Source: Gillisia marina
Lineage (GTDB): Bacteria > Bacteroidota > Bacteroidia > Flavobacteriales > Flavobacteriaceae
Length of the DNA stretch: 64,000 bases
Assembly (NCBI RefSeq): GCF_000258765.1
Contig: NZ_AJLT01000003.1
Span: 1 to 64,000 of the forward strand
Reading direction: 5' to 3'
In this document: piece after piece, positions 1 to 64,000 of the stretch
Numbering within the stretch: position 1 is the first letter of the stretch
Layout of the letters: every line of letters starts with the position of its first letter
Translations under genes and position numbers: made by a program
The notes under the pieces: model-generated
Told to the model about the DNA's origin: nothing
What the model saw: the letters and a program-made list of their open reading frames with translations, nothing else
Databases searched by the model: none

Positions 1-28
1 AAAAAAACCATCCCAAAAAGGATGGTTT
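1..28 (-). terminator. Rho-independent terminator (minus strand)
   Basis: A nine-base-pair stem (5-13 with 20-28, core ACCATCC/GGATGGT) closes a six-base loop. Read on the minus strand it is followed by a run of T from the A-tract at 1-7. It lies downstream of the tRNA-Ala gene and would end that transcript. It may continue beyond the window edge. Confidence 0.6.
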
Positions 29-45
29 CCCTCATTGAGGGTTTT
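29..45 (+). terminator. Short hairpin CCCTC-ATT-GAGGG with T4
   Basis: A five-base-pair GC-rich stem with a three-base loop is followed by TTTT on the plus strand. The identical 13-base hairpin occurs at 56078-56090 directly after the stop codon of the DUF5689 gene. It may be a weak terminator here or a recurring hairpin of this genome. Confidence 0.35.
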
Positions 46-54
46 AATTTAAAG

Positions 55-72
55 TCCCGATAGCTATCGGGA
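55..72. repeat. 18-base perfect palindrome
   Basis: TCCCGATAGCTATCGGGA is its own reverse complement. A degenerate copy of the core (CCGATAGCTATC) occurs at 47890-47901 in another intergenic region, which suggests a dispersed intergenic element rather than a gene-specific operator. Confidence 0.5.
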
Positions 73-136
73 TGTCCCTATTTTAAAAGTAGTTCCAAAT
101 ACATACCTCATGGACTAGCCTTAAAGCTTTTGATTG

Positions 137-210
137 TGGAGAATATCGGAGTCGAACCGATGACCTTTTGGCTGCCAGCCAAACGCTCTAGCCAACTGAG
201 CTAATCCCCC
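137..210 (-). tRNA. tRNA-Ala (anticodon GGC)
   Basis: The minus strand folds into a standard 74-base cloverleaf. The seven-pair acceptor stem (GGGGGAT with ATTCTCC, two G-U pairs) is followed by discriminator A. The D-arm is GCTCAGTTGGCTAGAGC, the anticodon stem TTTGG/CCAAA holds the loop CTGGCAG, and the T-arm carries GGTTCGACTCC. The anticodon GGC (complement at 174-176) reads GCC alanine codons. The 3' CCA is not encoded, so it would be added after transcription. Confidence 0.93.
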
Positions 211-275
211 TAATTCGATTTCAAAGTTAAACATTTATTTATAGGAGCGAAAAATAATTTGACTTCTAAAAATTG

Positions 276-1154
276 CTATTTTTTTATAGGAGTTGGCGCT
301 TTTTCAGCAATAAACTTTGAAGTGCCATCTAGTACATATTGAAAATTTGCTGGTAATGATTTACCGCTATTCCAAGGATGTGATACATCATAAACATGAT
401 CTGCTCCTTCCACCAATAATAATTCTGGATTTGGGCTCCATTTGAATAAATCGCCAGATTCACTTAAAGGCACCGAAGTGTCCTTGCTGCCATGTACAAT
501 TAAATGCGGAATTTTTAATGCTTTTGTAGCTCTGGAAATGTTTAATCGCTCTTCATTTGCTTTAAAATTCTTATAAAATTGAAAGTGATGAGGCAGTTGT
601 TGTTTCGTTCTGGTATTTACAATATAGCTCACTCCTTTCTCTTTCCAACCTTCTAAAATTTTTCCTGAAGGAAATCTTGAAGCAAAGTCTGATACCGAAG
701 AAAAAGTTACCAACTTGGTGATCCTACTTTCTTCAGCAGCTTTAATTATACTTATTCCACCACCACGCGAATGCCCGATGAGGGTAATGTTTGACGTGTC
801 TATGTATTTTGAATATTCAGAATTTGCTTGAAATAACCAATCTATTACAGATTGAAGATCGTCTAATTCCTTGGTGTAATTATTATCTCCAAAAGCCTCA
901 ATATCCATAAATTCTGTAAGATTCTCTGGAGTCGTACCATTATGAGAAAAATTGAATTTCAGGAAAAAATAGCCTTTTTCAGCAAATTCTTTAGCCATCA
1001 TATCCCAAGCTCCCCAATCTTTAAAGCCTTTATAACCGTGGCAAAAGATAACTATAGGTTTAGGTTTCGAATCTTCGGTAAAAACCACATCGGTTAAAAT
1101 TGGTTTATCATGTTCACCTGTAATTAAAATATTATTCTTTTTAATAAGCTCCAT
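276..1154 (-). CDS. Alpha/beta hydrolase (dienelactone hydrolase-like)
   Basis: A 292-residue cytosolic serine hydrolase with no signal peptide. The fold marks are all present: the oxyanion motif HGY at 39-41, the nucleophile elbow GHSRGG with Ser129, an acid candidate Asp225 in HGSKD, and His253 in GADH. The substrate cannot be told from the sequence; relatives act on esters or short acyl groups. Its start overlaps the end of the upstream AddB-like gene by 14 bases on the same strand, so the two are probably co-transcribed. The link to DNA repair is positional only. Length is normal for the family. Confidence 0.85.
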   Translation of the reverse strand: MELIKKNNILITGEHDKPILTDVVFTEDSKPKPIVIFCHGYKGFKDWGAWDMMAKEFAEKGYFFLKFNFSHNGTTPENLTEFMDIEAFGDNNYTKELDDLQSVIDWLFQANSEYSKYIDTSNITLIGHSRGGGISIIKAAEESRITKLVTFSSVSDFASRFPSGKILEGWKEKGVSYIVNTRTKQQLPHHFQFYKNFKANEERLNISRATKALKIPHLIVHGSKDTSVPLSESGDLFKWSPNPELLLVEGADHVYDVSHPWNSGKSLPANFQYVLDGTSKFIAEKAPTPIKK

Positions 1155-3900
1155 AAGCGGGTTTTAGTTCTTTTTCTATAAATGGAATTTCCGGGTCACA
1201 AATTTCTAATATTAATAGATTTAATTGCTCCTGAAAATTACTTAGAATTTCTTCTGAAATATTTGAATTTTTTACTGGTTTACTGCCTTGTTTTTCTTTT
1301 AAACTGAACTTTAAAAAACCTGCTTTCAAATTTTTAAAGGAAATCACTCCGGCTTCTACTTCTCCATTATTTTCTTTGTTATTTAAGAGCATAGTAGCAT
1401 AAGTTAAGACTTGAAAAGGTTTCGAATATTTATCATAATCGGAGGTAAGCAAATCCCAATCTGCTATTTCTAACTGATTTTGCATCACTTTTCCTGTCTT
1501 GTAATCTATTATTCTTAAAACTCCATCTGCTAAATCTACGCGATCTACTTTTCCTCGAATATGAATAGGGAAATCAAGTTCAGGAATAGTAAGTGCTGAA
1601 CTCAGATTAGATTCCACTTCTTTTATAATGATGTTCTTCCCGGCTTCTAAGTCTTTTATTTCCATATTCAGGAAATTGATCACATAGCGCTTTGCAACCT
1701 CAAATATCAAGAGATTCTTGCCTAAACTTAAAGGTGCTTTACTATAGGTTTTCTCAAACTGTTTCTTTACTTCTTGTGCTGTTAATTTTTTGAGCTCCTT
1801 CAGGTTTTCTAAAGTAAGCGGTTTCCCTATAAAAGGCTTATAAAATACTTCTAAAGTATCATGGACAACAGTCCCTAGTGTATTGTAAGCAACAGTTTCT
1901 TCAACTTCTTCATTATCTCTAATCCCAAGGATGTATTGTTTGTAAAAATCTAAAGGATTTCTAATATAAGTGGTAAGTGCCGAGGGTGAAAATCCTCGTC
2001 CGGCTAGTAGTTTCAATTTTTCGAGAACCTCAGGAGTTTTTTGAATCTTTTGAAGTTCATTTTTAACTACCGGAACTTCGGGAGAGATAAGAGAAGTAGT
2101 TATTTTATGTGCAGGTTGCTCTTCGTGTAGCAATTGCAGTAAAAATCTGCTCTTTTCACTACCCATTTGGCTTTCGGTATCGGTATCATGGAGTAAGTAA
2201 ATTTTCTTAGCCCTATGAAGCAAATGATAAAAGTGGTAGGTGTAAATGGCATCTTTCTCCTTATACGTGGGAAGGTTGAAGGTTTTTTTAAGATCGTAAG
2301 GGATAAAAGAATTATTGCTTTTACCTGCCGGTAGAATCCCTTCGTTTACAGAAGTAAGAATAACAGTCTCAAAATCCAGACCTCGGGTTTCCAGCATTCC
2401 CATAAGTTGTAAACCCTGAAAAGGTTTTCCTTGAAAATCTAATGATTGTAAACTACTAAATTCCCTAAAATATTGAAGAAGGGAAACCAAAGAGGTGAAA
2501 TGTGGGAATTCGGTTATTAATTTACTTAGTCGTTGTACCACTAGATGATAGTGATATAAAAACTCAAGGGAAAGACTGTCTTCGTCTTTATCTAATAGTT
2601 CTTTAAAGTGCCTTATTATGGTTTCAAATCGAAGTAAAACTTGCTCTGGGGTTAGTTTTACATCCGGGAAGCAAGCCAATATTAATTTCTGCTGTTCTGC
2701 TGAAAAAAAGCCTTCTATTTGCTGTTTGCTTAGATAGAGTAAATTTTCAGTTTTAATCTTATTTATAACCTCTTCCGATATAAAATTAGTTGCCTTGATA
2801 ATAAGGGGAGAACTCAGGATGGCAATCACATCTTTATAATAGATCTGGTTATTTTCTATTTGATATATTTCGAATAATTTTTCAAAGAAACTTGAAAATA
2901 CACTGTATTTCAAGGGATATCCCATGGTAATATTGAGCGCTTCAATATTTGAAGGAATGGAATTGAGCATTGGGAGCAGGAGTGACTCATCACCTAGCAC
3001 CAATGCGGTAGAATTTAATTGTTCCTTATTTAATTCTGAAAGTGTTTCTGCAACAAATTTAACTTGTCCAATATTTTTCGGAACGCCAATAATTTCAATT
3101 TCCTTTTCAGAATTATAGGTGTTCGAAGCGAATTCGAATGCATTGGTTTTATAATATGGCCAATTTTCAAGGTATTGTCTTATAAATAAGGAGGCATCAT
3201 GGTTGTTGTCTTTTAGAAAGACTTCATCGATGTCCCAAAAGATCCTTGCTTTGTTGGCCAACATCGATTGGATAATATGCTGCTCGGCATTATTTAAAGC
3301 ATTAAAGCCCAGAAATATGTAGTTTTCGGCATTCGGCTTGGCGAATTCATCTATGTTTTCGGCAGCATGCCTATAGATTAATCCTTGATAGCCTTCAGAT
3401 TTATTTAAAAGATTTTCCTTAAGTAAGCTGTAATATTCAGGAAGTTTTTTCCAAAAGACTAAGTAGTTTTTAACGATGTCTGTTTGGTTTTCACCTAAAG
3501 ACCAATGATTCTTATCCTGAATTTCAAAAAGGTAATTAAAGATTTTCTCTGGCTTTATGAGATATCTATCTATCTCGTTGAAATCATGAATAAGGGTTTG
3601 TGCCCAATTTCCAAAACTCTCAAAATCTTCCTGTTGCTCTTTCGGGGTGAGTTCTTTATATACAGCATATAATTCGAATAGGGTATGTACAGAATCTATA
3701 GTTTTTAATCCGGATACCTTTTCTGAAAATTCTTCAATACTAATAACCTCTGGAGAAAAGATAGGTTTATCCACCAGATCGCCCAGTTCTTTCCTTAAAT
3801 AAGCTCCTGCACGTTTGCTGGGAAAAACAAAGATCAAATTAGAGATATCCTTATCCTGTGATAGGAGTTGCTTAAGGATTTGGGAGATAAAAGACGTCAT
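1141..3900 (-). CDS. AddB-like PD-(D/E)XK nuclease, recombinational repair
   Basis: A 919-residue protein that matches the partner subunit of bacterial helicase-nucleases processing double-strand breaks. The N-terminal half is a degenerate helicase (FVFPSKRAG near residue 25). The C-terminal nuclease domain begins with FSPSALTTY and carries GTVVHDTLE, the metal site D786 in KVDRVD, and the D799-x-K801 pair in DYKTG. Its likely partner is the AddA-like gene at 6864-10004, on the same strand but separated by ompA and kbl. An intrinsic terminator lies just upstream, so it should have its own promoter. It is named PD-(D/E)XK nuclease in many Bacteroidota, and AddB identity is by analogy. Confidence 0.8.
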   Translation of the reverse strand: MTSFISQILKQLLSQDKDISNLIFVFPSKRAGAYLRKELGDLVDKPIFSPEVISIEEFSEKVSGLKTIDSVHTLFELYAVYKELTPKEQQEDFESFGNWAQTLIHDFNEIDRYLIKPEKIFNYLFEIQDKNHWSLGENQTDIVKNYLVFWKKLPEYYSLLKENLLNKSEGYQGLIYRHAAENIDEFAKPNAENYIFLGFNALNNAEQHIIQSMLANKARIFWDIDEVFLKDNNHDASLFIRQYLENWPYYKTNAFEFASNTYNSEKEIEIIGVPKNIGQVKFVAETLSELNKEQLNSTALVLGDESLLLPMLNSIPSNIEALNITMGYPLKYSVFSSFFEKLFEIYQIENNQIYYKDVIAILSSPLIIKATNFISEEVINKIKTENLLYLSKQQIEGFFSAEQQKLILACFPDVKLTPEQVLLRFETIIRHFKELLDKDEDSLSLEFLYHYHLVVQRLSKLITEFPHFTSLVSLLQYFREFSSLQSLDFQGKPFQGLQLMGMLETRGLDFETVILTSVNEGILPAGKSNNSFIPYDLKKTFNLPTYKEKDAIYTYHFYHLLHRAKKIYLLHDTDTESQMGSEKSRFLLQLLHEEQPAHKITTSLISPEVPVVKNELQKIQKTPEVLEKLKLLAGRGFSPSALTTYIRNPLDFYKQYILGIRDNEEVEETVAYNTLGTVVHDTLEVFYKPFIGKPLTLENLKELKKLTAQEVKKQFEKTYSKAPLSLGKNLLIFEVAKRYVINFLNMEIKDLEAGKNIIIKEVESNLSSALTIPELDFPIHIRGKVDRVDLADGVLRIIDYKTGKVMQNQLEIADWDLLTSDYDKYSKPFQVLTYATMLLNNKENNGEVEAGVISFKNLKAGFLKFSLKEKQGSKPVKNSNISEEILSNFQEQLNLLILEICDPEIPFIEKELKPAYGAY

Positions 3901-3913
3901 GGGTTAAAAATAG

Positions 3914-3942
3914 AAAACGCCCCGAAGAATCGGGGCGTTTTT
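3914..3942 (-). terminator. Strong intrinsic terminator of ompA
   Basis: An 11-base-pair stem (AAAACGCCCCG with its complement) closes a six-base loop, with A/T tracts on both sides. It sits 25 bases past the ompA stop and 13 bases before the AddB-like start, so it can end the ompA transcript. It may work in both directions. Confidence 0.85.
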
Positions 3943-3967
3943 AAAAAAACTTTAAAGATTTTTAATA

Positions 3968-5392
3968 CTACATTTTATCTGTAGAATCTTTTTTAGTGTC
4001 TTTCATTTCTTTGTCTTTGTCTAAAGAAATTTCAACACGTCTGTTATCTTGTCTTCCTTTTGCAGTCTTGTTAGTTGCAATTGGTCTAGTTTCACCATAA
4101 CCTTCAGAAGTCAATCTATAAGCAGGAACTCCAGCAGAGATTAAAAAGTCTCTAACAGAAGCAGCACGCTCTTTAGATAAGTTCATGTTGTATTCGTCTC
4201 TTCCTTGAGAATCTGTATGACCTTCAATATGGAAAATTGTGTTTGAATATTCTTCCATGATGTCTGCAATAGATTTTAAAGCTTCACCTGAATCAGGACG
4301 AATTGAAGCTTTGTTAGTATCAAACAAGACTGTTTTAGAGTACTCATTTAATTCTTTAATAGCTTCAGCAGTTGGCTCTGGACATCCGTTGTTAGCAGCA
4401 GTTCCTGCAACCTCTGGACATTCATCATCTTTATCTAAAACACCATCACCATCCATATCTTTGTAAGGACATCCTTTGTTTTCTTTAGGACCAGCTTCGT
4501 TAGGACATTCGTCTTCACTATCTTTTACTCCATCACCATCAGCATCAGGACATCCATTCATTGCAGCAATTCCAGCAACAGTAGGACATTCATCTTTTGG
4601 ATCAGCAATTCCGTCACCGTCAGTATCAGGACATCCGTCAAACTCAGCTAAACCAGCTTCGTTAGGACAAGCATCTTTACGATCTTCGATTCCATCACCA
4701 TCAGTATCAGGACATCCGTTAAATTCTGCTAAACCAGCAGTCTCAGGACATTCATCATCTTTGTCATATATTCCATCACCGTCAGTATCTTTTCCTCCGA
4801 AGATTACTTTAAGACCAGCAGCATGTTGGAAATGAGAATCTGCTTCATCTTTAAAAGCATGTTTGTAAGTAGATTGTACGTTTAAAGCGATATTATCTGA
4901 GAACCAGATATTAAAACCAGCTTTACCGTTTAAAGTTCCATTACCTTCTGAATCTAACCAGTTGTAACCACCACCAACTCCAAGTTGTGGGTCAAACCAT
5001 CCGTCGTTCAATAAAGCTCTAAGGCTATAGTTAGCCATACCATCTACAGCGTAGTAAGATAAATCATCTACACTTTGCTTTCCAAATGTATCTATTTGGT
5101 TAACAGAACCTGCAACCTCAACTACGAATCCACCACCTACGTATCTAGAAACAGAAAGTCTAGAAACAGAAGGAAGGATATTCCATTGGTCAGTATCGAA
5201 AAACTGGTCTCCGAATCCTCCTCCGGCTACACCGTTTCCGATCATACCTGGAGTGTCGTCACCAGTACCACCATAATTAACCGCGTTTACGCCAATTTCG
5301 ATGGCCCATGGGTTGTTTGCGTCTTGTGCTTGCATTGAAGAGAAGCCCAAAACAAACATTGAAGCTAATAAAAATCTGCTAAGATGTTTCAT
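3968..5392 (-). CDS. OmpA-family outer membrane porin with TSP3 repeats
   Basis: A 474-residue outer-membrane protein that anchors the membrane to peptidoglycan. It has a signal peptide (about 1-23, ending MQAQ), an N-terminal beta-barrel to about residue 200, and five calcium-binding thrombospondin type-3 repeats (202-340, each D-x-DGDG with a later CP). The OmpA C-terminal domain follows (about 341-460, with GHTDSQG, NxxLSxxRA and NRRVEI). The start at 5392 is chosen because the signal peptide begins there; an upstream in-frame ATG at 5428 falls inside the predicted -7 promoter box. The terminator just after it and the promoter before it suggest a monocistronic, abundant transcript. Confidence 0.92.
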
Positions 5393-5425
5393 ATTTGTTG
5401 ATTTAGTTTTTTGTGTTAATTCAAG

Positions 5426-5456
5426 CAAAAGTATATGCTAATTAGATATTAACAAA
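5426..5456 (-). promoter_or_regulatory. Predicted Bacteroidota promoter of ompA
   Basis: On the minus strand, TACTTTTG (5426-5433) matches the TAnnTTTG -7 box, and TTTG (5453-5456) lies 19 bases upstream in the -33 position. The spacing is that expected for the Bacteroidota housekeeping sigma factor, and the leader to the ATG at 5392 is about 27 bases. Confidence 0.6.
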
Positions 5457-5637
5457 GATAAAATTAATAAAGTTTTCTTAATTGACCGCGAGATACACCG
5501 TATTTAAAGGGATTTACTCAATTTTCCTCCATAAATAGGCCTATTATCATACACTTTCGAGCAATCTGATTAACAGAATAAATCTTAGATTTTAAGAAAA
5601 TATTAATGGTTCCTCCAATAACTGGGGAGATTTTCAT

Positions 5638-6831
5638 TTATATCACCTTCAGTTCTTTCCCTACTTTTGTAAATGCAGCTATGGCTTTATCTAAATGTTC
5701 TTGTTCATGTGCTGCAGAAAGCTGAACTCGAATTCTTGCCTTATCTTTTGGCACCACCGGGAAAAAGAATCCAATTACATAAATCCCTTCTTCTAATAAC
5801 TTATCTGCCATATCTTGAGATAACTTCGCATCATATAACATTACCGGCACAATTGCAGAATCCCCATCGATGATATCAAAGCCGGCCGCCTTCATTTTTT
5901 CTTTAAAGTATTTTGTGTTGCTCTCCAACTTGTCTCTTAAACTCGTGTCGTTTTTAAGCATATCAAACACCTTGATGGATGCACCAACAATAGAAGGTGC
6001 TAAGGAATTTGAAAATAAATATGGTCTGGAACGTTGTCTCAATAGGTCAATGATCTCTTTTTTTCCTGTGGTATAACCACCCATGGCACCACCAAGAGCT
6101 TTTCCAAAGGTTCCTGTAATAATATCTATTCTACCTAGGACTCCTTTTTCTTCCATAGTTCCAATCCCGGTCTTTCCAATAAATCCGGTTGCATGGCATT
6201 CATCTACCATAACCAGCGCATCATATTTATCGGCTAGATCACATATTTTATCTAAAGGAGCAACAAGGCCATCCATGGAGAATACACCATCTGTAACGAT
6301 CAATTTGAATCTAGTTCCTTTTTCTGTCGCGGCTTGCAATTGCTTTTCAAGATCTTCCATATCGCCATTCGCATAACGATATCTTGCTGCTTTACAAAGA
6401 CGAACGCCATCTATAATAGAGGCGTGGTTCAAAGAATCTGAGATTATTGCATCTTCTGCAGATAATAAGGGCTCGAAAATTCCTCCATTAGCATCGAAAC
6501 AGGCCGCATATAAAATAGTGTCTTCAGTTCCGTAGAAATCTGCTACTTTTTGTTCCAGTTCTTTATGGATATCCTGAGTTCCACAAATAAAACGAACGCT
6601 GGACATTCCGAAGCCATGAGAATCCATAGCATCTTTAGCCGCTTGGATTACATCTGGATGAGATGAAAGCCCTAAATAGTTATTTGCACAAAAGTTAATA
6701 ACTTCTTCTCCGGTAGATATTTTTATAGCCGCTCCCTGAGGAGATGTAATGATTCGCTCTTTTTTATAAAGTCCGTTTTCCTTTATTTCTTTTATTTCAG
6801 CTTGTAAATGCTCTTTTATTGATCCGTACAT
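5638..6831 (-). CDS. kbl: Glycine C-acetyltransferase (2-amino-3-ketobutyrate CoA ligase)
   Basis: A 397-residue cytosolic PLP enzyme that cleaves 2-amino-3-oxobutyrate with CoA to glycine and acetyl-CoA, the second step of threonine breakdown. Marks of the alpha-oxoamine synthase family are visible: FCANNYLGL (47-55), the cofactor pair D210 and H213 in VDECHATG, and the Schiff-base Lys244 in [10 protein letters not shown]. Length is that of E. coli Kbl. The gene lies 32 bases after the AddA-like gene on the same strand. No threonine dehydrogenase is in the window. Related 8-amino-7-oxononanoate synthases share the fold, but these motifs and the length favour Kbl. Confidence 0.93.
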
Positions 6832-6863
6832 AATTTCAATTTTTTTTCAAAAATAAACATCTT

Positions 6864-9800
6864 TTAAACAATTGCTATGTTCACTTCTGTATTAATATAT
6901 ATGAGTATTTTTTTGAGTACACTATATCCCATTTCACTTAGGACGTTTTCATATTGCTCCATTTGGAGTTGATGCGTCTTTTGAAAAGAACCCGTTTTAT
7001 AATCTATAATGGTAACAAACTTGTCTTTTATGTTCAATCTATCGGGACGCAAAACTTCTCCATTTGGGCTTAAAATATTTCTCTCTTTAACTACGACGGC
7101 TTCAGAAGAATAATATTCTGAAAGTTCTGGATGAAGGATCACTTCTGAAATTAATCTCTCTAATTCCTGAAGTTCACTTTCTTCTAAATTTTCCCCTAGC
7201 GTGAATTTTTGAATTGCTGAAGACATATCTTCGATAGTATCTATTTCAGAAAAAATATCATGATATAAATCCCCTTTTAAAATTGCTTTTTCCTGAAGCG
7301 AATCCCATAACAAGCCAGATTTTGTCATTATCTGTACTGCATTATTTTGTGTGGAAGAGGAGAAAAAATGACTATTTTTAAGATTGGTTGAAGATTCTGA
7401 TGTTTGATAATTTTCCATAACCTTTGTGCCAAACTCAAAAGTTTCCTTTTCATCACTCCATAAATTATTGTCTTTTAAATAGCCAATAAGCAAGCCGGAC
7501 ACCTTATTTTCATTGATTTCTCCTTTAGCCGATACATCCAAATTAGAAATTATATATAATTGTTGGGCTGCTCTGGTAAAAGCCACATATAGAATGTTAA
7601 TGCTGTCGAATTCTGTTTTATCTAAAAGCTCCTGATATGCATTTGCTTCTGTCTCTCCCCAATCCAGCATTCCTTTGGAAGCTTTTAAATAACCAATTGG
7701 AATGTCATTTAAACCTTCCGGCAAGGGCAACCAAATAGATTCCCTAGTAACATCTTGCAGCGCCGAATTCGCAAATGGGTAAATAACAATAGGAAATTCC
7801 AGTCCCTTAGATTTATGAATAGTCATAATTTGGACTGCGTTGTTAGACTTTGGGGCAAGGATGCTTAATTTTTCACTCTTTTGATTCCAAAGCTCCAGAA
7901 ATTCTGACACTCCAATATTTTTATTATTTAAGGAATCGAAAACAAAATCTAAATAAAACTGGAGATAAGCATCGGAATCTTTAATTAATGAAAAAGCTCT
8001 TATAATATATTCCGCAGCTTCGTAGATAGATAATGTTTGAATCTTTTTTATATCGAAATAAATATTATAGTCTGATAGCCAAGCAAAAAACTCCTGATGC
8101 TCTTTTTCTAAATTTTCCAGGATTAGTTTATGAGCATCCTTAATTTCTAATTTTTGAACTAGGTAATTAAGTAGTTCCCATTTTATATTTTTATCATGCG
8201 GATTTAAGGATGTAGTAAGCAGATTATTTATAAAACGAACTTCGGGAGAATTCGACACTAACAAGGATTCCGAAGAAACAATAGACACACCTTGCTCATT
8301 TAAATAATTGGCAATGGCAAAACTTTCTTTTCGAGTCCTTGTTAAAATACAAATATCGCTTCTAGAAACTCCTTGAGCATCTAGATCTTTAATTATTTCT
8401 AATACTTTTAATGGATGCAGTTCTAATTCTTCCTCTTTCTTTTTAGCTTCTAAAAAAGAAATGTTCACATAACCACCTTCTTGTTTTACAGGTTCCTGTG
8501 CGCTATTAAGAAACAGCGTTTTATAGGTGTGACTTTCAAATTTGTTGGAGACATATTGAAAGAAAGAATTGTTGAACTCCACCACTTCTTTTGCACTTCT
8601 ATAGTTGGAAGGCAGGTCTATTACCTCTTTTTCTACTTGAAATGGATTTTCTACCATACAAAGATCAATAAATTGCTCTGCCTTTCCACCTCTAAATCTA
8701 TAGATAGACTGTTTTGCATCTCCTACCAGAGTTATATTTGCCGCAGGCTCATCATTGGATTGGATTGTATTAAGGTTATGATCTGCAAGCGGAATTATAT
8801 TTGTCCATTGCATTTCTGAAGTGTCCTGAAATTCATCTATAAAGTAATTTTTATAGCGTTCCCCAAGGCGCTCATAAATAAAAGGCACCGGCTGATTGTT
8901 GATCTCTTTGGCGATAGTTGGATTAAAATCGGAGATTAAAACAAGGGAGCGTTCTTTTTTGATTTTATCGATCTCATTGGAAATTTCACTTAGCAAGGAA
9001 AGCGGAATGATACTTTTATCGATAGCTTTTAAATAGTCCCTTTTAAGAATAGCTTTTTTGGATCTATTGAAAAGTTCTGCGATTTCAGGTTGATGTTGAT
9101 CTAAAACAGCTTTTTTGTTATCACTTAATCGTTGTGGGTAAAGTGCTGAATCTTCAAGTTTATCTTGCCATTTAGCTCCAAATAATTTTAAATAATTTTG
9201 ATTTTTAATTTTGATGAAATACTTAAATAAGTACCCACCGTTGAAATCTTTTTCGGTAAGATCGAATTTATTTAAGAGTTCGAAAAAGGAATTAGCAAAG
9301 CCCGTAATATCTTCTTCAATCAAAGTAATTCCCAATTTTATTTTTTCAGAAAAATCGGCGAAATCCTGAAGGCTCTTTCCTTTTAATTGCTGAACATATT
9401 GTTGCTGACTTTCACGAATGAGCAATTTTGAAAAAGAAAACAGATCTCTGCTAATATCCCAGCTTTTGTCATCGTCGGTTTTATCCAACGTGAATTTTAA
9501 AAGCACCTTTGTGAGTTCTTTTTCTTCTCCGGCTCTATTTATAACCCGATCTACAGCTTCCTGCAGAATAAGATCTAAATTTAATTCTACTTCAAAATTT
9601 GCCGGGATTCCAAGATCTTTGGCAAAAGTTCTTATTATTTTATGTGTGAACCGATCTATGGTAGAAATATCGAAGGCCGCATAATTATGAAGAATATTCT
9701 TCAGGATTTTTTTTGATCGGTTTTGGATCTCGCTCTTCTCTAATTTTGTTTCCTCCATGAGAAGCTTCAGCAAAGATTCGGTATTAGTAGGAGTTTTTTC

Positions 9801-10004
9801 TTCAGCCAAAGAACTCAACCCAAGAATCACCCTGGATTTCATCTCTCCTACAGCCTTGTTGGTAAAGGTTATGGCAAGTATGTTTTTATAGGCATCATCC
9901 CGGCTACTATTTAAAAGTAATACGAGGTAATCTTTTACCAGCGTAAAGGTTTTACCGGAGCCTGCCGATGCGTTATATATAGTAAAGGTATTAGGATTGA
10001 TCAA
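6864..10004 (-). CDS. AddA/RecB-like UvrD-family helicase-nuclease
   Basis: A 1046-residue ATP-dependent helicase with a C-terminal nuclease. Superfamily 1 motifs are clear: Walker A NASAGSGKT (11-19), motif Ia AITFTNKAV (44-52), the DEFQD Walker B (390-394), GDAKQSIYRFRGG, and MTIHKSKGLEFP near residue 735. The C-terminus has LYHDIF, RPDR and IIDYKTG, the RecB-type nuclease site. With the AddB-like protein at 1141-3900 it would resect double-strand breaks for RecA. No frame break is seen despite the length. Its start lies 172 bases from divergent sodA. Confidence 0.88.
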   Translation of the reverse strand: MINPNTFTIYNASAGSGKTFTLVKDYLVLLLNSSRDDAYKNILAITFTNKAVGEMKSRVILGLSSLAEEKTPTNTESLLKLLMEETKLEKSEIQNRSKKILKNILHNYAAFDISTIDRFTHKIIRTFAKDLGIPANFEVELNLDLILQEAVDRVINRAGEEKELTKVLLKFTLDKTDDDKSWDISRDLFSFSKLLIRESQQQYVQQLKGKSLQDFADFSEKIKLGITLIEEDITGFANSFFELLNKFDLTEKDFNGGYLFKYFIKIKNQNYLKLFGAKWQDKLEDSALYPQRLSDNKKAVLDQHQPEIAELFNRSKKAILKRDYLKAIDKSIIPLSLLSEISNEIDKIKKERSLVLISDFNPTIAKEINNQPVPFIYERLGERYKNYFIDEFQDTSEMQWTNIIPLADHNLNTIQSNDEPAANITLVGDAKQSIYRFRGGKAEQFIDLCMVENPFQVEKEVIDLPSNYRSAKEVVEFNNSFFQYVSNKFESHTYKTLFLNSAQEPVKQEGGYVNISFLEAKKKEEELELHPLKVLEIIKDLDAQGVSRSDICILTRTRKESFAIANYLNEQGVSIVSSESLLVSNSPEVRFINNLLTTSLNPHDKNIKWELLNYLVQKLEIKDAHKLILENLEKEHQEFFAWLSDYNIYFDIKKIQTLSIYEAAEYIIRAFSLIKDSDAYLQFYLDFVFDSLNNKNIGVSEFLELWNQKSEKLSILAPKSNNAVQIMTIHKSKGLEFPIVIYPFANSALQDVTRESIWLPLPEGLNDIPIGYLKASKGMLDWGETEANAYQELLDKTEFDSINILYVAFTRAAQQLYIISNLDVSAKGEINENKVSGLLIGYLKDNNLWSDEKETFEFGTKVMENYQTSESSTNLKNSHFFSSSTQNNAVQIMTKSGLLWDSLQEKAILKGDLYHDIFSEIDTIEDMSSAIQKFTLGENLEESELQELERLISEVILHPELSEYYSSEAVVVKERNILSPNGEVLRPDRLNIKDKFVTIIDYKTGSFQKTHQLQMEQYENVLSEMGYSVLKKILIYINTEVNIAIV

Positions 10005-10130
10005 CTAAAAGATGTTTTGTGAGTGTTCGTGGGTCTAAATTAAATGAATATGATAATAAAACCTTCCAATAGAACATAATCTTTAAGTATTTTATAACAC
10101 AAAAACGTTTATTTTAAATTTCCTAATGAC

Positions 10131-10138
10131 TAAATTTG
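10131..10138 (+). promoter_or_regulatory. Predicted -7 box of sodA
   Basis: TAAATTTG matches TAnnTTTG exactly, 38 bases before the sodA ATG. No clear TTG is found in the -33 position, so the call rests on one box. Confidence 0.4.
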
Positions 10139-10176
10139 AATCAATTGAATAAATACTAACTAGAAAACATATAATT

Positions 10177-10791
10177 ATGGCTTTTGAATTACCAAAATTG
10201 AACTATGCTTTTGATGCATTAGAACCACATATAGATGCTAAAACAATGGAAATTCATCATGATAAACATCATGCGGGATACACTTCTAAGTTGAATGATG
10301 CTATTGAAGGAACAGATAATGAAGGAAAAACGATAGAGAATATCCTTAAGAATTTGGATATGACCAATAAAGCGCTTCGTAATAATGGTGGTGGTTATTA
10401 TAACCACAATTTATATTGGGAAGTGATGTCACCAGATGGTGGAGGAAAACCTGAAGGAGAACTTGCAACAGCAATTGATACTGCTTTTGGTTCTTTTGAT
10501 GCTTTTAAGGATGAATTTTCTAAAGCAGGGGCAACGCAGTTTGGTTCTGGATGGGCATGGTTATGTGTTCATAAAGGTGGGAAAGTAGAAGTTTGTTCTA
10601 CTCCAAACCAAGACAACCCATTGATGCCAAAAGTTGGATGTGGAGGAACACCAATCTTAGGAATGGATGTTTGGGAGCACGCTTATTATTTAAAATATCA
10701 AAACAAGCGTCCAGATTATATTAATGCATTTTTTAATGTGATTAACTGGAAAGAGGTTTCTGCAAGATATGCTCAGGAGAAAGAAAAATAG
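10177..10791 (+). CDS. sodA: Superoxide dismutase, Mn-type features
   Basis: A 204-residue cytosolic enzyme that converts superoxide to hydrogen peroxide and oxygen. The four metal ligands are present: His27 in EIHHDKHH, His77 in YYNHNLYW, and Asp164 and His168 in DVWEHAYY. Metal preference marks point to manganese or a cambialistic enzyme: a Gly before the second His and Gln145 in NQDNPL, where iron enzymes have Gln and Ala at the matching places. No export signal. It is transcribed alone, with a -7 box before it and a strong terminator after it. Confidence 0.93.
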
Positions 10792-10816
10792 ATCTTGAAT
10801 TTATTATATGAAAATG

Positions 10817-10841
10817 GCCGAGGAAACTCGGCTTTTTTTTT
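10817..10841 (+). terminator. Intrinsic terminator of sodA
   Basis: The stem GCCGAG/CTCGGC closes a stable GAAA tetraloop and is followed by nine T, 25 bases past the sodA stop. Confidence 0.93.
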
Positions 10842-10854
10842 GTTCATTATTGCG

Positions 10855-10889
10855 CATAAAAAAAGGTGGATGAGAATCCACCTTTTTTT
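10855..10889 (-). terminator. Bidirectional terminator downstream of purF
   Basis: The stem GGTGGA/TCCACC (10865-10870 and 10877-10882) is flanked by a long A-run on one side and seven T on the other, so it can end transcripts from either strand. It would end the purF message about 150 bases past its stop. Confidence 0.85.
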
Positions 10890-11032
10890 GCCCCAAATCT
10901 ACCATGAACTTAACCTACTTATGCTATGGCTCTGCTAATATATATAATAACTTCAGTCACGCAAACTCTTTTAGACGAACAACCCAGATAATAGTTGAAC
11001 TGCAGTTTATGCGTTAAAAAACAACGAATTAC
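10890..11032 (-). other. 143-base purF 3' untranslated region, possible small RNA
   Basis: Between the purF stop and its terminator lies a 143-base stretch with no ORF of useful size. Together with the terminator hairpin it could be released as a 3'-end-derived small RNA. No promoter box was found for independent transcription, and no Rfam family was recognised with certainty. Confidence 0.2.
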
Positions 11033-12932
11033 TTAATAAGATCTTCCTTCGTTTCCTTCATAAAAGTTTATAAATGCTCTGTTTACTACGCGATTACCAC
11101 CAAAAGTAGGATAGTCTCCTGTAAAATACCAATCTCCTAAATGTTCAGGACAGGCTTTATGGAGATTCTCTACCGTTTGATAAATAATCTTGACTTTGGT
11201 CTTCACTTCCGGCTCACTTAATAAATCGGCAATCTTATCGGAGATCTCTTGATCTGTAAATGGTTCGTAAATTTCTTTTACGAAATTCTTTACATCCTTG
11301 TCCTCTAAATGCTCTTGTAACTTGCATTTTTTATAAACTTCTTCTATAAGGTCATATTTCCCGGCATCTTTTAAAAGTTCCAGAGCTGCTCTAAAAGCAA
11401 CCAAGCCTTCCAGCCTAGCCATATCTATTCCGTAACAATCCGGATATCTTATTTGCGGTGCAGAAGAAACCACCACCAATTGCTTCGGATTCAATCTATC
11501 CAACATTTTTATGATACTCTTTTTAAGAGTAGTTCCTCTTACAATACTATCATCGATAATCACTAAGTTGTCCTCGGGTTTTACAACTCCATAGGTGACA
11601 TCGTAAACATGCGCTACAAGATCGTCCCGACTGCTATCTTCAGTAATAAATGTTCTGAGCTTTACATCTTTAATAGCCACTTTTTCAGTTCTTAACTTAT
11701 ACGCCAAGATTTGCTGAAGCCTTTCGTCTGTAAGGTTTTCTTTTTCAGAAAGAATGGTTTCATTCTTTTGCTTGTTCAATTCGTCCTGAGCTGCTTCCAC
11801 CATTCCGTAGAATGAAGTCTCCGCAGTATTTGGAATAAATGAGAAAACAGTATTAATGGTATCGTGATCTATAGATTTTAAAACTTCGGGCATCAGAAGA
11901 CGGCCAAGCATTTTGCGTTCCTTATAAATCTCGGCATCACTACCTCTAGAAAAATAGATTCGCTCGAAGGAACATGCTTTTCTTTCTAACGGTTCTAAAA
12001 TTTGTTTTATGGAAACGTCACCACCCATTTTAGTGATAATTGCATGCCCCGGTTCCAGTTCTTTTACATCTTCAAATTTTACATTGAAGACTGTTTGAAT
12101 TACAGGTCTCTCTGAAGCAACTACTACAACTTCATCATCTTTATAATAATATGCGGGTCTAATTCCTGCAGGATCCCTAAGTACAAAAGAATCTCCGTGT
12201 CCTAATAATCCGGCCATGGCATAACCACCATCCCAGTTTTTAGCAGATTTCTTTAAAATTTTTGCAACATTTAGTCTATCTGCAATTAAAGGGGAGGCTT
12301 CTACTTTGGAGTATCCTTCTTTTTTTTAATTTTTTGTAAAGTTTTCGAACTTCATCATCTAAAAAGTGCCCGATCTTTTCCATCACAGTCACTGTATCTG
12401 AATTTTCCTTAGGATGCTGCCCAAGTTCTACCAAATTGTCGAAAAGTTGAAAAACATTGGTCATATTAAAATTCCCTGCCACGATCAAGTTTCTGTGCAT
12501 CCAGTTGTTTTGGCGAAGAAATGGGTGAACGCTCTCGATGCTATTTTTCCCAAAAGTTCCATATCTCACGTGTCCTAGAAGCAATTCTCCTATGTAGGGA
12601 ATATTCTTTTTCTGAAGCGCAACATTATCCACATATTCCGGATGTTCGCTTAATTCAGAATTAATTCGTTCATTAATTTGTGCAAATATATCTTGAATAG
12701 GTTGTGCTGCATTAGACCGTAATCTGCTAATGTACCTATCCCCGGGTTTTGTATTTAATTTAATACTGGCAAAGCCTGCCCCGTCTTGTCCACGGTTATG
12801 TTGCTTTTCCATCATTAAATACATTTTATTTACTCCGTAAAATGCACTCCCGTATTTTTCTTTGTAGAATTCTAAGGGCTTTAATAGTCGGATTTGTGCA
12901 ATCCCACACTCGTGTTTTAATGCGTCACTCAT
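11033..12932 (-). pseudogene. purF: Amidophosphoribosyltransferase, frame broken in an A8 run
   Basis: First enzyme of purine synthesis: transfers glutamine amide nitrogen to PRPP. The N-terminal part (12276-12932) has the catalytic Cys9 exposed after a short propeptide (KHECGIA) and the glutaminase motifs RGQDGAG and HVRYGTFG. The C-terminal part (11033-12217 and upstream) has the PRPP loop VIIDDSIVRGTT. The two are one gene: the frame changes at the run of eight T at 12320-12327 (A8 in the coding strand). With seven bases the reading continues KKEGYSKVEASPLIADRL up to the second part, giving 632 residues, the usual size of this Bacteroidota type. The loss would make the cell a purine auxotroph, so a sequencing error or slippage is more likely than a dead gene. 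Confidence 0.9.
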
Positions 12933-12978
12933 AACTAGTACCTTTCGGTTTCAATAGGGTTGAAAAAAATTTAGTCAC

Positions 12979-13006
12979 AAAAAAAACCCTGACATTACAG
13001 GGTTTT
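12979..13006 (-). terminator. Terminator overlapping the PfkB-kinase stop codon
   Basis: The stem CCCTG/CAGGG (12987-12991 and 12998-13002), extended by A/T pairs, is followed on the minus strand by eight T. The TAA stop codon (12995-12997) lies in the loop, so the end of the coding region is itself half of the terminator. Confidence 0.8.
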
Positions 13007-13933
13007 GGTAGGCGTTAATTCTATATCGAACTGTGTTAAGCTCTGAAACTCTTGCAAGCGTGATTCTAATTCGGGATGTTTTAAACTTTCCATCCTTTCA
13101 GTTCCGAATTTTTCTACACAAAAGGAGGCTAAACTAGATCCGTAGATCACAGCGTTCTTCATATTTTCAAAAGAAATATCTTCAGACTGCGCTAAATAAC
13201 CAGTAAAACCACCGGCAAATGTATCTCCAGCTCCAGTTGGGTCAAAAACCTCTTCTAATGGTAATGCAGGTGCAAAAAAGATTTGGTCTTTGTGAAACAA
13301 CAATGCTCCGTGTTCCCCTTTTTTAATCACTACATATTTAGGGCCCATTTTTTCGATCTTTCTAGCTGCTCTTACTAGAGAGTGTTCTTCAGTTAATTGG
13401 CGAGCTTCTTCATCGTTAATGGTAATAACATCTACTTTGGAGATCACTTTCTTAAGATCTTCCAGTGCGTTGTCCATCCAAAAGTTCATTGTGTCTAGTA
13501 CAACTAATTTAGGATTAGTTACCTGCTCTAGAACGCTTAATTGCACTAGCGGGTGAAGGTTCCCTAACATCACAATTTCTGAATCTTTAAAATCTTCTGG
13601 CACCACCGGATTAAAATCGGCTAACACATTAAGTTGGGTGTCTAAAGTATCTCTGGTATTTAAATCGTTGTGGTATTTACCACTCCAAAAGAAGGTTTTT
13701 CCTCCTTTTACTATTTCTAATCCTTGGATGTCTATTCCGTGGTTTGTTAAAAGATCCATATGCTCCTGCGGAAAATCTTCTCCTACTACAGAAACTATAG
13801 CACTTTTAACGTTGAATTGAGAAGCAGATAAGCCAATATATGTGGCAGCACCACCTAAAATTTTATCGGTTTTTCCAAATGGGGTTTCAATTGCATCGAA
13901 GGCTACTGTGCCTACTATCAATAATTTACTCAT
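12995..13933 (-). CDS. PfkB-family sugar/nucleoside kinase
   Basis: A 312-residue ribokinase-like ATP-dependent kinase. The N-terminal substrate region has GGAATYIGLSASQF (27-40). The C-terminal signature DPTGAGDTFAGGF (231-243) holds the catalytic base Asp237 and the anion hole. The substrate is unsettled; relatives phosphorylate adenosine, ribose or fructose. It lies 62 bases upstream of purF on the same strand, which fits a link to nucleotide metabolism, but the terminator at its stop codon suggests separate transcripts. Full length, no signal peptide. Confidence 0.85.
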   Translation of the reverse strand: MSKLLIVGTVAFDAIETPFGKTDKILGGAATYIGLSASQFNVKSAIVSVVGEDFPQEHMDLLTNHGIDIQGLEIVKGGKTFFWSGKYHNDLNTRDTLDTQLNVLADFNPVVPEDFKDSEIVMLGNLHPLVQLSVLEQVTNPKLVVLDTMNFWMDNALEDLKKVISKVDVITINDEEARQLTEEHSLVRAARKIEKMGPKYVVIKKGEHGALLFHKDQIFFAPALPLEEVFDPTGAGDTFAGGFTGYLAQSEDISFENMKNAVIYGSSLASFCVEKFGTERMESLKHPELESRLQEFQSLTQFDIELTPTKTL

Positions 13934-13956
13934 AATTACGTTTCAAAAATGTGCTG

Positions 13957-13964
13957 CAAATATA
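13957..13964 (-). promoter_or_regulatory. Predicted -7 box of the PfkB-kinase gene
   Basis: On the minus strand TATATTTG matches TAnnTTTG, 23 bases before the start codon. No TTG is seen at the ideal -33 spacing. Confidence 0.35.
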
Positions 13965-14028
13965 CGGTTTGTTTTTCAAGACCCTTAGCAATTTTGAAAT
14001 TTTAGGAAATCAATTTTCAGAAGAAAAA

Positions 14029-14493
14029 TTAATCAGAAAAACCTTCATCTATAAGAAGACGTTTTTCTTTTGAAGCCGCTACCGCAAGTGCATCGCAGCG
14101 CTCATTTTGAATATGATTATTATGGCCTCGAATCCACTTAAAGTCTACCTTGTGCTTTCGGTACTCTACAAGGAAATCTTTCCAAAGATCTGCATTCTTC
14201 CTATCCTTAAAGGCTTTCTTTTCCCAGCCAAAGACCCATCCTTTTTTAACCGAGTCTACTACATATTTGGAATCTGTAAACACTAAGACCGAAACCCCCG
14301 GTTTTTTCAGCTTTTTAAGAGCATCGATTACCGCCAATAATTCCATTCTATTATTAGTGGTATGCTTGAAACCTTTAGAAAACTCTTTTTTATAAGGTTT
14401 TCCAACCCATTCCATAACAATTCCATAGCCTCCGGGGCCGGGATTACCACGTGCGGCACCATCTGTATAAATGTGAACTTCAGGATTAATCAA
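14029..14493 (-). CDS. rnhA: Ribonuclease HI
   Basis: A 154-residue cytosolic nuclease that cuts the RNA strand of RNA-DNA hybrids, removing primers and R-loops. The DEDD active site is complete: Asp11 (IYTDGAARGNPG), Glu51 (NNRMELLA), Asp74 (FTDSKYV) and Asp134 (ERCDALA), with the catalytic-loop His124 in RGHNNH. It lacks the N-terminal hybrid-binding domain of longer types and is the length of the E. coli enzyme. Its start overlaps the end of purN by eight bases, so the two are translated from one message. Confidence 0.95.
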   Translation of the reverse strand: MINPEVHIYTDGAARGNPGPGGYGIVMEWVGKPYKKEFSKGFKHTTNNRMELLAVIDALKKLKKPGVSVLVFTDSKYVVDSVKKGWVFGWEKKAFKDRKNADLWKDFLVEYRKHKVDFKWIRGHNNHIQNERCDALAVAASKEKRLLIDEGFSD

Positions 14494-15088
14494 TTGTTGA
14501 AGATTCTAATAAATTTTCGATCACTTTAGGGAAATGGCGATGTTCCAGTTCGTGAATCTTTTCCGTAAGACTTGTTAATGTTTCTTCAGAAGAAATGGGA
14601 AATGATTTTTGAAATATGATCTGGCCATCATCATACTTTTCATTTACATAATGTATGGTAATTCCAGTTTCTTTTTCCTTATTCTCCAATACCGCTTTGT
14701 GTACATTATTTCCAAACATCCCTTTTCCACCAAATTTAGGCAACAACGCAGGATGAAGATTTATAACCTTATTTGGAAACTTTTCTAAAATAAAAGAGGG
14801 AAATAACCAAAGAAAACCTGCCAATACTATGAGATCTGGATTCGTGTCTTCTAAAATATGTAAAACGTCGTTTGAGTTATAAAACGCAGTTCTATCAAAA
14901 TATAGAGCAGTTACATTTAATTTTTGAGCTCGGTCCAAAACTTTTGCTGAAGGTTTATTTGATAGTACAGAAACAACTTCAGCAGTCCTAGAATCTTTAA
15001 AATAACGTATAATATTCTCAGCGTTAGAGCCGGAGCCGGATGCGAAGACAACAATTTTTTTGGGAAATATTCTTTTTGATGCGGACAA
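14486..15088 (-). CDS. purN: Phosphoribosylglycinamide formyltransferase
   Basis: A 200-residue cytosolic enzyme that transfers the formyl group of 10-formyltetrahydrofolate to GAR, the third step of purine synthesis. It shows the phosphate-binding ASGSGSN (16-22) and the active-site triad Asn110 and His112 (INLHPALLPKFGG) and Asp154 (YDDGQII). Length is normal. It is the first gene of a two-gene unit with rnhA and is divergent from acpP across 147 bases. With purF nearby it forms a loose purine group. Confidence 0.93.
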   Translation of the reverse strand: MSASKRIFPKKIVVFASGSGSNAENIIRYFKDSRTAEVVSVLSNKPSAKVLDRAQKLNVTALYFDRTAFYNSNDVLHILEDTNPDLIVLAGFLWLFPSFILEKFPNKVINLHPALLPKFGGKGMFGNNVHKAVLENKEKETGITIHYVNEKYDDGQIIFQKSFPISSEETLTSLTEKIHELEHRHFPKVIENLLESSTID

Positions 15089-15197
15089 AACTTCGCTGTT
15101 AACAATTATTAAGTGTAAAAATAAAGGGTTTAAATGAAAATTCCGTAAATTCCCGTCACATTTTTAAAGTAAAAACCGGTTTTAAAGTAAAGTTTTT

Positions 15198-15205
15198 TAT
15201 TTTTG
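15198..15205 (+). promoter_or_regulatory. Predicted -7 box of the acpP operon
   Basis: TATTTTTG matches TAnnTTTG, 30 bases before the acpP start. The -33 element is not evident. Confidence 0.4.
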
Positions 15206-15235
15206 CCACTTAATCAAAATTTAAAATAGAATATT

Positions 15236-15469
15236 ATGTCAGACATTGCATCAAGAGTAAAAGCGATTATCGTTGACAAATTAGGCGTTGACGAGAACGA
15301 AGTTGTTACAGAAGCAAGTTTCACGAACGACCTAGGCGCTGATTCATTAGACACTGTGGAATTGATCATGGAATTTGAAAAAGAATTCGATATCCAGATT
15401 CCAGACGACCAGGCAGAAAACATTGCTACAGTTGGTCAAGCAATTTCTTATATTGAAAAAGCAAAATAA
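15236..15469 (+). CDS. acpP: Acyl carrier protein
   Basis: A 77-residue acidic carrier of growing fatty acyl chains. The phosphopantetheine attachment serine is Ser37 in [12 protein letters not shown], the universal DSL motif, within a predicted four-helix bundle. It heads a run with fabF (16 bases downstream) and rnc, the usual arrangement for fatty-acid synthesis genes in this group. Confidence 0.97.
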
Positions 15470-15485
15470 AAAACGATAGTACTAT

Positions 15486-16739
15486 ATGGAGTTAAAGCGA
15501 GTAGTAGTTACAGGCTTAGGAGCACTTACACCTATTGGAAACAATGTTGAAGAATATTGGGATGCATTGGTGGCCGGTAAGAGCGGATGTGCACCTATAA
15601 CCTATTTCGATGCTGAAAAGTTTAAGACAAAATTCGCTTGTGAACTCAAAAATTTTAATGCGCTTGATTTTTTCGATCGAAAAGAAGCTAGAAAACTAGA
15701 TAGATTTGCACAATACGCAATTGTTGCATCCGATGAAGCTATAAAAGACTCCGGAATAGACCTTGATGTTGTAGATAAACACAGGGTTGGAGTAATTTGG
15801 GGTGCGGGAATTGGAGGATTGGAAACATTTCAGGATGAGGTGATCAATTTCTCTGAAGGAGATGGAACACCGCGTTTTAATCCATTTTTTATCCCTAAAA
15901 TGATCGCAGATATTGCCCCTGGTAATATTTCGATTCGTCATGGTTTTATGGGTGCAAACTATACTACGGTTTCTGCTTGTGCTTCGGCTGCCAATGCTAT
16001 GTTTGATGCTTTAAATAACATTCGCTTGGGATATAGCGATATTATTATTTCTGGTGGATCTGAAGCTGCGGTAACAAAAGCAGGAATGGGAGGTTTTAAT
16101 GCAATGCATGCGCTTTCTACACGAAATGAAAGTCCCGAAACAGCTTCCAGACCTTTTGATGCAACCAGAGATGGATTTGTCTTAGGAGAAGGAGCAGGTG
16201 CTTTGGTTTTAGAGGAATATGAACACGCAAAAGCACGAGGAGCGAAAATCTACGCCGAATTAATTGGCGGTGGACTTTCTTCTGATGCTTACCATATGAC
16301 GGCTCCACACCCGGAAGGAATTGGAGTTGTTGCAGTAATGGAGAATTGTTTACAAAATGCGGGATTAAAACCGGAAGAAGTAGACGCAATTAATACACAT
16401 GGAACTTCTACACCTTTAGGGGATGTAGCAGAGCTTAAAGCAATTTCCAAAGTTTTTGGAGAGCATGTGAAGAATATTAATATAAATTCTACAAAATCCA
16501 TGACAGGTCATCTGTTGGGTGCTGCAGGAGCTATTGAAGCTATTTCTTCAATACTTTCTATAAAGCATGGAATTGTACCACCTACGATAAATCATGAACA
16601 TCGAGATGAAAATATAGATCCGGAGTTAAATCTTACTTTAAACAAAGCGCAAAAACGCGAGGTTAATGTAGTAATGAGTAATACTTTTGGATTTGGAGGT
16701 CATAACGCATGTGTACTGTTTAAAAAATTAGATGAATAA
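15486..16739 (+). CDS. fabF: Beta-ketoacyl-ACP synthase II
   Basis: A 417-residue condensing enzyme that extends acyl-ACP with malonyl-ACP. The active site is complete: nucleophile Cys165 (TVSACASAAN), His305 (INTHGTSTPLGD), Lys337 and His342 (TKSMTGHLLGAAG), and the C-terminal glycine-rich NTFGFGGHN loop. A Cys-His-His triad distinguishes it from FabH. It lies between acpP and rnc with short gaps, so one transcript is likely. Confidence 0.96.
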   Translation: MELKRVVVTGLGALTPIGNNVEEYWDALVAGKSGCAPITYFDAEKFKTKFACELKNFNALDFFDRKEARKLDRFAQYAIVASDEAIKDSGIDLDVVDKHRVGVIWGAGIGGLETFQDEVINFSEGDGTPRFNPFFIPKMIADIAPGNISIRHGFMGANYTTVSACASAANAMFDALNNIRLGYSDIIISGGSEAAVTKAGMGGFNAMHALSTRNESPETASRPFDATRDGFVLGEGAGALVLEEYEHAKARGAKIYAELIGGGLSSDAYHMTAPHPEGIGVVAVMENCLQNAGLKPEEVDAINTHGTSTPLGDVAELKAISKVFGEHVKNININSTKSMTGHLLGAAGAIEAISSILSIKHGIVPPTINHEHRDENIDPELNLTLNKAQKREVNVVMSNTFGFGGHNACVLFKKLDE

Positions 16740-16748
16740 CCTGTAGAA

Positions 16749-17483
16749 ATGAGTGTTATTCGAAACATATTAAATTCCCGTTCTTCTAAAGGCGGGAATT
16801 TTTTTATAGAAATTCAAAAGATCTTAGGCTTTAAACCTAAGAACATCAATCTTTATAAAAAGGCATTTACCCATAGATCTTTAAACCAAAAGGATGAAGC
16901 GGGAAACGCTATAAATTTTGAACGCTTGGAATTTTTGGGTGACGCTATGCTAAGTGCAGTTATAGCAGCCTATTTATTTAAAACAGTTCCCGGTGGCAAT
17001 GAGGGTTATCTTACAAAGATGCGATCTAAAGTAGTAAGTAGAAAGCATTTAAACGAACTAGGGAAAGACTTAAATCTTATAAGTCATGTACATACAAATA
17101 TTCCAAAAGAGCAGTTTGGAGTTAATATTCACGGAAACTTATTCGAGGCTCTTATAGGTGCGATTTACTGGGATCGCGGTTACAAATATTGCAAAAAATT
17201 TATTTTCGATAGAGTGATCATTCCCTACGTAGATATAGAGCAGCTGGAAGGAAAGGTGATAAGCTATAAGAGTTTACTTATAGAGTGGTGCCAGAAAACC
17301 AAAAAGGAATTTAGTTATGATGTCTATGACGATTCTGGAAAAGATGAAGTAAAACACTTTGCGGTAAAACTTAGGATAGACGATAAGGTTGTGGCAAAAG
17401 CCAGAGCTACTTCAAAAAAGAAAGCAGAAGAAAAAGCTTCTAAAAGAGCCTATTATGCGCTTCAAACTAAGATAGATATCTAG
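16749..17483 (+). CDS. rnc: Ribonuclease III
   Basis: A 244-residue double-stranded-RNA endonuclease used in rRNA and mRNA processing. The signature NFERLEFLGDAML (56-68) holds Glu61 and Asp65; the second metal ligands are in LFEALIGAIYWD near residue 140. A double-stranded RNA-binding domain follows (about 170-242), ending with the KKAEEKASKRAYYAL helix. It starts nine bases after fabF. Confidence 0.95.
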   Translation: MSVIRNILNSRSSKGGNFFIEIQKILGFKPKNINLYKKAFTHRSLNQKDEAGNAINFERLEFLGDAMLSAVIAAYLFKTVPGGNEGYLTKMRSKVVSRKHLNELGKDLNLISHVHTNIPKEQFGVNIHGNLFEALIGAIYWDRGYKYCKKFIFDRVIIPYVDIEQLEGKVISYKSLLIEWCQKTKKEFSYDVYDDSGKDEVKHFAVKLRIDDKVVAKARATSKKKAEEKASKRAYYALQTKIDI

Positions 17484-17593
17484 CAATCAATAGCTTCTAA
17501 CTATAACGATTTCGTAAATATTACTCAAAAAATCCTATAAATTTATTAGAATTCTGCATTCTTATTTTATCTTTAACCTTAAAGATTAAGAGT

Positions 17594-18079
17594 ATGTTAT
17601 CCCATAAGTTACTGTTGGATGATGTAGAGGATAATTATCATTTATTGGCCATTCACAGTTCTTTAGAAGAATTTAAAATGGCTTTTCTATTGAATATGAA
17701 TCTGCAACTAAGCTTAAGACGCGCTCCATGCGATGTAGATTTTAATCACGGAGAAGTTCAAGCTATGTATCCGCTTTATTCGTTTAAAGAGCCTGCGAAA
17801 TACCGCACTTACTATTTATTCAAAAATAAGTATAAAGGATCGGTAAAAAAGGTAGTTAGTTCGGGTTCTTTATTTGTAGAAGAGGAAATTTCTACCCAGC
17901 TCACGTATTTAATTCCAGAGTACAAAAAGGTGGATTATTTTTTTAAAATAGAAGACGATCTAGAGGAAGAGCTTATTCAAGATCTTTTGAATGCCATAAG
18001 TAGGATACCCAGAGTTATTACAACATATGTAGTTGATGTAAATCAGCTAAAATCAAGAAACAATTTAATTGTAGATTAA
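17594..18079 (+). CDS. IPExxxVDY family protein
   Basis: A 161-residue cytosolic protein named after its motif, here IPEYKKVDYF near residue 124. The family is almost confined to Bacteroidota and its function is unknown. It sits between rnc and pyk, a position that recurs in related genomes, and its stop overlaps the pyk start (TAATG), which implies translational coupling. No membrane segment or known catalytic motif is visible. Confidence 0.85.
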   Translation: MLSHKLLLDDVEDNYHLLAIHSSLEEFKMAFLLNMNLQLSLRRAPCDVDFNHGEVQAMYPLYSFKEPAKYRTYYLFKNKYKGSVKKVVSSGSLFVEEEISTQLTYLIPEYKKVDYFFKIEDDLEEELIQDLLNAISRIPRVITTYVVDVNQLKSRNNLIVD

Positions 18080-19509
18080 TGCCAGCAAATAAAAGAACAA
18101 AAATTGTAGCCACATTAGGACCAGCAACCAGCCAAAAGTCTGTGTTAAAGGATATGCTAGAAGCGGGAGTAAATGTGTTTAGAGTTAATTTTTCGCATGC
18201 AGATTACGAAGATGTAAAGGAACGAATTAAAATGATCCGGGATCTAAATGAAGAATTTGGGTATACGGCAGCAATATTAGCCGACCTTCAAGGCCCTAAG
18301 TTAAGAGTTGGGAAGATGAAGGAGGAAGTGATTGTAAGCCCTGGAGATGAAATAATTTTTGCTACCGGAAAAGAATTTAAAGGAACAGCCTCTCGTGTTT
18401 ATATGAACTACGAGCAGTTTCCAAGAGATGTGCAACCAGGAGAAAATATTCTTTTGGATGATGGAAAGTTGATGTTTGAAATTGTAAGCACTAACAAAAC
18501 AGATGAGGTGGTTGCCAAAGTTATTCAAGGCGGACCATTAAAATCCAAAAAAGGAGTAAATCTTCCAAACACAAAGATCTCTCTACCGGCACTTACCAAG
18601 AAGGATATAAAAGATGCCATTTTTGCCTGCGAGCTTGAGGTAGATTGGATTGCACTTTCTTTTGTGAGAAATGCGGAAGACCTATTGGAATTACAAAATT
18701 TGATTAAGGAACATAGTGATCATAAAATTCCAATTATAGCAAAAATTGAAAAGCCAGAGGGCGTTGAAAATATCGATAAGATAGTTGCGTATTGCGACGG
18801 ACTAATGGTTGCACGTGGAGATCTTGGGGTAGAAATTCCTGCTCAGGAAGTTCCGCTTATCCAGAAACAACTAGTTCTTATCGCTAAAAAAGCACGAATT
18901 CCTGTTATTATTGCGACTCAAATGATGGAAACCATGATCACGAGTCTTACTCCAACCAGAGCAGAGGTAAACGATGTGGCAAATTCTGTAATGGATGGGG
19001 CAGATGCTGTAATGTTAAGTGGAGAAACCTCAGTTGGAAATTATCCGGTACAGGTGATAGAAAAAATGACGCAAATCATAAAAAGTGTAGAAAATTCTCC
19101 ACTAATTAAAGTGCCTCATGATCCTCCACATGTAAGAACCAATAGATATATCACAAAATCTGTATGTTTTCATGCAGCCATTATGGCTAATGAAATAAAA
19201 GCAAAAGCAATATGTACGCTAACAAATAGTGGATATACTGCATTTCAAATTTCAGCATGGCGCCCGGAAGCTACAATTTTGGTCTTTACTTCTAATCATA
19301 GAATTTTATCTCAATTAAGCTTGCTTTGGGGGGTAAAGGCTTTCTACTATGATAAATTTTCGAGCACAGATGAAACTATAGAGGACATTAATAATATAGC
19401 TCGAGATAATGGATATGCCGAAGTTGGGGATTTCATGATCAATTTGGCGTCTATGCCAATTGCAAACCGAGGAATGGTTAATACCTTAAGAATTTCTGAA
19501 ATAGAATAA
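18079..19509 (+). CDS. pyk: Pyruvate kinase
   Basis: A 476-residue glycolytic enzyme that makes pyruvate and ATP from phosphoenolpyruvate and ADP. It shows ADLQGPKLRVG (nucleotide and metal site), SFVRNAEDL, the catalytic lysine in IIAKIEKPEG, MVARGDLGVE, and ATQMMETM. The C-terminal allosteric domain is present. Start and stop are flanked by a one-base overlap with the IPExxxVDY gene and by a strong terminator. Confidence 0.96.
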   Translation: MPANKRTKIVATLGPATSQKSVLKDMLEAGVNVFRVNFSHADYEDVKERIKMIRDLNEEFGYTAAILADLQGPKLRVGKMKEEVIVSPGDEIIFATGKEFKGTASRVYMNYEQFPRDVQPGENILLDDGKLMFEIVSTNKTDEVVAKVIQGGPLKSKKGVNLPNTKISLPALTKKDIKDAIFACELEVDWIALSFVRNAEDLLELQNLIKEHSDHKIPIIAKIEKPEGVENIDKIVAYCDGLMVARGDLGVEIPAQEVPLIQKQLVLIAKKARIPVIIATQMMETMITSLTPTRAEVNDVANSVMDGADAVMLSGETSVGNYPVQVIEKMTQIIKSVENSPLIKVPHDPPHVRTNRYITKSVCFHAAIMANEIKAKAICTLTNSGYTAFQISAWRPEATILVFTSNHRILSQLSLLWGVKAFYYDKFSSTDETIEDINNIARDNGYAEVGDFMINLASMPIANRGMVNTLRISEIE

Positions 19510-19530
19510 ACATTTATAAAATTATTTAAA

Positions 19531-19570
19531 GCCACTAGTTTGCGAATTAATGCGGACTAGTGGCTTTTTT
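19531..19570 (+). terminator. Terminator of the acpP-pyk run
   Basis: The nine-base-pair stem GCCACTAGT/ACTAGTGGC, extended by A/T pairs, closes a 16-base loop and is followed by six T. It lies 21 bases past the pyk stop and before the convergent dinB end. Confidence 0.85.
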
Positions 19571-19581
19571 ATTGAATTGAA

Positions 19582-20682
19582 TCAGAAGTCAAATTTTAAT
19601 TGCACCGCGATCACTTTCTCCTTTTCATGAGTTTCTTTTTTTCCGGTATTTAAATTGGAAAGCGTGATTCCCAAAAGGCGAACAGAATTCTTCATCTTTT
19701 CCTGAAACAATAATTCTTTCGCAGTATCTAAAATAACAGCTTTAGAAGCAATATAATATGGCAGAGTCTTGCTTCTGGTTTGAAGTGTGAAATCGCTGTA
19801 TTTTATTTTTAGAGTAACAGTTTTACCCGCCACTTTGCTTCCTTTTAATCTTCGTTCGATCTCTTCGGCGATATTTTCAAGGCGTTCCATCATGAAGATC
19901 TCTGAAGCGATATTCTCACTGAAAGTCCTTTCTGCTCCAAGCGATTTCCTTATTCTATCGGCTTTTACTTCACTATTATGGATCCCTCGTACCACATTAT
20001 AATAGTACTTACCGCTCTTCCCGAAATTTTCGGTTAGGAATTCCTCGGATTTATCCTTTAGTTGAATTCCTTTAAAAATTCCCAAGCGATACATCTTTTC
20101 TGCAGTCACTTTTCCAACCCCGTAGAATTTCCTGATCTGCAATTGCTCTAAAAACTCCTCTACTTCTTCAGGATTTACTGTTTTTTGGCCGTTGGGTTTA
20201 TTGATATCACTGGCGACTTTTGCTATAAACTTATTGATGGAAATTCCTGCGGAAGCGTTCAACCCCGTTTTCTCCTTTATCTTCTCCCGAATTTCTTGGG
20301 CAATTAAGGTAGCACTAGGAATCCCTTTTTTATTCTCGGTCACATCCAAATAGGCTTCATCTAACGAAAGCGGCTCCACCAAATCTGTATATTCCAAAAA
20401 TATCGCTCGAATCTGACTTGATATTTCTTTGTATCTATCGAATCTGGCTTTAACAAAGATTAGATTTGGACAATTTCGCTTTGCGATTACACTACTCATG
20501 GCACTTTTCACTCCAAATTTTCGAGCTTCGTAACTCGCAGCTGAAACTACACCCCTTTCTGAACTTCCTCCAACGGCGACCGGCTTATTTCGTAAATCGG
20601 GATTATCCAATTGCTCTACAGATGCGTAAAATGCATCCATATCTATATGAATAATCTTTCGAATTGGGACCTGGGTTTTCAC
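19582..20682 (-). CDS. dinB: DNA polymerase IV (Y-family translesion polymerase)
   Basis: A 366-residue error-prone polymerase that bypasses damaged bases. The catalytic acids are Asp14 (IIHIDMDAFYASVE), Asp108 and Glu109 (SLDEAYLD). The thumb has GVGKVTAEKM, and the little-finger domain follows. The start is a GTG at 20680-20682; no in-frame ATG lies close upstream. The C-terminus ends QLKFDF, close to the QLxLF type of beta-clamp binding peptide. No obvious LexA-like operator was found in the short divergent region to the next gene. Confidence 0.94.
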   Translation of the reverse strand: MKTQVPIRKIIHIDMDAFYASVEQLDNPDLRNKPVAVGGSSERGVVSAASYEARKFGVKSAMSSVIAKRNCPNLIFVKARFDRYKEISSQIRAIFLEYTDLVEPLSLDEAYLDVTENKKGIPSATLIAQEIREKIKEKTGLNASAGISINKFIAKVASDINKPNGQKTVNPEEVEEFLEQLQIRKFYGVGKVTAEKMYRLGIFKGIQLKDKSEEFLTENFGKSGKYYYNVVRGIHNSEVKADRIRKSLGAERTFSENIASEIFMMERLENIAEEIERRLKGSKVAGKTVTLKIKYSDFTLQTRSKTLPYYIASKAVILDTAKELLFQEKMKNSVRLLGITLSNLNTGKKETHEKEKVIAVQLKFDF

Positions 20683-20742
20683 ATTGTAAATTTAAGGAAA
20701 CTTGTATTACTCCAGTGCTTGGTGATCTCTTTAACTAAGATT

Positions 20743-20771
20743 TTTGGATCGCTTAGAATCAGCTATCTTTG
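20743..20771 (+). promoter_or_regulatory. Predicted promoter of the 20794-22437 run
   Basis: TATCTTTG (20764-20771) matches TAnnTTTG and TTTG (20743-20746) lies 17 bases upstream. The leader to the ATG at 20794 is about 16 bases. Confidence 0.45.
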
Positions 20772-20793
20772 AAGAGTATTATGTAGAAAACTT

Positions 20794-21450
20794 ATGAAAT
20801 CAGCGATACTTTTAGGAGCAACAGGATTAACAGGAGGGTATTTATTGAAAATTTTATTGAACGACCCAACTTATGAGACCGTGAAGGTTTTTTCCAGATC
20901 TAGTGTGGGTTTCGAGCACGAAAAATTAGAAGAGCATCTGGTAGATTTATTGAAACTAGAAGACTATAAAGACAGCTTTCAGGCAGACGAAGTATATTGC
21001 TGTATTGGTACCATTAAAAGTAAAACTCCGGATAAGGAAACCTATAAAAAGATTGATTTCGGAATTCCGGTTTCCGCAGCAAAATTATGTAGAGATAATA
21101 AAACTTCTACTTTTTTAGTGGTTTCTGCCCTTGGAGCAGATGCTAATAGCAGCGTTTTTTATAACAAAGTGAAAGGGGAAATGCAACACGAAGTCTTGGA
21201 GCAGGGGATAGAAAACACCTATATTTTTCAACCTTCTTTAATTGCAGGAGACAGGGAAGAAAAGCGATTTTTTGAAAGGCTTGCCGTTAAGGGTTTTAAA
21301 ATCTTCAATCCATTATTGGTTGGTTCGTTGAAGAAATATAGATCTATACATCCTGAAACGATTGCAAAAGCAATGCATATTTGTGCTAATTCCGGATATC
21401 CTAAAATATTGATAGAATCTGATGAAATTCAGAAATTAGCTTCAGAATAA
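20794..21450 (+). CDS. NAD(P)-binding oxidoreductase, TIP30/HTATIP2-like
   Basis: A 218-residue Rossmann-fold protein. The nucleotide loop GATGLTGGYLL (8-18) is at the very N-terminus, followed by a short atypical short-chain-dehydrogenase fold with VVSALGAD and a conserved YNKVKGEMQ, where Tyr and Lys sit in a YxxxK arrangement. Substrate unknown; relatives are annotated as NAD-dependent epimerases or Rossmann proteins. It leads a tight group with the CYTH protein (12 bases) and the YciI-like lipoprotein (3 bases). Confidence 0.75.
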   Translation: MKSAILLGATGLTGGYLLKILLNDPTYETVKVFSRSSVGFEHEKLEEHLVDLLKLEDYKDSFQADEVYCCIGTIKSKTPDKETYKKIDFGIPVSAAKLCRDNKTSTFLVVSALGADANSSVFYNKVKGEMQHEVLEQGIENTYIFQPSLIAGDREEKRFFERLAVKGFKIFNPLLVGSLKKYRSIHPETIAKAMHICANSGYPKILIESDEIQKLASE

Positions 21451-21462
21451 CGCCCGATTTTT

Positions 21463-21939
21463 ATGATAGAAATAGAACGAAAATTTTTAGTGACTTCAAA
21501 TAAATTCAAAGCTGAAGCCTTTAAAAGTTCAGAAATAAAACAAGGTTATCTAAATTCTCATCCGGAAAGAACAACCAGAATTCGGATACAAGATAAAATG
21601 GCATTTATCACCATTAAAGGCAAATCTTCTAAAAGTGGTTTATCAAGATATGAATGGGAAAAAGAGATTCCTGTAGACGAAGCCTTGGAACTTTTGAAAC
21701 TTTGCGAACCGGGAGTTATTGAAAAAATCCGTTATTTTGTGAAATCTGAAGAATTCACCTTCGAAATTGACGAGTTTTTTGGAGACAACAAAGGGCTTAC
21801 AATGGCTGAGATCGAATTAAAATCTGAAGAAGACACTTTTGAAAAACCAGATTGGCTTGGCGATGAGGTAACAGGAGATTCACAATATTATAATTCTCAA
21901 TTAAGTAAAAATCCATTTAAAAACTGGACAAAACAGTAA
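21463..21939 (+). CDS. CYTH domain protein (triphosphate tunnel enzyme)
   Basis: A 158-residue single-domain CYTH protein. The N-terminal ExExK signature is IEIERKFLV (Glu3, Glu5, Lys7), followed by alternating charged strands (RTTRIRIQDK, ITIKGK, YEWEKEI) that line the tunnel. Bacterial members hydrolyse inorganic triphosphate or act on nucleoside triphosphates; which one applies cannot be told here. Cytosolic, full length. Confidence 0.85.
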   Translation: MIEIERKFLVTSNKFKAEAFKSSEIKQGYLNSHPERTTRIRIQDKMAFITIKGKSSKSGLSRYEWEKEIPVDEALELLKLCEPGVIEKIRYFVKSEEFTFEIDEFFGDNKGLTMAEIELKSEEDTFEKPDWLGDEVTGDSQYYNSQLSKNPFKNWTKQ

Positions 21940-21942
21940 ATC

Positions 21943-22437
21943 ATGAAAAAAGTAATTTTTGTTTTAGGAGTAGTTGGTTTATTAATAGCCTGTAATGAGA
22001 AAAAAGAAGAGAAAACTATAGAAACTCAAGAAGTAGTTAAAAAGACGGACGAACCAAGTCTAGAAGAAAAAGCAGAGTTGTTAAAAGAGGAAGGATATCA
22101 AGTATTTTCTTATCAAGAGGGTGATAGTACTTATTTAATGCAACAATACTATATGGTATTTTTAAAAAGCGGAGAAAATAGAACTCAGGATTCTACAGAA
22201 ACCGCAAAATTACAGCAGCAGCATTTAGCACATTTGGAACGCATGGCGGTTGAAGGTTATGCAAGTTTAATTGGCCCATTTGGAGATGACGGTGATATAC
22301 GCGGAATCGCAGTATACAATACCAAAACGCAAAAAGAGGCGGATAGCCTTGCAAATCTAGATCCTATGGTAAAAGCCGGAAGATTAAAGATTGAGGTACA
22401 TCCTTGGTGGACCGAAAAAGGAGGAAAATTGAATTAA
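21943..22437 (+). CDS. Lipoprotein with a YciI-like domain
   Basis: A 164-residue predicted lipoprotein. The signal peptide ends in the lipobox LLIAC with Cys17, followed by a charged linker rich in Glu and Lys. The C-terminal part (about 65-155) resembles the YCII-related ferredoxin-like domain: YYMVFLKSG, a LQQQHLAHLERM helix with the typical His, and GPFGDDGDIRGIAV. YciI proteins are usually cytosolic, so an envelope version is unusual. It ends two bases before the convergent pldA stop. Confidence 0.7.
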   Translation: MKKVIFVLGVVGLLIACNEKKEEKTIETQEVVKKTDEPSLEEKAELLKEEGYQVFSYQEGDSTYLMQQYYMVFLKSGENRTQDSTETAKLQQQHLAHLERMAVEGYASLIGPFGDDGDIRGIAVYNTKTQKEADSLANLDPMVKAGRLKIEVHPWWTEKGGKLN

Positions 22438-22438
22438 C

Positions 22439-23272
22439 CTATTTGGATTTTAAAATATCCAGATCTGTAGATTTAATTACATACCCAATTCGCACCATGC
22501 TGGAGTATTTATTATAGTCTATTAAACTTTCTGCATACCCGGCAAACCATTCTAACATCACATACTGATTCCCTGAGTTATTAAAAAGCTTATATAAAAC
22601 CCTTGCAGAGGCAGCTCCTTTTAAGCCTTTAAGCCCTTTTCGCACCGTTAAATCTGCAATCAATCTATTATTAATAATGGTTTGTTCTACTTTAACTTCC
22701 CCAAGACCTACGTAATCCAGAATATCCGGATGATTTTCAGTATAGGCGATGGGTAGCCATGCTTTCACACTTAAAATTGTGCGTCTACCAATTGGAGTAT
22801 GAAAAGCTCCGGTAATTCTATTCCAACTCCTGCTATCTAAACTGTCTCTTCCATTAGATTCGTGCTCAAATTTTAATTCTGTAAGGCCAAATATGTTCCC
22901 TTCCTTATTAAAAACAGGTTTCCCCAAACCAATTGCGGGATTAAAGTTAATCTCTTCAAAAGGACTAGACTTGCTATATACGTTCCAAAAAGCTTTCTGG
23001 GAATAGGTTAAAAATAAGTAACTATTTAATGGTAGCGTAGCTCTGGAGATTAATTGCTTAAAACTGATTTGGTATTTGATATCAGAATTATTTTTAGTAA
23101 TTGCCCTGTTCGTTGGCACCCCGCTTATAAAATAATTATCCTGATAACTAGAAAATGAAGGCATTTCCTTAATAGTATCATACACTTGTTCTCTGGTTAA
23201 GCGCTGCCCGTAGGTGTTGGTTTGATGAAATAATGCAGTAAGCAAAAGACAAGTGAAAACGATTCTATTCAT
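22439..23272 (-). CDS. pldA: Outer membrane phospholipase A
   Basis: A 277-residue outer-membrane beta-barrel lipase that hydrolyses phospholipids misplaced in the outer leaflet. The signal peptide ends near NTYGQ (about residue 23). The active site is visible: His137 and Ser139 in HESNGRD, and Asn151 in SRSWNR, matching His142, Ser144 and Asn156 of the E. coli enzyme. Repeated amphipathic strands fill the rest. Calcium-dependent dimer activation is family knowledge, not seen here. Confidence 0.88.
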   Translation of the reverse strand: MNRIVFTCLLLTALFHQTNTYGQRLTREQVYDTIKEMPSFSSYQDNYFISGVPTNRAITKNNSDIKYQISFKQLISRATLPLNSYLFLTYSQKAFWNVYSKSSPFEEINFNPAIGLGKPVFNKEGNIFGLTELKFEHESNGRDSLDSRSWNRITGAFHTPIGRRTILSVKAWLPIAYTENHPDILDYVGLGEVKVEQTIINNRLIADLTVRKGLKGLKGAASARVLYKLFNNSGNQYVMLEWFAGYAESLIDYNKYSSMVRIGYVIKSTDLDILKSK

Positions 23273-23371
23273 AGCTAGGGTATTAAATGCACAAAATTTT
23301 AAGTCGGCAAAGATACTTTTAACTTTCCAAGTACCCTAGAAAGTTGTCGCGCCTATTCGTTAATTATAGCA

Positions 23372-23400
23372 TAAAAAAAAAGCCCCAAATTATTGGGGCT
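23372..23400 (-). terminator. Terminator of the isoaspartyl peptidase gene
   Basis: The stem AGCCCCA/TGGGGCT (23381-23387 and 23394-23400) is followed on the minus strand by a nine-base T-run (A-run at 23372-23380), 23 bases past the stop codon. Confidence 0.9.
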
Positions 23401-23423
23401 TAAATTGTTATATGAAATTGTGA

Positions 23424-24527
23424 TTACTCGTTTTCTTCTTCAACTTTCTCATTTTCTTTATAGATCCCAATAGTAAGTTCTCCTTTTTTGTTCATTGCGG
23501 CACGATACATTCCGGCAGAATTAAATTCCATTGCGATATTTCCTTTATTATCTATGGCTACTATTCCGCCTTCTCCACCAAGTTCTGTTAACTTATTTTG
23601 GATCACTTTTTTAGCGGCTTCTTCCAGACTCATTTTCTTGTATTCCATCATTGCTGAAATATCGTAAGCTACAACGCCTCTCATAAAATATTCTCCCCAT
23701 CCGGTTCCAGAAACTGCACATGTGGCATTATTTGCATAAGTTCCTGCCCCAATAATTGGCACATCTCCAATTCTATTCCATTTTTTATTGGTCATTCCCC
23801 CTGTAGAAGTCCCTGCGGCAATATTTCCATTTTTATCTAAAGCCACACAACCTACGGTTCCAAATTTGGATTCCTTGATATATGGATCGTAAAAAGCAGT
23901 TCTATTGTCGGTAGTATCGGCTTTCATTTTCTCGGCTTCTTTTACTTTTTGAAGCGATTGGAATCTGTTTTCTGTATAAAAATAGGAAGGTTCCACGATT
24001 TCTAGTTCGCGTTCTTTTGCAAACAGCTCGGCTCCATTACCGGAAAGCAACACATGTGGAGAGTTTTCCATTACCTGAAATGCTAAATTTATTGGATTTT
24101 TCACGGTGGTCACTCCTGCAACTGCCCCTGCATTTAAGGTTTCTCCATCCATAATGGCAGCATCCATTTCATTGGTTCCTTCATTGGTAAATACCGCTCC
24201 TTTTCCTGCATTAAATAGTGGAGAATCTTCTAAGATATTTATAGTAGATTGGATGGCATCTATAGCCGTTCCTCCATTAGCAAGGATTTCATGCCCTACG
24301 CGAATCGCTTCTTCTAGTTTTTCTTTATAAGCGATTTCCATAGAGTCGGTCATATTTTCTTTTAAAATAGTTCCGGCGCCTCCGTGAATTACAATTCCAA
24401 AATTGTCGGTTTCTACTTTATCTGAAGTTGTTTTCTTCTGGGGTTTATCTATTGGTTTTTTTTCTTCGGTCGCATAATTACAAGCAACCAATAAGGCTAA
24501 GCAAAGAAGAAGTAATAGTTTTTTCAT
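23424..24527 (-). CDS. Isoaspartyl peptidase/L-asparaginase, lipoprotein
   Basis: A 367-residue Ntn-hydrolase of the plant-type asparaginase family. It removes isoaspartyl dipeptides or asparagine after cutting itself into two subunits. The nucleophile is Thr224 in KFGTVGCVALD, the autocleavage point being between Gly223 and Thr224. Supporting motifs are IHGGAGT (48-54), NAGKGAVF, MDAAIMDG, and the substrate loop GTSTGG. The N-terminus is a lipoprotein signal with lipobox LLVAC (Cys16), so it acts in the envelope, unlike the cytosolic E. coli IaaA. The C-terminal tail is acidic. Confidence 0.9.
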   Translation of the reverse strand: MKKLLLLLCLALLVACNYATEEKKPIDKPQKKTTSDKVETDNFGIVIHGGAGTILKENMTDSMEIAYKEKLEEAIRVGHEILANGGTAIDAIQSTINILEDSPLFNAGKGAVFTNEGTNEMDAAIMDGETLNAGAVAGVTTVKNPINLAFQVMENSPHVLLSGNGAELFAKERELEIVEPSYFYTENRFQSLQKVKEAEKMKADTTDNRTAFYDPYIKESKFGTVGCVALDKNGNIAAGTSTGGMTNKKWNRIGDVPIIGAGTYANNATCAVSGTGWGEYFMRGVVAYDISAMMEYKKMSLEEAAKKVIQNKLTELGGEGGIVAIDNKGNIAMEFNSAGMYRAAMNKKGELTIGIYKENEKVEEENE

Positions 24528-24622
24528 GAATTTAGATATTGAAATGTTTTAATTAAAAGTACTGAAATTAATAATAGCTCTAATAAATGCATTTCAAAAT
24601 TATAAAAAATGACTTTTTGCGT

Positions 24623-24721
24623 AAGCGATAGCAGTGGAAAGCCCGCAGACTCGATCGCGACATTTATCGCGATCGGGACGAGGACTTGCAACGAATAGCG
24701 CGGTGCCCGCTAAGGGCATAC
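24623..24721. repeat. GC-rich intergenic hairpin element
   Basis: This block stands out from the AT-rich surroundings. It holds a perfect nine-base-pair stem (24652-24660 CGATCGCGA with 24667-24675) with a six-base loop, then a second small hairpin (GCCC-gctaa-GGGC near 24705-24717). It has no ORF. The composition and hairpins suggest a REP-like or mobile intergenic repeat. Only one full copy is in the window. Confidence 0.45.
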
Positions 24722-24801
24722 GCCCAAAACATTTAGATAAGCTTCACTACTTTGTGTGACAGATTGATTAATTTTAAACAACTTTTTTAAACTGAGAGAT
24801 T

Positions 24802-25337
24802 ATGCCAATAAATAAGCCTTTTAACCTTACCAAATGGGTAGCGCAAAACCGGGATTTGCTGAAGCCGCCGGTGGGAAATAAGAATTTATATAGGGAAAGT
24901 GACGATTATATTGTGATGATTGTTGCGGGCCCAAATGCCCGGAAAGACTATCATTACAATGAAACAGAGGAGCTGTTTTATCAGTTAGAAGGAACAATAG
25001 AGATACATGTACAGGATGAGGGAGAGAAAAAAACCATGGAACTGGGTCCCGGAGATATGTATTTACACCCCGGAAAAGTACCGCATTCCCCAGTAAGGCA
25101 TGAGGCTCTATCGGCCTTGTGGTAGAGCGTAAACGCTTGGGAGAAGAAGGAAAAGATGGATTGTTATGGTTTTGCGATAACTGCAATAATAAACTGCACG
25201 AAGTCTATTTTCCTTTGCATGATATAGAAAAGGATTTCTTGGGCCATTTTAAAAATTTCTATGGAAGCAAAGAATTGCGGACCTGTGATAAATGTGGCAC
25301 GGTGATGCCTGTAGACGAGCGTTTTATTAAATCGTAG
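24802..25337 (+). pseudogene. nbaC: 3-hydroxyanthranilate 3,4-dioxygenase, one-base deletion
   Basis: Ring-cleaving iron enzyme of the kynurenine pathway. The first frame (24802-25125) carries the complete cupin iron site His51, Glu57 and His95, with Arg47 and Arg99 for substrate binding, at the same numbers as the characterised Cupriavidus enzyme. The second frame (to 25337) has the rubredoxin-like tail with paired CxxC (CDNC, CDKC). They are one gene: adding one G at 25104-25105 reads HEGSIGLVVERKR straight into the second frame and gives 178 residues, the normal size. A sequencing error is likely. A downstream aldehyde dehydrogenase gene follows 87 bases later. Confidence 0.9.
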
Positions 25338-25424
25338 AGAATGAAAGTGTATTAAGGATGGGTTTCCTGTAATATTTATTATTTTCGCGACAATTAGATT
25401 TTATAATAGACAAAAACACGATAA

Positions 25425-26978
25425 ATGAGTGATATAGCAGAAAAGTTTGGTATTAAACAAGCCTTAAAAGACCTTGGAATTACAGATGTAAATGAAGGAA
25501 CTTCTACCGGAACAGAATTTTTTGGAAGTGGGGAAATTATTGAATCTTACTCTCCCGTTGATGGTTCTTTAATAGGAAAAGTTAAAACTACCACGAAAGA
25601 GGATTACGAAAAAGTGATGACTGCGGCTACCGAAGGATTTAAATCCTGGAGAACCATGCCGGCACCATTGCGTGGAGAAGTAGTTAGAAAATTTAATGAA
25701 GAACTTCGAAGATTAAAAGAACCTTTAGGAAAATTGGTTTCCTACGAAATGGGAAAATCTTACCAAGAAGGTTTAGGAGAAGTTCAGGAAATGATAGATA
25801 TCTGTGATTTTGCGGTTGGATTATCTCGCCAGCTACACGGCTTGACAATGCACTCTGAGCGTCCTGGACATAGAATGTATGAGCAATACCACCCACTTGG
25901 AGTAGTAGGAATTATTTCTGCTTTTAACTTCCCGGTGGCTGTTTGGGCTTGGAATACAGCTTTGGCTTGGGTTTGTGGAGATTCTTGTGTTTGGAAAGGA
26001 TCTGAAAAAACACCAATTACTTCTGTAGCTTGTCAGAAAATAGCAGCTAGAGTATTTGAAGAAAACAATGTGCCGGCAGGAATTTCTTGTTTAGTGACAG
26101 GAGATTATAAAGTAGGAGAAATGATGACTACAGATAAGCGAATTCCGCTTATTTCTGCTACCGGTTCTACTAGAATGGGGAAAATAGTTGCTTCTAAAGT
26201 AGGAGAACGTCTTGGAAAATCATTATTAGAATTAGGTGGAAACAATGCGATTATTGTAACTCCGGATGCCGATATTAAAATGACGGTTATTGGAGCTGTA
26301 TTTGGTGCTGTAGGAACTGCAGGACAGCGTTGTACTTCTACCAGAAGACTTATTATTCACGATTCTATTTACGATAAGGTGAAAGAGGCGGTCGTTTTTG
26401 CTTATAAGCAATTGCGTATTGGGAATCCTTTAGATGAAAATAATCACGTAGGGCCACTAATTGATAAAGATGCTGTGAAAAATTACCAAAACGCTTTAAC
26501 CAAAGTTGTTGAAGAAGGCGGGAAGATCATTGTTGAAGGTGGTGTATTAGAAGGTGAAGGTTTTGAAAGCGGTTGTTATGTAAAACCGGCAATTGCTGAA
26601 GCACAGAACTCATACGAGATCGTACAGCATGAAACATTTGCTCCTGTTTTATATATGATGAAGTATTCCGGAAGTGTTGAAGATGCTTTGGAAGTACAAA
26701 ACGGAGTAAACCAAGGACTTTCTTCTGCAATTATGACCAATAATTTAAGAGAGGCAGAGCATTTCTTATCTGTTAACGGATCTGACTGTGGTATTGCCAA
26801 TGTGAATATTGGAACCAGTGGAGCTGAAATTGGTGGAGCCTTTGGAGGTGAAAAAGAAACCGGTGGCGGACGTGAGTCTGGATCTGATGCTTGGAAAATA
26901 TATATGAGAAGGCAAACAAATACTATTAATTACACTACAGAATTGCCTTTAGCGCAAGGAATCAAGTTTGATTTGTAG
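25425..26978 (+). CDS. ALDH7-type aldehyde dehydrogenase (piperideine-6-carboxylate/aminoadipate semialdehyde)
   Basis: A 517-residue NAD(P)-dependent aldehyde dehydrogenase. Catalytic residues are Cys303 (GTAGQRCTSTRR), general base Glu269 (LLELGGNN) and Asn168 (ISAFNFPVAVW). The N-terminus (ALKDLGI), AWNTALAWVCGDSCVWKGSEKTP, and SGAEIGGAFGGEKETGGGRESGSD near the end resemble the antiquitin (ALDH7) group, which oxidises aminoadipate semialdehyde in lysine breakdown. The kynurenine pathway also needs a semialdehyde dehydrogenase, and the neighbour is 3-hydroxyanthranilate dioxygenase, but that enzyme belongs to the ALDH8 group. Substrate is therefore inferred from family only. Confidence 0.82.
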   Translation: MSDIAEKFGIKQALKDLGITDVNEGTSTGTEFFGSGEIIESYSPVDGSLIGKVKTTTKEDYEKVMTAATEGFKSWRTMPAPLRGEVVRKFNEELRRLKEPLGKLVSYEMGKSYQEGLGEVQEMIDICDFAVGLSRQLHGLTMHSERPGHRMYEQYHPLGVVGIISAFNFPVAVWAWNTALAWVCGDSCVWKGSEKTPITSVACQKIAARVFEENNVPAGISCLVTGDYKVGEMMTTDKRIPLISATGSTRMGKIVASKVGERLGKSLLELGGNNAIIVTPDADIKMTVIGAVFGAVGTAGQRCTSTRRLIIHDSIYDKVKEAVVFAYKQLRIGNPLDENNHVGPLIDKDAVKNYQNALTKVVEEGGKIIVEGGVLEGEGFESGCYVKPAIAEAQNSYEIVQHETFAPVLYMMKYSGSVEDALEVQNGVNQGLSSAIMTNNLREAEHFLSVNGSDCGIANVNIGTSGAEIGGAFGGEKETGGGRESGSDAWKIYMRRQTNTINYTTELPLAQGIKFDL

Positions 26979-27006
26979 AGATAATTAATTTATATAATTC
27001 TGAGAA

Positions 27007-27035
27007 AACCGTCCTGAAAAGGGCGGTTTTTTTTT
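27007..27035 (+). terminator. Terminator of the aldehyde dehydrogenase gene
   Basis: The stem AACCGTCC/GGGCGGTT with a six-base loop is followed by a nine-base T-run (27027-27035 including the stem end). Confidence 0.9.
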
Positions 27036-27082
27036 GTATTGGAATGTTATTGATACGTAATACTCTGAACTTGCGCGTGATG

Positions 27083-27103
27083 TATATTTGATGTAAATTT
27101 ACA
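27083..27103 (+). promoter_or_regulatory. Predicted promoter and palindromic operator of parDE
   Basis: TATATTTG (27083-27090) fits the -7 box. One base later comes the perfect 12-base palindrome TGTAAATTTACA (27092-27103), covering the expected start of transcription, 15 bases before the parD ATG. This is where a ribbon-helix-helix antitoxin would bind to repress its own operon. Confidence 0.55.
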
Positions 27104-27118
27104 CCAAACACAAATATC

Positions 27119-27361
27119 ATGGTACGACAAAGCATCTCATTTACAAAACCAAATGATGAATGGCTAAAAGATCAATTAGACACTCAAGAATATTCCAGCA
27201 AGAGCGAATTAGTCAATGATCTAATAAGGCAAGCTAGAAAACAACAAGTAGAGATTGATTGGGTAAGGGCTAAATTAGAAAAAGCTGAAAATAGTGGATT
27301 TACCAAGGATAGTAAAGATCAGATTTTAAATCAGTCAAAGTCTTTACTCAAAAATGCCTAA
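27119..27361 (+). CDS. parD: ParD-family antitoxin
   Basis: An 80-residue antitoxin of the CopG/ParD type. The N-terminal ribbon-helix-helix DNA-binding domain is visible: strand RQSISFTKP, then helix WLKDQLDTQEYSSKSELVNDL, where SKSELVND is the typical turn. The charged C-terminal half (about 40-80) would wrap the toxin. It precedes the toxin gene and overlaps it by eight bases, the classic order. It should repress its own promoter, where a perfect palindrome is found. Confidence 0.88.
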   Translation: MVRQSISFTKPNDEWLKDQLDTQEYSSKSELVNDLIRQARKQQVEIDWVRAKLEKAENSGFTKDSKDQILNQSKSLLKNA

Positions 27362-27641
27362 ATATATACTAAGCAATGAAGCTAAAGATGATCTAATACG
27401 AATTCATCAATATGGAGTGAAAAAATTCGGAATGGCTCAGGCTGATAAATATTTCTACACCTTTTTTGAATATTTTGAGATTATTGCAGAAAGACCTTTT
27501 TCATTTGAAGCAGTCGATTTTTTGAAAGAAGGATATAGGCGTTGTGTTTGCGGCTCCGATAGTATTTATTACAGGTTAAATGAAAACACGGTTGAAATAA
27601 TGGCAATTATTGGAAAACAAGATTTAAGAAATCTCTTTTAA
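27354..27641 (+). CDS. parE: ParE-family toxin (RelE/ParE fold)
   Basis: A 95-residue toxin of the RelE/ParE superfamily. It begins YILSNEAKDDLIRIHQYG, the standard helix, has a central AERPFSFEAVDFL, and ends with the strand pattern YRRCVCGSDSIYYRLNENTVEIMAIIGKQD that includes conserved Arg and the hydrophobic core strands. ParE toxins inhibit DNA gyrase; RelE relatives cut mRNA, and the sequence alone favours ParE because of its ParD partner. Full length, no break. Confidence 0.87.
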   Translation: MPKYILSNEAKDDLIRIHQYGVKKFGMAQADKYFYTFFEYFEIIAERPFSFEAVDFLKEGYRRCVCGSDSIYYRLNENTVEIMAIIGKQDLRNLF

Positions 27642-27697
27642 TTTCTAATAATGAGAATAAAAAAACTACTTTTTTGTAAGCCTATAGAATCATAGAT

Positions 27698-28411
27698 TTA
27701 AACCGAAATGATTTCAGCATCTTCTAAAAGTTTTTCTTGCCTGAATTTTAAGATAACTTGTGCGATTGCAATTACATCTTTTTCGCAGTAGGTAACAATC
27801 CTATCGATGTTTCCTTCTTCATAAAAAACATCCCGAACCTCGGAGCCATCGATATCATCTTTTGGAGTTTGAATTCCCAAGACATTGGTGAGTAGTTTTA
27901 AAGAAGTGTAGTGTTTATAATCGCCAAATTTCCATAATTCTAACGTATCTAAATGTGGCACTTCCCATGGTTTTTTTCCGAAGAGATCTAATTTAGAAGG
28001 TAGTGTCAAACCATGAATGATCATTCTTCTGGCTAGAAATGGAAAATCGAATTCCTTCCCATTATGGGCGCAAAGCACATGTTGTGGTTTATAGAAATGA
28101 GTGGTCAAAAGTTGCGAGAAATCTTGTAGTAACTGTAATTCTTCTCCCTTATAAGAAGTAATTCTAAAAGCCCTTTTTTCATCCTTAAAAGTGAAAAAAC
28201 CCACCGAAATACAGGCGATTTTTCCGAATTCGGCCCAAATACCTGCACGATCATAAAATTCTTCTGCAGTAAAATCCTCTTTCCGCTGATATTTGGATTT
28301 ATCATCCCAAAGCTTCTGTTTAACATTCTCGAGATCCTTAAAATTCTTTTCTTCAGGAACCGTTTCTATATCCAGAAACAGAATGTTTTCAAGATGTAGT
28401 TTTTGAATCAT
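27698..28411 (-). CDS. DEDD-type 3'-5' exonuclease
   Basis: A 237-residue ribonuclease-H-like exonuclease, similar to the proofreading domain of family B polymerases. Motif I is ILFLDIETVPEE (Asp14, Glu16), motif II is CAHNGKEFDFPFLARR, and motif III lies in IDRIVTYCEKDVIAIAQV with its Tyr and Asp. It stands alone without a polymerase domain. Target unknown; likely DNA repair or RNA turnover. It begins inside the end of the upstream serine hydrolase gene (23-base overlap). Confidence 0.82.
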   Translation of the reverse strand: MIQKLHLENILFLDIETVPEEKNFKDLENVKQKLWDDKSKYQRKEDFTAEEFYDRAGIWAEFGKIACISVGFFTFKDEKRAFRITSYKGEELQLLQDFSQLLTTHFYKPQHVLCAHNGKEFDFPFLARRMIIHGLTLPSKLDLFGKKPWEVPHLDTLELWKFGDYKHYTSLKLLTNVLGIQTPKDDIDGSEVRDVFYEEGNIDRIVTYCEKDVIAIAQVILKFRQEKLLEDAEIISV

Positions 28412-29561
28412 TAGCTAGCATTTTATAGGCCTCATCTATATAAATAAAGAAATCTTTTGCGTGTTTTTCTCCTTCTTCCCTGCGAATTAATTGATGTCCT
28501 AACCTCACGATTATAAGATCGTCTTCAGGAATTACAATTACATATTGGCCTAAGATCCCCCGCATACAGAAGATCTCTTTCCCGTTATAATCACTTAGCC
28601 AAAACCCGTAGCCATATTGTGGAGAATCCTCAAACCGCTGTTTGGTTGCAGTTGCTACAAATTCAGAATCCAATAATTGTTCTCCGTTCCATTTTCCATG
28701 ATCCTTAAATAATTTTCCAAATCGGGCAAAATCACGGGCATTAGACGCTATGCAACAATAGGCTTTTTCCATGCCGCTTTCTTCACTATCTAATTGCCAA
28801 AAAGCATCCTCCTTCATCCCCAAAGGCTTCCAAAAACTATCACTTAAATAGGTGGATAATTCTTGTCCTGTAGCTTTTTCTATTACCATTCCTAGTAAAA
28901 TGGTATTCCCACTTAAATATTTAAAGGATTTTCCTGGTTCGTCAACCACTTTTAAGCTTAATGCTTCTTTTCTAATATCATCGCCAAAATATGCTTTTGC
29001 GGTTTGAGAGAAAGGATTGTAATAATCTTCATCCCAATTAAGGCCAGAAGACATAGCTGCAAGATCCCCAACTGTTAAATCTGCCTGCTTTTTCTTGTTA
29101 AATTTTGGCAGAAAATCTCCCACCGGCTGATCTAAGCTTTTAATATATCCATCTTTAATTGCTTTACCTAACAGTGCTACCGTAATGGATTTTGCCATAG
29201 AAAAAGAATTGGTTTTGGAATCTACGCCATAACCTGGCGTATAATTCTCATACCAGATACTGTCATTTTTTATGATTAAAAAAGCGACGGTTTCCAATTC
29301 TTCATTTATTTCCTGAAGGCGCTCTGTTGCTGTTGCGGTATTATAATCTTTGCTTAAAGGCCATTCCTCAAAATTTTCTCCAGACTCAATTACTCTATTT
29401 TCAAATTCTGTATAATCGTCTATATAAGCTGTTTTATGGCCCTGGAAATAGACCACCTGTATTCCTTTAAGTATATAATCGTAATCAAATATAAATAGTA
29501 GAACCACCACTAAAAGAATAGAAGCCAGAAACCCGCCGATAATTTTTAAGAGTAACTTCAT
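28389..29561 (-). CDS. Serine hydrolase, class C beta-lactamase family
   Basis: A 390-residue membrane-anchored hydrolase. A single N-terminal hydrophobic segment (about 5-27) anchors it with the enzyme outside the cytosol. The penicillin-binding-protein fold has the nucleophile motif SMAKS (Ser121, Lys124) and YLSGN as the Tyr motif. Such proteins are esterases, peptidases or beta-lactamases; the substrate is not evident and no antibiotic-resistance role is implied. Full length; overlaps the exonuclease gene downstream. Confidence 0.82.
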   Translation of the reverse strand: MKLLLKIIGGFLASILLVVVLLFIFDYDYILKGIQVVYFQGHKTAYIDDYTEFENRVIESGENFEEWPLSKDYNTATATERLQEINEELETVAFLIIKNDSIWYENYTPGYGVDSKTNSFSMAKSITVALLGKAIKDGYIKSLDQPVGDFLPKFNKKKQADLTVGDLAAMSSGLNWDEDYYNPFSQTAKAYFGDDIRKEALSLKVVDEPGKSFKYLSGNTILLGMVIEKATGQELSTYLSDSFWKPLGMKEDAFWQLDSEESGMEKAYCCIASNARDFARFGKLFKDHGKWNGEQLLDSEFVATATKQRFEDSPQYGYGFWLSDYNGKEIFCMRGILGQYVIVIPEDDLIIVRLGHQLIRREEGEKHAKDFFIYIDEAYKMLANDSKTTS

Positions 29562-29600
29562 AGTTATTAAAATTAGGGCTTTTTGTTTGAAGATAAAACT

Positions 29601-30071
29601 TTAAAAAAGTTCTTGTTGCAATGGAGGATTTTCAAAATCCAACAACCACTTTTTACGCCATAGTCCGCCGGCATAACCGGTTAAAGAACCATCACTTCCT
29701 ATCACGCGATGACAAGGGGTTACAATCCATAAAGGATTTTTTCCATTTGCTGCAGCAACAGCACGAATAGCTTTCACATTACCAAGTTCTTTGGAAAGTT
29801 CTAAATAGGATCGAGTTTCCCCGTAAGGAATCCTATTTAAGGCCTGCCAGACTTGTTTTTGAAATTCTGTTCCAGATGGATTCATTTTAATAGTAAAATC
29901 CTTTAATTCTCCGGAAAAATATCTTTTTAATTGTTCTACAGCAACTTCCAATTCTTTTGGGATCTCTTCTTGCTGAAAATCTTCCTGCTCTAAAATTTCA
30001 ATTTTACTTATCCCAAGTGCATCACCTGTAATTTTACAGATTCCTAAAGGGGTTTTAATTGAGGTCGTCAT
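29601..30071 (-). CDS. ogt: Methylated-DNA-[protein]-cysteine S-methyltransferase
   Basis: A 156-residue suicide repair protein that moves alkyl groups from O6-alkylguanine to its own cysteine. The acceptor is Cys120 in WIVTPCHRVIGSDGSLTGYAGG, the family signature; the helix-turn-helix with the arginine finger is near RAVAAANG (103-110). The ATG at 30071 is chosen over an in-frame start at 30197, because the extra 42 residues lie inside the upstream CNNM gene and do not fit the family. Overlaps that gene by 17 bases. Confidence 0.92.
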   Translation of the reverse strand: MTTSIKTPLGICKITGDALGISKIEILEQEDFQQEEIPKELEVAVEQLKRYFSGELKDFTIKMNPSGTEFQKQVWQALNRIPYGETRSYLELSKELGNVKAIRAVAAANGKNPLWIVTPCHRVIGSDGSLTGYAGGLWRKKWLLDFENPPLQQELF

Positions 30072-31155
30072 TTTTAGGAGAATTTGTTTCAGAATCATTT
30101 TGCTGAATAAGACCGAGTTTTTTAGCGCGCTTTTCCCAGTTTTGCCTTGCCATGAGTTGCATATCTTCAATATGATCGCTTTCATCCATAATCTCAAGTC
30201 CTAGAAGCGTTTCAATTATATCTTCCATGGTTACCAAACCTATGGTATTTCCAAATTCATCGGCTACTATTGAAATATGGGCTTTTCGTTTAATAAAGAT
30301 CTCAAAAAGTTCCGGAATCGGGGTGTTTCGATCGGTGATAAAAACATCTCTTTTTAAGATACTTAAAGGTTGCTGGCCTTTTTCATCGATTATTTCCTCA
30401 AGAATATCATCTTTAAGTACAAAGCCGGAGATATTATTGGGCTTGTCCTTATAAACTGGAATTCTGGAAAACTTTAGATTTTTATTAGCGCTATGAAATT
30501 CTTCAATGGTGGTAGATTCATTCTCGATGGTAGCAACAGTAAACGGTGTCATTACATCTTTTGCCAACACCGACTTAAACACTAATAGGTTTTTAATAAC
30601 GGTCGTTTCATTTTCTTCAAAAAAGCCTTCTTCTTCAGCAGCATCGGTAATTGCCAAAAATTCCTCCCGGCTCATGGTACTTACATGTGCCGATTTCCCG
30701 ATTAATTTAGTAGTGAGCAACATTAACCAAAGGATTCCGGTGTATTTCAACGGAAATATTAAAATCTGTAAAATTACAGCAGTAAATTTCCCTAGCGATT
30801 GCCAATAGGTTGCTCCAATTGTTTTCGGAATTATTTCTGAAAGAATTAAGATAGCCAAAGTCATAATAGCAGAAACGATCCCTACCGAGTTTCCGCCGCC
30901 ACCAAAAACTTTCTCGGCTTGAACTCCTACAAGAATAGCTCCTACGGTATGAGCAACCGTATTTAGAGTTAAAATGGCAATTAAAGGGGTGTCTATATTA
31001 CTCTTAAAATGCTTTAATGTAGTGGCATAAGCTTTTCCTTCTCTTTTTTTAACCCGAATGTAGGTAGGCGTGATGCTTAGTAAAACTGCTTCTAAAACAG
31101 AGCATAGAAATGAGAAAAAAATAGCCAAAACAGCATAAAGAATAAGTAATTCCAT
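30055..31155 (-). CDS. CNNM/CorC hemolysin-family transporter
   Basis: A 366-residue membrane protein of the CNNM/CorC family, linked to magnesium or cobalt efflux. The N-terminal DUF21 domain has an outward segment (residues 3-25) and further hydrophobic segments at about 60-80, 90-110 and 120-145. A CBS pair follows (about 200-320: KDVMTPFTVATIENESTT and ITDRNTPIPELFEIF). The transporter-associated C-terminal domain of longer members is absent. Ion specificity cannot be told from sequence. Confidence 0.87.
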   Translation of the reverse strand: MELLILYAVLAIFFSFLCSVLEAVLLSITPTYIRVKKREGKAYATTLKHFKSNIDTPLIAILTLNTVAHTVGAILVGVQAEKVFGGGGNSVGIVSAIMTLAILILSEIIPKTIGATYWQSLGKFTAVILQILIFPLKYTGILWLMLLTTKLIGKSAHVSTMSREEFLAITDAAEEEGFFEENETTVIKNLLVFKSVLAKDVMTPFTVATIENESTTIEEFHSANKNLKFSRIPVYKDKPNNISGFVLKDDILEEIIDEKGQQPLSILKRDVFITDRNTPIPELFEIFIKRKAHISIVADEFGNTIGLVTMEDIIETLLGLEIMDESDHIEDMQLMARQNWEKRAKKLGLIQQNDSETNSPKNDDLN

Positions 31156-31234
31156 GGTTAAATTTCATTTTAGAACTCTAAATTAAGGATTCTTTCATAT
31201 AATTTGGTAGCGCGGGCGTGGAGATAATAAAAAT

Positions 31235-31266
31235 AATGCTGCCAAAAGAAATCTTTCAGCAGCATT
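31235..31266 (-). terminator. Terminator of the small membrane protein gene
   Basis: The stem AATGCTGC/GCAGCATT (31235-31242 with 31259-31266) is followed on the minus strand by an AT-rich, T-containing stretch, 25 bases past the stop codon of the gene at 31291. Confidence 0.65.
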
Positions 31267-31290
31267 CATATAAAAATCAACAATATAAAC

Positions 31291-31778
31291 TTAAGCAGAC
31301 AAATTTTTACGGATCAAATTATCCCATTTATTTGCGATAAAAAGCTGCGCATCGGCATCCAGACTATCATTATCGTCTTCGTCATAAAAGACCACTTCTT
31401 TTATTTTTTCTGCGGAATTATTTCTAAGCAATTCTAAGCCTATATGGGTTAAAGCTAATTTGCTTTTATTTCCGATTTTTTGCTGATGACCGGATTTAGA
31501 TACCAAACTCTTACTCACATTTTTTAGATCGATCACCTCATATTTTGAGTGATCTTTTGGATCTATAACTAAAAACTTTTTGGTGTTACTATCTAGACCC
31601 AATAATAACGAATTTGTAACTTCAATTTGATCTAATTTCATTTGATGTTGTGAGGCTAGATTATTTAATAATTTTAAAATTCTTTTTTCTTTGGTAGCGT
31701 GCGCTACGATTATGTAAAGTATTGGACCTACAAATAGAATCAGTAAACCGATGCCATAAGGACAGATGAATTTTCCAT
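31291..31778 (-). CDS. Small membrane-anchored protein of unknown function, 5' frame break
   Basis: The intact frame from the ATG at 31641 gives 116 residues without the N-terminus. In the same frame the sequence continues upstream with an uninterrupted segment, KFICPYGIGLLILFVGPIL, a clear transmembrane helix, then KEKRILKLLNNLAS. No start codon lies in that frame. An ATG at 31778 reads into it only if one A is added to the run at 31771-31774, which gives MEKFICPYG and 162 residues. This matches the layout of a common Bacteroidota family: one membrane helix and a cytosolic domain. Function unknown. Confidence 0.6.
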
Positions 31779-31939
31779 TTTTATATAATATTAAGTTGCG
31801 ATTATGAAGCTCCTTGAATAAAACTTAAGGACCTTCAAAATTTAATTGATTGTAATCTTCGAATTAGCTGAATGCGTAGAATTTGTTCTCGATTTTAAAA
31901 TAGAATAATTTTCTACTTATAATTCAGCAAAAATTATGA

Positions 31940-32296
31940 TCACCAAAAAAATTGAAATGGAAATATTTGTTGTGAAAGTAATTGTCTTGAATTCGGTGTA
32001 TAGGACCAATAATTAATCCCCCCTGAAAGTTTGCTTAAAATAAATTGTGAAAATTGAAGTTCGGGTATAGTACCAGAAGCTGACAATTCATTGGAAGTCT
32101 CTTGTTCATAAGAAGTCGAAATATTTGCTTCTTCAAAGAGGATCGCTCTTTTATTCTGATCTCCTTGCAGGTAATCGAAATTTCTCGAATCGAGATCCAA
32201 GTCTTCTGAAGGATATGAAAATGCAACAGCACTAAAGGCATTCAGAAATGCAATCAGCAACAATAAAGAAACAGTATGTAGTTTATTGATTTTCAC
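31940..32296 (-). CDS. Hypothetical exported protein
   Basis: A 118-residue protein beginning at a GTG. Residues 5-25 (TVSLLLLIAFLNAFSAVAFS) form a plausible signal peptide with a cleavage site after AFS. The rest is acidic, then Ser/Gln-rich, ending in aromatic residues (YWSYTPNSR and FPFQFFW). No family recognised. The terminal aromatic Phe resembles outer-membrane proteins, but it is too short for a typical barrel. Could be a lineage-specific secreted protein. Confidence 0.45.
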   Translation of the reverse strand: MKINKLHTVSLLLLIAFLNAFSAVAFSYPSEDLDLDSRNFDYLQGDQNKRAILFEEANISTSYEQETSNELSASGTIPELQFSQFILSKLSGGINYWSYTPNSRQLLSQQIFPFQFFW

Positions 32297-32300
32297 TTAA

Positions 32301-32308
32301 CAAATGTA
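32301..32308 (-). promoter_or_regulatory. -7-like box close to the 31940-32296 gene start
   Basis: TACATTTG on the minus strand matches TAnnTTTG only four bases from the GTG start. If used, the message would be nearly leaderless. No -33 element is evident, and the motif is common in AT-rich DNA. Confidence 0.25.
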
Positions 32309-32357
32309 CATTAAAAGTAAATTCGCGAATATTTTTTTGGCAATAATTTATAGCGTC

Positions 32358-33338
32358 TTAAGAAAGTAACTTTACAGCATCTTTTGCAAAATAACTGGCG
32401 ATCATATTCGCGCCGGCACGCTTAATCGCAGTTAACTGCTCCATCATCACCGCATCATGATCTAACCATCCTTTTTCTGAAGCTGCTTTTATCATAGCAT
32501 ATTCTCCCGAGACTTGATAAACTGCAACCGGAACATGTACCGCCTCCTTGATGTCTCTCACAATATCCAAATAACACAATCCCGGTTTTACCATTACAAT
32601 ATCGGCTCCTTCCTCTATATCCATCAGGGTTTCCCGAATGGCTTCTTCTCTATTCGCAGGATCCATCTGATAGGTTTTTTTATCTCCAAAGCCCGGAGCA
32701 GAATCTAAAGCATCTCGAAAAGGGCCATAAAATGCGGAAGCATATTTTGCAGAATAACTCATAATTCCAGTGTCATGGAAACCTTCATCCTCCAACAAAC
32801 TTCTAATTTCGAAGATCCTTCCATCCATCATATCGCTTGGCGCAAGAAAGTCGGCACCGGCTTTGGCATGAGAAAGCGACATTTCAGCTAGGATCGCAGT
32901 TGTATCGTCGTTAATGATCTTTCCGTCTGCAACCACACCATCATGACCAAAGGAAGAATAAGGATCTAAGGCAACATCTGTCATTACCAACATCTCCGGC
33001 GTTGCATTCTTCACCGTTTTAATTGCTCGTTGCATTAAGCCTTCTGCATTTAAAGCTTCAGTCCCGGAATTATCCTTTAGATTATCAGGCACTTTTACGA
33101 AAAGCAAAACCGATTTAAGCCCCATTTTCCAAAGCTCTTTCACTTCCTTTTCTAAAAGATCTAAGCTGAACCTATAATAATTAGGCATAGAAGCAATTTC
33201 TTCCTTTACGCCTTTCCCTTCAACCACAAATAATGGCACTAAAAAATCGTTTGGGCTCATAATGGTTTCGCGCACCAAGCTTCTTACAACTTCAGAGGTG
33301 CGTAATCTTCTATTTCTTCTTAATGGATACATGCTCAT
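32358..33338 (-). CDS. hemB: Delta-aminolevulinic acid dehydratase (porphobilinogen synthase)
   Basis: A 326-residue cytosolic enzyme that joins two aminolevulinates into porphobilinogen. The Schiff-base lysines are Lys198 (YSAKYASAFYGPFRDA) and Lys251 (MVKPG). The metal site is DVALDPYSSFGHDG (121-134), where the zinc-binding cysteines of animal enzymes are replaced by Ala and Asp, so this is a magnesium-type enzyme. Last gene of the minus-strand heme run, 67 bases after the DUF2255 gene. Confidence 0.96.
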   Translation of the reverse strand: MSMYPLRRNRRLRTSEVVRSLVRETIMSPNDFLVPLFVVEGKGVKEEIASMPNYYRFSLDLLEKEVKELWKMGLKSVLLFVKVPDNLKDNSGTEALNAEGLMQRAIKTVKNATPEMLVMTDVALDPYSSFGHDGVVADGKIINDDTTAILAEMSLSHAKAGADFLAPSDMMDGRIFEIRSLLEDEGFHDTGIMSYSAKYASAFYGPFRDALDSAPGFGDKKTYQMDPANREEAIRETLMDIEEGADIVMVKPGLCYLDIVRDIKEAVHVPVAVYQVSGEYAMIKAASEKGWLDHDAVMMEQLTAIKRAGANMIASYFAKDAVKLLS

Positions 33339-33405
33339 TCAATTAAAGATTATTAATAAGTCTTGTCCAAATCTAATATTTGGAAGGTAATAGGGTGACT
33401 ATGTT

Positions 33406-33777
33406 TTAGGCTGGAAAAAACTCCATGGTATAATCGGCATATTCTGGTTGAGATATACCTATAGCATATTTTAATTTTTCTGGACGGGTATATTTTAAAA
33501 GATAGGCCTGATCTATTAGCTTATTAAAAGGATCTTGTTTTTCAAGTTTTTTCCCTTTAACATTAATTATATCGCTACCATATTTTATCTCGCCAACACC
33601 AGTCTTTTGAAATTCTGTAAACCAGCTTCTAGCACTTTTATTCCAAGACCTGGCGAAAATTCTGCCTTCCACTTCTACCATCCAGATATTTAAAAAGCTG
33701 TCTCTTTCGGTTCCTCCTTTTATCTGAATTAAGGGGTGACTCTCTAAGTAGTTATAAAATTCTGATGGAAAACTCAT
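33406..33777 (-). CDS. DUF2255 family protein in the heme operon
   Basis: A 123-residue cytosolic protein with the split-barrel-like DUF2255 pattern: IQIKGGTERDSFLNIWMVEV, then RIFARSWNKSARSWF (alternating strands with conserved Arg and Ser). Function unknown; split-barrel relatives bind flavin or heme-like cofactors. It sits 15 bases after hemF and upstream of hemB, inside the heme gene run, which makes a role in heme handling plausible but unproven. Confidence 0.75.
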   Translation of the reverse strand: MSFPSEFYNYLESHPLIQIKGGTERDSFLNIWMVEVEGRIFARSWNKSARSWFTEFQKTGVGEIKYGSDIINVKGKKLEKQDPFNKLIDQAYLLKYTRPEKLKYAIGISQPEYADYTMEFFPA

Positions 33778-33792
33778 TTGTTATAATTTAAA

Positions 33793-34698
33793 TTATGCCA
33801 TCCAATCTTTCGGCTTTGCCAATACTTCTAAAAGTCGTTCTTCTTCACTTCCAAGCTCTGGATGATGATCATAAACCCATTGCACATGTGGTGGTAAGCT
33901 CATCAAGATGCTCTCTATTCTTCCGTTGGTTTTTAAACCGAACAAAGTGCCTTTATCATGTACTAGGTTGAATTCTACATAGCGACCCCTTCTTATTTCT
34001 TGCCAAGTTCTTTGCGCTTCGGAATATGCTAAATTTTTTCGTTTTTCGGCTATAGGAACATAAGATGCTAAAAAGCTATTTCCCACTTCGGTCACGAATG
34101 AGTACCAGTCTTCCATGCTCATTTCTTCTGAAGCTTTGCAATAATCGAAGAATAAACCTCCAATTCCACGAGCTTCGTCTCTATGTGCATTCCAGAAATA
34201 TTCATCACATTTCTGCTTGTATTCAGCATAAAAGTCTGGATTATGGGCATCACAGGCTTTTTTACAGATCTCATGAAAATGTTTAGCATCTTCATCAAAT
34301 AAATAATAAGGAGTAAGATCTTGTCCTCCACCAAACCAGCTATCTATTATTTTTCCGCTCTTGTCATACATCTCAAAATAGCGCCAGTTTGCATGAACCG
34401 TAGGAACCATCGGATTTTTTGGATGAAGCACCAAACTTAAGCCACAAGCGAAAAAATCTACCTCTCCCACCTTAAAATAGTGTTGCATTGCAGGTGGAAG
34501 CGGGCCATGAACCTGAGAGATATTTACGCCACCCTTTTCGAAAACAGCTCCGTTTTCTATAACTCTAGTTCTTCCACCACCACCTTCCGGACGCTCCCAA
34601 AGATCTTCTTTGAATTTCCCGGAACCATCAACTTCTTCTAATTTAGAGGTAATAGTATCTTGAAGTTGCTGAATGTATTGGAAGAATTTATTTTTCAT
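33793..34698 (-). CDS. hemF: Oxygen-dependent coproporphyrinogen III oxidase
   Basis: A 301-residue enzyme that decarboxylates two propionates of coproporphyrinogen III to vinyl groups, using oxygen. Family marks are clear: GGGGRTRVIENGAVFEK (38-54), VHANWRYFEM, the signature SWFGGGQDLTPYYLF, RGIGGLFFDYC, and RRGRYVEFNLVHDKGTLFGL near the C-terminus. Its presence shows an aerobic route at this step. No signal peptide. Seven bases after the unknown gene and 15 before DUF2255. Confidence 0.96.
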   Translation of the reverse strand: MKNKFFQYIQQLQDTITSKLEEVDGSGKFKEDLWERPEGGGGRTRVIENGAVFEKGGVNISQVHGPLPPAMQHYFKVGEVDFFACGLSLVLHPKNPMVPTVHANWRYFEMYDKSGKIIDSWFGGGQDLTPYYLFDEDAKHFHEICKKACDAHNPDFYAEYKQKCDEYFWNAHRDEARGIGGLFFDYCKASEEMSMEDWYSFVTEVGNSFLASYVPIAEKRKNLAYSEAQRTWQEIRRGRYVEFNLVHDKGTLFGLKTNGRIESILMSLPPHVQWVYDHHPELGSEEERLLEVLAKPKDWMA

Positions 34699-34705
34699 GC
34701 TGAAT

Positions 34706-35101
34706 TTATTCTAATGCTTTTGCTTGATTTATTTTTTGAATAATACTAAATGAGAAAGTTTTACTCTCTTTCTGAATATATTCGAAAATAGCTACTGCCG
34801 ATGCTGCCAAATGCGACGCATGTTGCTCGTCTTCAAAAGGAATAATATTTAAGAGAAAATCTCCAAACTGCTCCAGATTTGAAAAGTCGAAATTCAGCTC
34901 TTTTAATTTTACTAGCAATTCTTCAGAATACCAAGTTTCAAGATCTGAGATTTTAAAACCTAGCTGGTCAAATAGGAGTCCGTTTACCTTAGAGCGTTGT
35001 TCGCTCTCATAAAACTCAGGAACAAATTCCAAGTCGATTAATCTCCCAACAAGCTCGTTGATCTTTTGGTTCTCTTCGTCTCTTAAACCTTTGCTAAGCA
35101 T
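34706..35101 (-). CDS. Uncharacterised protein between hemE and hemF
   Basis: A 131-residue, mostly helical, acidic cytosolic protein that I do not recognise. Visible features are a charged N-terminus (LSKGLRDEENQKI), several leucine-rich amphipathic helices and HASHLAASAVAIFEYI near residue 100. No signal, membrane segment, or cysteine pair. The gene lies six bases after hemE and seven before hemF, so it is certainly co-transcribed with the heme genes. It may be a regulator or partner of one of those enzymes. Confidence 0.7.
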   Translation of the reverse strand: MLSKGLRDEENQKINELVGRLIDLEFVPEFYESEQRSKVNGLLFDQLGFKISDLETWYSEELLVKLKELNFDFSNLEQFGDFLLNIIPFEDEQHASHLAASAVAIFEYIQKESKTFSFSIIQKINQAKALE

Positions 35102-35107
35102 GTTCGC

Positions 35108-36133
35108 CTATTTTGAATATTCTTTAACCGCATCAATAAACGCACGGGCATTTTCAACAGGAATATCTGGTAAAATTCCGTGACCTAAATTCACGATATA
35201 TCTATCTTTTCCGAATTCATCGATCATCTGATGAACCATTTTCTTAATCTCTGCAGGTGGCGAATACAATCTTGAGGGATCAAAATTTCCCTGAAGTGTT
35301 ATTTTTCCTCCAGATAAGTAACGTGCATTTCTTGCAGAACAAGTCCAATCTACGCCTAAAGCTGAAGCTCCGGACTTAGACATTTCATCTAGCGCAAACC
35401 AGCATCCTTTTCCAAATGCGATCACAGGCACTTCATCTTTTAAAGCATCTATAATTTGTTGCATATATCGCCATGAAAAAATTTGATAATCTGTTGGAGA
35501 CAACATTCCTCCCCAAGAATCGAATATTTGTACGGCATCTACTCCGGCTGCAACCTTCGCTTTTAAATAAGCAATAGTAGTATCGGTAATTTTTTGAAGC
35601 AAAGTATGTGCAGCAGCAGGATTGGTAAAACAGAATTTTTTGGCGATATCAAAATTCTTAGAACCTTGTCCTTGTACAGTATAACAGAGAATCGTCCATG
35701 GAGAACCTGCGAAACCTATTAATGGCACTTCATCATTTAAAGCTTGTTTGGTCATTTTTATGGCATCCATTACATAACCTAACTCTTCATGTACATTAGG
35801 TACATACACCTTTTCTACATCTTTACTGGTGCGAACAGGATTCGGCAACCATGGCCCAACGCCCAGTTTCATTTCTACCTCGATATTCATCGCTTGAGGA
35901 ATTACCAAAATATCACTAAATAAAATAGCAGCATCCGGGCCAACTTGATTTATGGGCATCACGGTGATTTCTGTAGCCAATTCCGGAGTTCTACAACGGG
36001 TGAAGAAATCATACTTTTCTTTCAATTTCATGAAATCCGGCAAGTATCTTCCTGCCTGTCGCATCATCCAAACCGGCGGTCTGTCTACTGTCTCCCCTTT
36101 TAATGCTCTTAAAAATAAGTCGTTCTTGATCAT
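35108..36133 (-). CDS. hemE: Uroporphyrinogen decarboxylase
   Basis: A 341-residue cytosolic enzyme that converts uroporphyrinogen III to coproporphyrinogen III. The signature [17 protein letters not shown] (18-34) near the N-terminus holds the substrate-binding arginines. [35 protein letters not shown] and [15 protein letters not shown] follow. Normal length. It overlaps the hemD end by four bases (ATGA), consistent with coupling. Confidence 0.97.
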
Positions 36134-36791
36134 TTCTTATATTTTTTAATCGCCTGTACAATTACATTTTCAATACTAGGCTTATTCGCGATAATTATAT
36201 GTTGTGTATATTTCTTAGCTTCGGCTGCAGTGGTTTCCCCAATACAAAAAGCGGTACTCGAATTTAAGTCATTTTTCTGGCAATAGCTTTTAACTCCGCT
36301 GGGACTAAAAAACAAAACCCCATCAAAAGTGCTATTAAACTTTTTGGGATTCAGAGAAGTGTTATAAACCTCTAATTCTTTAATAGAAACATTTTCTTTT
36401 TTAAGAATCTCAGGCAATTCTTCTCTCCGCATAGAACCACAGATGTAAAGAAATTCTTTTTCTCTGAATTCATTCACGATTAAATTCGCCAATTCTTTAC
36501 TGGAATTTGCTGAAGCATTAACTTCATATCCATTTTTTAAGATCTCTGCCTTGGTTTTTTCACCCACACAAAAAATGTTGAGCTCTCTGGTCTGAAATTC
36601 CGGGTATTGAGTAAAAAATCCTTTTACGCCATTCTGGCTTGTAAAGATGAGGTTTCTAGGGATAGGTGCGTCTAAAGAAGAATGATCGAACTCAATACTA
36701 ATAGCATCATATTCAACCAATCCAATTCCTGAATTCAAAAGAAGTTGCTTCTGATTTTCAGCAAGTATTTTAGTAGAGAGGATGCTAGCAT
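36130..36791 (-). CDS. hemD: Uroporphyrinogen-III synthase, N-terminus uncertain
   Basis: Closes and inverts ring D of the linear tetrapyrrole. The clean frame begins with a TTG at 36738 ([16 protein letters not shown]) and gives 202 residues, but in the same frame the upstream codons read [14 protein letters not shown], which is the expected start of Bacteroidota HemD. No ATG lies in that frame. The ATG at 36791 reaches it if one C is added to the pair at about 36784-36785, giving MLASLSTKIL and 220 residues. Motifs of the family such as [10 protein letters not shown] and [10 protein letters not shown] are intact. Overlaps hemE by four bases. Confidence 0.8.
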
Positions 36792-36796
36792 GATAT

Positions 36797-37709
36797 TTAG
36801 TTCAAGACTTTTTTTTATTTCTTCCATCAAAACGCTGCCTCCATTATTTAGTACTTTTAAAGCGCAATTTTTTCCGAAGTTTGGTGCATCTTCTAAGGCA
36901 ATCTTTCTTTCTATGGAAACTTGCTTTTTTCCATCTAAACTGAATAAAGCTCCTTTAAAACTTATTTCATTCCCTTTAATAGTTGCCAAAGCACCAATAG
37001 GAGCAGTACAACCGCCTTCGAGTACTTTTAAAAACTCACGTTCTATGTGAACACAAATCTCAGATTCTCTATGATTTAAGGCTTTTAAAATGTCTCTTGT
37101 TTCATTATCCTTTTCCATGGCAACAACCAGCATCGCACCTTGAGCGGGAGCGGGAAGCATCCAGTCTAGGTCTAATGAATTCTCCGATGTCAAATTGATG
37201 CGCTCTAGCCCGGCAGCGGCGAAAATCGCCCCGTTCCAATCGCTATCTTTTAGCTTTTGCATTCTGGTATTTACATTTCCGCGGAGATCTACGCAGGTAT
37301 GTGATGGATATTTATTTAGCCATTGTGCTTTTCTTCTTAAGCTTCCGGTTGCAATAATTCCTTCAGCATTTAAAAATTCCAAGCCTTTATGGATAAGAAT
37401 GTCTTTGGAATTGGCTCTTTTCAGAACGGCTGCCTCTACAATCCCTTGCGGAAGAGCTGTTGGCACGTCCTTCATAGAATGTACAGCAATATCTATTTTG
37501 CCGGTAAGCATGGCGACATCCAGAGTTTTGGTGAAAATACCTGTGATACCCATTTCGTATAAAGGTTGATCTAAATTTAAATCGCCGGTGGACTTAACGG
37601 GAAGTAATTCGGTTTTATGACCGAGTTTTTCGAGTGCAGTTTGAACTGTTTTGGCTTGCCAAAGTGCAAGTTCACTATCGCGGGTACCAATTCTAATAAC
37701 TTTGCTCAT
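36797..37709 (-). CDS. hemC: Hydroxymethylbilane synthase, probable +1 base near the 3' end
   Basis: Polymerises four porphobilinogens. The dipyrromethane cofactor cysteine is Cys234 in LEGGCTAPIGA; HSMKDVPT (77-84) holds the catalytic Asp81, and RRKAQW and RGNVNTR bind substrate. As written, the frame runs on to 36735 (324 residues) with a tail unlike the family. The run of eight T at 36809-36816 (A8 in the coding strand) explains this: with seven, the protein ends EEIKKVLN at a TAA (36797-36799), 303 residues, five bases before the hemD ATG. The gene starts in the TAATG overlap with hemA. Confidence 0.9.
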
Positions 37710-38962
37710 TATATGGAATCTTCCAGCTGAAATACTTTTTGGATAAGCTCCAAACTTTCATCTGAGGTGTTAGAATCATCTTTTAAGTGATTGGCAAAAT
37801 GATTCATTATTTTTTGAATAATTCTATTGCTTACAATCTCTGCTTGTTCGCTATTGAAATCGGTGATTTTTTTACTTTGAAAATCCAACTCGGCATCTTT
37901 CATCGTTTTCAGCTTCTTCTTTAAAGCTTTAATGGTAGGTGCAAATTTTCGCATTTCCAACCATTTATTAAAATCGCCTTCAACTTCTTTTATAATTTCT
38001 TGAGCATGCGGAATAAATTCTTTTCTCTTTTCCAAAGTAGCATCGGTCATTTGAGAAAGCTGATCTAAATGAATTAGGGTCACATTCTCCATTCCTACTA
38101 CATCATCTGCTACATTTTTAGGAATAGAAAGATCAAGAATCAACAATTGCTTTTTCGCATAGATCAATTCCTTAGAAATTGTAGGATTCTGAGCTCCGGT
38201 GGCTACTACCAAAATATCTGCATCTCGAATTTCCGATTGTAGATCGGCATAATCTTTTACTCTTAAATTGAACTTTCCGGCAATTTTTTCAGCCTTGAGC
38301 TTAGTTCTATTTATAAGTGTAATATGACTGTTTTTGGTATGCTTTACCAAGTTCTCACAGGTGTTCCTTCCTATTTTCCCGGTTCCGAATAAAAGAATAT
38401 TCTTATCGGTAACATTTTCAACTTCATTTAAAATATACTGAACAGATGCAAAACTTACCGAAGTTGCTCCCGATGAAAGCTGAGTTTCGTTCTTAATGCG
38501 CTTGCTGGCCTGGATTACAGAATTAATCAATCGTTCCAAAAAAGGATTGGCAACTCCAACTTTCTTAGAGGCGATAAATGCAAGTTTAAGCTGACTTATA
38601 ATTTCGAAATCTCCGAGAATCTGGCTATCTAAACCGGTTCCCACTCTAAACATATGGGAAATAGCTTCCCGATTTTTATATACAAAAGCTACTTTTTCGA
38701 ATTCTTCAACAGTTCCATGCGTGTGTTCGCAAAGCAATTTAATTAGCTGATATGGGTGTTGGGCGAAACCGTAAATTTCTGTACGATTACAGGTAGAAGT
38801 GACTATTAGGCCATCTATTCCTTCAATTTTTGCCTGCTTAAGTAAATTTGTTTTTCCTTCTTCGGTAAGGCTAAAGTGGCCTCTAATGTCGGCGTCAGCT
38901 TTTTTGTAGCTTAATCCTATGGTATAAAAATGTTTCCCTCTGGAGATATGATACTTTTCCAT
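37709..38962 (-). CDS. hemA: Glutamyl-tRNA reductase
   Basis: First committed step of C5-route heme synthesis: reduces glutamyl-tRNA to glutamate-1-semialdehyde with NADPH. The catalytic Cys58 is in TSTCNRTEIYGF; QILGDFEI and LFGTGKIGRNT (nucleotide-binding) follow, and a C-terminal dimerisation helix. The start at 38962 (417 residues) is chosen over 39010 because the longer form begins upstream of the -7 box and lacks family similarity. Head of the heme run; stop and hemC start overlap. Confidence 0.95.
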   Translation of the reverse strand: MEKYHISRGKHFYTIGLSYKKADADIRGHFSLTEEGKTNLLKQAKIEGIDGLIVTSTCNRTEIYGFAQHPYQLIKLLCEHTHGTVEEFEKVAFVYKNREAISHMFRVGTGLDSQILGDFEIISQLKLAFIASKKVGVANPFLERLINSVIQASKRIKNETQLSSGATSVSFASVQYILNEVENVTDKNILLFGTGKIGRNTCENLVKHTKNSHITLINRTKLKAEKIAGKFNLRVKDYADLQSEIRDADILVVATGAQNPTISKELIYAKKQLLILDLSIPKNVADDVVGMENVTLIHLDQLSQMTDATLEKRKEFIPHAQEIIKEVEGDFNKWLEMRKFAPTIKALKKKLKTMKDAELDFQSKKITDFNSEQAEIVSNRIIQKIMNHFANHLKDDSNTSDESLELIQKVFQLEDSI

Positions 38963-38985
38963 GAACCTGTTTAGGTATTCTGGGA

Positions 38986-38993
38986 CAAAGGTA
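38986..38993 (-). promoter_or_regulatory. Predicted -7 box of the hemA operon
   Basis: TACCTTTG on the minus strand matches TAnnTTTG, 23 bases before the hemA ATG at 38962. It lies between that ATG and the alternative upstream start, which supports the shorter protein. No good -33 element at ideal spacing. Confidence 0.45.
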
Positions 38994-39162
38994 AATGATA
39001 GGTATTTCAAAAAGTAACGCTCAAAGTACTAAATGTGTCGTTTGATGGGATTTGTAGATGGAACTATCTTTAATTTGCTGAAATAGCTTAAATTTGCAGT
39101 GATTTCAAATGTTTAGAAGCTATTAGTTTAGATTCATTCTAAATAAAAAAGTAAAAATTACA

Positions 39163-40068
39163 ATGAATTCTGAAGAAAAAAACGTCGCTGAAGGGTTTGT
39201 AGATGAAACTAAAATTGAAGATGGATTCTTCATATTAAAGTTTCAAAATGAAGAAAATACGCCTCAGAAAATTACTAGAGAAATAGATAGTACCTACATT
39301 CAATTTCACTTTTGTGTAAAGGGGGACGGAAAATTTCTCTTTAATAATAGCAGCTACGAGTTGCCGTTAAAAGAAGAATATTCACTGCTTTTATACAATC
39401 CGCAAAGAGATTTGCCCTTAAATTTAGATTTGCACCCAAAGTCTTGGCTTATCTCTATGGTGATCTCTATTAAGAAGTTTCATTCTATGTTTTCTCAGGA
39501 AGCTAATTATATTCCTTTTTTGAGTTCAGAAAACAGCGATAAGAAATATTACAAGGATGGCGATATTACTCCTTCGATGGCAATTGTATTAAATCAGTTG
39601 ATGAATTTTAATTTGATGCCATCAATTAAATCCTTGTATTTTAAGGCCAAAGCCTATGAATTACTGAGTTTGTATTTTAATAGGTCTGGAGATAACAATG
39701 TGGAGCAATGTCCATTTTTAGTAGATGAAGATAATGTGATGAAAATTAGAAAGGCAAAGGACATTGTAATTGCCCATATGGCTGAGCCACCTTCGCTTCA
39801 GGAGCTCTCTACAGAGATCGGTTTGAGTTTAAAAAAGTTAAAGGAAGGCTTTAAACAGATCTATGGAGATTCTGTTTATAGTTTTCTATTTGACTATAAA
39901 ATGGAATTTGCCCGTAAGCTATTGGATTCGGGTGAGTTTAATGTGAATGAAGTTGGCCTGAAAGTAGGATATAGCACGGCAAGTCATTTTATCGCGGCTT
40001 TTAAAAAGAAATTTGGAACCACTCCAAAGAAATACGTGATGTCCCTGGCATTGCCAAACAATTCTTAA
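39163..40068 (+). CDS. AraC-family transcriptional regulator divergent from hemA
   Basis: A 301-residue regulator. The C-terminal AraC DNA-binding domain (about 205-297) has two helix-turn-helix units: SLQELSTEIGLSLKKLKEGFKQIYG and the signature FNVNEVGLKVGYSTASHFIAAFKKKFGTTPKKY. The N-terminal half is a cupin-like sensor without a recognised ligand motif. It is transcribed away from hemA across about 200 bases and lies just upstream of hemH, so it is a good candidate for control of heme genes. Ligand unknown. Confidence 0.88.
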   Translation: MNSEEKNVAEGFVDETKIEDGFFILKFQNEENTPQKITREIDSTYIQFHFCVKGDGKFLFNNSSYELPLKEEYSLLLYNPQRDLPLNLDLHPKSWLISMVISIKKFHSMFSQEANYIPFLSSENSDKKYYKDGDITPSMAIVLNQLMNFNLMPSIKSLYFKAKAYELLSLYFNRSGDNNVEQCPFLVDEDNVMKIRKAKDIVIAHMAEPPSLQELSTEIGLSLKKLKEGFKQIYGDSVYSFLFDYKMEFARKLLDSGEFNVNEVGLKVGYSTASHFIAAFKKKFGTTPKKYVMSLALPNNS

Positions 40069-40178
40069 TGCATTGATTTTATTAATAATCCAATTGAGCT
40101 AATCTTAGTTTAAACGCATTTTAAAAATATTTATAATCGTATTTTTAAATTCTGAAAATAGCTGAAAAAGAAAAGAGA

Positions 40179-41213
40179 ATGAGTAAAGGTGTACTCTTGG
40201 TAAATCTGGGTTCTCCGGATAGTACCGACCCAAAAGATGTAAAGAAATATTTAGGAGAGTTTTTAATGGACGAACGCGTGATCGATGTTCCTCTTTGGGC
40301 GCGAACAATTTTGGTGAAAGGAATTGTTTTAAATACAAGGCCAAAACAATCTGCCGCAGCCTACAAAAAGATCTGGTGGGATGAGGGTTCTCCTCTTATC
40401 GTTTTATCTGAAAGGTTAAAAGATAGGATAGATGAAAACACCTCTGTACCAATTGTTTTAGCAATGCGTTATGGAACTCCAAATATAAAATCCGGACTTC
40501 AGGAACTGCATGATCAGGGAGTAGATGAGGTGCTTATTTTTCCTCTCTATCCCCAGTTTGCCATGGCAACCACCGAAACTATTTTAGTTTTAGCAGAAGA
40601 GTTAAGACAAGAATTTTTTCCAAAAATGCGATTTACCTCTATTCCGGCTTTTTACAACCATCCAGATTACATTAGGGTATTGGCGAATAGTATTCAAGAG
40701 AAATTAAAAGATGTGGAATATCAACATATTTTATTTTCATATCACGGGGTACCGGAAAGACACATTCGTAAAAGTGATATTACTAAGTCTCATTGCCAGA
40801 TAGATGGAAGTTGTTGTAATACACCATCTAAAGCACATCAATTTTGTTACAGGCATCAGTGTTTTGAAACTACACGTTTGGTAGCAGAATACCTTCAGTT
40901 AAAAGAAAATTCCTATAGCGTTACCTTTCAATCCAGACTTGGTTTCGATCCATGGTTGCAACCTTATACAGATAGAACTATCGAACGTTTCGGTAAACAA
41001 GGCATGAAAAATCTAGCTATTGTAACACCTGCATTTGTGAGTGATTGTTTAGAAACTTTAGAGGAGATCGCGATGGAAGGGGAAGAGATCTTTCATGAAG
41101 TTGGCGGAAAAGAATTTACTGTTGTTCCTTGTTTAAATACTCGAGAAGATTGGGTGAAAGTACTTTCTAGATGGGTAGACGAATGGGCTTTCGCTAACGA
41201 AGTAGAAGCTTAA
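40179..41213 (+). CDS. hemH: Ferrochelatase with a cysteine-rich insertion
   Basis: A 344-residue enzyme that inserts ferrous iron into a porphyrin. The catalytic His189 is in SYHGVPERH; LVNLGSPDS (8-16), FPLYPQFAMATTE and FQSRLGFDPWLQPYTD are family marks. Between residues 206 and 228 are five cysteines (C206, C212, C213, C223, C228) in a segment absent from E. coli HemH; some bacterial ferrochelatases bind a [2Fe-2S] cluster, so a metal site is possible. Its stop overlaps the start of the MATE gene (TAATG). Confidence 0.94.
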   Translation: MSKGVLLVNLGSPDSTDPKDVKKYLGEFLMDERVIDVPLWARTILVKGIVLNTRPKQSAAAYKKIWWDEGSPLIVLSERLKDRIDENTSVPIVLAMRYGTPNIKSGLQELHDQGVDEVLIFPLYPQFAMATTETILVLAEELRQEFFPKMRFTSIPAFYNHPDYIRVLANSIQEKLKDVEYQHILFSYHGVPERHIRKSDITKSHCQIDGSCCNTPSKAHQFCYRHQCFETTRLVAEYLQLKENSYSVTFQSRLGFDPWLQPYTDRTIERFGKQGMKNLAIVTPAFVSDCLETLEEIAMEGEEIFHEVGGKEFTVVPCLNTREDWVKVLSRWVDEWAFANEVEA

Positions 41214-42576
41214 TGGCTCATGTAAATTCAGCGGCTTTAGGTAAGGATCCAATCTGGAAACTGTTAATAAAACAGGCAGCTCCAGCATCTATAGGAATTC
41301 TAGTAATGTCCCTGAATATTTTAGTGGACACTATATTTGTAGGAAATTGGATAGGTTCTATCGCAATTGCCGCGATAAATGTAGTTTTACCGGTTTCTTT
41401 CTTTATTGCTGCTTTGGGGATGGCAATAGGAATTGGAGGTTCCTCGATTATTTCAAGAGCTCTGGGTTCTGGAGATAAACCGAAAGCGCTAAAAACCTTC
41501 GGAAACCAAATTACCCTTACCCTTATTTTATCTGTATTTTTAGTATTGATAGGCTTAACGTTTGTCGATTCTATTATCCCTGCTTTTGGAGGGAAAGGAG
41601 ATATTTTCGATCCGGCCAAGATCTATTATATCGTGGTTTTATATGGAGTGCCATTCTTAGCGCTTTGTATGATGGGGAACAATGTAATACGGGCAGAAGG
41701 CAAACCAAAATTTGCTATGATTGCATGATAATTCCCTCAGTATCTAACCTTTTATTAGATTATATCCTCATCAACGTTTTGGATATGGGAATGTTGGGAG
41801 CAGCAATCGCATCGAGTGTTTCTTACTTCTTTTGTTTCTCTTATGTCTTATGGTTTTTCCTTTCCAGTAATTCAGAATTAAAGATAAATTGGGCTCATTT
41901 CGGGTTTGATTTCCCAATTTTAAAGGAGATCTCTTCTCTTGGTTTTGTCACGTTAGCCAGACAGGCAGTAGTGAGTATCACCTACTTATTAATGAATAAT
42001 ATTTTATTCGAACTCGGTGGAGAAGATTCGGTTACTGTATATGCAATTATAGGTAGAATGCTGATGTTTGCACTTTTCCCGGTATTAGGAGTAACACAAG
42101 GATTTTTGCCAATCGCCGGATATAATTACGGAGCGGCACAATGGGAACGTGTGAGAAAAAGTATCAATACCGCCATTTTGTATGCTTGTGGTTTGGGATT
42201 GTTAGTTTTTGCCGGCATCATGTTCTTTTCAGAAGATATTGTTAGAGTTTTTACAGATAATCCTGCGGTAGTTCGAGATACGCCAAGTGCCATGCGATGG
42301 GTTTTTGCTGCCACGCCAATTATCGCTTTACAGTTAATTGGTTCGGCCTATTTTCAAGCTATTGGAAAAGCAGTTCCTGCATTGTTACTCACCCTATCAC
42401 GACAAGGATTTTTCTTTATTCCTTTAGTGCTGATATTACCTATATATTATGGTGAAATTGGAGTTTGGATATCTTTCCCAATTGCCGATGTGCTCTCAAC
42501 CCTTGTAACTGCCTATTTTTTAAATCGTGAAATTCGCTTGAGGTTAAAACCATCCCTATCTGAAACGGTTTCATAG
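41213..42576 (+). pseudogene. MATE-family efflux transporter, one-base deletion
   Basis: A multidrug and toxin extrusion (MATE) exporter with about twelve membrane segments, using a cation gradient. The first part (41213-41728) has GIGGSSIISRALGSGDKPKA near residue 75 and ends in a spurious stop; the second (from about 41730 to 42576) continues MIIPSVSNLLLDYILI in another frame. Adding one A at 41725 restores IAMIIPSV and a single 454-residue protein of normal size. It is coupled to hemH, so it may export a heme precursor or unrelated toxic compounds. Probable sequencing error. Confidence 0.85.
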
Positions 42577-42652
42577 AAATTGGTATATTTAACTTCCATT
42601 CAATTTATGGTTGAATTGAGTTTAATATCAACAGAATTACACACTACACTCT

Positions 42653-45600
42653 ATGAGAACATTTTTACCTAAACTTCTTCTTGTATTCTTTTTCTTCGGA
42701 ATTTATACAGAAACCAACGCACAACGTAACAAAAAATCTACTGAAACAACAATCGACTCAAGCGCTTTCGGAGCTTTAAAATACCGATTAATAGGACCTT
42801 TCGTGGAGGGCGTTCTGCAGCTGTAGTTGGAGTTTCCGGCGAACCAAATTTGTTTTACTTTGGATCTACCGGAGGAGGAATTTGGAGAACTACTGATGGT
42901 GCCCGTACTTGGGAGAATATCTCTGATGGATTTTTTGGAGGAAGTATCGGGGCGATAAGTATTGCTAACAGCGATCATAATATATTATTTGCCGGAGGTG
43001 GAGAAAAAACCTTAAGAGGAAATGTTTCTTCCGGATCCGGAATATGGAAATCTGTAGATGCAGGGAAAACCTGGAAATCTATGGGCTTGGAGAAAAGCAG
43101 GCATATTCCAAGAATCTCCATTCATCCTACCAATCCAGAGATCGTTTATGCAGCGGTTTTGGGAAATATTTATAAGCCAACTCAGGAACGTGGGATTTAT
43201 AAAAGTACCGATGGAGGACTTACCTGGAAAAGAAAACTTTTCGTGAATGAGCAGGCAGGGGCAGTAGATCTTATAATGGATCCTAACAACCCTCGAATTT
43301 TATATGCTTCTACATGGAGAGTGCAACGTACGCCTTATAGTTTGAGCAGTGGTGGAGAAGGATCTGCTCTTTGGAAAAGTACAGATAGTGGTGAAACCTG
43401 GAAAGAGATCTCCAATAATAAAGGCTTTCCTGAGGACACCTTGGGGATTATGGGAATTACCGTTTCTCCGGTAAACTCCAATAGAGTTTGGGCAATTGTA
43501 GAGAATAAGGAAAAGGGCGGCGTTTATAGAAGCGAAGATGGTGGTGCGAGTTGGAAAAATATAAATAGCGACCGTAGTTTACGCCAAAGAGCTTGGTATT
43601 ATACTAGAATTTACGCCGATCCTAAAGATGAAGACGTTGTTTACGTAGTGAATGTTTCTTATCATAAATCTAAAGACGGAGGAGAGAATTTTACTTCAGC
43701 AAGAGCACCTCATGGAGATCACCACGATATGTGGATCGCTCCTGAAAACCCAAATAGAATTATTATGGGTGACGACGGTGGTGCGCAGGTAACTTACGAT
43801 GGTGGAGAAACTTGGAGTACTTATCACAATCAGCCAACTGCACAATTTTACAGAGTGACTACAGATAATCACTTTCCTTATAGGATTTATGCCGCCCAAC
43901 AGGATAATTCAACTATTAGAATAGACCATAGAAGTACAGATTATACAATTTCTGAAGATAATTGGGAGGAAACTGCCGGAGGAGAATCTGCTCATATTGC
44001 AGTAGATCCAGAGAATGATGAAATTGTTTATGGAGGAAGTTACGGTGGATTTCTAACTCGTGTAAATCACGAAAAGAATACGCAACGGGCAATTAATGTT
44101 TGGCCTGATAATCCGATGGGACACGGAGCTGAAGATATGAAATACAGATTCCAATGGAATTTCCCAATCATTTTTTCTAAGCATAATTCTAATAAATTAT
44201 ATACGTTTTCCAACCATGTGCATGTAACTACGAATGAAGGCCAATCTTGGGAAACTATTAGTGAAGATCTTACGAGAAACGACCCTACTAAACTTGGTTC
44301 CAGTGGTGGACCTATAACTCAGGATAATACCGGGGTAGAGTATTACGCAACTATTTTTGCTGCTGAAGAATCTGCTTTGCAAGAAGGCTTGATCTGGGTG
44401 GGAAGCGATGATGGCTTAGTACATGTAACCAAAGACGGAGGCAAGAACTGGGAAAATGTAACTCCAAACGGATTGCCGAAATGGGCACAGATAAATTCAT
44501 TAGAAACCAGCGATCATGATGCTGGAACAGCTTATATCGCTGCCACAAGTTATAAGTCGGGGGATTTTGCACCTTACCTTTATAAGACAACCGATTTCGG
44601 GAAATCATGGACAAAAATTACCAATGGGATAGGAAATGAACATTTTACCCGAGTAATTCGTGAAGATCCAACCGATAAAAACTTGTTATATGCAGGAACC
44701 GAAAACGGTATCTATATTTCTTTTGATCAAGGAAAACAATGGCAAGAATTTCAGTTAAATCTGCCAATAGTTCCCATTACAGATCTGGCAATAAAAGAAG
44801 GAAATTTAATCGTGGCAACCCAAGGGAGAAGTATATGGATTTTAGACGATCTAAGCGTGTTGCATCAATATGATTCTGAAAACGCTAAAAAAGATTCATT
44901 TTTATTTCAACCTAAAGACACGTATAGAATTGGTGGAGGATCTAGACCAAATTCTAAGACAGATGGAACGAATCTTCCGAATGGTGTGGTGACTTATTTC
45001 AACATTAAAGATCTGGATGAAAAGAAAGACACGATTCATCTTACATATTTTAATCAGGCAAATGATACCTTGAAATCTTTCGGGAACCAATCTAAAGAAG
45101 ATAAGTTAAAAGTTAAAAAGGGTTCCAATATGTTTGTTTGGGATATGTACGAGAAAGGTGCCGAAAAGTTAGATGGGATGATTTTATGGTGGGCAGATCT
45201 TGAAGGTCCAAGAATTCTTCCCGGAGAATATGCGGTAGAATTGAATGTAAACGGGAAAAAAGAGCGTAAAAATTTTAAAGTTCTGGCGAATCCAAATGCT
45301 GAAACCGATAAAGTAGGTTTGCAAAAGCAATACGATTTTATTGCAGATGTGAATGCAACTGTAGACGAAGCTCATAAATCCATCAAAAAAATCAGAAAGA
45401 TCAACGAGCAATTAAAATCTTTTCAAACTCAATATAAGGGGAATGAAAAAGTTAAAGATCTGGTTGAAAAAGCGAAGCAAATGGAAGAGGAATTTGGGGA
45501 GATCGAAAAAGCACTTTATCAAACCCAAAATAAGAGCGGGCAAGACCCTTTAAATTTTCCAATAAAACTCACCAATAAATTGGCGCATTTAAACTCGTTA

Positions 45601-45777
45601 GTTGGAATGGGAGATTTCCCACCGACAGATCAGGATATAGCTGTGAAAAACGAGTTAACTTCAGCAATAAAAACGCAACTGACTGCTTTTGATACGTTGA
45701 TAGATAAAGAAATTAAGGAATTCAACAGACAATTCAACGCGAAGAATCTTAATTATTTATTTTTGGACGCTCAATAA
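42653..45777 (+). pseudogene. Sortilin/VPS10-like beta-propeller exported protein, one-base deletion
   Basis: A large exported protein. The ATG at 42653 begins a signal peptide (LLLVFFFFGIYTETNAQ), then ALKYRLIGPF, where the frame breaks at 42799-42801 (TTT). One more T gives RGGRSAAVVGVSGEPN and joins the long frame from 42850, for 1041 residues in total. It contains many bacterial-neuraminidase-type repeats (W-x-S-x-D-x-G-x-TW, for example KSTDGGLTWKR), which build a beta-propeller. A coiled C-terminal region (about 880-1030) follows. Proteins of this type are often annotated as glycosyl hydrolases; no active site is visible. Confidence 0.82.
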
Positions 45778-45782
45778 GATCC

Positions 45783-46331
45783 ATGGAATATTACAATTAC
45801 ATTAAAGCCCTGCATTTAATCTTTATTATCACTTGGTTTGCGGGGCTTTTTTATATCCCTCGTCTATTTGTGTATCATATAGAAGCTTCAGCTAAAGCCG
45901 AGCCCGAGAAATCTATCTTGACGACACAATTAAAATTGATGACTAAAAGGCTTTGGTATATCATTACTTGGCCTTCAGCAATTTTAGCAAGTATTTTTGC
46001 ATTTTGGATGCTATACCTCATGCCTATTTGGGTAGAACAGGATTGGATGCAAGTAAAATTAGGATTTGTAGTTTTATTATATGCTTATCACTTTAAATGT
46101 CATTTGATCTTTAAAGAAATGCAAAACGATATTATAAAATGGAGCTCCAATCACATGCGACTTTGGAATGAAGGCTCTACCTTGATCCTGTTTTCGGTCA
46201 TATTTTTGGTAATTGTACGCGATGCAATTAACTGGATCTATGGCGTGCTTGGGATATTTTTATTGGCCGCCATGTTGATGCTTGGAATTAAAATATATAA
46301 ACGCATTCGTTCTAAAAACCCCAATGCCTAA
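45783..46331 (+). CDS. hemJ: Protoporphyrinogen IX oxidase, HemJ type
   Basis: A 182-residue integral membrane enzyme that oxidises protoporphyrinogen IX to protoporphyrin IX, the step before ferrochelatase. Four to five hydrophobic segments are visible. The N-terminal ALHLIFIITWFAGLFYIPRLFVYH contains the conserved His11 and second His, and WYIITWPSAI and VKLGFVVLLYAYH follow, matching the HemJ/UPF0093 family. No HemG or HemY is in the window, so HemJ fills that step. Five bases after the sortilin-like gene. Confidence 0.9.
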   Translation: MEYYNYIKALHLIFIITWFAGLFYIPRLFVYHIEASAKAEPEKSILTTQLKLMTKRLWYIITWPSAILASIFAFWMLYLMPIWVEQDWMQVKLGFVVLLYAYHFKCHLIFKEMQNDIIKWSSNHMRLWNEGSTLILFSVIFLVIVRDAINWIYGVLGIFLLAAMLMLGIKIYKRIRSKNPNA

Positions 46332-46378
46332 TATGGTGTGATAATTGATTATTTCAGCATAATTACTCGAAATTTTTT

Positions 46379-47842
46379 ATGAAGCTTTTAAAATTATCTT
46401 TAAGAAACCGGATTTTCATTTCCATGATGTTGCTGGTTCTTGTAGCTTCTATACTTATTGCCGGGGTTACGGTTTTTCAATATAAACAGGAATCTGAAGA
46501 TTATCATCGCGAACGTCTGGAACGTAAAGAGCAGGCAATTCGGGAGAATATAAAATTTGTTTTAGAGGGCACTACACATGTAGTGAGCACAGAGAATATG
46601 CCTGTAATTCTTCAGCAAAACAATAAAATTTATGAGATTTCGCAGGTTCATGATATGCAGCTTAATGTGTACGATCTCAATGGGAAGTTACTTATAAAAT
46701 CTAATGAGTCTTTCTTTAGGGACACTACAAATGTGCAAATTCCCAAACACATAGTTAGGGAATTGGAGAAATCCCGAGAAAAACGATATTTAAAACGGTC
46801 TCAGGTAAATGGACAGAAATTTCAATCTTCTTATACGTATATCACCGACAATAAATTTAAACCTCTGGCAATCTTGTACCTGCCATATCTCCAGGATGAC
46901 GATTTGCTTCAAAAGGATTTGAATGATTTTTTAGTGAAGTTAGGCGAGGTTTATCTTTTTATGTTTTTGATCGCTATTTTGATGTCTTACTTCCTTTCTA
47001 AATACATTACAAAATCGCTGAAGATCGTCTCGCAAAAGATTATTGATACTCGCTTGGATAAACGACTCCAAAAGATACAACTAGACAATGCCACAGAAGA
47101 GATTTACGCCTTAGTCTCGGCATATAACAGTATGATAGACGAGTTGGAGGAAAGTGCTGTAAAACTTGCTACAGGAGAGCGGGAACAAGCATGGCGAGAA
47201 ATGGCAAAACAGGTGGCACATGAAATCAAGAACCCTCTGACACCAATGCGCTTAACCGTGCAAAGTTTTCAACGAAAATTTGATCCTCAAGATCCAAATG
47301 TACACCAAAAATTAGATGAATATACCAACACGCTGATTCATCAAATAGATACGATGAGTGCAATTGCGTCTGCATTTTCAAATTTTGCAAAGATGCCGGC
47401 ACAACAAAATGAGATTCTTAATGTTCCAAAGATCGTTAAACTGGCGCTGGATATTTTTAATGAAAATTATATCGAATTTCAAACAGAAAAAGAAGAAATA
47501 CTCGCAAAGTTCGATAGAACTCAGTTGATAAGAGTGGTGACTAACCTTGTTAAAAATGCAACTCAAGCTTTAAACGAAGAAGCAGCACCTAAAATATTGG
47601 TTGAGGTGAAGGAAGAAATGGAAATGGTTACGATTCAGGTTTCAGATAACGGAGTGGGAGTTCTGGAGGAGGATAAAGAAAAGGTATTCGAGCCAAAATT
47701 TACCACTAAATCTAGCGGAATGGGATTGGGACTAGCGATGGTTAAAAATATTGTAGAGACGTATCAAGGGGAGATCACTTTTGTTTCTGAAAAAAATAAA
47801 GGCACTATCTTTACCGTAAGGTTTCCGAAGCAAAATACTTAA
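46379..47842 (+). CDS. Sensor histidine kinase, NtrY-like
   Basis: A 487-residue two-component sensor. Membrane segments at about 10-33 and 190-208 enclose an extracytoplasmic sensor domain. A HAMP-like linker (about 209-260) leads to the dimerisation domain with the phosphorylated His281 in MAKQVAHEIKNPLTPMRL. The ATPase domain has the N box (VVTNLVKNATQAL), the G1 box DNGVGV, and G2 GMGLGLAMVKNI. No response regulator lies beside it in the window, so it is an orphan kinase locally. The signal is unknown. Confidence 0.88.
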   Translation: MKLLKLSLRNRIFISMMLLVLVASILIAGVTVFQYKQESEDYHRERLERKEQAIRENIKFVLEGTTHVVSTENMPVILQQNNKIYEISQVHDMQLNVYDLNGKLLIKSNESFFRDTTNVQIPKHIVRELEKSREKRYLKRSQVNGQKFQSSYTYITDNKFKPLAILYLPYLQDDDLLQKDLNDFLVKLGEVYLFMFLIAILMSYFLSKYITKSLKIVSQKIIDTRLDKRLQKIQLDNATEEIYALVSAYNSMIDELEESAVKLATGEREQAWREMAKQVAHEIKNPLTPMRLTVQSFQRKFDPQDPNVHQKLDEYTNTLIHQIDTMSAIASAFSNFAKMPAQQNEILNVPKIVKLALDIFNENYIEFQTEKEEILAKFDRTQLIRVVTNLVKNATQALNEEAAPKILVEVKEEMEMVTIQVSDNGVGVLEEDKEKVFEPKFTTKSSGMGLGLAMVKNIVETYQGEITFVSEKNKGTIFTVRFPKQNT

Positions 47843-47888
47843 ATAATTAGCGTATCAATTCGCTTTTTGTCCGAGATGCTGAACGGAT

Positions 47889-47960
47889 TCCGATAGCTAT
47901 CAGAACAGCAGGACGATATTTTTAGAAAATAACACCGTCACCCTGAACTTGTTTCAGGGT
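47889..47960. repeat. Intergenic hairpin repeats
   Basis: Between the kinase and enoyl-CoA hydratase genes lie a degenerate copy of the CCGATAGCTATC palindrome (47890-47901) and a perfect eight-base inverted repeat ACCCTGAA/TTCAGGGT (47940-47960) with a five-base loop. The second type resembles the intergenic hairpins common in Flavobacteria and has no coding sense. Confidence 0.45.
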
Positions 47961-48046
47961 CTAAAATTATAACACCAGTTCTCAATTTGATATTTAGTAT
48001 CAAAGCAGGTAAAAACAAATTATAAAAATCTAAAAAATCCATATAA

Positions 48047-48829
48047 ATGAATTTTGAAAATATTTTAGTTGAAAACAATGAAGGAATTCTTCAAATTAGT
48101 ATTAATAGGCCTTCTAAATTGAATGCATTAAACAGAGCTACTATTGAAGAATTGCATGATGCTTTTAGCGATGCACAAGAAGACACGGATGTTAAAGTGA
48201 TTATTTTAACAGGAAGTGGAGAAAAGGCCTTTGTTGCAGGCGCAGATATCAGTGAGTTTTCAGATTTTTCTTCGGAAGAGGGGAAAATGTTGGCTGCTGA
48301 AGGTCAGGCAAAACTATTCGACTTTGTAGCTAATTTATCCAAACCGGTAATAGCTGCCATAAATGGTTTTGCACTTGGTGGCGGATTGGAGCTTGCCATG
48401 GCTGCTCATTTTAGAATTGCCAGTGATAATGCAAAAATGGGACTTCCGGAAGTTTCTCTTGGAGTAATTCCGGGTTATGGCGGTACACAAAGACTGCCTC
48501 AATTGGTTGGAAAAGGTCGCGCTATGGAAATGATCATGACTGCCGGAATGATAGACGCCAATCAGGCCTTGCAATACAATCTCGTAAATCATGTTGTTGC
48601 ACAAGAAGAGTTGCTTGATTTTGCTGAAAAACTTGCTGGAAAGATCATGCGTAATTCTTTAGTTGCGATAAGCTCTGCGATTAAAGCGGTAAACGCTAAC
48701 TACGAAACCGGAGTGAATGGTTTTGAAACCGAAATAGCTGAATTTGGCTGGTGTTTTGGTACGGAAGATTTTAAAGAAGGAACTTCAGCATTTTTAAATA
48801 AACGCAAGGCAGATTTTCCGGGGAAGTAG
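48047..48829 (+). CDS. Enoyl-CoA hydratase/isomerase (crotonase family)
   Basis: A 260-residue cytosolic enzyme of the crotonase fold. The oxyanion hole is in VAGADISEF (63-71) and GFALGGGLELA; both hydratase glutamates are present, Glu115 and Glu135 (MGLPEVSLGVIPGYGGTQRL), so it is likely a true hydratase acting on crotonyl-like CoA esters. Whether it serves fatty-acid or amino-acid breakdown cannot be told. Transcribed alone. Confidence 0.9.
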   Translation: MNFENILVENNEGILQISINRPSKLNALNRATIEELHDAFSDAQEDTDVKVIILTGSGEKAFVAGADISEFSDFSSEEGKMLAAEGQAKLFDFVANLSKPVIAAINGFALGGGLELAMAAHFRIASDNAKMGLPEVSLGVIPGYGGTQRLPQLVGKGRAMEMIMTAGMIDANQALQYNLVNHVVAQEELLDFAEKLAGKIMRNSLVAISSAIKAVNANYETGVNGFETEIAEFGWCFGTEDFKEGTSAFLNKRKADFPGK

Positions 48830-48848
48830 AGTGAATGATATTTTGTCT

Positions 48849-48928
48849 GTTCGAGCGGAGTCGAGAACTTTTTAATCGAAAAGGGAAATCAGATTATAGC
48901 CTGTATTGAGCTATGTCGAAATGCTCAA
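48849..48928. repeat. Intergenic imperfect inverted repeats
   Basis: An imperfect palindrome (48849-48868, GTTC...GAAC) is followed by the inverted pair TTGAGC/GCTCAA (48906-48911 and 48923-48928). It is GC-richer than its surroundings and has no ORF. The phrase resembles the TGTTCGAG and TTTCGACA elements seen near 58180. Confidence 0.35.
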
Positions 48929-48951
48929 CCTGAGATATCCACTTAAAAATT

Positions 48952-49007
48952 AAAACAAAAATATGGAATAATTCCCTTTAAATGGAATTATTCCATATTT
49001 TTGTTTT
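48952..49007 (+). promoter_or_regulatory. Perfect 24-bp inverted repeat with -7 box, ends at the start codon
   Basis: Arms 48952-48975 and 48984-49007 are exact reverse complements around the eight-base spacer CTTTAAAT. Each arm includes the odd palindrome GGAATAATTCC or GGAATTATTCC. TATTTTTG (48996-49003) in the right arm matches the -7 box, and the next gene's ATG begins on the base after the repeat. This could be a double operator over a leaderless promoter, or an RNA hairpin that hides the start. Confidence 0.6.
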
Positions 49008-50085
49008 ATGTTAAATGAAGGAGAATATATAAAAGGAAGAGGAGCTCAATTAAATGTTTCAAATAAATTTGATGCGCATACCCATGAATTGCGCTCGGAT
49101 TTTCTGAATTATTGTGCGGTTGAAGGTGATGAGGCTACGAATTCTAAAACGGTTCTTATAGATACTTTTCCCAAAACCATTGTGAATAAAGTGATGAGTC
49201 CGGATGTGGGGATGGGGTATTCTTTGAATCCGTATCAGGGCTGTGAACATGGCTGTATATATTGTTATGCAAGAAATTCTCACGAATATTGGGGATATAG
49301 TGCCGGATTGGATTTTGAACAGAAAATTTTTGTTAAGCGAAATTCAGCAGAACTTCTCGAAAAAAAACTTCAAAGTCACCGTTGGAAGGCCGTACCCATT
49401 GTATTATCTGGAAATACAGATTGCTACCAGCCAATCGAAAAGAAATTGGAGATCACCAGGCAACTGCTCAAAACATTTTTAAAATTCAAACACCCGGTTG
49501 GGATCATTACGAAAAACTCTCTGGTACTTCGTGATTTAGATGTTTTGAAAGAACTAGCAAAAAACAATTTAGTTCAGGTTCACCTTTCAATAACTTCTTT
49601 AAATGAAGAAACCAGAAGGATCCTTGAACCGAGAACAGCAACTATTAAAAAACGCTTGGAAACCCTAAATCTATTAGCTTCCAATAATATCCCAGTAAGT
49701 GTGATGATGGCTCCAATAATTCCCGGAATCAATAGTCATGAAATTCTACAGCTTGTAAAAGCAATTTCAGAAAACGGTGCTCTAGGAGTTGGATATACTA
49801 TGGTAAGGTTGAATGGAGCTATAGGCGGAATATTTACCGATTGGATAAAAAAAAACAATGCCGGATAGAGCAGATAAAGTATTACATCAAATAGCCGAAT
49901 GTCATGGCGGAAATTTGAACGATAGCGAATTTGGCCGACGCATGAAAAGATCGGGAAATATTGCTGAACAGGTTTCACAACAATTTAAGATTGCACGAAA
50001 AAAGTATTTATCGGGTAAGGAGATGCCCAGACTAAACTGTGAATTACATGAGCAATATAAGGATGGACAGATGAGATTATTTTAA
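49008..50085 (+). pseudogene. PA0069-family radical SAM protein, frame broken in an A9 run
   Basis: A radical S-adenosylmethionine protein related to spore photoproduct lyases. The first part (49008-49868) has the cluster-binding cysteines Cys79, Cys83 and Cys86 in YQGCEHGCIYCYARN. The last residues change frame at the run of nine A at 49847-49855; with eight, DWIKK continues into TMPDRADKVLHQIAEC and the second part to 50085, giving 358 residues. The reaction is not established for this family. A radical SAM DNA-repair role is inference. Expressed from an unusual inverted-repeat promoter. Confidence 0.85.
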
Positions 50086-50573
50086 AGAAATTTATTAAAA
50101 TCTGTATCTAGTTTTAAATTGCCATATGGACCTAATGTGGCGGCGATCGCAGGTCCAACATCTACTCCTAGATTAAATCCATTTTTCCCAAAGTAGCTAA
50201 TCCCGACTGGGAGATAGCCTATAAAAACGCCTTTTTCCTCCTTTTGTTCAGTAGTTTTAAACGCGTCAAAACCTTGAGTATCTATATAAGTTCCAGAAAG
50301 TCCAATATGAAATAGAATCTTGGACTCTTCTATGCTCCATGGGAAATATTTTATTCCAGCACCTACACTTGGAATACCCACGCCTATTTCCAAACTCACA
50401 TTTTCAGAAACCAAACGTTCATATGTAATTCCAATAAATGGGGATGATCCTAAAACATTGAAGGAAATGGCATTTTTGCGCATTCCGTTAATACTGGTGG
50501 TGGTTTCTTGTGCTATGCTAGTAAACGAAACAAATAATACAGTAAAAATTAGAAGAACATTAATTTTGGTCAT
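50082..50573 (-). CDS. Predicted outer-membrane beta-barrel protein
   Basis: A 163-residue exported protein with a signal peptide (about 1-21, ending TSIAQ). The mature part has alternating aromatic and hydrophobic strands (ISFNVLGSSPFIGITYERL, VGIPSVGAGIKYFPW, FIGYLPVGISYFG), typical of a small eight-stranded barrel. Ends tail-to-tail with the radical SAM gene (overlapping by four bases). No family recognised; function unknown. Confidence 0.7.
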   Translation of the reverse strand: MTKINVLLIFTVLFVSFTSIAQETTTSINGMRKNAISFNVLGSSPFIGITYERLVSENVSLEIGVGIPSVGAGIKYFPWSIEESKILFHIGLSGTYIDTQGFDAFKTTEQKEEKGVFIGYLPVGISYFGKNGFNLGVDVGPAIAATLGPYGNLKLDTDFNKFL

Positions 50574-50677
50574 AATACTTAAGAATTCCTATATGGAAAT
50601 TCTATAGCAAGGTAGACTTTAAAATAGCTGTTTTAAAAAATATTTTAACATCTGTTTTCTAACCAATAAGATTGAAG

Positions 50678-51754
50678 TCATTGCTGTGAAACTAAATACA
50701 CAAAAACCGGGAAATGATCTGAAAATCCTCCTGTATATCCGCTATAATCATAACTCCTAAAAGGATACCCTCGAAATTGCCCATTTAGCGTGATAAGGTA
50801 ATGGGAGTTAAATATTCCCGCTTGGTAGAATTGGAGTCCGCTGCGGCTGCCCAGTAAAGATTCCGATACTAAAATTTGATCGAATAGATTCCAACTATCT
50901 CTATAGGCTAACGAACCTTTTCCTTGCTTGGCTAGATTCTCCATAGGATTAAAGAGCTCTTGAGCCAAAATTGTTTCCCTATTATTGCTGGTTTTCAAAA
51001 CCTTTTTAAAACTTTTATTTGTTGGATCATCATTAAAATCGCCCATGCTAAGTATTTTAGCAAAAGGATCTTTTTGATAAATCGAATCGATTATCTGCTT
51101 ATTTAGATCAGCAGCTTTTTCTCTTCTGTAATTTGTTTTTGCCTCGCCCCCACTTCTTGAAGGCCAATGATTTACAATTATATTAATGGCCTCGCCATTT
51201 AGCTTACCGGAAACTACTAATTGATCTCTGGTAAATATCCTTTTTGTTGGTTCATCCAAATCATATAACATTAATCTCCTAGACTGGGAATCGTCCGGAA
51301 TAAATAATGATTTTTGATATAATAACGCCACATCGATACCGCGCATGTCCGGTGAATCGTAATGAACTATTTGATAATTGAATTTTTCTAAAAGAGGATG
51401 ATTTACGAGGTCTTCCAGAACTCGTAGGTTTTCAATTTCACATAAACCTATAATCGCAGGGGCAGTTTTGGAATTATCAAGCCCAATCTCTGAAATTACT
51501 CTGGCGATATTCTTTATTTTATCCTCATATTTTTCCTGAGTCCACATATCTTTCCCTAGCGGAGTCCTATCATCATCAAAAGTTAGTGGATCATCTTCGG
51601 TATCGAAAAGATTTTCAACATTATAAAAAGCAACGGTATAAATATTATAATCTTTTCTTTCTTGTCCCAAGGAGTATGTGCTAAACAGTAAGCTTGTAAC
51701 TAAAATAATCACAAGTTTCTTCAAATTTATACAATTACAGGGAGTATATATCAT
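50678..51754 (-). CDS. Exported endonuclease/exonuclease/phosphatase family protein
   Basis: A 358-residue secreted metal-dependent phosphodiesterase. A hydrophobic signal (about 11-30, VIILVTSLLFSTYSLGQ) is preceded by a short extension; the start might instead be a later TTG at the LKKL codon. The fold marks are present: FYNVENLFD, GLCEIEN, NHWPSRSGG, MGDFNDDPTN and SDHFPV with the catalytic His and Asp. Members cut DNA, RNA or phosphoester lipids; specificity is open. It is divergent from the TonB receptor gene. Confidence 0.82.
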   Translation of the reverse strand: MIYTPCNCINLKKLVIILVTSLLFSTYSLGQERKDYNIYTVAFYNVENLFDTEDDPLTFDDDRTPLGKDMWTQEKYEDKIKNIARVISEIGLDNSKTAPAIIGLCEIENLRVLEDLVNHPLLEKFNYQIVHYDSPDMRGIDVALLYQKSLFIPDDSQSRRLMLYDLDEPTKRIFTRDQLVVSGKLNGEAINIIVNHWPSRSGGEAKTNYRREKAADLNKQIIDSIYQKDPFAKILSMGDFNDDPTNKSFKKVLKTSNNRETILAQELFNPMENLAKQGKGSLAYRDSWNLFDQILVSESLLGSRSGLQFYQAGIFNSHYLITLNGQFRGYPFRSYDYSGYTGGFSDHFPVFVYLVSQQ

Positions 51755-51850
51755 GAATAGTTAAAAGTTAAATTATTAGTGAATTTACATTTTTTATTAG
51801 TTGGATTTAATAAAAATAGTATCTTAATTGCTGAAATTGAGTGTTTTATA

Positions 51851-54662
51851 ATGAAAGGCAGAAAACTTTTATTATTTCTGATGCTTCTTGGCATCCTCAA
51901 GATTTCTGCTCAAAACACTGCCCTATCAGGTTCCGTAGTGGACGCCTTGTCTAATCAACCAATCGTAGGGGCACGCCTAAAATTGGAGGGTACCACCTAT
52001 ATAAAAATCTCAGCACCCGATGGCAGTTTTCAATTTCAGGATATAGACCTAGTTCCAGGAAATTACATTTTGGAAATTACCAAACCAGCATATCAAATTG
52101 TACGAATCCCTATAAATTTAAATGTTGAACAACCTAAACCCTTGGGTGAAATTCCTTTACAACAAGTTCTGTTGAAGGAACAAATTCAGTTGGCGACCAT
52201 AAGTTTAAGCGAATCTGAATTGAATGAAGATCAAGGTGGTACAGATAATATAACAGGATTACTTCAAGCTTCCCGGGATGTTTTTCTAAATGCTGCTGCC
52301 TTTGATTTCAGTAGTACATTTTTTAAACCTCGAGGTTTGGGAAGCGAATATGGCATTGTCTCCATAAATGGGATTGAAATGAATAAATTCTTTGATGGCA
52401 GACCACAATGGAGTAATTGGGGCGGACTAAATGACCTTCAGCGAAATCAGGTTTTTGCCAATGGCTTGGTTCCGGGAGAAACCACATTTGGTTCTCTGGC
52501 TGGAAATACTAATATCCTTATGAGGGCGTCCCAATACAGCAGAAATACTAAGGTGTCTTATGCTGCTGCTAACAGGAGTTATGCCGGGAGAGTTATGGCA
52601 ACCTATAGTTCCGGGGAAAAGCCCGGAGGTTGGTGGTATGCATTAGGGTTAGCAAGAAGATTTGCAACTGAGGCTTACATTGATGGGACATTATACGATG
52701 CAAACTCTTTTTTTATTTCAGTAGAGAAAAAGTTGAATTATGCACATAGCTTAAATTTCACGGGCTTCTACACACCCAATATTCGGGGGAAATCTTCGGC
52801 AAACACTCAGGAAGTTTTCGATCTTAAGGGTAGAAAATATAATTCCTTTTGGGGTATTCAGGATGGGGAGATCAGGAATAGCAGAATTAAAGAGGTTAAA
52901 GAGCCCATTTTAATGCTGAATCACTTCTGGAAACTTTCAGAAAAAATCAAAATAAATAATAATGTCGGCTATCAATTTGGTTCTACTGGAAATACTCATT
53001 TGGATTTTGGTGGTACACGGCTGGTAACTCAAAGCGATGCGCAACAAAGTTTTATAGGAGGCGGGAGCAATCCAGACCCTTCCTATTATCAAAAACTGCC
53101 TAGTTATTTTCTAAGATTTTCTGACAATCTGAATTTTGAAGCGGCGTATCGTTCTCAAAAAGATTTTCAAGAAAATGGACAAATCAATTGGCAAGATTTA
53201 TATGAAGCCAACAAGGTTTCCTTAAGTAGTGGTGGAAATGCTATTTATGTAATTGCTGAAGACAAAGTGGAAGACAAACTTCTAAATCTAAATTCAATTT
53301 TAACTGCAAATATTAATTCTTCATTGATGCTAACCGCCAAGCTGAAATTTTCCAATCTAAACAGCGAAAATTATGCTGAGGTAAATGACCTTTTAGGCGG
53401 AATAGGGTATCTAGATGTAGATTTTTTTTCGGAAGGAAATAGGGCACAGAATGATTTATTGAATCCAAATAGGATTGCCGGTTTAGAAGAAAGATTAAAA
53501 TATAATTTTAAATGGAAAGCAGCTTCAGCTGAAGCTTTTGTGAATATGATAATGAGAACCGAAAAATTAGATTCTTATGTAGCGCTCAATGTATCTCAAA
53601 CCAATTATCAGCGAGAAGGATTTTATAAAAACGGAAATTTTCCGGAAACGTCTTTCGGCAAGAGTAAAAAGCTAGAATTTACAGATTACGGAGCAAAGGC
53701 TGGGTCTGTTTGGAAAATTACGGGAAAGCATTTATTGGAATTTAATGCAGCCTATTTCACGAATGCTCCTGCAATTAAAAATTCCTTTTCTAATTCCAGA
53801 CAAAATAACAACGTAGTAGTCGGGATTAAGAGCGAACAAATCTACTCGGGGGATGCCAGTTACATTTTTAGAAGTTCTTTTTTTGAAAGCTAGGCTCACC
53901 GGCTATTTCACTCAGATAAATAATGCAACCGAAATCTCCTTTTACTATGCCGATGGACTTTCCGGATTGGGAAGAAATAGCACGACAGCTTTTGTTCAGG
54001 AGATTTTAACCGGTATCGATAAGCAGCATCTTGGACTCGAATTAGGAGCTGAAGCACAGTTAACTTCCACCTTAAAGCTAAAGACGGCAGTTGCATCAGG
54101 GCAATTCATTTATAACAATAATCCGGATTTAAAACTCACCTCCGACGATTTTATTGAAGCTCAAGATTATGGAGAATCGAATTTGAAAAATTATAGGATT
54201 GCAGGTGGGCCGCAACGAGCCGCTCAAATAGGCTTTGAATATCGCGATCCCGATTACTGGTGGTTTGGAACAACGCTCAATTATTTTTCTCATGCTTTTG
54301 CAGATGTTAGTCCGCTGGCAAGAACCAGCAATTTTGCAACAGATTCCGATGGTTTGCCACTTTTAGGCTATGATGAGAATATTGCCCTGGACCTTTTAAA
54401 ACAAGAGCAATTTGATGATTATTTTTTGTTAAATGCTGTGGGCGGAAAATCCTGGAGAGTAAAAAATTATTACATCGGATTTTTTGTGAGCGTTAATAAT
54501 ATTTTAGATGAATTGTACAAATCAGGTGGCTTTGAACAATCTCGGAATGCAAATTTTAGAACTCTAAAAGCAGACAGAGATCGAGAACAACCAGTATTTG
54601 GCTCTAAATATTGGTATGGAACAGGAACTTCCTATTATGGGAATGTATATATCAGATTTTGA
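51851..54662 (+). pseudogene. TonB-dependent receptor, frame broken in a T7 run
   Basis: An outer-membrane active-transport receptor. The ATG at 51851 is chosen because the signal peptide (LLLFLMLLGILKISAQ) starts there, not at the upstream GTG. A carboxypeptidase-like regulatory domain (about 24-110) is followed by the plug and the barrel. The frame breaks at 53878-53884 (seven T); with six, YIFRSSF continues LKARLTGYFTQI into the second part and gives 936 residues. The C-terminus ends with an aromatic residue as barrels do. Substrate unknown. It is followed by a DUF5689 lipoprotein. Confidence 0.87.
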
Positions 54663-54682
54663 AAAATATAAAAAGAAAGAAG

Positions 54683-56077
54683 ATGAAGAGATTTAAATTA
54701 TTTAACTGGATCGGATTGCTATTTATAGTCTTGCTAATTGATGCGTGTGTGAAAACCGATGATTTTGAGGTGCCAACAACTAATGAGGTTGAAGATGACT
54801 TCGATGGAAATTTCACAAGTATTTCAGCTATTAAAGGTAATTATAATCCAACTACAGCTACGATTTACACATTTCAAAACACAGACACTTTTGTTGAAGG
54901 CTTTGTGATTTCAAATGATGAAGCTGGGAATTTTTATAAAAAACTAATACTTCAGGACAAAGCTTCAAATCCGATTTCTGGAATTCAGATTTTAATAGAT
55001 GGTACTTCCTTATTCGAAACCTACGAATTTGGGAGAAAGGTGTACATAAAATTAGACGGACTCAGCTTGTGGTTTAATAATGGCGTTTTTCAGCTTGGTA
55101 TTCAAAACAGAGGAGATGTGGTTGCAATCCCTCAGTCCTTAATAGATGAACATATAATAAGATCTTCTACGACTGCTGAAATTGAACCCATTAATCTGGA
55201 TATTATAGATTTCAATGAGAACTATCGCAATTTATATATTCGCTTAGAAAACGTTCAGTTCAATAGAAATCTGGTAAGAGAAGAGAAGCGATTTACATTT
55301 GCAGCTGAGGTAACCGATAGATTCGATGGAGAACGACAAATAGAGAGTTGTGTATCGGGAAGTACAAGTTTTTTAAGCACTAGTACCTTTTCAAATTTTA
55401 AGTCGCTTCTATTGCCTCAATTTTCTGGAAGTTTGGAAGGGGTGTTGAGTAGAAATTTCTTCGATGACCATTTTGTTATCATTCTTAATTCTCCGGAGAA
55501 TCTTCAATTTAAAAATGACACTAGATGCGACCCTGAGTTTCTGAAATGTGGCGAAAATGAAACAGCCGGTTCAAAAGTGTTATTTGAAGAAAACTTTGTT
55601 GGCGTGAGCAATGAGAATATCCTGGATGGTAGAGGATGGACCAATGTGAATGTAAATGGAGGAAACGAGCGTTTTGAAGACGGGATTTTAAACAGCGATC
55701 GATATATTAGAATTTCTGCCTTTAATACTCAGGAAAACCCATTGGAAGCTTGGCTAATTACTCCGGGAATTAGTTTGAACAACTCAAATAATGAAGTTTT
55801 GAGCTTCGATATTAAAGCTTCTTACGATAATGGAGTGATATTATCTGTGCTTATTACAACAGATTTCACAGGAAATCCAAGTACAACCGAATGGCAATTG
55901 TTAGATGCCAATATCCCAATAGGTCCAACCAGCCAATTCGGTAAAAGTTTTATAAATTCTAAAATCGATATTTCTTGCTTGGAAGGAACATTGAACGTAG
56001 CATTTAAATATCTTGGTGCAGCACCAGATAAAACCACCACTTATGACATCGATAATATCCGGGTGACAGGAAATTAA
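54683..56077 (+). CDS. DUF5689 lipoprotein with choice-of-anchor J-like region
   Basis: A 464-residue surface lipoprotein. The lipobox is LIDAC with Cys22. The DUF5689 region (about 45-270) has SAIKGNY, GFVISNDEAGNFYK, and ISGIQILIDG, an OB-fold-like module. The C-terminal part (about 300-460) resembles choice-of-anchor J domains: VLFEENF, GWTNVNVNGG, and AWLITPGISLN. Start at 54683 rather than 54611 because the signal peptide begins there. It is 20 bases after the TonB receptor, so the two probably form one uptake unit, as SusD-like proteins do with SusC. Confidence 0.82.
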   Translation: MKRFKLFNWIGLLFIVLLIDACVKTDDFEVPTTNEVEDDFDGNFTSISAIKGNYNPTTATIYTFQNTDTFVEGFVISNDEAGNFYKKLILQDKASNPISGIQILIDGTSLFETYEFGRKVYIKLDGLSLWFNNGVFQLGIQNRGDVVAIPQSLIDEHIIRSSTTAEIEPINLDIIDFNENYRNLYIRLENVQFNRNLVREEKRFTFAAEVTDRFDGERQIESCVSGSTSFLSTSTFSNFKSLLLPQFSGSLEGVLSRNFFDDHFVIILNSPENLQFKNDTRCDPEFLKCGENETAGSKVLFEENFVGVSNENILDGRGWTNVNVNGGNERFEDGILNSDRYIRISAFNTQENPLEAWLITPGISLNNSNNEVLSFDIKASYDNGVILSVLITTDFTGNPSTTEWQLLDANIPIGPTSQFGKSFINSKIDISCLEGTLNVAFKYLGAAPDKTTTYDIDNIRVTGN

Positions 56078-56097
56078 CCCTCATTGAGGGCTTTATT
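56078..56097 (+). terminator. Short hairpin after the DUF5689 stop codon
   Basis: CCCTC-ATT-GAGGG begins on the base after the TAA, followed by an AT-rich, T-containing tract. The same 13 bases occur at 29-41. The stem is short, so termination would be moderate. Confidence 0.55.
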
Positions 56098-56387
56098 TAT
56101 TAAATTTTTTCGTTAAAGTATCGCCTAAGCCACCACATTTGTTAATAGCTTTAAAACATGCTTGTAGCGGTCTATTTTAAAGGGATTACCAACATAAATT
56201 TAATATTTAGCTAACAATCATGACAAAACAACAAATACCTGATAATCATTAATTTAATATACCTATTTAGCGCAATATTAAGAGCATTAATAATACTCTC
56301 TGTTTAAAACTTTGTTGAAAACGTTTGTCTTAATTCCCCTGTTATGAGGGCATAACAAACTAAATTTATAAAATGTTTTGAGACATT
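56098..56387. other. Gene-free AT-rich stretch
   Basis: About 290 bases with no ORF of credible size on either strand, no exact TAnnTTTG box and no strong hairpin. I see nothing I can name in it. Confidence 0.5.
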
Positions 56388-56415
56388 AAAAAAACCGAAG
56401 CTGGAACTTCGGTTT
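56388..56415 (-). terminator. Hairpin AAACCGAAG/CTTCGGTTT
   Basis: A nine-base-pair stem (56392-56400 with 56407-56415) closes a six-base loop. On the minus strand a run of at least seven T follows, so it could end the hflX message about 260 bases past its stop; on the plus strand the following T-tract is weak. Confidence 0.65.
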
Positions 56416-56448
56416 ATAATTTCTGAATTTCAACTAAATCTTAAAAAA

Positions 56449-56502
56449 ATGGAGACTACCATTGGTTTATTATTGATCTATATGATTATCAGAGAATTGT
56501 AA
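56449..56502 (+). CDS. Possible 17-residue hydrophobic peptide
   Basis: A short ORF from ATG to TAA encodes METTIGLLLIYMIIREL, hydrophobic in the middle with charged ends, enough for a single membrane-associated helix. It lies between two hairpins and is followed 12 bases later by a strong plus-strand terminator, so something is transcribed through it. No promoter box was identified, and ORFs of this size arise by chance; it could equally be part of a small RNA. Confidence 0.3.
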   Translation: METTIGLLLIYMIIREL

Positions 56503-56514
56503 AATTCTTATTAG

Positions 56515-56544
56515 AACCCGTTTATTAAAATAAACGGGTTTTTT
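56515..56544 (+). terminator. Strong plus-strand terminator
   Basis: The ten-base-pair stem AACCCGTTTA/TAAACGGGTT (56515-56524 with 56531-56540) closes a six-base loop and runs into six T (56539-56544). It has no long gene immediately upstream on that strand, which implies a short transcript across 56449-56502. Confidence 0.85.
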
Positions 56545-56673
56545 ATTATTTATAAAAACAAATATATATAATATGAAATTTGTTTTTCAAATCTTTGCTT
56601 GAAATAAAATCCAATTTGTAAACACTTTGTGTTAATAAACAGATTTCTAATTCTATTTATTAGGTTGAAAACC

Positions 56674-57895
56674 TTATTCCTTCTCCTCGATCTCTTCGTA
56701 TTCCGGGTAAAGAAGGTTGTTATAAGGGAATCTGGAAAGATGTATTTTTCGAACGGTATTATATACTTTTTTCTTAAAGTCTTCAATATTATCTTTATTC
56801 AAAGCTGAAATGAATAATACGTTATCTCCCATTCTATTCATCCATGTGCGTTTCCATTCTTCCAGAGAATAATTGGCCTTTGTATGTTCGGTGATTAAAT
56901 CATCCTCTTCAATTTTTTTCTTCGACGAACGCATCAATTTTGTTGAAAACCATTATAGTGGGCTTGTTATTGCTCTTTATATCTGCCAAGGTTTGGTTCA
57001 CAGATTCTATGTGATCTTCAAAATTTGGATGGGAAATATCTACTACATGTAATAATAAATCGGCTTCCCGAACTTCGTCTAATGTAGATTTAAAAGATTC
57101 TACCAATTGTGTAGGAAGTTTTCTAATGAATCCAACTGTATCGGTTAATAAGAAAGGTAAATTTCTAATTACCACCTTTCTTACCGTGGTGTCTAATGTT
57201 GCAAATAACTTATTTTCAGCAAAGACTTCACTCTTGCTTATTACATTCATCAAAGTAGATTTCCCAACATTCGTATAACCTACAAGTGCTACACGAACCA
57301 TCGATCCTCGGTTTCCACGTTGTACGCCCATTTGCTTATCTATGGTCTCCAATTTCTTTTTAAGTAAAGAAATTTTATCACGTACAATACGTCTATCTGT
57401 TTCTATCTCTGTTTCCCCGGGACCACGCATTCCAATACCCCCACGCTGACGTTCCAAGTGAGTCCACATTCCGGCAAGTCTAGGCAATAGGTATTGATAT
57501 TGTGCCAACTCTACCTGAGTTCGTGAATTACTTGTTTGAGCTCTTTGCGCAAAAATATCTAAAATCAAATTTGTTCTATCCAAGATTTTACAATCCAAGA
57601 TCTTTTCTATATTCTTTTGCTGTGCAGGAGAAAGTTCATCATCAAAAATGGCGGTCTTTACATCGTTAGCCTGAATAAAAGCTCTTACATCTTCGATCTT
57701 TCCGGTTCCAATAAAAGTCTTTGGATTCGGCTTTTCCATTTTCTGAGTAAACCGCTTTAAAACCTCACCACCGGCCGTATATGTTAAAAACTCAAGTTCG
57801 TCTAAATATTCATTTAGTTTATCTTCACTCTGCTGTTGAGTCACAACCCCAATAAGCACAGCTTTTTCGTATGTTAAATCAGTCTTATCTATCAT
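56674..57895 (-). pseudogene. hflX: Ribosome-associated GTPase HflX, frame broken in an A7 run
   Basis: A GTPase that binds the large ribosomal subunit and rescues stalled or hibernating ribosomes. The HflX N-terminal domain (GGEVLKRFTQ, PNPKTFIGTGKIE) is followed by the GTPase motifs: G1 GYTNVGKS, G3 DTVG and G4 NKID. The frame breaks at 56913-56919 (seven T, A7 in the coding strand); with six, AFVEEKIEEDDLI continues and reaches G5 (FISALN), giving 406 residues. The start at 57895 is chosen because family members begin near MIDKTD. Probable error rather than a dead gene. Confidence 0.9.
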
Positions 57896-57900
57896 AATCA

Positions 57901-57908
57901 CAAAGTTA
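57901..57908 (-). promoter_or_regulatory. -7-like box close to the hflX start
   Basis: TAACTTTG on the minus strand matches TAnnTTTG five bases before the ATG at 57895, which would give a nearly leaderless message. No -33 element at ideal spacing is seen. Confidence 0.3.
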
Positions 57909-58001
57909 CACAATAGATCTCAACTGAAATCCTAGAGTGCTTTATTCAACAAAAAATTAACTATTTGAAGATTATTTTAAAAAGAATTGTTGCTTCATTT
58001 A

Positions 58002-58092
58002 ATGTCATCCCGACCTAAGGAGGGATCTCTAATACCAAAGTTTCTGCTACATTGAGATCCTTCAGTTCGCTATGCTTCCTTCAGGATGGCAT
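58002..58092. repeat. 91-base nested inverted repeat element
   Basis: In the 326-base gene-free stretch upstream of hflX, outer ends ATGTCATCC and GGATGGCAT are complementary with one G-U type mismatch, and an inner pair GGATCTC/GAGATCC (58023-58029 and 58054-58060) nests within. It has no ORF and is GC-richer than its flanks. This is the form of the dispersed hairpin repeats seen in Flavobacteria. Confidence 0.55.
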
Positions 58093-58129
58093 TCTAAATA
58101 AAAATTGAATTCCAGAATCGTATTAAATC

Positions 58130-58159
58130 AAAAAATCCGGAGCAATAAATGCTCCGGAT
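58130..58159 (-). terminator. Terminator of the DUF3078 gene
   Basis: The nine-base-pair stem ATCCGGAGC/GCTCCGGAT closes a seven-base loop and is followed on the minus strand by six T, 63 bases past the DUF3078 stop. It may end the sufE-to-DUF3078 transcript. Confidence 0.82.
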
Positions 58160-58188
58160 CTTAATTATATAACATCACATTTCGACAG

Positions 58189-58215
58189 GCTCAATGTGAC
58201 AAGCTCAATGTGACA
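58189..58215. repeat. Two tandem 13-base repeats
   Basis: GCTCAATGTGACA occurs at 58189-58201 and again at 58203-58215, one base apart, just after the DUF3078 stop on the minus strand. They look like slipped copies at the edge of an intergenic repeat. Confidence 0.5.
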
Positions 58216-58221
58216 GAATTT

Positions 58222-59121
58222 TTAAAACTTATGGTTGATTCCTAGTCCGAATACTTCTCTAATTTGAAAAGCGCCAACAGTGTTGTCGTCGTAAATTGCT
58301 TGGAAAATCACATTAGCTGAAAGGTATTTATTAATGCTCATTTCTACATTTAGCAAATAATCGATATCTACATTCCCAGGTTTATCCAAATAATTAGAGT
58401 ATAAATTCAACGTATGTTCTGCAGTTACATTTTCCAATAAAAACATTTTAGCATATACTCCTACAGATGCTCCAAACTCGAATCTGGTAGCTTTTCCTTC
58501 ATCTACGCCAAAATAATCTCCATCCACATAACCAGGAACACTAGTGAACTTATCATCTACAAAGATAAGTCTGGCTGTAGCCGGAGCGATATTCACGCTT
58601 AAATGTTCGTTATATTTCCAAAGCAAACCTGGACCCGTTTGTAAATATCCGGGAGATAAAAAGTGAGTAGTTTCTGTTCTAATGGTTTCACCTGTTTCAG
58701 CATCCTCGCTAAATTCATAGCCTTTGGTCATTTGAGATCTGAAATTCAAAAAATAAGAATAATACCATTTTGATTCTTGGATCTGTTTTCCTGCAATAGA
58801 ATTCAATTCTATTCTATCACTCGTTTTTCTCGCAAATTCGTCGTCCTTCAATTTAGTAAGACCATAATTTGCCAGGATTCTATTATCCCAAGTAAAGTCA
58901 TTCATTCTATAATTGAAATCGTAATTCAGGGTTAAATTCCCTGCAATACTTGAAGTTCCCCCACCGGTCCACTCTTTGTTGAAAGCAGACTGATTCAATA
59001 ACAATTGAATTGTTCCATTTTTAGACCACCCATTTGGCGGTGTGTCTTGTTCTTTTTTGTCTTGAGCATTTACAGTTGAAGCAGTAACAAACACTGCTAA
59101 AGCAAGTAATAATTTCTTCAT
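58222..59121 (-). CDS. DUF3078 outer-membrane protein
   Basis: A 299-residue exported protein of the Bacteroidota family DUF3078. The signal peptide (1-19, ending TVNAQ) begins at the ATG at 59121; a longer frame from 59166 lies in the DUF2480 gene and is rejected. The mature part has GWSKNGTIQLLLNQSAFNKEW and many barrel-like strands ending LGINHKF with a terminal Phe. Function unknown. It starts five bases after the DUF2480 stop and is the last gene of the group. Confidence 0.85.
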   Translation of the reverse strand: MKKLLLALAVFVTASTVNAQDKKEQDTPPNGWSKNGTIQLLLNQSAFNKEWTGGGTSSIAGNLTLNYDFNYRMNDFTWDNRILANYGLTKLKDDEFARKTSDRIELNSIAGKQIQESKWYYSYFLNFRSQMTKGYEFSEDAETGETIRTETTHFLSPGYLQTGPGLLWKYNEHLSVNIAPATARLIFVDDKFTSVPGYVDGDYFGVDEGKATRFEFGASVGVYAKMFLLENVTAEHTLNLYSNYLDKPGNVDIDYLLNVEMSINKYLSANVIFQAIYDDNTVGAFQIREVFGLGINHKF

Positions 59122-59126
59122 TCTAT

Positions 59127-59639
59127 CTAAGCGTTTTTGTTTTTGAATAATGGTACAGAAGAGCAAGCTTCCCCATATAAGATACTTTTTGCAACAGGTT
59201 GCAATTTTTCAATCAATAATAAATAAGCGTTTTTTGGCACTGGTTTATGAGCGCAACCTTTTACAATAACTGGTTTTCCTTTTAAATTTGAAACATCTAA
59301 ATCTTTAATGATTTCAGTATAAAGAATAGATTCCAAGGTTTCTAAATCTCCGGTTACTACTTTTTTCGCGATAGGATTTAAATATGTGGAAAGCAGCATA
59401 TAAGCCCAGGCAGGGATTATAGCATCGGTAGAGCAGGTTAGAGCTACAAATTTATCTTGATACTGGCTCCAATCGTGTGCTAGTGCCTTTTCTCTAAAGA
59501 CAGTTTCTCTTAATACTAAACCTTCCAATAACCAATCTTTAATGTCAAATAACACGCGCTCTCCCTGCGGATAGAAATCTTCCAGATCAAAGGTTACTAA
59601 CTTGCTATTCGCAACTCTATTTATAATTTCTGTAGACAT
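59127..59639 (-). CDS. DUF2480 family protein
   Basis: A 170-residue cytosolic protein of the Bacteroidota family DUF2480. Typical stretches are NRVANSKLVTFDLEDFYP near the start, KDWLLEGLVLRE, and VIVKGCAHKPVPKNAY with a conserved Cys and His. Function unknown. Its position after the suf genes recurs in relatives and suggests a link to iron-sulfur work, which is inference. Confidence 0.83.
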   Translation of the reverse strand: MSTEIINRVANSKLVTFDLEDFYPQGERVLFDIKDWLLEGLVLRETVFREKALAHDWSQYQDKFVALTCSTDAIIPAWAYMLLSTYLNPIAKKVVTGDLETLESILYTEIIKDLDVSNLKGKPVIVKGCAHKPVPKNAYLLLIEKLQPVAKSILYGEACSSVPLFKNKNA

Positions 59640-59774
59640 GGTCTTTATTATGAAATTCTATATTTAAAATAAATGAAAAATGAGCTATCGGTAAAAACCT
59701 GAAAATAAATTTCCCCAAGATTAGCGTGAGGTAATATTTTTAAAATTCAGGCTTGGTGATGCGCCTAATTAATG

Positions 59775-60098
59775 TTAGAGCATCCCTAATTCTAGCTTTG
59801 CCTCTTCACTCATTAGATCTTGTGTCCAAGGTGGATCGAAAGTAATTTCAACCTCACAGTCATTCACAGAATCTATAGACTTTACTTTATCTTCTACTTC
59901 TTTAGGTAAGGTTTCTGCAACAGGGCAGTTAGGCGTAGTAAGGGTCATTAGGATTTTTACATCGTAATCTGTATTTACCATCACATCGTAGATAAGTCCC
60001 AACTCGTAAATATCTACAGGAATTTCCGGATCGTAAATTGTTTTTATAACTCGTACTATTTTTTCACCCAATTCCTGAGTGTTTATTTCTGTTTCCAT
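59775..60098 (-). CDS. SUF-associated DUF59/MIP18 protein (SufT-like)
   Basis: A 107-residue protein of the MIP18/DUF59 family, which helps mature iron-sulfur proteins. Marks are TIYDPEIPVDIYELGLIYDV (19-38), the conserved cysteine in LTTPNCPVAETLP, and EITFDPPWTQDLMSEEAK. It begins one base after sufE ends, so the two are translated together. No ATPase domain, so it is not Mrp. Confidence 0.88.
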   Translation of the reverse strand: METEINTQELGEKIVRVIKTIYDPEIPVDIYELGLIYDVMVNTDYDVKILMTLTTPNCPVAETLPKEVEDKVKSIDSVNDCEVEITFDPPWTQDLMSEEAKLELGML

Positions 60099-60099
60099 C

Positions 60100-60522
60100 T
60101 TAATCTAATTGCGTTTGGTATGCGATTGCATACATTTTTAATTGCTTGATCATACTAACCAAACCATTTGCTCTGGTAGGCGAAAGGTGTTCTTTCAGCC
60201 CTATTTCATCTATAAACTTAGTGTCGGCATCTAAAATATCTGTAGGATGCTGATTGGAATATGCGCGGATAAGAATTGCTACAATTCCTTTGGTAATAAT
60301 AGCATCACTATCTGCTGTAAAAGCAAGTTTATCTCCTTCTAATACGGCATGAACCCAAACTTTACTTTGACAACCTTTTATTAAATTCTCGTCAACTTTA
60401 TATTTTTCGTCTATTAAAGGCAACGACTTTCCTAGCTCGATCATATATTCATAACGTTGCATCCAGTCGTCGAACATAGAAAATTCATCTACGATCTCCT
60501 CTTGTATTTCCTTTATTGTCAT
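60100..60522 (-). CDS. sufE: Cysteine desulfuration protein SufE
   Basis: A 140-residue sulfur-transfer protein that takes persulfide from SufS and passes it to the SufBCD scaffold. The acceptor cysteine is in NLIKGCQSKVWVHA near residue 50. Start at 60522 (MTIKEIQEEIVDEF) is chosen over the ATG at 60540 because that ATG overlaps the -7 box. It heads a group with the SufT-like gene. Confidence 0.92.
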   Translation of the reverse strand: MTIKEIQEEIVDEFSMFDDWMQRYEYMIELGKSLPLIDEKYKVDENLIKGCQSKVWVHAVLEGDKLAFTADSDAIITKGIVAILIRAYSNQHPTDILDADTKFIDEIGLKEHLSPTRANGLVSMIKQLKMYAIAYQTQLD

Positions 60523-60537
60523 TCCTGTAATTTTATG

Positions 60538-60568
60538 CAAAAGTACAATAACAAGTTTTGCTATTCAA
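60538..60568 (-). promoter_or_regulatory. Predicted promoter of sufE
   Basis: On the minus strand TACTTTTG (60538-60545) matches TAnnTTTG and TTG (60566-60568) lies 20 bases upstream at the -33 place, inside the end of the preceding gene. The leader to the ATG at 60522 would be about nine bases. Confidence 0.6.
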
Positions 60569-60992
60569 CTGTTTCTCCCAATCTTAGTATAGCTTTAACC
60601 AATGGTTTTAAAGCTGAAGGAGGATTGCCATGATCGAAAGAATTAGACTTATAAACTTCGTCTCCAACCTTAATAGTTAGAATTGCATGAGCAGCTCCAT
60701 CAAAAGTCCTTTTATCACTTGGTGGTTTTAATTTATGGATGTTAGGAACATCTACTTCTTTCATTTTATCCATTAAATTCTCCCAATCTTTAGACGTCAT
60801 TTTTTCTGAAGTCTTAGTCTCTGTGCCCATATTTTTAACCACCTTGATGTCTTCCTTATTAAGTGTGTAATTCGCTCTGGAACCACGAGTGATCATTTCG
60901 TAGGTGAAGCTGATATCTTTATCCTGATCCTTATTTTGAGAACAGGTTTCAGCCATTAGTATGGGGAATAGAAGTACGAGTATAAATTTCAT
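60561..60992 (-). CDS. Hypothetical exported protein, possible lipoprotein
   Basis: A 143-residue protein with an N-terminal hydrophobic signal (FILVLLFPILMAETC); Cys17 might be lipidated, though AETC departs from the usual lipobox. The mature region is charged (KEDIKVVKNM, DKMKEVDVPNIHKL) with the alternating GDEVYKSNSFDHGNPP near the end. No family recognised. It lies between sufS and sufE on the same strand, but the large gaps and the sufE promoter suggest it is not needed for the suf pathway. Confidence 0.65.
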   Translation of the reverse strand: MKFILVLLFPILMAETCSQNKDQDKDISFTYEMITRGSRANYTLNKEDIKVVKNMGTETKTSEKMTSKDWENLMDKMKEVDVPNIHKLKPPSDKRTFDGAAHAILTIKVGDEVYKSNSFDHGNPPSALKPLVKAILRLGETVE

Positions 60993-61148
60993 AGTATTAG
61001 ATTTTGAGTAGAATCGGTTTAAATTGAAAAGGTAAAATACGAAAACTTAAGACGTTTGATTAACGCTATTTAAATATTTTAGAACAGATGATTTTAAACT
61101 CTTAGCAGAGGTAGGGAAATATACTTCCGAATTTGAATGTAATCAGTA

Positions 61149-62387
61149 CTATTGAAGCATCATTTTCGCCTTTTTGATAGCAGCAATAAAAAGATCTACT
61201 TCTTCAAAAGTGTTATAAAAAGAGAAGCTTGCACGAACAGTTCCTGGAATATTATAGAAGTCCATGATCGGCTGCGCACAGTGATGACCGGTTCTAACAG
61301 CAATTCCTAATTTATCTACGATAGTACCGATATCGTAAGGATGAAGTCCTTCAATATTGAAGGAAATTACAGCAGTTTTTTCTTCTGAGGTCCCATAGAT
61401 TTTTACTCCTTCAATCTCTAGTAAGCACTTGGTTGCATATGCTAACAATTGCTCCTCGTAAGTTGCAATATTTTTGAAGCCAACTTCATTCATGTAATCC
61501 AAAGCAGCACCAAAAGCAATTCCTCCACAAATGTTGGGAGTTCCTGCTTCAAATTTATGTGGAAGTTCTGCATAGGTGGTTTTTTCAAAAGAAACCGTCG
61601 CTATCATTTCGCCGCCACCTTGATAAGGAGGCAATTTATTTAACCACTTTTCCTTTCCGAATAATATTCCGACTCCTGTTGGACCGCACATTTTATGTGC
61701 AGACACCACGTAGAAATCTACATCTAAAGCTTGCAAATCTGCTTTAATGTGCGGGGCTGCTTGAGCGCCATCTACTAGAACAGCAGCACCAACTTTGTGA
61801 GCAGCTTCAATTATTTCTTCAATAGGGTTCACGGTTCCAAGTGCATTGGAAACATGATTTACAAATACCATTTTCGTATTAGGAGAAAGCAAATCCTGAT
61901 AAGCTTCCATATCTAATTCTCCTTCGTGATTCATAGGAATCACTTTTAAAGAAGCGCCTGTTTTTTCACAAAGCATTTGCCAAGGCACAATATTAGAATG
62001 ATGTTCTAATGCAGAAACTACTACTTCATCTCCTTTTTGTAACTCTTGAGCAAAACCATTTGCTATTAAATTAATTCCATGCGTAGTCCCGGAAGTAAAG
62101 ATAATCTCGTGAGAATTAGCAACATTAAAATGCTGCTGAATCTTTTTTCTTGCAGTTTCGTATTTATCTGTAGCTTCTTGAGAAAGGCTATGCACTCCTC
62201 TATGAATATTCGCGTTATAACTGGAATAATAATCCACAATTACATCTATTACCTGTTGTGGTGTTTGAGAAGTAGCTGCATTATCCAAATACACCAAAGG
62301 GTAGCCGTTCACTTTCCTTTTTAAAATAGGGAAGTCCAAACGGATCTTTTCGATGTCTAAGGGTATTTTATTTGCAACAACTTTCAT
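61149..62387 (-). CDS. sufS: Cysteine desulfurase SufS
   Basis: A 412-residue PLP enzyme that draws sulfur from cysteine for iron-sulfur cluster assembly. The cofactor lysine is Lys232 in VSAHKMCGPTGVG, the persulfide cysteine is Cys370 in RTGHHCAQPIM (the short-loop SufS/group II form), and LEHHSNIVPW binds PLP. Normal length. Follows sufD by 48 bases on the same strand. Confidence 0.96.
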   Translation of the reverse strand: MKVVANKIPLDIEKIRLDFPILKRKVNGYPLVYLDNAATSQTPQQVIDVIVDYYSSYNANIHRGVHSLSQEATDKYETARKKIQQHFNVANSHEIIFTSGTTHGINLIANGFAQELQKGDEVVVSALEHHSNIVPWQMLCEKTGASLKVIPMNHEGELDMEAYQDLLSPNTKMVFVNHVSNALGTVNPIEEIIEAAHKVGAAVLVDGAQAAPHIKADLQALDVDFYVVSAHKMCGPTGVGILFGKEKWLNKLPPYQGGGEMIATVSFEKTTYAELPHKFEAGTPNICGGIAFGAALDYMNEVGFKNIATYEEQLLAYATKCLLEIEGVKIYGTSEEKTAVISFNIEGLHPYDIGTIVDKLGIAVRTGHHCAQPIMDFYNIPGTVRASFSFYNTFEEVDLFIAAIKKAKMMLQ

Positions 62388-62435
62388 ACAGAGTACAATT
62401 TAGCTTGAGAAATAATTATTTGAAGGGTTTAAGAA

Positions 62436-63751
62436 CTAAAGGTCATATCCTAAATTCACACCTAATTTAAGTGCTATTTGATGTGTAATTCTCTTTTTGA
62501 TCTCAGGAATTTTCACACTTTCCATTACGTTATTTGCAAAGGCATACATTAAAAGGGCACGAGCTTCTTTTAACGGAATTCCTCTAGAACGCAAGTAGAA
62601 CAAAGATTCTTCATCTAATTGTCCAATAGTACAACCATGACTACATTTAACATCATCTGCAAAAATCTCCAGCTGAGGTTTAGAGTTGATAGTTGCTTTA
62701 TCGTCCATTAAAATATTATTGTTGGACTGAAATGCGTTAATTTTTTGTGCTTCTTTATCTACCATAACCCTTCCGTTGAAAACTCCAACTGAATTATCGG
62801 CAAAGATGCCTTTATAATCCTGATGACTTTCACAATTAGGGGAAGTATGGTGTACAAGCGTGTTGTGATCTACATGCTGTTTTCCTTCAATAATCGTGAT
62901 TCCTTTTAAAGTAGATTCAGATCGCTCTCCTTTTTGATAGAAATTTAAATTATTTCGAGTCAATTTTCCGCCGAAAGAAAAGGTATGTAAAAAGCAATAA
63001 CTCTCTTCTTTCTGCTCCACAAAGGTATTGTCTATTAAAGAAGCAGAATCTCTGTCATTCTGAATCTTATAATAATCTACAATAGCTCTTTTTTCAGCAA
63101 AAACTTCGGTAACAGAATTCGTGAAAACAGGATGATCTGTTAAACTCTGATGTCTTTCAATAATTTGTACCTGAGAATTTTCCCCAACTACAATAAGATT
63201 TCTAGGCTGAACCAATAAAGCCGACTCATTCCCTGTTGAAAAATTGATTATTTGAATAGCTTATCTGCCGATTTGTTCTTGTGAATATGGATAAACGCAC
63301 CTTCTTTAGAAAAAGCAGTATTCAAAGCATTTAATCCGCTATTTTTTGGAACTATTTTGTTGAAATAATTCTCTATGATTGGCTTATACTTAGATTTTGA
63401 TAAAGCAGAAGACATCAAACAAACATCTATTTTATCGTGAGTGGTCTCCGATAAATGAGAGGAGTAGATCCCATCTATAAAAATCAATTTATAAGAATCT
63501 ATATCATGAATTAGATATTTCTTGATATCCTTATAATCTATAGCATCTTCCTTTTTTGGGAATACGCTATAATCATATTTTAATACCGAATTTAGGGAAG
63601 TGTATTTCCAGGCTTCATCTTTTTTAGATGGAAAGCCAAGGGTTTCAAATTCCTTGATGGCATCGCTTCTTAATTGATGTATATCTGTATCCACATCGAA
63701 AGCTTCTTCAAAAGCCATAAAAGAGGACAGTAATTTATCTTTTAATTCCAT
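62436..63751 (-). pseudogene. sufD: Fe-S cluster assembly protein SufD, one-base deletion
   Basis: A scaffold subunit of the SufBCD complex. The N-terminal part (63248-63751) contains KKDEAWKYTSL; the C-terminal part (62436-63215) has the SufBD beta-helix, GGKLTRNNL and the CSHGCTIGQLDEESLFYLRSRG motif. The frames join if one G (C in the coding strand) is added at 63259: KPIQIINFSTGNESALLVQPRNL then reads through and gives 438 residues, the usual SufD size. The gene is essential in related bacteria, so sequencing error is likely. Confidence 0.9.
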
Positions 63752-63799
63752 TTTTCGTTTCTTTAACTTGGTTAATAATCAGGCAACTTAAAAAAAGGT

Positions 63800-64000
63800 T
63801 TAAACCGATTTTTCTTGCTTCACCCAGTCATAACCTCTTTCTTCCAATTCGTAAGCCAATTCTTTTGTACCAGACTTTACAATTTTTCCATCTACCATAA
63901 CATGAACAAAATCTGGAACTATATAGTCCAATAAACGTTGGTAATGCGTAATTAACAACACAGCATTATCCTCGCTTCTTAATTTATTTACACCGTTCGC
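63800..64000 (-). CDS. sufC: Fe-S cluster assembly ATPase SufC (partial, C-terminal end)
   Basis: The last 66 residues of an ABC-type ATPase lie at the window edge, reading leftwards to a TAA at 63800-63802. [11 protein letters not shown] carries the H-loop histidine, and [27 protein letters not shown] is the typical SufC ending. The rest, including Walker A, is outside. It is upstream of sufD on the same strand, as in other suf operons. Confidence 0.92.

Follow-up and report, generated by a model that had tools for sequence, protein, structure and literature searches.

Introduction

In Bacteroidetes, LexA is replaced by a non-canonical LexA that combines an S24 peptidase with a CI-like HTH (Sanchez-Osuna et al. 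2021, PMC8565304). The group found in the Flavobacteriaceae binds the sequence GGA-N5-TCC, as established by EMSA with mutated sites for Salegentibacter agarivorans, in which the predicted SOS genes, with the exception of recA, rise after mitomycin C (PMC8565304). The published predicted regulon includes dinB, dnaE, a two-gene UDG operon, a SplB radical SAM gene (COG1533), an exonuclease, SRAP and the regulator, and several of the gene promoters carry two or more boxes (PMC8565304). The EMSA of the S24 protein concerns promoters other than the one described here, and the fold of the regulator has already been modelled (PMC8565304).

The consulted text of that paper, figures and supplements aside, makes no mention of mitomycin C induction of the radical SAM gene itself in Salegentibacter, and its main text, supplements aside, does not describe a fixed distance between boxes (the word "spacing" occurs once and the string "cooperat" not at all). 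In the literature searched, GGA-N5-TCC was named in no other paper and "PA0069 family radical SAM" had no mention. The text of PMC8565304 was also the sole match for Flavobacteriaceae in a literature search on SOS box, LexA and leaderless messages, and the word "leaderless" is absent from it.

This study was concerned with a palindrome that ends at the start codon of a PA0069-family radical SAM gene in a stretch of 64,000 nucleotides from Gillisia marina, referred to as the window. It is highly probable, from the sequence comparisons reported below, that the palindrome is a double SOS operator of the flavobacterial non-canonical LexA lying over the radical SAM promoter. As such it is a new example of a switch of known kind, described in 2021 (PMC8565304). 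The locus and the published system share the box, the bacterial family and an overlapping set of targets; they differ in that here an exact pair of boxes 19 bp apart is present at most targets and the arms are symmetric further out.

The CTAA-N5-TTAG SOS box of other Bacteroidetes (PMC8565304) is comparable in that 14 of 51 loci have it, intact, before the radical SAM orthologue. This class differs in the box sequence and in having mostly a single intact box, and 19-bp pairs are not enriched in it (one locus, L164). Classical LexA and lambda CI operators are alike in that an S24 repressor with self-cleavage residues acts on adjacent operators over a promoter. They differ in that canonical LexA is absent from Bacteroidetes, whose regulator has an HTH of the CI type without a wing (PMC8565304). 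Lastly, intrinsic terminators also consist of a palindrome that forms a hairpin followed by a T-rich stretch, but the T-rich stretch of the present palindrome is a conserved -7 element and its outer arms are not conserved.

Materials and Methods

The strict paired pattern was TGGA-N5-TCC-N6..10-GGA-N5-TCCA, and the reversed pattern served as the control. The assembly of the own genome is 94% complete and consists of 116 contigs. The targets counted as SOS-type were radical SAM PA0069, dinB, the S24 regulator, rSAM_link_UDG or its TIGR03915 partner, dnaE, the DEDD exonuclease and SRAP. Strict sites were assigned to targets mostly by blastp to the own proteins or by the position of the orthologue, and in a few cases by a family scan. 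The dinB, S24 and rSAM_link_UDG sites of L099, L109, L111, L112 and L114 were counted as upstream because the mechanical frame begins too early. The named loci of the radical SAM gene were divided, on the basis of title and identity, into Flavobacteriaceae (L121-L149) and a more distant group (L150-L200); one locus of the distant group carries just the title Flavobacteriales.

Results and Discussion

The palindrome and its two boxes

Positions 48952-48975 and 48984-49007 are exact reverse complements with CTTTAAAT between them. The earlier note had described two exact 24-base arms around an eight-base spacer, and the perfect arms are even 25 nt long (48951-48975 and 48984-49008), reaching one base into the ATG. 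When the arms are counted through the loop with one mismatch allowed, they extend to 29 nt at 97%. With loops of up to 20 nt, no perfect inverted repeat of the window is longer, and 12 Markov-1 surrogates had arms of 10-12 nt at the longest. The RNA of the palindrome folds with a z score of -10.5, which was equalled by none of 200 shuffles. The features are listed in Table 1.

Table 1. Features of the palindrome and its surroundings, in window positions.
Feature	Position	Strand	Basis or remark
Enoyl-CoA hydratase gene, 121 nt 5' of the palindrome	48047..48829	+	context only
Whole palindrome, 25-nt arms and 8-nt spacer	48951..49008	.	sequence, surrogates
Predicted SOS box 1, GGAATAATTCC (GGA-N5-TCC)	48965..48975	.	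motif from PMC8565304
8-nt spacer CTTTAAAT, sets the 19-bp centre-to-centre box distance	48976..48983	.	pair comparison
Predicted SOS box 2, GGAATTATTCC, directly 5' of the -7 element	48984..48994	.	
Bacteroidetes -7 element TATTTTTG (consensus TAHHTTTG)	48996..49003	+	kept in the genus; consensus from PMC6847099
Predicted transcription start, A of the ATG, 4 nt after the -7 element	49008	+	inferred
PA0069-family radical SAM gene, two frames (49008-49868, 49858-50085)	49008..50085	+	frameshift at the A9 run 49847-49855

The sequence GGAATNATTCC occurs at just two sites in the window, both in the palindrome (expected 0.19; at least two in 2 of 100 shuffles). These are the 11-base odd palindromes that had been noticed in each arm, and each arm contains with them one GGA-N5-TCC box with its fixed 5-bp spacer. 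The statement that no regulator was described for this site does not stand, since GGA-N5-TCC is the published site of the non-canonical LexA of Flavobacteriaceae (PMC8565304). An apparently unknown operator thereby becomes testable.

Other inverted repeats are present in the window. The runner-up among perfect ones lies at 10858-10889, with arms of 14 nt and a loop of 4 nt. Short imperfect palindromes of the CACCCTGAACTTGTTTCAGGGT and TGTTCGAGCGGAGTCGAGAAC types, REP-like by eye, occur in the intergenic regions at 47935-47965 and 48850-48930.

Paired sites in the own genome and in 60 genomes

The strict pair was found at three places in the own genome and at none for the reversed control. A search of the genome with the whole palindrome identified two other places at E < 1e-3, both SOS genes, so that the earlier suggestion to look for paired sites before other genes yielded two more, at dinB and rSAM_link_UDG. 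At the DNA polymerase IV (dinB) gene (L015), box 2 ends 6 nt 5' of the ATG; at L023, the pair lies just 5' of the TIGR03916 rSAM_link_UDG gene, which is followed by the start of the TIGR03915 gene in a UDG-type repair operon. The three targets are all of kinds listed in the published SOS regulon (PMC8565304). Single GGAATNATTCC sites number 19 in the own genome against 5 for the reversed control; two of these are the present palindrome and two the dinB pair, and none of the other 15, viewed with 50 nt on either side, belongs to an exact pair.

Across the 60 genomes, the strict pair occurs at 49 sites, against 4 for the reversed control, and 43 of the 49 precede SOS-type genes. One of the remaining sites lies before a type IIG restriction enzyme and five lie inside unrelated genes (G020, G024, G035, G038 and G053). 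When spacers of 0-30 were allowed in the 16 genomes of the genus, box pairs were found at 46 places, against 5 for the reversed control. A spacer of 8 was present in 29 of them and the other 17 were scattered over other values. All 29 pairs with a spacer of 8 sit at SOS genes, namely radical SAM PA0069 (12), dinB or S24 or both (15), the exonuclease (1) and rSAM_link_UDG (1).

The same distance stands out at the radical SAM loci L121-L149, where 19 bp is the sole peak (16 of 29 with no more than one mismatch) and every other distance from 12 to 40 occurs at most once. To judge from the sites compared, the 19-bp spacing is not obligatory; for example, the boxes are 22 bp apart at the own regulator gene and at L143, and 21 bp apart at L148. 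The preferred distance suggests that two dimers would touch and bind cooperatively, a point that the text of PMC8565304 leaves unaddressed.

Conservation upstream of orthologues

The radical SAM gene was found in 29 of the 60 genomes. Conservation upstream of its orthologues, which had been named as a check, holds throughout the genus, in which all 13 genomes with the gene (own included) have the pair at 8-nt spacing; 12 match 14 of 14 fixed letters and one matches 13. Among other family members with the gene the pair is present in 5 of 12 (L042, at 13 of 14 letters; L043; L045; L047; and L053, with a spacer of 9) and missing at the gene in the other 7 (L044, L046 and L048-L052). It is also missing in all four gene carriers outside the family.

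In the named loci L121-L149, two intact boxes 19 bp apart are present in 15 of 29, a count that takes in L122, apparently a duplicate of the L041 assembly, and leaves out L143 and L148, whose boxes are intact at the distances given above. One locus, L121, has a single intact GGA box, and 11 have no intact GGA box in the 200 nt examined. An alternative count, with a pair score of at least 13, gives 14 of 29 and includes L122 and the misregistered L121. Of the named relatives of the radical SAM protein, the one that heads the list is from Salegentibacter flavus (L121, 77% identity); records close to the window may have been left out of this list. None of the 51 more distant loci L150-L200 has a GGA box; 14 of these 51 have an intact CTAA-N5-TTAG box, against none of the 29 loci L121-L149. 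By these counts the operator class changes with the clade, as PMC8565304 describes.

Promoter geometry and the predicted leaderless start

In Flavobacterium johnsoniae, the -7 element is TAHHTTTG and lies 4 or 5 nt from the start site in probable promoters; leaders of more than 10 nt make up 87% (PMC6847099). The phylum is naturally without Shine-Dalgarno sequences (PMC6847099). The -7 box that had been read in the right arm is the TATTTTTG element of Table 1; it follows the sigma-ABfr pattern, TAHHTTTG with 4-5 nt to the start, counted here as 4 nt to the ATG. With 4 nt left between the -7 box and the ATG, the message is predicted to be leaderless. Position 49008 holds the sole in-frame ATG, GTG or TTG from the preceding stop to the conserved protein core. 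In the genus, the distance from the -7 box to the ATG nearest the core is 4-5 nt in 12 of 13 members and 3 nt in the remaining member. A single box among the 13 ends in TTTA, and six of the 13 members have other in-frame starts further upstream, in or before the operator. The comparison thus supports a promoter geometry from which the leaderless message of the earlier note is predicted, and the prediction holds across the genus. With such a start codon, the gene is a clear-cut example of a message predicted to be leaderless and damage-inducible.

The layout is different in other genera. In 17 pairs from these, the spacer together with the G of box 2 always reads TAHHTTTG, the spacer being ATAAATTT in 10 of the 17, and the start codon mostly lies 14-17 nt past this inter-box TAHHTTTG. 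The inter-box sequence is possibly a -7 box, and promoter and operator seem to have shifted relative to each other among Flavobacteriaceae. In either arrangement the core promoter is overlapped or directly adjoined by the boxes, consistent with a repressor that acts by exclusion. Loci with the -7-like box between, and not behind, the two operators include L045, L047, L123, L126, L134 and L138, along with others, all of them Flavobacteriaceae.

The geometry was also compared with relatives that carry the other SOS box. These counts take in the loci that have both an in-frame ATG ahead of the core and 70 nt preceding it, with L122 left out of the family group. Of 13 loci in the CTAA group, 8 have a TTTG whose end is 4-5 nt from the ATG; 7 of the 8 are Mucilaginibacter and therefore not independent. 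The same geometry is present in 3 of 32 distant loci that lack an intact box and in 3 of 25 other Flavobacteriaceae. The eight CTAA-N5-TTAG loci with this TTTG are L157, L167, L169, L176, L177, L181, L190 and L192.

Since the distance of 4-5 nt from the -7 box to the ATG is also found in CTAA-N5-TTAG relatives, the leaderless start may have outlived a change of operator. Possibly new details of this switch are the rigid 19-bp pairing and a leaderless start common to relatives with another SOS box. The fuller proposal, of a composite operator in which two boxes at a preferred 19 bp are bound by cooperating dimers and, at this gene, are fused to a leaderless promoter that has outlived a change to or from an unrelated operator sequence, is put forward tentatively, and we would sooner doubt it than rely on it.

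The hairpin as an alternative

The earlier note had allowed for a large hairpin if transcription started upstream. A related explanation is that the hairpin is mainly an intrinsic terminator of the enoyl-CoA hydratase gene, insulating the radical SAM gene, and that the boxes are a by-product. The palindrome is indeed terminator-like by motif on both strands, with a hairpin and a T-run, but two terminator motifs were found against 1.2 (sd 1.3) in shuffles, which is no excess. A T-run lies 3' of the arms here and also at the C19 site, but it is explained by the -7 box, and the box pair at the own dinB site has no T-run. All 13 genus sequences fold, at -13.2 to -30.2 kcal/mol, although folding in 13 of 13 is expected of any symmetric box pair.

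The symmetry around and within the boxes was therefore compared position by position with shuffles. The five flank positions that adjoin the boxes are complementary in all 13 genus sequences, and at flank positions 6-20 the symmetry is not above that of shuffles (1658 of 2000 reach it). In genus members, inverted matching between the two N5 stretches is at a level that only 17 of 2000 and 50 of 5000 shuffles attain, in a test that is inflated by related rows. At dinB/S24 sites the inverted N5 match is not in excess, being attained by 3866 of 5000 shuffles, and the same holds for the radical SAM gene in other genera, with 947 of 5000. The tests with 5000 shuffles left out L042, L053, L121, L122, L143 and L148 and the exonuclease, UDG, SRAP and dnaE sites. 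A pooled N5 test of 29 rows, matched by 1 of 5000 shuffles, was set aside since it combines two clades whose spacers differ.

On this evidence we regard a mainly terminating function as improbable, although the hairpin may in addition help to end the hydratase transcript. Nor is the hairpin likely to be the selected feature: position-wise complementarity shows just a weak N5 excess over shuffles, in the genus alone. Because the outer complementarity is no better than that of shuffles and the N5 excess is confined to the genus, the long perfect arms of this one genome are best seen, in the sequences compared, as an accident on top of a conserved core. The large hairpin is not needed, symmetry beyond the boxes and the short flank not being conserved in the genus.

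The candidate regulator

The double SOS operator that we prefer has a candidate regulator in the own genome, an HTH_3 and Peptidase_S24 protein on another contig (G000:C19, L088 1201-1776). Its gene has its own GGA-N5-TCC boxes at 1148-1158 and 1170-1180, directly upstream of the ATG at 1201. Ala105-Gly106, Ser144 and Lys183 are invariant among seven aligned S24 sequences, consisting of the own protein and six relatives that are all themselves beside paired sites. The protein thus has the HTH_3 and S24 domains, the Ala-Gly bond, the Ser-Lys dyad and the box at its own gene that are expected of a non-canonical LexA.

A second S24/HTH protein is encoded on contig C72 (L087), and the site might be bound by this or another regulator. 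We consider this very improbable. The whole 2969-base locus of the C72 protein is without a GGA-N5-TCC box, whereas the C19 protein has two boxes upstream, and relatives of the C19 protein adjoin paired sites, often divergent from dinB. That the palindrome is a repeat, the end of a mobile element or a product of chance can be practically dismissed: its long perfect arms and the REP-like palindromes nearby would suit such an origin, but the genome matches are confined to the two SOS genes rather than many unlinked copies, all 13 genus members with the gene keep the pair before the orthologue, and the arms of the surrogates fall far short of this length.

Proposed operation of the switch

As an SOS operator, the palindrome would hold two dimers of the non-canonical LexA on its two GGA-N5-TCC boxes, 19 bp apart. 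The bound repressor would cover the DNA just 5' of the -7 element and keep RNA polymerase off the radical SAM promoter. Once DNA is damaged, the repressor would be induced by RecA filaments to cleave itself at the Ala-Gly bond, and the boxes would be vacated. Transcription would then begin from or beside the first base of the ATG, and the PA0069-family (SplB-like) radical SAM protein would be made from a leaderless message. For this site we infer occupancy, cooperativity, RecA-triggered cleavage and the leaderless start. The damage-responsive repressor with a double operator, which had been offered as a guess, is supported by comparison of the boxes, of the SOS-gene targets and of conservation in the genus. 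A recently described SOS system is thus supported on further genomes, and its members in this genome can be named.

The radical SAM gene and the assembly

The first frame of the radical SAM gene alone scores 393.7 bits for NF033668, against a cut-off of 360. Its score for spore photoproduct lyase (TIGR04070) is 20.2 bits against a cut-off of 400, so that the kinship with photolesion lyases claimed in the earlier note holds in a loose superfamily sense and fails by far for the lyase family itself. The PA0069-family protein would be the COG1533 member meant in the published regulon, and its role would presumably be in repair.

The C19 regulator gene, like the radical SAM gene, is broken in this assembly, with a frameshift 3' of the catalytic Lys. 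When 26 window genes (33799-64000) were compared with two or three intact relatives, 6 were split between two frames. Since 6 of 26 compared genes are split, assembly indel errors are the likeliest cause of the frame breaks in the radical SAM gene, the C19 regulator gene and the window genes. The split genes lie at 41213-42573, 42653-45774, 49008-50085, 51779-54659, 56704-57913 and 62439-63778. In one relative, a second, partial copy of the radical SAM gene (L058, G005:C1:84091-84375) is present about 3 kb downstream of the full one.

A further observation concerns restriction. At L201 10997-14880 (G010:C1:1520997), a box pair with a 7-nt spacer that holds a -7-like box, TAATTTTG, lies 5' of a gene for a type IIG restriction enzyme-methyltransferase of 1041 aa. 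In this one genome, the gene is possibly an SOS-controlled restriction gene.
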